Source: a virus. From it: DNA of 28,068 bases. The notes beneath the pieces were generated by a model. The model made no database searches. It saw nothing but the letters and a program-made list of their open reading frames with translations, and was not told the DNA's origin. The stretch lies in IMG/VR virus record IMGVR_UViG_3300042307_000959, positions 1 through 28,068 of that record, one strand, 5' to 3'. Below, piece by piece: positions 1 to 28,068 of this stretch; positions within the stretch are counted from its first letter, which is position 1, and every line of letters begins with the position of its first letter. Made by a program: the position numbers and the translations under genes.

Positions 1-1005
1 AAATTTATTCCAAGTAAATGGTTGATTATATCCCATTTCTAATTTATCCAATGCTTTTATAACATCGTATTTGGTATTATTCGGACAATAAAAGAACATA
101 AATCCTCCACCTCCTGCTCCACTTATTTTACCACCCGTTGCTCCAGCTTTTAATGCAGTTTTATATAATAATTCTATTTCGGGAGTACTAATGCCTTTTG
201 CTAATAATTTTTTTTGTTGAAATCCATAATCTAATATTTCACCCAATTCATCTATATTTCCTCGTATTAAACAATTTTTAATAAGTTTAGCCTGTTCTAC
301 TAATGCGTGTAATGAAAGTAAAGACGTTGTATTTTTGTCCGCCATTTTCTTAACTTGCTCTTCCAATACATCCGAACTGTTGCGTGTAAAATTAGTAAAA
401 TATAAAACAATGTTATTTTCGATTTCATCCTGTACTTTATCTCTAATTCTAATTGGGTTTACGATTACATCGTTTCCTCTAAATTCCATATAATTGAATC
501 CACCAAACGCAGCTGCGTATTGGTCTTGTTTTCCACCGTTTTCTTTTAATTCAATTCTTTCAATTTGAATTGCCATTTCGGCTATATCGTACTCACCTAA
601 TGGCAAATTGAATAGTTCCATAAAAACTCCAATAATAGAGACTATAAGAGTTGATGATGTACCTAGTCCACTTCCAGTTGGAACATCTTGATTGGAAATT
701 ATATCGTACCCAAATGGTTCTATATTGAATCGTTTGCAAATGTGATTATGCGTTGCTTTAAACAACTTTAATCCATACGAACAATCTAACTCACTACTGA
801 ATTCATGCTCCTCATATTCCTCCTTATTTACCCATTTAAACGTAACTCTGGTATCATCTCTTAATTGTAAAGATGTATGTGTAAATAAACGAATTGTAGT
901 GTTGATTACTGCTCCAATATGTGTTTTGGTATATTCTGGCATATCAGTACCACCTCCACCAAATGATATTCTAAATGGAACTTTACTTCTATATATTCTC
1001 TTCAT
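1..1005 (-). CDS. GHMP kinase, heptose-7-phosphate kinase-like (3' end off window)
   Basis: The frame is open from the ATG at 1003-1005 to base 1 without a stop: 335 codons, so the gene runs off the left edge. GHMP kinases phosphorylate small sugars or alcohols with ATP. Visible features are an N-terminal RISFGGGGTD stretch (residues 12-21) typical of the HddA group, the GHMP ATP-binding motif PTGSGLGTSS (109-118), a GGKQDQYAAAFGGFN block (157-171) that probably holds the catalytic Asp, and the C-terminal glycine-rich motif GGKISGAGGGGF (291-302). HddA proteins are about 330-350 residues, so little is missing. HddA makes D-glycero-D-manno-heptose 1,7-bisphosphate for GDP-heptose; the fucokinase half of FKP is a related alternative. 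The start overlaps the previous gene by 17 nt. The family is sure; the substrate is inferred. Confidence 0.85.
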   Translation of the reverse strand, partial: MKRIYRSKVPFRISFGGGGTDMPEYTKTHIGAVINTTIRLFTHTSLQLRDDTRVTFKWVNKEEYEEHEFSSELDCSYGLKLFKATHNHICKRFNIEPFGYDIISNQDVPTGSGLGTSSTLIVSIIGVFMELFNLPLGEYDIAEMAIQIERIELKENGGKQDQYAAAFGGFNYMEFRGNDVIVNPIRIRDKVQDEIENNIVLYFTNFTRNSSDVLEEQVKKMADKNTTSLLSLHALVEQAKLIKNCLIRGNIDELGEILDYGFQQKKLLAKGISTPEIELLYKTALKAGATGGKISGAGGGGFMFFYCPNNTKYDVIKALDKLEMGYNQPFTWNKF

Positions 1006-1546
1006 CGGGCATACCATTTTCTGCATACCAATTTTTTACATTACGTTCTCCTATTAATAAGAAGAAACAATTGTAACAAAGTGGTCTAATATTATCCAAT
1101 ACTCTATTGTTTAGATTACCATCTAAAAAATCAATTAATAATGGCATTTTTCCATCCGTAATTCTTTCTTCACTGAATCCACAACTAGAACATACCTTTG
1201 GAACATACCCACTATCAAATAATTTGTTTTTGAATTTATGCAGAGGATATTTTATATGTTTACCCGCAATTAAATCATCTATATGATATTTTTTGTTTCG
1301 AATAGTTTTAGTCCTTTCTATTCCAACACCAAATGGATTTTTTAAATCGTCAAATATACCATATAATTTAGCATATTTTTTATAGGTGTTGTATGATACA
1401 CCCAATGTTCTGGCTGCTTCAAACGCAGATTTAGATTGAGCCTGTGCTGCTTTTATTTGGGATTCTAAAATTGGTTTTGCACCCAATCCTCTTTTTGTAA
1501 TTCTAATTTCAAGATTCGGAAAGAATCCTTCTACTTCATTTTCCAT
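989..1546 (-). CDS. HTH plus degenerate HNH-like zinc-finger protein
   Basis: A 185-residue protein with two visible parts. Residues about 36-64 look like a helix-turn-helix (AARTLGVSYNTYKKYAKLYG). The C-terminal part has two Cys pairs, C119/C122 and C157/C160, around LLIDFLDGNLNNRVLDNIRP. This is the layout of an HNH endonuclease with its beta-beta-alpha-metal zinc scaffold. The usual His residues are gone, however: the expected D-H is D-F, and the expected C-x-x-C-H is C-x-x-C-F. Similar proteins are frequent in T4-type phages. I expect a DNA-binding zinc-finger protein with little or no nuclease activity, possibly a regulator. It follows the SGNH gene after a 32-nt gap and overlaps the GHMP kinase gene. 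No biochemical role is known to me. Confidence 0.7.
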   Translation of the reverse strand: MENEVEGFFPNLEIRITKRGLGAKPILESQIKAAQAQSKSAFEAARTLGVSYNTYKKYAKLYGIFDDLKNPFGVGIERTKTIRNKKYHIDDLIAGKHIKYPLHKFKNKLFDSGYVPKVCSSCGFSEERITDGKMPLLIDFLDGNLNNRVLDNIRPLCYNCFFLLIGERNVKNWYAENGMPDEENI

Positions 1547-1578
1547 ACTAATAACAATTTAATGTATATATAAGTATA

Positions 1579-2457
1579 TCAAAATTTATTTTTTATATAA
1601 TCTATAATTTTTTCAGATATTAATTTTGAACCTCTTATAGAATTATGTCCATCAAAACTAACACCTTCGGTATCATCTGAAAACTTTGCTTTTCGTTCTG
1701 TACTAAACCAGTGTACCAAATCATAAGTTTCATCGAATTTTACAGAATATTTCAATATATCACTTTCTACTCGTTTAAATGATGCGAGTTTACCATATTT
1801 TGGATTTAAAAATTTTAATTGATGTATTCTATTCGTACTTTCTAACGAAGTTTGAATAAATGCATAATTTATATTTTTAGAATTTAAAAGGTTTATCAGT
1901 AAATATAGTTTTTGATATTCACTTACAATATCTGATTGGACATTAAATGATTTGTCATACCAATTTTGTATTAATTTAAAGTTTTCATTTTCAATAAAAT
2001 CAAAATTATTTTCACCTGCAAAATTACAATATCTATTTTGGTTTTCAAAATACATTTCACCTCTACCAGGAGGGGGTAATTCCAATATGAATAATGTAGA
2101 TTTTAATTCTTCATCAGATGTATTCATTATATGTGTTACCGTTTTACGCACCACTCTATGCAATGAACCACCAAATATTGAATCATTTATTACTGGTATT
2201 TCAAAAAAATCTCCAACTCTATTTACATAATTATATTTTTCTCTAACCCAATCAAATTCATTGAATGGTTCAAATACGTTTGGATTTGTAAATTGTGTAT
2301 TTTCTTTAAATTTGTCATGATGTTTACATTGTTCTAAAAAATAACTTATATCAATATCTTTTGTTTCTTCAAAATATTTAAAATACCACGGATTGTTATG
2401 ACCATGCCCCCACATAAAACTGCAACCATTTGCGTATATTTTACTAAATGAGGTCAT
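1579..2457 (-). CDS. SGNH/GDSL-like hydrolase
   Basis: A 292-residue protein whose N-terminus reads YANGCSFMWGHG (about residues 8-19). This is the phage version of the SGNH block I, with the presumed nucleophile Ser in GCSF. Near the C-terminus a D-G-H (in SFDGHNSIRG, about 268-277) fits the Asp-x-x-His or Asp-His of block V. SGNH enzymes are esterases or O-acetyltransferase-type hydrolases, often acting on acetyl groups of polysaccharides. The middle is not clearly alignable by eye. The start overlaps the stop of the upstream kinase gene as ATGA at 2454-2457. Three further SGNH-fold genes lie in this window. In a glycan island, a role in sugar deacylation or acyl modification is a reasonable inference, not a demonstration. 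Confidence 0.65.
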   Translation of the reverse strand: MTSFSKIYANGCSFMWGHGHNNPWYFKYFEETKDIDISYFLEQCKHHDKFKENTQFTNPNVFEPFNEFDWVREKYNYVNRVGDFFEIPVINDSIFGGSLHRVVRKTVTHIMNTSDEELKSTLFILELPPPGRGEMYFENQNRYCNFAGENNFDFIENENFKLIQNWYDKSFNVQSDIVSEYQKLYLLINLLNSKNINYAFIQTSLESTNRIHQLKFLNPKYGKLASFKRVESDILKYSVKFDETYDLVHWFSTERKAKFSDDTEGVSFDGHNSIRGSKLISEKIIDYIKNKF

Positions 2458-2900
2458 ACGATGTGTTTTATTAGATTTTTAAAAGTATCATCTACTGAAT
2501 ACGATGTATCTAAATTTATAAAAAATTCAATTGGTTTTTCGTAATCTAATGCGAAAAAATCCTCCCTACCTCTGATTTTTTTTGTGTGGCAATAAATTTC
2601 TTGTACTTTACACTCTGATTTAAGTTGTTCTCTCATTTCTCTATATGGAGAAACTAAACTAATCACAACATCATTGCCAGATTTATCCAAATATTTAGCA
2701 ATATCAAATGCCTTTTGAATATTCCTTTCTCTACCTTCTTTTGAATAATCTTTATTTGGAAATATTTCTCTTAACTGGTCACCATCTATGTGGAATACGG
2801 ATTTACGCCAATTTTTTTTATCGGTTTGTAACCATATTTGTAACTTTTTAGCCAATGTGGTTTTTCCACTTCCTGGTTGGCCGGTAAATAGATAAATCAT
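2454..2900 (-). CDS. APS kinase-like P-loop kinase
   Basis: A 148-residue P-loop kinase. Walker A is GQPGSGKTT (residues 7-15). HIDGDQLREIF (37-47) matches the DGDxxR substrate/Mg segment of adenylylsulfate kinase. RERNIQKAFDIAKYL (about 57-71) matches the conserved ENIRR helix, and VVISLVSPYREMR matches the SFISPYRxxR segment. APS kinase makes PAPS; family length is about 170-200, so this version is short. CysC homologues also occur in capsule clusters: Cj1415 of Campylobacter acts on cytidine diphosphoramidate. The partner here could therefore be a nucleotide-linked group rather than APS. It overlaps the HAD gene (ATGA at 2897-2900) and the SGNH gene. A split polynucleotide kinase (kinase plus HAD phosphatase, as joined in T4 Pnk) is a less likely reading, because the motifs are APS-kinase-type. 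Confidence 0.7.
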   Translation of the reverse strand: MIYLFTGQPGSGKTTLAKKLQIWLQTDKKNWRKSVFHIDGDQLREIFPNKDYSKEGRERNIQKAFDIAKYLDKSGNDVVISLVSPYREMREQLKSECKVQEIYCHTKKIRGREDFFALDYEKPIEFFINLDTSYSVDDTFKNLIKHIV

Positions 2901-3565
2901 AACTTATTAAATAATAACGATTTTAGTTTGTTTATATTTTCTTCTTTTGGTGGTGGAGGGGTATCATGTTTAACATGTCTAACCTTTAATGATATATTTG
3001 GATATTTTTTAGAAAGGGATTGAACTGCTGATATGTTTTTATGCGAGTCATCTATAAAAAATACATCGTTAACTCCACTTTTTATTTTATCTTCAATCCA
3101 GTCAGCTTTCTTTTTTGGGTCTGCATCTGCTAATGCAACTACATATATTCCGTTCAATCCAATATCAGCTAAATATCGTTTAATTGGCATATATGCACCT
3201 CTTGCGGTAAGTATTACTATTTCTGAACCACCTACTCTTACGATGTTTTTAAGTAATCTTGTAACACCTTTTATTTCTTGTGGTTGGTTTACTTTATCAA
3301 AATCAGAAAAATCAAATTTATCACCTTTTTTTGGTTCATATACCGCATATTCTCCAGGTGTTAATTTTGATTTTTTTCCAGTTTTATGTGTAATGTAAAT
3401 GTGAGAATTTGTTTGAACTAATGTATCATCAAAATCAAATACTCTTAATTTATCAGATTTAGCTTCACTTAATGAATTGAATGCAAATGCGTTTAAGTTG
3501 GAGTATACTTTTCCAAACTCAACCTTCATTCCATTCCACATTCCTGATGTAAAGTTATTAACCAT
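2897..3565 (-). CDS. HAD-superfamily phosphatase-like protein
   Basis: A 222-residue protein with the HAD signature in order: motif I DFDDTL (residues 44-49; nucleophile D44, acid/base D46), motif II LTARG (119-123), a Lys-rich segment DPKKKADW (about 149-156) for motif III, and motif IV FIDDSHKN (170-177). HAD enzymes with this pattern dephosphorylate small phosphoesters or nucleic-acid 3' ends. The insert between motifs I and II is long and contains YEPKKGDKFDFSDFD, which resembles phage HAD proteins. The first 40 residues are extra and of unknown role. The gene is coupled to the APS-kinase-like gene by ATGA. The pairing suggests a phosphate-handling step in sugar activation or, less likely, an RNA/DNA end-repair pair. 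Confidence 0.75.
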   Translation of the reverse strand: MVNNFTSGMWNGMKVEFGKVYSNLNAFAFNSLSEAKSDKLRVFDFDDTLVQTNSHIYITHKTGKKSKLTPGEYAVYEPKKGDKFDFSDFDKVNQPQEIKGVTRLLKNIVRVGGSEIVILTARGAYMPIKRYLADIGLNGIYVVALADADPKKKADWIEDKIKSGVNDVFFIDDSHKNISAVQSLSKKYPNISLKVRHVKHDTPPPPKEENINKLKSLLFNKL

Positions 3566-3875
3566 TTAGTATTTGCTTCTTTGCCTTTGGTATTGATTTT
3601 TCTAACTTATCGTTCTCTTTTGTAAGAAATTCAACTTTAACACCCAATGCTGCCACTTCTCGTGTAAGTTCTAACACCATATTACGAAGGTCATCTTTCT
3701 CTTTTGATGCGGATTCTAATAATGCTTCTAATTTAGAGATACGGTCTTTACAATCGTGCTTTATAAAGTCATCATCTTTTTCCTTTTTTTGGGCTCGTTT
3801 TTCATAATAACGAAATGCCGATGCTCCTCCCATTACGGTTATTGCGGTGATTATTACTGAATAAAGGTTTTCCAT
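3558..3875 (-). CDS. Small membrane-anchored coiled-coil protein
   Basis: A 105-residue protein with one hydrophobic segment at residues about 5-22 (LYSVIITAITVMGGASAF). A charged stretch follows, then a strong heptad-like coiled coil (about 45-95) rich in Lys, Glu and Leu. The layout predicts an inner-membrane anchor with a cytoplasmic or periplasmic rod. It has no signal-peptidase-like site and no enzyme motif. Lysis accessories such as i-spanins share this topology, but no holin or endolysin is nearby, so I do not assign that role. It overlaps the HAD gene by 8 nt and lies 5 nt after the gene at 3881-4288. Confidence 0.6.
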   Translation of the reverse strand: MENLYSVIITAITVMGGASAFRYYEKRAQKKEKDDDFIKHDCKDRISKLEALLESASKEKDDLRNMVLELTREVAALGVKVEFLTKENDKLEKSIPKAKKQILNG

Positions 3876-3880
3876 TAATG

Positions 3881-4288
3881 TTATTTTTTAGGGGGTTCAA
3901 TTGTACCGTCATTACCATCCATCGCATCGTGAACCGAATTCAATTGGTCTACTGCTAATGTGATTTGAGAATACATCCAAGAATCTAATTGCTGTCCTTC
4001 TGACATTCTTTGTAAAATCATATTTGCATAATCAGCAATTCTTTCCAAATCACCCATTGCCATTTCTTTCAATCCTGCCAATGTTTCTTCCGGTGAAGAA
4101 TTATCATCACCCTCTTGCATTTTGTGTTTAAGTAATTCAGTCATTTTGTTGAATACTTGCTCACCACCATTCTCTCCTAAACGATATGCTCCTCCTAATT
4201 TCTCATAAACTTTAATTTTATGAGACATTGGCATACTTTTTTCGTTTACAGCTTTCCAAGCTTTTGGATTAGTTACTTCAAATTTCAT
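3881..4288 (-). CDS. Phage protein with conserved helical C-terminal motif
   Basis: A 135-residue acidic, helical protein of unknown function. The C-terminal part (about residues 78-125) reads LERIADYANMILQRM ... WMYSQITLAVDQLNSVHDAMDG. Helical segments with this spacing (W-x-x-S-x-I-T-x-A-x-D-x-I-x-S-V) recur in many T4-type phage proteins, several of them virion or core components. A structural or virion-associated role is therefore possible, but this rests on remembered similarity. The N-terminus begins MKFEVTNPKAWKAVNEKSMP. It is coupled to the SGNH gene by ATGA at 4285-4288. It stands out as a phage-type gene inside the sugar cluster. Confidence 0.55.
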   Translation of the reverse strand: MKFEVTNPKAWKAVNEKSMPMSHKIKVYEKLGGAYRLGENGGEQVFNKMTELLKHKMQEGDDNSSPEETLAGLKEMAMGDLERIADYANMILQRMSEGQQLDSWMYSQITLAVDQLNSVHDAMDGNDGTIEPPKK

Positions 4289-4926
4289 ATTAAATTTAAT
4301 TGTATATACTGATATAAATATAAAAAAAATTCTTTATGCCCTTCTTTACCAAAATGTCTGTCATTATTTGTTTGCCACCATAATGAAGTTTTGTTACAAA
4401 CATCTATCCAACATTCCGCTTCAATAGGAGTTATATAATTTTTACTATGATTTTTAACCATTTTATTGAATATGGGTAATCCACACTTATCCATATTCCA
4501 AAAAAATACATTTGTGTATCTTTTTAAATTTTCTATTATAAAGTTATATTGTAATAATGCATTTTCTGTATATTGCATCATTTCATTTTTACTTGATAAT
4601 TTATGTTTATAAAACTCTATTTCACTTTCGTTAAATCCTTTTATATCATTATTTCTCAAATCAATACCTATATTTTTCCAAAAATCATATAATCTATCAT
4701 AAAAAGTAATTCCAATTATAACAATATCATCTTTATCTAAATTATCAATATTGTGATACATTTTATGCAAAATCCCATAATTTGATATTCCAGCAGATGC
4801 ATAAGATTGTAGTTCGTAATTTAATTTATTGGATAACAAAACCGGCCAAGATTCTTCTATTGATACTTCATCTATAGTTGAAAAATTAGTAGAAAATGAA
4901 TCACCAAATATGTATAAATTTTTCAT
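4285..4926 (-). CDS. SGNH/GDSL-like hydrolase
   Basis: A 213-residue protein, the usual length for a single SGNH domain. Block I is YIFGDSFSTNF (residues about 5-15) with a full GDS. ASAGISNYGI (about 43-52) supplies the block II Gly and N. Block V is NDRHFGKEGHKEFF (about 188-201), with Asp and His placed for the Asp-His part of the triad. The enzyme should be an active esterase or deacetylase; the substrate is unknown. The stop of the 2OG-oxygenase gene and this ATG share one base (TAATG at 4924-4928). The neighbours are sugar enzymes, so an acyl-sugar substrate is my inference. Confidence 0.75.
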   Translation of the reverse strand: MKNLYIFGDSFSTNFSTIDEVSIEESWPVLLSNKLNYELQSYASAGISNYGILHKMYHNIDNLDKDDIVIIGITFYDRLYDFWKNIGIDLRNNDIKGFNESEIEFYKHKLSSKNEMMQYTENALLQYNFIIENLKRYTNVFFWNMDKCGLPIFNKMVKNHSKNYITPIEAECWIDVCNKTSLWWQTNNDRHFGKEGHKEFFLYLYQYIQLNLI

Positions 4927-5654
4927 TAAAATAATTTATCTTTTCTCTTTTTTCTTTGAGTTGCAAACGCCAATAGAGTACATCTATTATGTTCACCTAT
5001 TATCTTTTCTACTGCATGAGATGTATCAAATGTTTGCAAATCAATAATTGCAACTTTTCCAAATTTAGGAGCTATTTTGTATTTAGTTTCTTTATCAATT
5101 GAATGAGTATTTTTTGTATTTCTTAATATTAAACTACCACCCCAGTCTTCTTCCCACTCCTCATTTAAATAAATCAATACAGCGCAAGTATTTTGATATT
5201 CGTTACCTTGTCCATCATTGTGGTCTTTTAAATAGCATCCTTCAGAATAGCATGTCCATTGTAACGCACAATTAACATCATCTTCGGTTTGATTATAAAA
5301 ATGTTTTATTATTTGATAATACGTTTGTTTTATAATTGAATTATCTGAAAATGGTATCATTTCACTTTGTAACCATATCTGTGCAATTTTATTTTCATCG
5401 TACTTCTTTATTAAATTATTTTTTTCAATAATCGCGTTTTTAAAAGTTTCAAATCCTTCATTAATTCTATATGAATTATGATTTTCATCATGTGCATCAA
5501 ATCTAACTATAGTAAACTTTTCCAAATAATTATCATCCGATACTTTGTATTTTAATTCTAAAAATGCGTTATACGATTCTTCACTAAAATCTTTTAAATC
5601 AAAATCACAATATCCATTAGTGTGTAATGATTCGTTTGCTTCTATTAAATTCAT
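4926..5654 (-). CDS. 2OG-Fe(II) oxygenase, prolyl 4-hydroxylase-like
   Basis: A 242-residue protein with the iron and 2-oxoglutarate ligands of the prolyl-hydroxylase-type double-stranded beta helix: H145 and D147 (in LKDHNDGQG), H213 (in DTSHAVEKI) and R224 (in EHNRCTLLAFA). The segment CAVLIYLNEEWEEDWGGSLIL (about residues 157-177) matches the family pattern of strand plus WGG. These enzymes hydroxylate amino-acid side chains or small molecules using O2 and 2-oxoglutarate. T4-type phages often carry them. Here the gene sits between an SGNH hydrolase and a glycosyltransferase, coupled by TAATG and ATGA. It might create a hydroxyl on a protein for glycan attachment or modify a sugar; both are inference. 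Confidence 0.85.
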   Translation of the reverse strand: MNLIEANESLHTNGYCDFDLKDFSEESYNAFLELKYKVSDDNYLEKFTIVRFDAHDENHNSYRINEGFETFKNAIIEKNNLIKKYDENKIAQIWLQSEMIPFSDNSIIKQTYYQIIKHFYNQTEDDVNCALQWTCYSEGCYLKDHNDGQGNEYQNTCAVLIYLNEEWEEDWGGSLILRNTKNTHSIDKETKYKIAPKFGKVAIIDLQTFDTSHAVEKIIGEHNRCTLLAFATQRKKRKDKLF

Positions 5655-6541
5655 TTTATATTATTTATTTCTGTTTGAAATACTTCGTATGATTGTTTTT
5701 TAAATTCTTCTTTTCTATCAATTCTTTTTATTATAGAATCATAATGATTTCTATTTCTATAAATATAATTTTCACAAACAATATAGTTTTTTAATTTGAA
5801 TTGGTGTATGTTTACACCTGTTTGATTTAATTTTTCAATTCCCCACATTAGAAATGTATCATCAGGACCATAGGCTCCCATTGATTCTGGCAAAGGTATT
5901 CTATCTAATAGTGGTTTTGATAAAAGTGTAAACCATCCCGCTCCAAATTTTGTTTGTGGTTGGCCAGGTACATTATTAAAAACGGTTTCCAATGCAACAT
6001 CACCTACTTCACCACAATCTACAAACGGATTATTTGTTTTGCAATAATCCAATGGTTTATTTAAATAATTAGAATTTACTAAACAATCCCAAGTAGTATC
6101 CCAATACTTAACAATCTCTGGTGTAATAAAATATTTATCAACATTATCAATTACATCAATTGCGTTTTCCATATAAAATAATATTCGTTCATCAAAACAA
6201 ATATCAGTATCTAGCCAAATAAAATGAGTTGCATTTTTAGATTCTAAATGTGCGTATCGTTTGGTTTGAAGTGCACCGATAATTTCATCTCTAATCTGAT
6301 AGGTAGATTTACTAGCCCAATCAGTTAATGGTTTTAGTGAATTGAATCTATCTATAAAAAATTGCTTATCTACTTTAGAATTTTTCCAATCAAATAGATA
6401 ATCTGAAACTGAAAATGAAATATAAAATTCATAATTATTACCACTTATATGTTTGGATGCCTTATTCAAATCAATTAATACTCTTTCCAAATCATCCAAC
6501 TCATGTGGCATTACGAATGATGTAATAACTATTTTTTTCAT
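5651..6541 (-). CDS. GT-A fold glycosyltransferase (GT2-like)
   Basis: A 296-residue protein. The N-terminal strand KKIVITSFVM starts a nucleotide-binding fold. The key motif is HFIWLDTDICF (residues about 106-116) with a DxD (D111-T-D113) that binds the divalent metal and sugar nucleotide. GAGWFTLLSKPLLDRI (about 200-215) and MGAYGPDDTFLMWGI (about 221-235) resemble the acceptor-side and catalytic-acid segments of GT2/GT-A enzymes. There is no membrane segment, so it is probably cytoplasmic. ATGA junctions join it to its neighbours on both sides. The transferred sugar is not predictable. Confidence 0.75.
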   Translation of the reverse strand: MKKIVITSFVMPHELDDLERVLIDLNKASKHISGNNYEFYISFSVSDYLFDWKNSKVDKQFFIDRFNSLKPLTDWASKSTYQIRDEIIGALQTKRYAHLESKNATHFIWLDTDICFDERILFYMENAIDVIDNVDKYFITPEIVKYWDTTWDCLVNSNYLNKPLDYCKTNNPFVDCGEVGDVALETVFNNVPGQPQTKFGAGWFTLLSKPLLDRIPLPESMGAYGPDDTFLMWGIEKLNQTGVNIHQFKLKNYIVCENYIYRNRNHYDSIIKRIDRKEEFKKQSYEVFQTEINNIK

Positions 6542-7329
6542 TTATATTTGTTTTCTATTAACTTTTTAAGTTCTTCATTTCTATCATATTGATGAACTAA
6601 CGTGTATAATTCCCCTTTTAAATTTCTAACATCGCTTCCATCGATAGTTGGTAATTTTTCAGTATATGGTAGTATATCTCCCTTTTTTAATTTTAAATGC
6701 AACTGTGCAGCAAATCCTTCCTGTTGTTTTACAAATTGAACTTTATCTTTAAATTGATGTAAACGAATTAAAATATTATATGCCGCTTGGTCTGCCAATT
6801 GTTCCCTATTTGATGTGGTTAAACTCCATCTATAAATATCAATAAATAAGTCTCTAATAGCATCTTTCTTACCAACAATAGTTCCTGCACAACATATTTC
6901 TTCATTTTGTAACCAATCCCATTCCATAGGAAATGATGTACCTGCATTTAATCTTGCCCATTCTTCATCTCCAAATTTCAATGATTCCGAAAAAGCAAGA
7001 ATATCTTTATTCATGTTCTTATTTAACCATTCGGTTGGGTCTTTTTGGAATACAATATCCTTTACATCTACCCATATAATCACATCCGTTTCGTATTGAT
7101 GTAAAACCTGATACATATCTCTAAATCTTTGCAGTATGATATGTTGTTGCGGTTCCGATTGTATTAATTTCCAACCTTTAACATTAAGGTATTCTATTGT
7201 ATCTTGAGTAATTTCATAAACCAACATCAATTTATCTCCATTAAACCCACTACGTTCAATTGATTCAATAAATGGTCTAATTTGCTCTACTCCGTATTTA
7301 GTTATGCAACCTATTATTGTGTATTTCAT
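6538..7329 (-). CDS. GT-A type glycosyltransferase-like protein
   Basis: A 263-residue protein. MKYTIIGCITKYGVEQIRPF at the N-terminus resembles the start of GT-A domains. TDVIIWVDVKDIVFQKDP (residues about 81-98) carries a DxxD-type metal motif (D88, D91) after a hydrophobic strand and before an F-Q-x-D-P. The same arrangement occurs in galactosyl/mannosyltransferase-like (GMA12/MNN10-type) and phage sugar transferases. ICCAGTIVGKKDAIRDLF (about 144-161) and LADQAAYNIL (about 177-186) fit the acceptor side, with a D-Q pair. It overlaps the GDPD-like gene by 32 nt and the next transferase by ATGA. The donor and acceptor are unknown. Confidence 0.7.
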   Translation of the reverse strand: MKYTIIGCITKYGVEQIRPFIESIERSGFNGDKLMLVYEITQDTIEYLNVKGWKLIQSEPQQHIILQRFRDMYQVLHQYETDVIIWVDVKDIVFQKDPTEWLNKNMNKDILAFSESLKFGDEEWARLNAGTSFPMEWDWLQNEEICCAGTIVGKKDAIRDLFIDIYRWSLTTSNREQLADQAAYNILIRLHQFKDKVQFVKQQEGFAAQLHLKLKKGDILPYTEKLPTIDGSDVRNLKGELYTLVHQYDRNEELKKLIENKYK

Positions 7330-7759
7330 ATTCTTTTATATTATCTGTCATTATTGCGTAACATTTTGTAATGTCACCGATATATCCCATTTCAGGCATA
7401 CAACATATTGAATTTTGTATTAATTTTTCACCAGGTTTAACTAATACCCTTTTATTTGATATCAAAGTGTAATTATCAATTGTATGCCAAAAATAATTGA
7501 ATCCACCGATTGCGTTAAACCACTCCATTGCGTCTACATTCTTACAATGTATCCATAGGTGTTCGTATCTTTCGTTTAACCAATGTTGAGTTATACCATA
7601 TTGCGGTTCATCGTGTCCTAAAAATAAAACACCTTCAATCATCCATATATCTATTTCGACATCATAACCTAATGAAATTGCTTCATCTATATAATTAGGA
7701 TGATTCTCTCTTTCAATATTTCTACCGTTTATGTTTCCTCTATGTGCAATCCATTTCAT
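7298..7759 (-). CDS. Short GDPD/PI-PLC-like phosphodiesterase
   Basis: I start this at the ATG at 7757-7759; an upstream TTG at 7765 would add only two residues. The 153-residue product begins MKWIAHRGN, the H-R-G of glycerophosphodiester phosphodiesterases. E35 and D37 (VEIDIW) follow, then H49 (GHDEP). Those are the metal-binding and catalytic residues of the GDPD TIM barrel. Normal GDPDs are about 240-300 residues, so only the first half or so is recognisable, although no frameshift or stop is obvious. Short versions of this kind are, as I recall, found near sugar nucleotidyltransferases in polysaccharide loci. It could cleave or form a phosphodiester on a glycan precursor; that is inference. 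It follows the nucleotidyltransferase gene by 17 nt. Confidence 0.7.
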   Translation of the reverse strand: MKWIAHRGNINGRNIERENHPNYIDEAISLGYDVEIDIWMIEGVLFLGHDEPQYGITQHWLNERYEHLWIHCKNVDAMEWFNAIGGFNYFWHTIDNYTLISNKRVLVKPGEKLIQNSICCMPEMGYIGDITKCYAIMTDNIKEYEIHNNRLHN

Positions 7760-7776
7760 ACACAAATATACTAAAA

Positions 7777-8598
7777 TTATTTATATTTACCAAATTGTTC
7801 ATTGTAGTGTTTCCAATAATGATATGTCCAAATTAATTCATCTTGTGATTTTATACCACTTTTTAAAATAGTTTGCCAAGCTTCAAAATTTTGAACTTCT
7901 TCTGGAGTTCCAAATACACTAACATAATCAGTATCATAGATTGTAACATTCAATCCATCATTAACCATTAAATTGTAAACTAATGTTACATAATACTCAC
8001 CATTGTAGTTTATATCCAAATCCATCAATTGTTTGAAATACTTTTTAACATATTTACCTTTTGCAAAATAATATGTTCCAGTTGAAGCATGTTCTTCAAT
8101 TGGTTTATCTGTATATGGTTCTTTTTCTTTTATCTCAATCAATTTACCATTATCCTCTTTTATATGTGCCATAAAAGTTGGACTCAGTCTATGTGGATGA
8201 AACCCAACATGAGAAAGAATGCAACCATCTGAATTTTTAATTGATTGTTTGAAATCGTTATAATCCCAAAGGTATGGATTATCACAATAAGTGATTATAA
8301 CTTCTTCATCATCTTTTACATCTAAATTTTTTAAAGTATAAACTGGTCCTTTTTTGTGGTTTTGTATAATGTAAATTTCAGATTGTTTAACTAATTTATT
8401 CAATATTTCAACCATTTTGGTATTGTTGGCGTGTTCTTCATTTATTACAAATATAAACTCGTCATTTTCAATATCAAACATTTCAACAATATATTCTATA
8501 ATTAATTTTCCATTGACGTTTATTAATGGTTTTGGGTCTATGTATCCTGCTTTAACAAATCTATCCCCCATACCTGCCATTGGAACTATAATCTTCAT
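7777..8598 (-). CDS. Sugar-phosphate nucleotidyltransferase-like protein
   Basis: A 273-residue protein of the NTP_transferase type, which joins a sugar-1-phosphate or similar phosphate to NTP and releases pyrophosphate. IIVPMAGMGDRFVKAG (residues 3-18) is the nucleotide-binding glycine motif, and DPKPLINVNGK (21-31) supplies the conserved Lys. D106 in TYCDNPYL stands where the metal-binding Asp follows the sheet. Other family-like pieces are HKKGPVYTL (81-89) and EHASTGTYYF (about 169-178). Length fits single-domain cytidylyl-, guanylyl- or uridylyltransferases such as those in capsule loci. It overlaps the kinase-aldolase gene by ATGA (8595-8598), so the aldolase/kinase product is a natural candidate substrate. 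The nucleotide is not predictable. Confidence 0.8.
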   Translation of the reverse strand: MKIIVPMAGMGDRFVKAGYIDPKPLINVNGKLIIEYIVEMFDIENDEFIFVINEEHANNTKMVEILNKLVKQSEIYIIQNHKKGPVYTLKNLDVKDDEEVIITYCDNPYLWDYNDFKQSIKNSDGCILSHVGFHPHRLSPTFMAHIKEDNGKLIEIKEKEPYTDKPIEEHASTGTYYFAKGKYVKKYFKQLMDLDINYNGEYYVTLVYNLMVNDGLNVTIYDTDYVSVFGTPEEVQNFEAWQTILKSGIKSQDELIWTYHYWKHYNEQFGKYK

Positions 8599-10019
8599 TT
8601 TCTATATTTTTCTGATTTTAGATTGTTTAAATACTCAATGTCTTTATTTGATAATTTTTTAATTTTACCTAATTGTTTAGCGTAATATACAATATAATTA
8701 TGTGAGGCGAGTGTTTCGTTATCATTTATTATAACAGAATCTGGAAATGTAAATATATTTTCCTTTGGATATTCGGCCCAACTTAAATCAAATTCTTTAA
8801 ATTTTATTACATTTCTTTCAATATATTCCTTTGAATATGTATTAATTCTAGAAATTAAATCAATACATTTATAATAGTTATCATAGGAAACTATTAAACC
8901 GTGATTTTCTAAAAATACAACATTTGATATGCCATTCGTATTTAAAATTTTATGTGTTAATTCCAATCCTGGGTTATAGTATTTCAAATAAGTGTATTTG
9001 AAATCTTCATTTTGGAATAATTCATCTATAATATCTTTTCCATTTTCTAATGATAAGATACAATTCAAATATATTGGGTGTACATGAAACACATATTTAT
9101 CAAATAAACTATGAAACCCAGTTTCCATAGATGGTTTTTTATATAAAGAATTTTTGATTGATACCTCCAATATATCATCTAGCATATCATCATCTAATAT
9201 ATTATTAAAATCAATATTTTTATAATCTATAATAGAATAACCACTACCATACTTTATATTTTTTAATTTTCCACCACTTTCTTTTATTATTAATTTATCA
9301 CCAAATTTTGATGATATATTTCCTCCCTTTGATTGAACTACATTTAATCTATTTCCAATTGTTTGATTTATCCATTCAAATTCATACAATTCACGATGCA
9401 TTTTTTTAATAAACTCAAATAACATACAATCTACATCGGAATTATATGTTACATTAATACCATCCATTTTGCTAATTTTGATTATAACATCAGCTTTTTT
9501 AATTTGTATGGATTTAATATGTTCAAAATCTTTTTTTCGCTTGGATATTAGTTCTACTACTTTTTCTTTCGTATATCCTCTTTCATTTGTATCTCTTTCA
9601 ACTTTAAAATCTGTTATTAGATTTTCATCAGTATCAATGTATATTTTTAAATCTGTTAATAATTGGGATTCATTTGTGTAAAATGAATGTAATCCTTCAT
9701 TTATAACATATTTTTTTGGTGAAATATAGATTGGTTCGTTAAATTTTCCAGTTGAATGATTGTATATTTTTCTTAATATTTTTTCTCCATTCTTGAGTGA
9801 TATCAAATGTGAATCACCCAATTTTAAATTATTTGCAGATGGATTTAAATGTGTAATGGAATTCCACATAATATGGTTTCTTTCCCATTTATGCAAATCA
9901 TCTCCTGAAATGGATACAGTATTACCATATCCATAATATAATCTTATGAAATTTGCAATAGTAGATTTCCCAGAAGCAGAATCACCGGATATACCAATGA
10001 TATATGGGTTATCTTCCAT
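8595..10019 (-). CDS. Fused uridine kinase/PRK-like and class II aldolase protein
   Basis: I start this at the ATG at 10017-10019 rather than a TTG at 10064, because the ATG directly precedes the P-loop domain. The product is 474 residues. The N-terminal domain (about 1-200) has Walker A GDSASGKST (12-20), SGDD (38-41) and RDTNERGYTKEKV (about 142-154), as in uridine kinase/phosphoribulokinase. The C-terminal domain (about 210-430) has KGGNISSKF (about 231-239) and LIIKESGGKL, then PSMET (296-300), H312 and H314 in HVHP, and H373 in LENHGL. These give the class II aldolase Zn site with its usual HxH plus H. The fold order and motifs are clear. Aldolase chemistry cleaves or joins a phosphorylated ketose; the kinase would phosphorylate a sugar or polyol. 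It overlaps the upstream transferase by 11 nt and the nucleotidyltransferase by ATGA. Confidence 0.85.
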   Translation of the reverse strand: MEDNPYIIGISGDSASGKSTIANFIRLYYGYGNTVSISGDDLHKWERNHIMWNSITHLNPSANNLKLGDSHLISLKNGEKILRKIYNHSTGKFNEPIYISPKKYVINEGLHSFYTNESQLLTDLKIYIDTDENLITDFKVERDTNERGYTKEKVVELISKRKKDFEHIKSIQIKKADVIIKISKMDGINVTYNSDVDCMLFEFIKKMHRELYEFEWINQTIGNRLNVVQSKGGNISSKFGDKLIIKESGGKLKNIKYGSGYSIIDYKNIDFNNILDDDMLDDILEVSIKNSLYKKPSMETGFHSLFDKYVFHVHPIYLNCILSLENGKDIIDELFQNEDFKYTYLKYYNPGLELTHKILNTNGISNVVFLENHGLIVSYDNYYKCIDLISRINTYSKEYIERNVIKFKEFDLSWAEYPKENIFTFPDSVIINDNETLASHNYIVYYAKQLGKIKKLSNKDIEYLNNLKSEKYRK

Positions 10020-10749
10020 ATTTTTGCCAATCGTTATGCATGAATAATCCTTCGTTGTGCCCAACCTTAAATGTGGATTCAGCCCACCATTTAGCTATAT
10101 TGCCTTCTAATGCAATACCATCCCCTGCGAACTGATTAACTACATCTAAATAAAATTGTTTTTTATATAAACATGGGTTATTTGTCCAATTACCGTATCG
10201 AGAAGTTGTCCAAAACATATCCTCTGATTTTTTTATATAATCACCAAATTCGATATCAGGCTCACACCAATGCAGTGAATCTAAAAGATGTGGAGATGTA
10301 CATTGTGAATTATCATCATAATATGTTAATTCTTGTCCTTGATATCTAAATGAAAAATGTGGATTTCCTGGATTTTTCCTATGTCTCAATCGAACAACAT
10401 CCATCCCCATTTCAATTGCTTGGTAACTTTTTTCTAATATCTTATATGTAGTTTCTCTATCTTCAATTAAATTCCAATCATGCTCTAATACCAATATATA
10501 ATCCGATTGTGCGTTTTGAGTTAGTTTAATGAATCCTTGCCCTATACCTATGTTTTGATTCAATCCTATACAATCTAATCCAAAATGTTTTGCAATTTTG
10601 TAATCTTGTTCATTGAATTGTTGAAATAATATAGTAGTATCGTTTACCATATCAAATAAACCATTATTGTGATATGTGGTTAATGTATCTACCAATACCT
10701 GTCCACTATTCCAAGAAAGTATTCCTATACTGATTGGAAGTTTTTCCAT
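10009..10749 (-). CDS. GT2-like glycosyltransferase
   Basis: A 246-residue GT-A protein. ISIGILSWNSGQVLVDTL (about residues 6-23) is the classic GT2 N-terminal strand. GLNQNIGIGQGFIKL (about 62-76) matches the G-x-N-x-G segment that contacts the nucleotide. YILVLEHDWNLIED (about 84-97) carries the acidic E-H-D variant of the DxD metal motif. The C-terminal half has NNPCLYKKQFYLDVV and EGNIAKWW, consistent with acceptor-side elements. There are no membrane helices. The gene starts 3 nt after the stop of the O-methyltransferase-like gene and overlaps the kinase-aldolase by 11 nt. The sugar transferred is unknown. Confidence 0.8.
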   Translation of the reverse strand: MEKLPISIGILSWNSGQVLVDTLTTYHNNGLFDMVNDTTILFQQFNEQDYKIAKHFGLDCIGLNQNIGIGQGFIKLTQNAQSDYILVLEHDWNLIEDRETTYKILEKSYQAIEMGMDVVRLRHRKNPGNPHFSFRYQGQELTYYDDNSQCTSPHLLDSLHWCEPDIEFGDYIKKSEDMFWTTSRYGNWTNNPCLYKKQFYLDVVNQFAGDGIALEGNIAKWWAESTFKVGHNEGLFMHNDWQKYGR

Positions 10750-10752
10750 AAT

Positions 10753-11430
10753 TTATTTTTTAATATAACTAGTCCACAAATAAAAATTAAACTCATCATC
10801 TCTATATGGTTCTAATCCATTTTTAATAATGGCATCTTTTATACTATCGTAATTGGTATCGGATTCATACGGCCATTGCCAATAATCCGTAACAAATTTC
10901 CAATATTCTGGATTCTTTGCATAATCATGCGCAATAATAACATCTCCACTTTTTAAATATTCAGAAAATACGTTAAATTCTTTTGGTTTATCACCTCCGT
11001 CGCATACAACTAATGTTTTTCCAGGTCTTTTAATATATGAAATTATTTCATTAAATGGTTTTTCTGCAAAACAATCTTCTATTCTGAAATCAATATCAGT
11101 TCTATTTGTATGATTTATAGTACCATCTATATCGTATGATACAACCATTGCATTTGGATTTTTATTATCGTATAACCAAGATGTTAAACCTCCATTATAT
11201 GTTCCAATTTCAATTATATTATCAAATTGATATATGTAATGTGGGTTTAGTGCCAAATAAACACCCAATACTTGCGACATTTGAATTCCATCATAGATAT
11301 TCAATCTTAAAAATGGATGAGATGGGTGCCAATTTGTAATTTCAGTAAATTTTATTTTAGTTGACATTGTATGTTGTAATAATGCGTTTAACATTATTGC
11401 ATTAAAGTCAGAATTATTTTTTTGTTGCAT
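10753..11430 (-). CDS. CmcI-like SAM methyltransferase / cephalosporin hydroxylase family
   Basis: A 225-residue Rossmann protein. IIEIGTYNGGLTSWL (72-86) is the SAM motif I, MVVSYDIDGT (95-104) is the acidic loop, LVVCDGGDKPKEF (140-152) is a motif resembling DGxH, and GDVIIAHDYAKN (162-173) closes the metal site. This is the layout of the CmcI/rhamnosyl O-methyltransferase family. These proteins usually need Mg2+ and methylate sugar hydroxyls of glycans or antibiotics. In this window the likely role is O-methylation of a glycan, not antibiotic synthesis. The start overlaps the upstream GT2 gene by 17 nt. In-frame internal Met codons at residues 13 and 22 are alternative starts. Confidence 0.75.
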   Translation of the reverse strand: MQQKNNSDFNAIMLNALLQHTMSTKIKFTEITNWHPSHPFLRLNIYDGIQMSQVLGVYLALNPHYIYQFDNIIEIGTYNGGLTSWLYDNKNPNAMVVSYDIDGTINHTNRTDIDFRIEDCFAEKPFNEIISYIKRPGKTLVVCDGGDKPKEFNVFSEYLKSGDVIIAHDYAKNPEYWKFVTDYWQWPYESDTNYDSIKDAIIKNGLEPYRDDEFNFYLWTSYIKK

Positions 11431-12055
11431 TTCTTATATGATTTATAAAGTTAATTTTATCTTGTTCTTTTACAGAGTTCCAAACTCCTTCATCGGAAGT
11501 TGTTGACATTTCGGTTTCTATATTAAAATTTTTCATTGTAGATTTTGTAGAAAGATTGCATTTGAATATGTAATCATCTCCATACCATATTTTAATATCA
11601 TCTGGTATATCAATCCAATTTTGTTTATCAAACATTATAAGACATCCCCATCCCCAATCTCTAATTTTACCATTCCATTTTTCTAAAATGGGTTCGTCTG
11701 TATTATTTCCTTTATAGTTGTATTCGGATTGACCAATGATACCATATTCCAATAAAATATCATTTGTTATGACACCAAATATATTTGGATTAAAGTTTAT
11801 ATCATCGTTTACTAATGCAATAGAATTATTTTTAGCAAGTTTAACTCCTAAATTCCACGCTGGGTTTACATATATGTTTTCACCAGTCTGAACTAATTTT
11901 ACTTTATCCAATGCTTCATAATATTCAAAGAATTTGCCACCATTATCTATTAATATGATTTCATCTACGAACTCGCATTTTATCAAATCAAATAATAGTT
12001 TTCCAATTCTATTTGATTTCCAAAGAGTTGGTATTATTACACTATATTTGTTCAT
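11414..12055 (-). CDS. GT2 family glycosyltransferase
   Basis: A 213-residue GT2 protein. KYSVIIPTLWKSNRIGKLL (about residues 3-21) is the canonical start of the family. VDEIILIDNGG (about 30-40) is the first acidic segment. NIYVNPAWNLGVKLAKN (about 60-76) matches the N-x-G-x-x motif, and IALVNDDINF (about 78-87) provides the metal-binding D-D. WGWGCLIMFDKQNW (about 134-147) and IKIWYGDDYIF (about 154-164) carry a catalytic-base-like region with G-D-D. It is shorter than average and lacks any membrane part. It overlaps the genes on both sides by 14-17 nt. The substrate cannot be told. Confidence 0.85.
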   Translation of the reverse strand: MNKYSVIIPTLWKSNRIGKLLFDLIKCEFVDEIILIDNGGKFFEYYEALDKVKLVQTGENIYVNPAWNLGVKLAKNNSIALVNDDINFNPNIFGVITNDILLEYGIIGQSEYNYKGNNTDEPILEKWNGKIRDWGWGCLIMFDKQNWIDIPDDIKIWYGDDYIFKCNLSTKSTMKNFNIETEMSTTSDEGVWNSVKEQDKINFINHIRNATKK

Positions 12056-12791
12056 TTTTTATATATTTTTGGTACAATTTAATGTATATGTCATGCATTT
12101 CTTCACCCATTGTTTCTGGTTTAATTATTTTATTCCATATATCAGGTGAGTATGTATTAAAATTGTAATTAGCACTGCATATTGTAACATGAGATTCAAT
12201 TTCTTTAACCATTTTTCCAGGATAACTTTCAACGGCAAACCTATCCTTCTTCATATCATCCCAATTTGGGATATTTAAAAGTTTATCGGTATGAAACCAA
12301 AAAAATGTTCCACTATAATGCCAATCACTTTCTACCCAAGGAGGGCAGGGTGTTATAATTCTCATTATACCACTAAATGTTTTATCGTTTGATAACTCAT
12401 CTTGTATTTTAATTAGGAAAGTTGGTTCTAAATTAAAAAAATACATAGAAAATAACCACATTTTTATTACATCTTTTTCAGGTCTATTTGAACCACCTTT
12501 ATTGTGTGCAAAAAATGTAATGGAATCTTTATTCGTTATTTGTTTAATAGAGTCTATAAAATATTCCGATTCACGTGTTTCTTGATTATTTTTTACAACT
12601 TCAATTTCGAATCCATTAAATAATTTTACTAAATGTGAGTTATCTATTTCCAAATCATCAACTGCTATTTTTATTATTCTTTGTCCGTTGAAGTTATTGC
12701 AATATCTATTTAACAATTCAAGATTTAATTTGGTAAATTCATTTACTTGTGAATTTTCAAAATAACAATAATATATTAAATTTCTAATCAT
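12042..12791 (-). CDS. Putative glycosyltransferase-like protein
   Basis: A 249-residue protein not assigned with confidence. The N-terminus RNLIYYCYFENSQVNEFTKL looks like the first strand of a GT-A-like domain. FFAHNKGGSNRPEKDVIKMW (about residues 93-112) resembles the H-x-K-G-x-S/R segment of a group of virus and capsule glycosyltransferases. YSGTFFWFHTDKLLNIPNW (about 158-176) resembles their G-T-F-W-F/W acceptor segment. I see no DxD. It sits between a methyltransferase gene and a GT2 gene, and its stop overlaps the GT2 start by 14 nt, so a sugar-transfer role fits the context. It could also be an accessory protein of unknown chemistry. Confidence 0.55.
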   Translation of the reverse strand: MIRNLIYYCYFENSQVNEFTKLNLELLNRYCNNFNGQRIIKIAVDDLEIDNSHLVKLFNGFEIEVVKNNQETRESEYFIDSIKQITNKDSITFFAHNKGGSNRPEKDVIKMWLFSMYFFNLEPTFLIKIQDELSNDKTFSGIMRIITPCPPWVESDWHYSGTFFWFHTDKLLNIPNWDDMKKDRFAVESYPGKMVKEIESHVTICSANYNFNTYSPDIWNKIIKPETMGEEMHDIYIKLYQKYIKNEQI

Positions 12792-12795
12792 ATTT

Positions 12796-13356
12796 TTATT
12801 TTTCTATAAATAACAATACATCATCGTATCTTCCTTTATTATTTCGTAAATCATATACTTCCCATTTCATATCAGTATCATTTGCATACAAAACTAATTT
12901 ATTTAAGTCATCAATTGATTGAATATCTTCTATTATCAATTTTCCTCCTGGTTTTATTTTTTTTAACCATTTTTGTATGGATATTATTTGGGTTTCTAAT
13001 GTGTGTGGACCATCATCTATAATATAATCAAAACTATCATTTTCAAATTTATTTATAATACTATCAACATACGCGTTTTCTAAAAATAATTTTACATTTG
13101 ATAGTGTTTTTATAAATTCAATATTTGATTGATTCATTTCATTACCATTATCGATTCCAATTATATGGGAATTAACAAACCATTTACTTAATAAGTTTAA
13201 AGAGTCTCCACGTCTAACACCTATCTCTAAAATTGATAATTTTTCTAATCTTCTATTTGTAAATTCATCCGAATAATATGCATTAATATAATCATGTAAA
13301 GTACCTTTATCACTTTTTGGTTCTATGCTTTCGTAAAATTCTGAAAATGTGGTCAT
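12796..13356 (-). CDS. SAM-dependent methyltransferase (sugar O-methyltransferase-like)
   Basis: I chose the ATG at 13354-13356; a TTG at 13374 would extend into the epimerase gene by 13 nt and is less likely. The 186-residue product has SDKGTLHDY (15-23) followed by SILEIGVRRGDSL (41-53), which is the SAM motif I. IIGIDNG (65-71) supplies the acidic end of strand 2. FDYIIDDGPHTLE (about 95-108) and KPGGKLIIEDIQ (about 120-132) match motifs of the macrolide and rhamnose O-methyltransferase group. Members methylate sugar hydroxyls with SAM, often with Mg2+. Together with the CmcI-like gene this makes two candidate glycan methylases in the island. The stop is 4 nt before the next start. Confidence 0.75.
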   Translation of the reverse strand: MTTFSEFYESIEPKSDKGTLHDYINAYYSDEFTNRRLEKLSILEIGVRRGDSLNLLSKWFVNSHIIGIDNGNEMNQSNIEFIKTLSNVKLFLENAYVDSIINKFENDSFDYIIDDGPHTLETQIISIQKWLKKIKPGGKLIIEDIQSIDDLNKLVLYANDTDMKWEVYDLRNNKGRYDDVLLFIEK

Positions 13357-13361
13357 ATTTT

Positions 13362-14354
13362 TTATTTTTTCCAAAATGAATAAATTCCATTATCTAATTC
13401 ATACGACGGCCATACAAATCTATCTCTTTTCGGTTGGTGTGAAGCCCAAACCCACATATCCCACAATCCTTCATCTAAATTAGTTTTATGTTCAAACCCC
13501 AATATATCAATTGATTTTTGGAAGGTAGGTATTGAGTTTTTAACCTCATGTCTACCTTCTTTATAAACAACTTCACCACTACCTATAATTGCTCTTAATA
13601 ATGAATTTGCTTTGTTTATACTCCACTCTTCTACTCCACCTAAATTAATTATTTCTTTGGATGCTTCAGGTCTAATTGCCGAATTCCATAAAGGTTCTAC
13701 AATATCATCTACACAACTAAATGCTCTAGTTTGTTCTCCATCACCAAATATTGTCATTGGTTCTCCATTTAGATGTTGATACATCCAAATACCCAATACA
13801 TTACGATACTTATCCCATATATTTTGGTTAATACCATATACATTATGTGGTCTGATAATACACCAATCTAATCCATGTTGTTCACCTGCAATTTGAATAT
13901 CCATTTCACACGCATATTTCGCAACTCCATACGGGTCGATTGGTTTAGGTGTGTGTGTTTCATCAAATACGCCACCTTCTCCATGTCCATACACTGCTAA
14001 TGTTGAAGTGAATACCAATCGTTTAACATTGTGTTTAATACATTGATTGACTACTCTTGCAGTTGCAACTAAATTGTTTTCATAATTATATTGTCTAATG
14101 AATGGTGATAGTCCTTCCGCTGCGTATGCTGCAAAATGAAATACATAATCAAATTTGTGAATTTCAAAACAATTTTCAATTGGGTGTGTTACCAAATTCA
14201 TTTGCCAAAATTCTACGGTTGGATTTACATTTTCTCTATATCCACCACTTAAATCATCAATTCCAACTATATGAACTTCGGGATGTTTTTCAGTTAACCA
14301 ATCTGCTAATCTACTACCTAATAGCCCTGCTACTCCTGTTATTAAAACTTTCAT
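13362..14354 (-). CDS. UDP-glucose 4-epimerase-like SDR enzyme
   Basis: A 330-residue extended short-chain dehydrogenase. The NAD-binding motif GVAGLLG is at residues 7-13 and ends with the acidic turn GIDDLSGG (31-38). The catalytic residues are visible: S117/T118 in FTSTLAVYG and the Y142-x-x-x-K146 pair in PYGVAKYACE. IIRPHNVYG (about 167-175), GDGEQTRAFSCVDD (about 204-217) and NLGG also fit the NAD-sugar epimerase/dehydratase family. It would interconvert or dehydrate a UDP- or GDP-sugar in the cytoplasm; the closest call is a GalE-like 4-epimerase. Alternatives are GDP-mannose or UDP-GlcNAc epimerases. Its start lies inside the end of the CgeB-like gene by 41 nt. Confidence 0.8.
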   Translation of the reverse strand: MKVLITGVAGLLGSRLADWLTEKHPEVHIVGIDDLSGGYRENVNPTVEFWQMNLVTHPIENCFEIHKFDYVFHFAAYAAEGLSPFIRQYNYENNLVATARVVNQCIKHNVKRLVFTSTLAVYGHGEGGVFDETHTPKPIDPYGVAKYACEMDIQIAGEQHGLDWCIIRPHNVYGINQNIWDKYRNVLGIWMYQHLNGEPMTIFGDGEQTRAFSCVDDIVEPLWNSAIRPEASKEIINLGGVEEWSINKANSLLRAIIGSGEVVYKEGRHEVKNSIPTFQKSIDILGFEHKTNLDEGLWDMWVWASHQPKRDRFVWPSYELDNGIYSFWKK

Positions 14355-15195
14355 AATTTTCTATTAATTTATCTACTACTTGAATTTGTGTATAATTGTG
14401 TAACACTTTCATCATTCCATTATGTGCTATTCTTTCCCTCTCCTCCTCATTTTCATTGTAATAGTTCATCTTCTCTATACAATCAAACATATCATTATAT
14501 AAAACAATATCTTCACCATCAATGAATATCTCTTCTAACCCTCTAATGGTATCCAATCTATCTGTTAGGACCATTTTACCGCATGCCATTCCTTCAAATA
14601 ATCTGCGAGTAATTTCTCCCCATCTACTATTTTGAATAACCATTAATCCACTATTCAAAAATTGAGTATGTTCTTTTGCAGCCATACCATTACGATTTCC
14701 AATTGCACCCTCTGCCCAGTTTGTAATATAATCTAAAAATTCCGAATTTCCAAGTCCTCGCGTAGTAACCCCAACATATTTTGGTTCTAAATTCATAGGA
14801 AACTGAACCATAGTATCTGCAAAATGATTTATCCATTCTGCGTTTATACCTCTATTTACATATTCGATTGCGGATTGTTTATCAGGAGTAATTGTGTAAT
14901 GGAAACGATTTGCTTTAGGATAATTTCTTTCAAAGTTTTGTGGGTCATCTCCACTTTCTTGTATCCAAAATGCAGGAACTAAATCTTTATTAAGATATTG
15001 TGAATTGAATCTACCCCAATCCATAAACAACACAATGTCAGTTTGTGGTTTGGAATCTACCCAATTCTTCAAATCGGTATCGTTTGTTTTAACTATTTGA
15101 GTTTCCCAACCTCTCTCTTTGAATTCATTTAGGAGTGCAAGTGGTGTAGACCATACTTCACCATCTTTGTAATCGTATATGAATGTTATTTTCAT
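14314..15195 (-). CDS. CgeB-like GT-B glycosyltransferase
   Basis: A 293-residue protein. MKITFIYDYKDGEVWSTPLA begins a GT-B-type N-terminal domain, and FWIQESGDDPQNFERNY (about residues 76-92) is its acidic linker. The C-terminal half carries RWGEITRRLFEGMACGKMVL (about 192-211), then DRLDTIRGLEEIF and DGEDIVLYND. This is the glycosyl transferase 1-2/CgeB pattern with a Glu in E-G-M-A-C-G that contacts the nucleotide diphosphate. It would transfer a sugar from a nucleotide donor. It is coupled to the upstream GT2 by ATGA (15192-15195). Its last 41 nt are shared with the epimerase start in another frame, so the C-terminal SFNNRSSRAIR may be dispensable. Confidence 0.75.
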   Translation of the reverse strand: MKITFIYDYKDGEVWSTPLALLNEFKERGWETQIVKTNDTDLKNWVDSKPQTDIVLFMDWGRFNSQYLNKDLVPAFWIQESGDDPQNFERNYPKANRFHYTITPDKQSAIEYVNRGINAEWINHFADTMVQFPMNLEPKYVGVTTRGLGNSEFLDYITNWAEGAIGNRNGMAAKEHTQFLNSGLMVIQNSRWGEITRRLFEGMACGKMVLTDRLDTIRGLEEIFIDGEDIVLYNDMFDCIEKMNYYNENEEERERIAHNGMMKVLHNYTQIQVVDKLIENYESFNNRSSRAIR

Positions 15196-15818
15196 AAAGT
15201 ATTATAATAATCATTTTGACGTTCCTGACGTTCTATTGTTTTTGGATGTATAATACAATAGACCTCATCTGATGGAAAATTAGTATATGATTGAAATCCA
15301 ACAATTCTTTCATGTACTTTACCACTCCATCCAATTTGCTCTGGTTTGTTTTTGTAGATACGAGTCTGAACATCAGGGAAGTTTACCCATCCTTTCTCAT
15401 TAACATTCCATCCCCATTTCTGAATATGTGCTTCAGTTAATCCTTCAACCGTATTGATTCTCGGAACTACTATTAGGTCTTTATCAGTATTCACTTCTAA
15501 CAATTCTTCCAAATTGTAGATTAAATCATTTGATAGGTATTCATCCGCATCTAATTGAAAAATCCACTCACCTTTGCAATGTGAATTTAAAAAGTTTTTC
15601 CATTGTGCGAAATCATTATCAAATTCAGATTCAATTAAAGTGATATAATTTGCATTAGCTTGTAATTCTAAATACTCAATCATTTCCGTAGAAGATTTTG
15701 GAGTATCTAAAAGAACTACTATTTCAGAATTTTCACCTTTATAGTTTATCAATTGAGTAACTAATCGTATAATTTCTTCATGCTCATTACAAGCGGTTAT
15801 TGCGTAACTTAATTTCAT
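15192..15818 (-). CDS. GT2 glycosyltransferase, LPS-core type
   Basis: I chose the ATG at 15816-15818. An upstream start at 15917 would add 33 residues (including the odd MGIHQVVQLI) that lie inside the previous gene. The 208-residue product begins MKLSYAITACNEHEEIIRLV, a GT2 start. WIFQLDADEYLSNDLIYN (about residues 86-103) carries the D-A-D metal motif. WSGKVHERIVGF (about 170-181) matches the W-x-G-x-V-H-E segment of the beta-1,4-glucosyltransferase WaaE/KdtX group, which acts on lipid A-core. The stop of the 104-residue gene lies 1 nt upstream. The sugar acceptor is unknown. Confidence 0.85.
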   Translation of the reverse strand: MKLSYAITACNEHEEIIRLVTQLINYKGENSEIVVLLDTPKSSTEMIEYLELQANANYITLIESEFDNDFAQWKNFLNSHCKGEWIFQLDADEYLSNDLIYNLEELLEVNTDKDLIVVPRINTVEGLTEAHIQKWGWNVNEKGWVNFPDVQTRIYKNKPEQIGWSGKVHERIVGFQSYTNFPSDEVYCIIHPKTIERQERQNDYYNTL

Positions 15819-15819
15819 T

Positions 15820-16134
15820 TTAATCTTCGTTATGAGATTTGATAATTTCATCTTCACCACCTGTTGTATATGGTGGATTGTATGTATAATTAATTGAACT
15901 ACCTGATGGATACCCATAAGCAGTTGATGTTACATAGTGTGGATGTTGCCAAGTAGGAAACGATTGTGTATTTGGTGCAGTATTTGGAGTATGGATTGGA
16001 AAAGTTAGTGTTGGTTCATCATTAACCTTTGCCAACACATCTTTTAATGCATCCCATTGTTTGGGTGATATATTGTATTCATGTACTCCTTGAGTAAATC
16101 CCTGTAACCAAAGGACGAATTCTTTTGATGTCAT
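15820..16134 (-). CDS. Small phage protein with Pro/Thr/Tyr-rich tail
   Basis: A 104-residue protein. The N-terminal third, TSKEFVLWLQGFTQGVHEYN followed by SPKQWDALKDVLAKV, resembles a small helical domain that recurs in many phage hypothetical proteins (E-F-x-x-W-L-x-G-F ... Q-W-x-x-L-K-x-x-L). I recall it without a known function. From about residue 45 the sequence becomes low-complexity, rich in Pro, Thr, Tyr, Asn and His, and ends with acidic GGEDEIIKSHNED. There is no membrane segment. The stop is 1 nt from the GT2 start and the gene begins 2 nt after the SGNH stop. Its position among sugar enzymes may be simple phage gene mixing. Confidence 0.55.
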   Translation of the reverse strand: MTSKEFVLWLQGFTQGVHEYNISPKQWDALKDVLAKVNDEPTLTFPIHTPNTAPNTQSFPTWQHPHYVTSTAYGYPSGSSINYTYNPPYTTGGEDEIIKSHNED

Positions 16135-16136
16135 TA

Positions 16137-16793
16137 TTATTTATTTAAATATTTTAATATATCATTTGCCAATTCCTTATAACCTACTTCACCATAATGC
16201 CCATCTCTAACTACATTAGCAGTTTCTTTACTCATATCGGTATAGTTTACAACCGGAAATGATAACTTCAAATTTTGTTTACCACCTATATTTTCATTAC
16301 ACCAACTCCAATGGATAACTTTTACATCTTTTAAGTTTGCCCAATCATTTATAAATGTAATCCATTGATTAACTTCTTGCTCATAGAAATGTTGTAAATC
16401 ACACCTATTATAAATCAATTGCTCCGCTACTTCCTTTGTTATATATGTTCCATCTACACACTCATATTCAGGAAGATTCGATAACCCTACAGACCAGATT
16501 GTTTTCCATCCGTGTTTAGATGCTACTCTGTATCTAGCTATAACTGTCCATCCAAAAATTAGGATATCACCTGATTGAATGTTTTGTAATTCTGAAAGGA
16601 ATTTGTGAAATATTCCACAATTGGAACTTCCACTAACTCCCATATTTTTTACACTAAACCCGTATTCTTCTGCTACAAATGTAGCAGTATCCTTTGCATC
16701 TCTACCCAACCATTGTTTGTAAGGACTGGGGTCATTAGAGGTGCCATTTATAGGTGCTGTCATTGAATCACCGAAAGACCATACTCTGTTCAT
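16137..16793 (-). CDS. SGNH/GDSL hydrolase
   Basis: A 218-residue single-domain SGNH protein. Block I is WSFGDSMTAP (residues 5-14) with intact GDS. GVSGSSNCGIFHKFL (about 54-68) carries the Gly and the Asn of block II/III. GDILIFGWT (about 75-83) follows, and RDGHYGEVGYKELAND (about 197-212) holds the D-x-H of block V. All four catalytic elements are present, so an active esterase or lipase-like hydrolase is expected. ATGA couples it to the upstream 157-residue gene (16790-16793). An acetylated glycan or lipid acceptor is the inferred substrate. This is the best-conserved of the four SGNH-fold proteins here. Confidence 0.8.
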   Translation of the reverse strand: MNRVWSFGDSMTAPINGTSNDPSPYKQWLGRDAKDTATFVAEEYGFSVKNMGVSGSSNCGIFHKFLSELQNIQSGDILIFGWTVIARYRVASKHGWKTIWSVGLSNLPEYECVDGTYITKEVAEQLIYNRCDLQHFYEQEVNQWITFINDWANLKDVKVIHWSWCNENIGGKQNLKLSFPVVNYTDMSKETANVVRDGHYGEVGYKELANDILKYLNK

Positions 16794-17263
16794 TCTTCGT
16801 TATTTTGTTCTTTAATAGTTTTTATTGATTTTTTTACATTAGGAGTCAATTCTTCAATATCCATTTCCAATTCAGTTATTCTACCAAACCCACTTATTTT
16901 ATAAGTTCTATATGCTTCATTTGTTATTATAGGTACTTTAGAAACTACGGATGAATAAAACTTCTTTGCTCCACCCTTCATTTCTAATTTATCTTCATCT
17001 TCATTTACAAATTTACCAAAAAATCTTTTTATTAAAGTGGGATTTATATTTGATACTTTAATTGCGTGTACCACACCTTTTGCTCTAGAAACAAACAAAG
17101 TGTATATTATAGGCCCATCTCCTATTGTGTATGATTGTTTAGTACCATCTACATATTCGTATTGCATTATCATATAGAATTTTCCACGCTTCATTCTTTC
17201 AGGTGATATTGATTTATCACCTTTATCTATATATTTGCGATATATACGATTATATGCTGACAC
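16790..17263 (-). CDS. Conserved phage-type protein of unknown function
   Basis: A 157-residue protein starting with GTG at 17261-17263. That GTG shares one base with the stop of the upstream gene (TAGTG). The central segment MKRGKFYMIMQYEY ... IIYTLFVSRAKGVVHAIKVSNIN (about residues 23-78) has the K-x-G-x-x-Y-x-x-x-Y and later hydrophobic strands of a small beta-barrel often seen in T4-type phage proteins. I do not assign a function. The C-terminus is charged (KKSIKTIKEQNNEE). Nothing suggests an enzyme. It lies between a GT4 transferase and an SGNH hydrolase. An SH3-like nucleic-acid or terminus-binding role is a weak possibility. Confidence 0.5.
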   Translation of the reverse strand: MSAYNRIYRKYIDKGDKSISPERMKRGKFYMIMQYEYVDGTKQSYTIGDGPIIYTLFVSRAKGVVHAIKVSNINPTLIKRFFGKFVNEDEDKLEMKGGAKKFYSSVVSKVPIITNEAYRTYKISGFGRITELEMDIEELTPNVKKSIKTIKEQNNEE

Positions 17264-18531
17264 TACTTATTTAACATTTTTAGTTTAGGTAATTGAAGTT
17301 GCTGGAACTTTGGTTGTATCTTATTATAAATACCATATTGATTCAAAATTCCATCAAACAATTTAGTCATTTTTTCCAATCCAAAGTTTTGTTTGTTTTG
17401 TTTACCCAATTGTATAGATGCCTTTTTGTATTTTTCATAGTTCTTATAAACATCTTTTATGGATGATAGTGCCTTTGAAATATTTACATTAAACCATTGT
17501 GATTCTTTTAATAAGAATTGGTCTGCAGCTGATTCATGTACCTGCTTTAATTCACCTTCTAATAAAACAGCTCCTTGCTTTAAGAAATCCAAATGTCCAC
17601 TCCAATTGGAAACAATTACAGGCTTACCTGTTAAACTGAATTCCAATAGGGGTCTACCAAATCCTTCACCTTTTGTAAAGTTTAACATTGCTTTTACTTT
17701 TGGATGTTCGTATAATCCGTTCATTTCAACAGGTGTTAAATCACCATGCAACAAATAAATTGGAACTGATTTATAATCATTACCCAATACTTCTCTAATT
17801 TTTTTAATAGTGGTTTCTCTATCCATTACAGAGAACCCTGCTGAAGATGTTTTAAGAACTAATGCGGGTTTTACCTTTTCATTTTTGAATGCCATTGCGA
17901 ATGTTTTTATCATCATTCCCACATTCTTTCTATCTTCTCCCAAATCACCTCTTAACCAATGACCTACGAATAGGAATGCAAACTCTTCTTTGATTTGGTC
18001 TAATTCCGAAACAATAGCAACCTCATCTGTTCCAAACATTGTTTCATCAAATCCTTCAAATAGAATTTCAACAGGTTTTTGAATTCTATGTTGTGCAATT
18101 AATTGTCCGCTTTGTTTATCTTGTTCATTATATACCGTATCTACTAAACTTTTCTTTGAATGTTCTGATGGAACTATAATCAAATCCATTCTATTACATC
18201 CATGAATCCAATCTAATGCACAATGTGTTGTTTCAATTGCCGCAGTAATTCCAATATTATAAAATCCTAATGGTTGAAATTCATTTGGGACTGTAACTTG
18301 AATATAAATGTCAGGTTTTTCTGTAATTTGTGGGATGATATTATCTACAGCCCATTTGTGAAATTGATTATCATAATTAAGAGCATCCATTGGGGTATTC
18401 CCCCAACGAGTGCTAATAATTTTAATATCAAATTTATCTAATTTATATAGAGAATGTAATAAATCTCTCGCGTGGTCACCATATCCACTTCTTGTTGCAA
18501 TCGGTGCCTGAAATACTAATGTTGGTTTCAT
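17263..18531 (-). CDS. GT4-type glycosyltransferase
   Basis: A 422-residue GT-B protein. The N-terminal half begins LVFQAPIATRSGYGDHARDL (residues 5-24), the acceptor-side glycine loop. FLFVGHWLRGDLGEDRKNV (about 190-208) is the start of the donor domain. MLNFTKGEGFGRPLLEFSLT (about 289-308) contains the E-x-F/G-x-x-x-x-E signature of GT4, followed by GKPVIVSNWSGHLDFL. It would be a retaining transferase using a nucleotide sugar donor; cytoplasmic or membrane-peripheral. It lies 1 nt after another GT4 gene, and the two are not obviously duplicates. Confidence 0.85.
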   Translation of the reverse strand: MKPTLVFQAPIATRSGYGDHARDLLHSLYKLDKFDIKIISTRWGNTPMDALNYDNQFHKWAVDNIIPQITEKPDIYIQVTVPNEFQPLGFYNIGITAAIETTHCALDWIHGCNRMDLIIVPSEHSKKSLVDTVYNEQDKQSGQLIAQHRIQKPVEILFEGFDETMFGTDEVAIVSELDQIKEEFAFLFVGHWLRGDLGEDRKNVGMMIKTFAMAFKNEKVKPALVLKTSSAGFSVMDRETTIKKIREVLGNDYKSVPIYLLHGDLTPVEMNGLYEHPKVKAMLNFTKGEGFGRPLLEFSLTGKPVIVSNWSGHLDFLKQGAVLLEGELKQVHESAADQFLLKESQWFNVNISKALSSIKDVYKNYEKYKKASIQLGKQNKQNFGLEKMTKLFDGILNQYGIYNKIQPKFQQLQLPKLKMLNK

Positions 18532-18532
18532 A

Positions 18533-19915
18533 TTATAACTCTATTAACTTAAATTTTTTCTTTGGTGTCCAATTTTCAAATGCACCTTCCATGCCATCTA
18601 CTAATGTTTTACACATTGCTTCTCTGCTCAACAAACCATCTCCCAACATCCACTTTCTACCTTTCAATGCTGCTGCATCTCTATCTTCTTTTGGAGTTAA
18701 ATACCATTCCATAATCAATGGTGATATATCTTCAAAATCAACTCTATCATCAAAGATGTAAGGAGTAGGAACTGAACCCGTTGTTGAACGAACTGGCCAA
18801 ATTGGTTTAACCCAATCTCCCCAAACTACACCTGCTTTTTTGTGTCTATCATGCAATGAACCAATCTGTACATAATCTTCTGCGGTTAGTAGTTTACCAG
18901 TTGTAATATCTCTAAATCCACATTGGTCTTGCAATCCACCCGTTACCGTTACAATGATTGGAGTTCCAGCCATTACTGATTCAGCCGTTGCCAATCCAAA
19001 TCCTTCATTAGATGCCACATTAATTGTTACATCTCCTAAATTATAAAGATAGTTCAATTGCTCTTCTGAATATCTGTTTGGTGCAAATACTACATTTGTT
19101 TCAGGTGAACAACACTCTGCTATAGTTCTTGGTAAATCAGTACCATGTTCTTCTACGGGTTGAGTATGCATTAATAAACATACTTTACTTCTATGTTCTG
19201 GTGATAATGCCTCCACAAACTTATCGAATGCAAGAATTACATCAATTGGTTGTTTTCTACGAATGTTTCTATTATTCCAATACAAAACAAAATCGTATTC
19301 TTTTTCACCAAAGATTTCCTTTTTAAATTCAGCAGGTACTTCAACTGGCTTATATAAATCGGAATTAATGCCGTGAGGTACATAACTTACTTGCCAATCA
19401 GCAGGTTTAGTCCAATGTTTTTCTTTATCCCATCCCCACACTCTACGGGTAATACCATAAGTTTGTTTTGAAATACAACCAATCCAATCACAACTTTCGT
19501 AGTAATCTCTATTGTATTTAGGGTCTGGTAAATCATCCCAAATGTGATAAAAGAAAAGGGGTACTGATTGACGAATTTCGTGCTCCATCTCATATAACCA
19601 AATCCAGTAACGAGGGTCAGTAAAGTGGAGAATTGCATCAGGTTTTTCAACCATCAACAATTGACGAATAATACCTGGATTACCATATCCATCTGATGGG
19701 TAAATTTTTACACTAGCATCAGCAACACCAGTTTGCTCTCTAACGCTATCATTTAAATCTAAAATCTTACCTGCTTCTGGGTGTTTGATTGCTGCTCCTA
19801 ATTGAACCCAATCATATTTATCAACGGTTCCCATAACCAATTGTTTGGAAACATTAGCGATACCACTCGCCATTCGTAAATCGTCTGATAATAATAAAAT
19901 CTTCTTTTTTGCCAT
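18533..19915 (-). CDS. GT4-type glycosyltransferase
   Basis: A 460-residue GT-B protein. KKKILLLSDDLRMASGIANVSK (residues 3-24) holds the GT4 G-I-A-N acceptor loop. DFVLYWNNRNIRRKQPIDVILAF (about residue 209 on) is the donor-side strand with R-K basic residues for the phosphates. INVASNEGFGLATAESVMAG (about 298-317) has the E-x-x-x-x-x-x-E pair, and GTPIIVTVTGGLQDQC follows. It is longer than a minimal GT4, with an extra C-terminal segment of about 80 residues (WMLGDGLLSREAM). It is the first gene downstream of the nuclease and has a 29-nt upstream gap. Confidence 0.85.
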   Translation of the reverse strand: MAKKKILLLSDDLRMASGIANVSKQLVMGTVDKYDWVQLGAAIKHPEAGKILDLNDSVREQTGVADASVKIYPSDGYGNPGIIRQLLMVEKPDAILHFTDPRYWIWLYEMEHEIRQSVPLFFYHIWDDLPDPKYNRDYYESCDWIGCISKQTYGITRRVWGWDKEKHWTKPADWQVSYVPHGINSDLYKPVEVPAEFKKEIFGEKEYDFVLYWNNRNIRRKQPIDVILAFDKFVEALSPEHRSKVCLLMHTQPVEEHGTDLPRTIAECCSPETNVVFAPNRYSEEQLNYLYNLGDVTINVASNEGFGLATAESVMAGTPIIVTVTGGLQDQCGFRDITTGKLLTAEDYVQIGSLHDRHKKAGVVWGDWVKPIWPVRSTTGSVPTPYIFDDRVDFEDISPLIMEWYLTPKEDRDAAALKGRKWMLGDGLLSREAMCKTLVDGMEGAFENWTPKKKFKLIEL

Positions 19916-19944
19916 AACTTATTTTTATAAATAATTATTGTTTT

Positions 19945-20811
19945 TTATATTTTTCCGTCACAAATTCCTCTTTGTTTAAACTCACACCAATCACATAATT
20001 TTGATGGATGTTTGGGGTATTTTGAATCTACATTATATTCCCCATTCTGGTCAAACACACTATTAACGAATTCAGTAAATCCTTTCCATGATTTGGTCAT
20101 AGAAGGTTTACCACTTGCAGGTACGTGTCTACTGATACGAGGGATGTTATAATCTGTATTTTCAGATACCTTACGCTTTAGAATTATGAATTCCACATCA
20201 ATTACATCTTCGGATATATTTAGTAATTCTGCGTAAAATTTTTTGTATAAAAGTAATTGTGTGCTTTTAATCGAGTCTGCTTTTTGGTTTTTAGTCCATC
20301 CTCTAGTTGAGGTTTTGAAATCAGTAATACGATATCTACCTGTTGATTTACTTCTAACGATGAAATCAATAAATCCCATAAAATTGACATTTTCTGAAAT
20401 CTTTGTATTGATTACCTGCTCAATTGCAATTAACTCGTCATCTTTTAGTGAGAAAAAATTATTGAAATTTTTAGATTTCTGAAAGTAATCTAAAATAAGA
20501 TACCCATCTTCTAAAAACTCAACTAACTCCTCTTTGGAACATATTGGGTTCTGTCCTTCGTTTGATTCTTTTAAAAAGGATTCTCGCATTTTTTCTTTGA
20601 GAAACTCTTTTGTATTCATATTCTTATCTGCTTGCGATTTGGAAATACGCAAACATCTACTTAAATATTCTTGCAAAGTCTCATGCATTGCGGAACCAAA
20701 AACGGTGTGTATATTGGATGATGATTCTCTCAAACCATCTATATACGCCAGTTTGTATTGATGTGGGCATGCAGACCACATACTATATTGGGAAAATGAA
20801 ACTCTAGCCAT
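19945..20811 (-). CDS. Cas4/RecB-like PD-(D/E)XK nuclease with Fe-S-type cysteines
   Basis: A 288-residue protein with motifs in the order of the RecB/Cas4 family: FSQYSMWSACPHQYKLAYI with C15 near the N-terminus, H43 (GSAMHETLQEYL), D149 (GFIDFI), D164 and K166 (ITDFKTS), and QLLLY (Q185, Y189). Three more cysteines close to the C-terminus, C273, C276 and C284, complete the four-Cys iron-sulfur cluster together with C15. Members are exonucleases or endonucleases used in recombination and DNA degradation. In T4-type phages such proteins sit near the replication genes, as here. A 50-nt spacer, the longest gap in the window, precedes the start. Activity needs Mg2+/Mn2+; substrate polarity is unknown. 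Confidence 0.85.
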   Translation of the reverse strand: MARVSFSQYSMWSACPHQYKLAYIDGLRESSSNIHTVFGSAMHETLQEYLSRCLRISKSQADKNMNTKEFLKEKMRESFLKESNEGQNPICSKEELVEFLEDGYLILDYFQKSKNFNNFFSLKDDELIAIEQVINTKISENVNFMGFIDFIVRSKSTGRYRITDFKTSTRGWTKNQKADSIKSTQLLLYKKFYAELLNISEDVIDVEFIILKRKVSENTDYNIPRISRHVPASGKPSMTKSWKGFTEFVNSVFDQNGEYNVDSKYPKHPSKLCDWCEFKQRGICDGKI

Positions 20812-20861
20812 AGTGTGTTATTTAAATACAATATACACAATTTATTCCTATTTTCCTAGCA

Positions 20862-21314
20862 TTAAATCTTTAATTTTAATTTGGTTATTAACTTTTTGTC
20901 AGTACCATATTTTTCGCACATATATTTTATATTTTCTCTACCTTCTCTGGTTGCATATAAAACTTCAATGTAATCAATTGATTGTCTTTCGGAACAATCG
21001 TAATCTTTTTTAATTAAATCAACTAAAAATGATTCGTATTTTTCTTCTCCTTTTCCTTTGATGTATTTAAGATAATATTTACCTTTAGGTATAATACTGA
21101 TATACAACTTATACATTTCTCTAGGTTCTAATGTTTGAGTCAGAGGTAATATAGTTGCAATCAATTCTACCCATTCAGGTTTCATCGAAAGGAATCTATT
21201 AATCATAAAGTTACTCCATGTCTTAATATCTTCCTCTGATAATTTATCAAAGTAGTTTGGGTCTTGCTCCGATGTAATTGCAGCAATGTGGTCAAATAAC
21301 TTTTTTCCTGCCAT
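20862..21314 (-). CDS. 62: Clamp loader small subunit gp62-like
   Basis: The start is the ATG at 21312-21314 (MAGKKLFDHI), not an upstream in-frame Met at 21392 that would lie inside the zinc-ribbon gene. The 150-residue product contains ISIIPKGKYYLKYIKGKGEE (about residues 66-85), matching the A-V-P-R-G-K-R-Y-G-K-W segment of T4 gp62. SFLVDLIKKDYDCSERQSIDYIEVL follows, corresponding to gp62 LAKRYQ ... INYKSIL. gp62 is the single subunit that, with four gp44 ATPases, opens and loads the gp45 clamp. T4 gp62 is 187 residues, so this one is shorter. It sits 2 nt from the zinc-ribbon gene, which separates it from gene 44. Confidence 0.75.
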   Translation of the reverse strand: MAGKKLFDHIAAITSEQDPNYFDKLSEEDIKTWSNFMINRFLSMKPEWVELIATILPLTQTLEPREMYKLYISIIPKGKYYLKYIKGKGEEKYESFLVDLIKKDYDCSERQSIDYIEVLYATREGRENIKYMCEKYGTDKKLITKLKLKI

Positions 21315-21316
21315 TA

Positions 21317-21553
21317 TTATACTATTGATGATGGTGTGTCTCTCAATTCCAAAGGTAATAATTCCTGCAATGCTTTTCCACATTGAGTACATAAATACAT
21401 TTCAATTGGAATGATTGAATCTTGAGCATTACCAGTCATTATTTTACTTAATTTTTTAAATCTATATCCTGGCATAAATGTTTTATTTCCACATTCACAC
21501 ACCATATCTCTCGCATCATTTAAACTGATACCGTTTGGTAATCCTTGTTCCAT
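21317..21553 (-). CDS. Zinc-ribbon protein between clamp-loader genes
   Basis: A 78-residue protein with a zinc ribbon: a C-E-C-G knuckle (residues 19-22) and a second one, LCTQCGKA (about 56-63). The linker contains FMPGYRFKKLSKIMTGNAQD. The first Met at 21553 overlaps the gp44 stop by one base (TAATG), so translation is likely coupled. The linker and final LLPLELRD look like a small conserved T4-type phage family that I recall without a known function. No catalytic motif is present. Location between genes 44 and 62 suggests a partner of the replisome or a transcription-related factor; this is inference. Confidence 0.65.
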   Translation of the reverse strand: MEQGLPNGISLNDARDMVCECGNKTFMPGYRFKKLSKIMTGNAQDSIIPIEMYLCTQCGKALQELLPLELRDTPSSIV

Positions 21554-22500
21554 TATTTTATAATATTTAAAATTTGAATAATTGTACTCATAAACACTAT
21601 TTCTTTATCTACTACTAATGCATCTTTGGATAATCCTTCTGCGATTGTCAAAATTACATTTGCCGTATTACCTGCCGCGTATTCATCTACTCTACTATAC
21701 AACATAGAATACATTTCAGAATAATCATTTAAACGATTGTCCGCAACTGCTTGTCTGATGTTCATAAACATATTTCGTTTATCATCATTTGCTTTTAACA
21801 AATCTACGAGTTTGGTTTGAAAATTAGATTCCACCATAATTTGATGGTCTACTTTCAATTCTCCTTTTGCAGATTGTAATTGACAAGTATTTAAGATTCT
21901 ACGAATATCAGGGTAATATGAACTAATGATATCGGCAACATTTTTAACATCGTATTTAATTTTTTCCGCATCTAAAATTCTAGTAACCTGAATTGCAACA
22001 TCTTTCTTTGTAGGAGGTGTGATTGCAAATGTTTGACATCTACTTTTAATTGGGTCAATAATCTTTTCGTGATAATTACACGTTAAGATAAATCTACAAT
22101 GTTTAGAGAATGTCTCCATTAGATTACGCAAGATTGCCTGTGCGTTTGGAGTCATATAATCAAACTCATCCAAAATGATAATCTTAAATCCTGCAAATCC
22201 CATTGAGGATGCAAAGTTCTTAACCTTGTTACGAACGGTATCCACATTGTTCTCATCCGATGCGTTAATAATCATACTATCACATTTGATTGTATTTACA
22301 ATAAGTTTTGCAAGTGTGGTTTTACCCGTCCCTGCTTTACCATGTAATAGCAAATGTGGAATATCGTTATTATCCAAATATTGTTGAATGGTTTCCTTTA
22401 CGGTTTCATTACCAACATATTCGGAAAGTGTTTGTGGGCGGTATTTTTCCACCCACAAACTATGTTCTCTCTTACTAATATCGTTTTCAAAAAAGCTCAT
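21553..22500 (-). CDS. 44: Clamp loader ATPase gp44-like
   Basis: A 315-residue AAA+ ATPase. LWVEKYRPQTLSEYVGNE (residues 15-32) is the typical clamp-loader N-terminus. Walker A is GKAGTGKTT (54-62). The DExx box ILDEFDYMTPNAQAIL (109-124) is Walker B. CRFILTCNYHEKIIDPIKSRC (135-155) contains sensor 1 and the S-R-C arginine-finger motif. This matches gp44, RFC small subunits and the related bacterial DnaX. It forms a complex with gp62 and loads the gp45 clamp. T4 gp44 is 319 residues, so the length is normal. It lies 10 nt after the 98-residue gene. Confidence 0.9.
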   Translation of the reverse strand: MSFFENDISKREHSLWVEKYRPQTLSEYVGNETVKETIQQYLDNNDIPHLLLHGKAGTGKTTLAKLIVNTIKCDSMIINASDENNVDTVRNKVKNFASSMGFAGFKIIILDEFDYMTPNAQAILRNLMETFSKHCRFILTCNYHEKIIDPIKSRCQTFAITPPTKKDVAIQVTRILDAEKIKYDVKNVADIISSYYPDIRRILNTCQLQSAKGELKVDHQIMVESNFQTKLVDLLKANDDKRNMFMNIRQAVADNRLNDYSEMYSMLYSRVDEYAAGNTANVILTIAEGLSKDALVVDKEIVFMSTIIQILNIIK

Positions 22501-22510
22501 AATTAATTAG

Positions 22511-22807
22511 TTATTTTTTTTTAGATTTTTCTCTCTCTAATTTTGATTCTTCTGAAATTGGTCTTGGGAAGATTGTGAATTCCATCCCATTTTGTTGAAA
22601 ATTTAATCCCTGTCCTTCTATTGGTTGAATGCTTAATGTTAGTGGTGATGGTTCAGAATTTTCATCTCCCCATGCAAATACAATAGGTTCATTATTAAAA
22701 AATTGAAAACACCATTCTACATCTGCGATTGGATGTGGTTCTGTAATATTAACACTACCTTGTGATTGCAATTCCTCATTTGGAAATAGTTCTAATTGTT
22801 TTTTCAT
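22511..22807 (-). CDS. Small protein of unknown function in the replication module
   Basis: A 98-residue protein that I do not recognise. It starts with MKKQLELFPNEELQSQGS and has a core with two Trp (VEWCFQFFNNEPIVFAWGDE, about residues 30-49) that looks beta-rich. It ends with a charged, Lys/Glu-rich tail (SEESKLEREKSKKK). There is no membrane segment, Cys knuckle or enzyme motif. The sequence just before the ATG is very A-rich (TATAAATAAAATG), which fits the A-rich leader style of Bacteroidota; a separate promoter is not proved. It lies between the degenerate SGNH gene and gp44, so a replication-accessory role is plausible only by position. Confidence 0.5.
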   Translation of the reverse strand: MKKQLELFPNEELQSQGSVNITEPHPIADVEWCFQFFNNEPIVFAWGDENSEPSPLTLSIQPIEGQGLNFQQNGMEFTIFPRPISEESKLEREKSKKK

Positions 22808-22847
22808 TTTATTTATAATTTATTTTTAATAATATAATTTATTTTTT

Positions 22848-23594
22848 TTACATTTCAAAATTATTTTCAAAATATGTTAATAATTTTTTAGCATATAATT
22901 CATTTTGAATTGAATTTGCGTATTTGTTATTATCTATGAAACACGGGTATTCTCCATCAAATCTATTTTCATCCATATATTTAGTTTTAACAAATGTTCC
23001 ATTCCAAATAAATGGTATCTGTTTATTTTTTAAATAATTTGATATTAATAAATGATTTTTATACCAATTAATGTAATCTTCTTCATTTGACGTGGATGAT
23101 ATTATATTAGACCATAATTTTCTACCATCCAAATCTTCGTTTAAGTACCCCCAAGGAATTGGATGATACGGTTCTAAATTACCTGCGTCTGTATATATTT
23201 CTCGTTTCGTTGGATATGTATACATAATTAATACGATAGCCGGATTCAAATACTCTGTCCATGTTAGGACACTTCTAGCTATGTAATCATTACTTCCACC
23301 ACTTATCCCTAAATTAAAATCTACTCCATTTGGAAGCATTCTAGTTAAATGATGTGACCATGTTTCTCTATCATTTACATCGATTCCTTCGGTGTGGCCG
23401 CACCCCACACTCATAATTTTTAATCCTTTTTTTTTTACAGAATCACCTCTAAACCCCAACTCATTAAAAGTATAATAGCAGTTACCAGGATCGGTTGCAT
23501 TTCCTAATATTTCTTTATTAATTCGTTCTTTTAATCGCCATTTATATGTAGCAAAATCGAACTCATCAGTATTCCAAAATTTTAAACTTTCCAT
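22848..23594 (-). CDS. Degenerate SGNH-fold protein
   Basis: A 248-residue protein with SGNH-family features but altered active-site residues. NELGFRGDS (about residues 44-52) is often seen before block I. Block I itself reads SVGCGHTEGIDV, with Gly where the catalytic Ser of GCSHT is expected. NLGISGGSNDYI (about 98-109) keeps the block II and III style of Gly and Asn. The C-terminal region has DNNKYANSI in place of the D-x-x-H motif. The nucleophile and the His therefore both appear to be lost. It may bind a ligand without hydrolysing it, or use other residues. It lies 2 nt after the polymerase gene, which is unusual company for this fold. Confidence 0.6.
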   Translation of the reverse strand: MESLKFWNTDEFDFATYKWRLKERINKEILGNATDPGNCYYTFNELGFRGDSVKKKGLKIMSVGCGHTEGIDVNDRETWSHHLTRMLPNGVDFNLGISGGSNDYIARSVLTWTEYLNPAIVLIMYTYPTKREIYTDAGNLEPYHPIPWGYLNEDLDGRKLWSNIISSTSNEEDYINWYKNHLLISNYLKNKQIPFIWNGTFVKTKYMDENRFDGEYPCFIDNNKYANSIQNELYAKKLLTYFENNFEM

Positions 23595-23596
23595 AA

Positions 23597-26158
23597 TTAA
23601 AATGTAAAAAACTTTTTTGCAGTTTGTGTTTCAGTTGATGCTTTTTCCCATTTCAATGCTTTGTAAAAATCATCTAATTTATTCTCTAACTCTGCTTTGA
23701 AAATCATATCTCTATCTACATATTGCTCTACAAAGTCCATAATTTCTTTTGGGTCATTGTAATCTTTAAATGCAACTGTATCTAATCCTAATGGGTTTTG
23801 TCTTAAATACACCCACTTAACCTTATCACCATCTCTAATTGGTTCATGCTTAAACGGACAATCAAAGAATTTCAATAATCGGTTATACGAAATCCCAGCT
23901 TTAACGTGAGCAGGTGTTCCCTTTTCAAAGTTAGCAATTGCCAAACCACTATCCTTTCTCCACTTCCCGTTATCGTATTTACTCAATTCCTTAATAGCTC
24001 CACCTTTTGCTATTTTGTTTACAGGTAGATTAATCATACTAGCTTTAAATGCTAATAACTTTGTATCAACGTATTCATTATCTTTACCCATAAGAATATC
24101 TTTCAACATACCTGACATATATTCCTGAAACGCTTTTGGGAAAGATGAACGAACTACATCCAAACCTTTTACATCCAACTTATCACATTTAATGCCGTTC
24201 TTCAATACCATCCATTGTGCGTATCGTTTCTTTGCTACCCAAAATCCTGCTTTGGAGATATATTCCTTTTTGATTTCAAATCTGTGTTTATCTTTTGGAA
24301 TACAAAAGAATCTTTCAGCTAATAAATCATAAAATGAATTTAAGAATGTTTGTGTTTCTTCAGCAATTATATTAACTTCACTTGCCATTCGTTGCTCATC
24401 AAACTCTTTGTATTCTGGATATCTATGTTTTACCAAAGGTTCTGCCATCATATAAATTGAATCCGTATCGATGTATACGTTGTAATCTTCTTTCGTACCC
24501 AACTCCTTATTATACTTGATATTTGCCATTTCAGCAGTTTTCTTAATCACAGTCTGACCTGTTATTGTAACTGCTTCTGCATTATCAATATCATAGAAAC
24601 GAAATGCGGGTAATCCTAACACCCCATACATTGAGTTCAAAAGAATCTTTTGTACTAATTGACGTTTGGCATAGAATTCATATTTTTCAGTATCACCTGC
24701 TTCACCATATTGTTTTTCTAATTTACGGAATTCAACCCTTTGTTTGAACCATGTATCCAAAATATCTGCAATCAATCCTGGTTTATCTTGATTATACAAT
24801 ACACCATTTGCTGCTACCCCTAAATTACTATCTTTAATAACTTCGGTTAATTCTTGCTTTGTATATTCGTATTTATCTCCTCCAGAACCTACAATTGTAT
24901 AACTAGCATCTCCACCTCTAACCCAATGCTCTGCATCCCAATTCTGAATTTTACCAATCTTCGTTTCAGGTGAGATATTCAGAGTCATAATGATTGATGG
25001 ATATAGTGATGTTAAATCCAAATCATAAATCCAATCATACTTACCAACAATAGGTTCTTTTACATAAGCTCCGATAAATTTCTCTTCGTTGTTATCACGA
25101 AGTGCTTGCATCTTTTCTTTCCTATCCTTTGGTTTATTTGGTGCAACCAACCCTTTAGTTTTAAGATATGCTAAACATGCTCCTTCTAAATACTTTGATG
25201 AGAACATATAATCTTCATACGGAACGAATCCCGCGTGGCAGATTGCTCTACATAACTCAATGAATTGAAGTTTCTCATCCATTGATACAACCAAGTCCAC
25301 ATCGACAATGTTATATTCAATAAATTTCTCCAAATCGTTTTCAAACAAATCATCCAAACTTCCTTCATACTCAATCTTACCTCTACCCAATTCTTTGGTA
25401 GCAATGTGATTTAGAGTATAGGATGATTCTAATCCATAGTTATAGTTCTTATATAGATTGATATAATCCAAAATAGATACACCCGCAAAACTCCACTTCT
25501 GTCTGTAAGGTGAATAAAAGGTTTGTCCAATTGGAGATAATCGTTTTGCATGTCCTTCCCCACATACGTTCTTAATACGATTGTAAAGATACGGAATATC
25601 AAAAAAGTCAATGTTCCAACCTGTTAGGATTGTTGGATTAACTTCTTCATAATAATTAAGAAATGCAATTAGAAGATTTTTCTCATTATCAAAAATATGC
25701 AGTTTTACATCTCTACCATCTTTACTGAATTGTTTTGCATTGTTTTTAACTTTTCTTGCTTTATCTAATACAAATACATCGTACAATTTAGTCACACCAT
25801 CATGTGATGCTATTGCAGTAATTTCATTTTGTGCAAATTGAGTGTTAGGTAATCCGCTAACCATTTCAACTTCTATATCAAAAGTCATTGTTCTGTTTCC
25901 TTTTGATGGAATGTCGGAATCGTATATATCAACTAATACTCTAGTGGTTTCGGGTACATCCGATTCAAATAAATCTTCAGCTTCATCCTTTTCCCACTTT
26001 GAAATACGAGTTAATCTATCACCATGCATTGATGTATGTTGTCCATACGGGTCTTTCTTATATGCATACTTTCGGTATGGAAATGTTTGATAACCATTTT
26101 TATCATCCCATAGGTGGATAAGATTTTGTGCTCTTTCGTAAAATATGTTTTGATACAT
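23597..26158 (-). CDS. 43: Family B DNA polymerase gp43-like
   Basis: An 853-residue replicative DNA polymerase with proofreading. Exonuclease motifs are Exo I TFDIEVE (92-98; D94, E96), Exo II WNIDFFD (181-187; D184) and Exo III YNIVDVD (282-288; Y282, D286). Polymerase motifs are A DLTSLYPSII (381-390), B KILLNSMYG (504-512) and C YIDTDS (562-567). T4 gp43 is 898 residues, so this one is slightly shorter but complete. The C-terminus ends KKFFTF, a hydrophobic tail like the clamp-binding peptide of gp43. It copies the genome together with gp45, gp44 and gp62, all found here. The start is 9 nt after the methyltransferase-like gene. Confidence 0.95.
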   Translation of the reverse strand: MYQNIFYERAQNLIHLWDDKNGYQTFPYRKYAYKKDPYGQHTSMHGDRLTRISKWEKDEAEDLFESDVPETTRVLVDIYDSDIPSKGNRTMTFDIEVEMVSGLPNTQFAQNEITAIASHDGVTKLYDVFVLDKARKVKNNAKQFSKDGRDVKLHIFDNEKNLLIAFLNYYEEVNPTILTGWNIDFFDIPYLYNRIKNVCGEGHAKRLSPIGQTFYSPYRQKWSFAGVSILDYINLYKNYNYGLESSYTLNHIATKELGRGKIEYEGSLDDLFENDLEKFIEYNIVDVDLVVSMDEKLQFIELCRAICHAGFVPYEDYMFSSKYLEGACLAYLKTKGLVAPNKPKDRKEKMQALRDNNEEKFIGAYVKEPIVGKYDWIYDLDLTSLYPSIIMTLNISPETKIGKIQNWDAEHWVRGGDASYTIVGSGGDKYEYTKQELTEVIKDSNLGVAANGVLYNQDKPGLIADILDTWFKQRVEFRKLEKQYGEAGDTEKYEFYAKRQLVQKILLNSMYGVLGLPAFRFYDIDNAEAVTITGQTVIKKTAEMANIKYNKELGTKEDYNVYIDTDSIYMMAEPLVKHRYPEYKEFDEQRMASEVNIIAEETQTFLNSFYDLLAERFFCIPKDKHRFEIKKEYISKAGFWVAKKRYAQWMVLKNGIKCDKLDVKGLDVVRSSFPKAFQEYMSGMLKDILMGKDNEYVDTKLLAFKASMINLPVNKIAKGGAIKELSKYDNGKWRKDSGLAIANFEKGTPAHVKAGISYNRLLKFFDCPFKHEPIRDGDKVKWVYLRQNPLGLDTVAFKDYNDPKEIMDFVEQYVDRDMIFKAELENKLDDFYKALKWEKASTETQTAKKFFTF

Positions 26159-26167
26159 TTGTTATTT

Positions 26168-27739
26168 TTAAGGTTTGTAGAAAATAAAGATTGGTTCATA
26201 TTTGTAAACCATATCACCTATCTTCATACTATTTTTCACTCCACTCAAATCAACACCCGTCATCGGACTCATTGTCATTTTAATCTTACCCTTATATTCA
26301 CAACCCAACTCTGTAAGAATATCAATTGAATCCTGCTCCAATGGGAAAAACTTATCCTTACCCACTTTAATATCCGCAATATTCCAAAGAATGTATCTAT
26401 CATTACGAAGATATTCAAATGCAGTTGTTAGTGTAGGTCTTAAAAATCCATCTCTCCAACTATCGTAGTTATTGAATTTCTTAAATGATTGTGTTTCATC
26501 ATTTGAGTATCTTTCTCTATCAAAGTATGGTGGAGATGTAAATGCAAAATCTAACTTACCCTTATACTTTTGAAAATTACCATCTAAATGAATTATCTCC
26601 GAACCTGTTGTAAAGATTTCATAAGTATTTTGATGTCCCCAAAAAGGATTACTTGCACCTGGAATCTTGTTGTTAAAGAATTCTGCTAAATACTCATATC
26701 TCGTCTTACCAATTTCAGGTATTTGATTTTCAGTATTAGGGTCATTACCAATATAGTGAATGTTTCTATCATCTACTGATAATGCTCCTAAAATTCTACC
26801 ACCCCAACCTGCCGATGGGTCATAAATGTTTATAACCTTTTGGTCTTTGATATGTTCTGTAAATCTCTGATACAGATACTTTGCAGTTAATGGTGGAAAG
26901 TTTACTACTGCTTGCGTTCCCATACCAATACGGAATGCCGCAGTTGCTTCCGGAAATATAGTTTGACCAAACGGATATGTTTTAATCTGAATTGGTTGTT
27001 TTGGAATATCAATTAGATTATCAATATTCTCACCCCAATCCGCAGTTTTAAGTGATGAAATATTCTCATACTTCAATATCCCTGCTTTATACAAATCCTT
27101 TACCTCTTGTGCAGTAATTGGTGGAGATGGTACTTTACTATCTGCCTGTGATAAACAAAACCCATGTCCTTGTTGTGTATCTCCTGCTGCCCATTTCTCA
27201 ATCCATTCTTTACCAGTTTGAATATGTGAGTTGTGGAAATCTGGATGATTTAAGTGTAGAGTTTTAGAAAAACGATACATACCATCCTGACGAGTTAAAC
27301 GATTCATCTGTTTAATGAAATCAGGTAAGTACGCATCATCTACAAAAATATCGTAGATTGATGGTTTTGGTTTATCGTATGCAGAACCACCGATACCTGT
27401 TTTGTACATTGCAGGAAAGAATTGATTTACACAAGTGGCAAATTTGTTAAAGTTAAAAATAACTTCATCACCATCTTTATCTACCTTACTAAACTCATTA
27501 ACTTTGTATGTCTGCAGTTTAGAAAAGTTCTCAATAATTTCAGCTTCGTCCATACCAATCCTCGGTGGTGCATCCGTTCTGTTCCACTGCTCAATGGCAG
27601 TTTTACGAAAGAAATCAACCCACTTACCAAACTCCGGAAAAGGCATCTTTAATACATCTTCGTATTTAAGATTTATTTCTGGAGAGTAAATCCAATCGTT
27701 TCTTTCGTAAAAATACTTCTTTTTATAATTGAATGCCAT
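26168..27739 (-). CDS. DNA methyltransferase-like protein with large N-terminal extension
   Basis: A 523-residue protein. The C-terminal half has SAM motif I as IYDPSAGWGGRIL (305-317) and motif IV as FAFTSPPYFDRERY (398-411). The T-S-P-P-Y form is common in N4-cytosine and some N6-adenine DNA methyltransferases, so either base is possible. YILWNIADIKVGK (about residue 448 on) is a later strand of the fold. The first roughly 290 residues have no match I recognise, and may recognise DNA or hold another domain. It starts 1 nt after the gp45 stop and ends 9 nt before gp43, so it is expressed with the replisome. A role in protecting or marking new DNA fits this. No restriction enzyme is seen. Confidence 0.75.
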   Translation of the reverse strand: MAFNYKKKYFYERNDWIYSPEINLKYEDVLKMPFPEFGKWVDFFRKTAIEQWNRTDAPPRIGMDEAEIIENFSKLQTYKVNEFSKVDKDGDEVIFNFNKFATCVNQFFPAMYKTGIGGSAYDKPKPSIYDIFVDDAYLPDFIKQMNRLTRQDGMYRFSKTLHLNHPDFHNSHIQTGKEWIEKWAAGDTQQGHGFCLSQADSKVPSPPITAQEVKDLYKAGILKYENISSLKTADWGENIDNLIDIPKQPIQIKTYPFGQTIFPEATAAFRIGMGTQAVVNFPPLTAKYLYQRFTEHIKDQKVINIYDPSAGWGGRILGALSVDDRNIHYIGNDPNTENQIPEIGKTRYEYLAEFFNNKIPGASNPFWGHQNTYEIFTTGSEIIHLDGNFQKYKGKLDFAFTSPPYFDRERYSNDETQSFKKFNNYDSWRDGFLRPTLTTAFEYLRNDRYILWNIADIKVGKDKFFPLEQDSIDILTELGCEYKGKIKMTMSPMTGVDLSGVKNSMKIGDMVYKYEPIFIFYKP

Positions 27740-27740
27740 T

Positions 27741-28068
27741 CTATGCGGTTAATTGTACTTCTACTAAATAATAGTTTGCAGTGAAATCATCAATTTTGAA
27801 TTCAACATGCGCTAAACCTGAAGTAGATATTTTTAATACTACCGAATTGGCTTCTTTGTTTGCAGAGAAAATCTCTTTGAGATATTTTGCAGAGAATGAA
27901 ATAGGTTTAACTTCTTCTGTATAATCTTTGTTAACAGAAAATTCAATCAAAGTTGAATTTACATTCGAATAACCTAATACAAGTTTCAATTCGCTATTCT
28001 TTGTAAGAACGGTAAATGTATCTACATCAGATAATGCGTTTTTAGCTTTGATAAATTTATCAATAAAT
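27741..28068 (-). CDS. 45: Sliding clamp gp45-like, C-terminal part (5' end off window)
   Basis: The frame is open from the right edge (first complete codon at 28065-28067) to the stop at 27741-27743, giving about 108 C-terminal residues. An apparent Met at 27989 is a TTG codon inside the frame, so it is not the real start. SFSAKYLKEIFSANKEANSV followed by VVLKISTSGLAHVEFKIDDF fits the C-terminal domain of T4 gp45, where SAEDLQKLLQVSRG and TVKEG are at the same place. gp45 is the trimeric ring that holds the polymerase on DNA; the full protein is about 228 residues. The gene lies 1 nt upstream of the methyltransferase-like gene. Confidence 0.8.
   Translation of the reverse strand, partial: FIDKFIKAKNALSDVDTFTVLTKNSELKLVLGYSNVNSTLIEFSVNKDYTEEVKPISFSAKYLKEIFSANKEANSVVLKISTSGLAHVEFKIDDFTANYYLVEVQLTA

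Follow-up and report, generated by a model that had tools for sequence, protein, structure and literature searches.

Introduction

Several described systems resemble parts of the locus analysed here. In the NDP-heptose pathways (HldE/HddA, GmhB, HddC), a kinase produces a bisphosphate, a HAD phosphatase converts it into the 1-phosphate, and a nucleotidyltransferase follows. In the archaeal PRK 5B3F, the residues His55, Arg59, Tyr98, His100, Lys151 and Arg154 are reported for Ru5P or ATP binding, and Arg62 is described as variable among PRKs (PMC5241800). In FucA, a class II aldolase, the phosphate site is composed of Asn29, Thr43, Gly44, Ser71 and Ser72, with Glu73 as the catalytic residue and Tyr113' coming from the next subunit (PMC11841055). 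A further system is the non-carboxylating pentose bisphosphate pathway of haloarchaea, in which one operon pairs a HAD-type RuBP phosphatase with a FucA-type ribulose-1-phosphate (Ru1P) aldolase (PMC9700705). That pathway shares this pairing with the route proposed below, whereas its RuBP derives from ribose-1,5-bisphosphate, its purpose is catabolic, and the steps listed for it include neither a PRK nor a nucleotidyltransferase (PMC9700705).

The window, the whole stretch of 28,068 nucleotides of viral DNA that we analysed (IMG/VR record IMGVR_UViG_3300042307_000959), encodes a PRK-like kinase and a class II aldolase in one protein (Table 1). Both domain families are known. The kinase-aldolase architecture and the gene cassette to which it belongs were not found in print, as a narrow search of the open-licence PMC literature returned no description of either.

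Table 1. Positions of the fusion gene, its two domains and neighbouring genes in the window
Feature	Coordinates	Strand	Details and basis
Small GDPD-like protein, 155 aa	7298..7765	(-)	Alignments, weak GDPD profile and fold matches, phrog_34507
NTP-transferase, sugar nucleotidyltransferase type, 273 aa	7777..8598	(-)	Plasmid homology, PDB profile 4evw and GlmU, phrog_3980
Kinase-aldolase fusion gene	8595..10019	(-)	474 aa and stop, ATG at 10019
C-terminal class II aldolase domain, residues 224-394, then conserved tail to 474	8838..9350	(-)	Pfam Aldolase_II
N-terminal PRK-like kinase domain, residues 7-182	9474..10001	(-)	Pfam PRK, PDB PRK profile, 9qko fold
NAD-dependent epimerase/dehydratase	13362..14354	(-)	Pfam Epimerase E 6.4e-42

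Kinase and aldolase in a single chain

The fusion gene is translated in a single frame with no internal stop. A longer frame of 489 aa begins at TTG 10064; the ATG in Table 1 is the start taken in the original prediction, which described a uridine kinase/PRK-like domain joined to a class II aldolase. All motifs quoted there are located in the translation. The kinase half contains the Walker A motif GDSASGKST (residues 12-20) and RDTNERGYT (142-150), and the aldolase half contains GGNISSKF (232-239), PSMET (296-300), HVHP (312-315) and NHG (372-374). Both Pfam domains score above their cut-offs. AlphaFold2, given an alignment of 27 sequences including that of the window, predicted a model of the whole protein in which both halves are folded (mean pLDDT 93.1, pTM 0.89) and match PRK and class II aldolase structures.

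Such an arrangement might arise as an artefact, either from two genes merged by an assembly or sequencing error or from a chain with one degenerate half. Broken versions do exist, and at one viral locus the two halves lie in separate frames. However, 100% copies of the protein are present on two more IMG/VR contigs, and diverged phages carry the fusion, which occupies a single frame at 38 of 44 viral loci on contigs from many different records. Neither half lacks its fold, with a PRK match at Z 25.4 and a class II aldolase match at Z 19.9. Moreover, the main active-site residues are kept in all 32 distinct fusion proteins, and each domain forms one group in trees. An artefact is thus refuted, with practically no doubt left, and the two-domain kinase-aldolase fusion in one chain is real.

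The kinase half is of PRK type

Pfam PRK matches the N-terminal half with an E-value of 1.5e-34 and 120 bits (cut-off 22), and the structure alignment with PRK 9qko extends over 199 residues at 2.0 Å (Z 25.4). PRK and uridine kinase share a common fold, as seen among the structure matches. In the profile comparison with the PDB, PRKs were matched at E 9.8e-53 and the best uridine-cytidine kinase at E 1.9e-19, and the NCBIfam udk model TIGR00235 gave 81.2 bits, under its cut-off of 220.3. We therefore reject the uridine kinase reading; of the two names first given to this domain, PRK-like is retained. We write PRK-like instead of PRK because NCBIfam PRK07429 (187.2 bits) also falls under its cut-off, 236.

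The six residues of 5B3F align with H43, R47, Y86, H88, K139 and R142 of the fusion protein, all of which are identical in 32 of the 32 distinct phage fusions. PRK Arg62 is not conserved in the alignment of these 32 proteins. The domain therefore resembles PRKs (9qko, 5b3f) in its fold and in the six Ru5P/ATP residues, and departs from them in consisting of only about 190 N-terminal residues, in being fused to an aldolase and in lacking Arg62. Judged by these sequence comparisons, the fusion kinase is PRK-type rather than uridine-kinase-type, which makes a sugar phosphate a likelier substrate than a nucleoside.

The aldolase half keeps most of the FucA site

The C-terminal half matches Pfam Aldolase_II with an E-value of 1.7e-9 and 38.3 bits (cut-off 22.2). 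Its structure aligns with the class II aldolase 3m4r over 188 residues at 2.2 Å (Z 19.9), with FucA 2opi (Z 18.7) and with the E. coli FucA mutant 1e4c (Z 15.8). YgbL, a putative aldolase/epimerase/decarboxylase, is also found among the fold matches of the fusion. The list of structure matches is made up mostly of kinase chains, so the absence of other aldolase families from it is no evidence. This half and the aldolase of the bacterial cassette can also be joined in a profile alignment of 262 columns, which takes in a tail common to both (E 1.3e-35).

At the active site, N234, G249, S297 and E299 are the counterparts of FucA Asn29, Gly44, Ser71 and Glu73, and are kept in 32 of 32 fusions. The zinc histidines H312, H314 and H373 are equally kept in all 32 distinct proteins; we take the three histidines aligned to them to be the zinc ligands of FucA. 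Two positions of the phosphate site are changed throughout (32/32), Thr43 to Ser and Ser72 to Met. The alignment assigned no counterpart of Tyr113' in the fusion, and another Tyr may serve. The domain is thus like the FucA / RhaD class II aldolases (PF00596; 3m4r, 2opi, 1e4c) in fold, zinc triad, Glu73, Asn29, Gly44 and Ser71. It is unlike them in the two substitutions, the cassette-type C-terminal tail and the kinase fused on.

Distribution of the fusion among viral loci

By scanning viral contigs with the kinase domain only (alignment A2, containing the window and E. coli plasmid domains), we obtained 44 viral loci, among them the two contigs with the 100% copies. Besides the 38 loci with kinase and aldolase in one frame, two loci (L008, L033) are cut off by the end of the stretch, and two (L045, L049) are unfused loci of bacterial type. 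L028 holds a kinase alone, with no aldolase found anywhere in its 108-kb record, and L046 is the locus whose halves lie in two frames. Clustering at 90% identity sorts the 32 distinct fusion proteins of 400 aa or more into 24 groups, and the fusion of the window shares 35-72% identity with the representatives of the others.

When the fusion was used as the query, no single place covered 80% of it in the phage collection (0 of 1 matching record) or in the plasmid collection (0 of 34). The fusion is widespread in uncultured phages, and only viral sequences carry it in these scans. In trees, the phage kinase domains (35) separate as one group from the bacterial cassette members with a support of 0.94, and the phage aldolase domains (33) do so with a support of 0.997. 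A single fusion event appears likely from these trees; it is not proven, because they contain no PRK or FucA outgroup.

Gene neighbourhood in phages

The same fusion recurs beside a nucleotidyltransferase gene in other phages, as the original prediction had proposed to check. Among the 38 fused frames, 37 are complete and one (L036) is cut. At 36 of the 37 uncut fused loci, the NTP-transferase is the next gene downstream, and its frame starts between -91 and +64 bases from the fusion stop, mostly with a 4-base overlap like that in the window. At the 37th locus, L030, it lies upstream of the fusion, with a small HAD gene between them. The NTP-transferase of the window is 38.6% identical to the first half of the tandem NTP-transferase of an E. 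coli plasmid cassette, and the phage NTP-transferase beside the fusion is closer to that half than to the other (38%). A second phage NTP-transferase, compared for two loci, is closer to the second half (34-36%). It was not found in the record of the window, which is a fragment.

A script counted a GDPD-like gene within 2.5 kb downstream of the fusion at 35 of the 37 uncut loci. L030 falls outside this count, its GDPD-like gene directly following the fusion and overlapping its end, and L031 shows no such gene within its 5.1 kb. In the alignment, the GDPD-like protein of the window retains the HRG..EN, ExD and GHD motifs, and the phage and bacterial GDPD-like proteins align by their N-part alone. 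A firm GDPD assignment was dropped in view of the weak profile and Foldseek matches. As the simplest guess, this protein would act in a phosphodiester step.

A small HAD of about 100 aa stands beside the NTP-transferase at 21 of the 44 phage loci. At L010, whose fusion is 58% identical to that of the window and one of its closer relatives, a HAD-NTP-transferase fusion is found instead, and its NTP-transferase is about equally distant from both kinds. The small phage-type HAD was found in none of 13 fragmentary records (that of the window and 12 others), a set that included no record known to have one. The record of the window thus shows neither of these two arrangements. Likewise, blastp detected no relative of the plasmid-type HAD among the proteins of the window, whose HAD-like gene at 2897-3565 belongs to a different type. 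On the other side of the fusion gene, the epimerase/dehydratase belongs to a cluster with a member at 22 of the 44 phage loci, and is a possible partner in the same glycan island.

A bacterial cassette with unfused parts

Ten kinase domains (A4), of which seven were taken from phage fusions and three were unfused, served as the query for the genome collection and picked up 74 bacterial loci, which by record title belong to Proteobacteria, Bacteroidetes, Nitrospira, Acidobacteria, Planctomycetes and others. Kinase and aldolase share a frame at none of the 74. The conserved cassette comprises an NTP-transferase, GtrA, GT2, a GDPD-like protein, a membrane-anchored kinase, a HAD phosphatase and a class II aldolase. 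The kinase usually forms the C-terminal end of a longer protein, about 690 aa in size, whose N-part is hydrophobic. Counted by clusters, and with some contigs being short, the neighbours at the 74 loci are the aldolase (66), HAD (65), NTP-transferase (65), GDPD-like protein (60), GT2 (60) and GtrA (39); the identity of GtrA and GT2 was confirmed by Pfam in one locus, L086.

The cassette of E. coli plasmid NZ_CP145712.1 provides a direct comparison. Its kinase (38%), aldolase (27%) and NTP-transferase (39%) are homologous to those of the window. The plasmid record labels the kinase simply "uridine kinase", the aldolase "class II aldolase/adducin family protein", the HAD "HAD family hydrolase" and the last cassette gene "hypothetical protein". 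The best NCBIfam match of this HAD is the haloarchaeal ribulose-1,5-bisphosphate 5-phosphatase, at 168 bits under a cut-off of 330. Like the bacterial cassette, the window groups kinase, aldolase, NTP-transferase and a GDPD-like protein with a probably homologous N-part within 7298-10019. In contrast to the phage fusion, the bacterial kinase protein has a hydrophobic domain ahead of its kinase, and the aldolase is a separate protein. The bacterial cassette also has HAD, GtrA and GT2, whereas no HAD of the small or plasmid type was found beside the fusion in the fragmentary record of the window.

The expected recurrence in capsule-type loci thus applies to the unfused parts, which occur in bacterial glycan-type cassettes, and not to the fused form. 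The make-up of the bacterial cassette suggests that it produces an activated sugar destined for coating molecules, and the fusion seems to be a compact version of this sugar-activation cassette that is specific to phages.

Proposed pathway and alternative readings

We lean towards a compacted cassette, in which kinase, HAD phosphatase, aldolase and NTP-transferase form a route to an activated sugar. The PRK-like head would phosphorylate the C1 hydroxyl of a ketose phosphate to give a bisphosphate, with D-ribulose-5-phosphate as the best single guess for the substrate. A HAD phosphatase would then take off the terminal phosphate, leaving a ketose-1-phosphate; such a phosphatase step may stand between the two half-reactions of the fusion. 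This HAD would be encoded within the cassette in most of the bacterial and roughly half of the phage loci, and by a host gene or another phage gene in the lineage of the window. The zinc aldolase head would convert the ketose-1-phosphate via an enediolate into DHAP and a small aldehyde, or into another ketose-1-phosphate, and the NTP-transferase would activate the product for neighbouring glycosyltransferases.

The kept PRK and FucA residues, the RuBP-phosphatase-like HAD and the haloarchaeal operon together suggest Ru5P, RuBP, Ru1P and aldol chemistry. As both PRK (187 bits against a cut-off of 236) and RuBP phosphatase (168 against 330) stay below their NCBIfam thresholds, these substrates are hints only. 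The proposed order of kinase, phosphatase and nucleotidyltransferase copies the logic of the NDP-heptose pathways with other folds; it differs from them in the fold of the kinase and in including an aldolase. The function first suggested for the protein combined phosphorylation with an aldol reaction that yields a precursor for the adjacent nucleotidyltransferase. The bifunctional architecture, with largely complete active sites, and the near-constant neighbouring NTP-transferase support this idea in part, and the kinase is corrected to PRK type.

The aldolase might instead build, joining DHAP and an aldehyde into a ketose-1-phosphate, after which the kinase would phosphorylate the product or an isomer. 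The fusion does keep Glu73, the residues that bind zinc and most of the phosphate site of a DHAP-type aldolase, and for the haloarchaeal Ru1P aldolase the reaction assayed was the condensation of DHAP with glycolaldehyde (PMC9700705). However, a kinase-first route agrees better with the RuBP-phosphatase-like HAD and with the bacterial gene order of kinase, HAD and aldolase, gene order being weak evidence, and we consider the building direction unlikely. It is close to the idea of the original prediction. A use of the enediolate for 4-epimerisation or dehydration, by which the C-terminal domain would alter the stereochemistry or the oxidation pattern of a pentulose phosphate before activation, seems quite improbable to us. 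The epimerase AraD, with Asp76 as its catalytic residue, and class II aldolases have a common mechanism and fold (PMC5434028). YgbL among the fold matches also speaks for such chemistry. Against epimerisation, all 32 fusions carry Glu at the catalytic position, like FucA, and we assume that Asp76 of AraD occupies this same position.

Pentose-phosphate genes are frequent in phages, and PRK and uridine kinase have one fold, both of which would suit an auxiliary metabolic gene with no role in glycans, one that channels pentose phosphates or nucleosides of the host into energy or nucleotide supply. The neighbours argue otherwise, since they recur as NTP-transferase, GDPD-like protein, glycosyltransferases and sugar epimerases. 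In addition, GtrA and GT2 genes accompany the bacterial relatives, among others in Pseudomonas, Yersinia and Erwinia, which as a rule have no Calvin cycle. A metabolic gene of this kind is therefore very unlikely.

Returning to the compacted sugar-activation cassette, the fusion is a "Rosetta stone" protein that links a PRK-like kinase with a class II aldolase as partners and, via the 44 viral and 74 bacterial loci, points to a conserved gene cassette. At 474 aa and without the hydrophobic domain of the bacterial kinase, the phage protein, together with the NTP-transferase, opens the pathway to direct testing. Should the ketose route hold, environmental bacteria, some plant-associated species and phages would have a new kind of sugar nucleotide. 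More tentatively, and with considerable doubt, bacteria and T4-like phages could share an undescribed pathway that turns Ru5P into a ketose, or a unit made from one, in nucleotide-activated form. It would comprise a PRK-type kinase, a HAD phosphatase, a class II aldolase, paired nucleotidyltransferases and a GDPD-like enzyme, and phages would have merged its first and third steps in one chain. Such a pathway would provide glycans with a building block that does not come from the known aldose-1-phosphate routes.

Cyanophage relatives and carriers of the fusion

Relatives of the NTP-transferase of the window occur in 19 records of the phage collection, 18 of which are Synechococcus phages, and relatives of its GDPD-like protein in 16, all Synechococcus phages; several genomes are counted twice here, as GenBank and RefSeq records. 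In S-SM2 and Bellamy (Kyanoviridae), an island contains a tandem NTP-transferase, a glycosyltransferase 61, a class II aldolase, a small HAD and a GDPD-like protein. Unlike the fused aldolase of the window, theirs stands alone, and the island kinases are PfkB in S-SM2 and GHMP in Bellamy. In both phages, no PRK match was obtained among the island genes examined, or by tblastn with the fusion, a search that also missed their aldolases. The kinase may therefore be dispensable or replaced.

T4 Gp23 is present in 4 of the 22 records examined, the record of the window not being among the four, and the window encodes a phage DNA polymerase and clamp loader. These findings suggest that the carriers of the fusion are at least partly T4-like phages.

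Domains joined to the NTP-transferase in phages

Compared with the viral structure library, the model of the kinase-aldolase fusion matched best to a class II aldolase of a giant virus, Bodo saltans virus (BFVD A0A2H4UUW4). In phage locus L028, the kinase stands alone, still followed by the NTP-transferase and GDPD-like genes, and no aldolase match was found across its 108-kb phage record.

Immediately behind the kinase-aldolase fusion of phage locus L010, a beta-phosphoglucomutase-like HAD domain is joined to an NTP-transferase. Synechococcus phage S-CAM9 shares this architecture (Pfam), and DSL-LC03 has a protein of equal length with the NTP-transferase at the matching position. In cyanophage SynMITS9220M01, Pfam places a LacAB/RpiB-type sugar-phosphate isomerase domain on the NTP-transferase; cyanophage Bellamy encodes a protein as long as this fusion, its NTP-transferase again at the matching position. 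Such a domain would be in keeping with pentose-phosphate reactions taking place around NTP-transferases of this family. Both cyanophage proteins are annotated as 'phosphatase' in their records.

Coordinates of features in the window and in scanned loci (L)
Sequence	Positions	Feature
L028	5980-6666	kinase alone
L010	7419-8783	HAD-NTP-transferase
L128	4989-6146	NTP-transferase-isomerase (SynMITS9220M01)
L129	3776-4933	NTP-transferase-isomerase (SynMITS9220M01)
L004	3481-12443	bacterial cassette
L086	7825-9900	hydrophobic domain-kinase
Window	1579-2457	GDSL/SGNH-like
Window	4285-4926	GDSL/SGNH-like
Window	16137-16793	GDSL/SGNH-like
Window	22848-23594	GDSL/SGNH-like
Window	2454-3565	APS-kinase-like and HAD-like

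Bacterial cassette

The cassette of unfused genes at L004 is borne by an E. coli IncR plasmid; among 5426 complete E. coli genomes, two have it, each time on a plasmid. At L086 and other bacterial loci, a hydrophobic domain of some 360-390 residues precedes the PRK-like kinase, which is a second unusual architecture. The L086 domain has a weak, sub-threshold match to ALG3.

Other genes of the window

By eye, four short proteins have GDSL/SGNH-hydrolase-like N-termini; no Pfam family scored above cut-off for them. At 2454-3565, an APS-kinase-like gene lies beside a HAD-like gene whose PHROG is that of a polynucleotide kinase; the two may form an end-repair pair that has been split.
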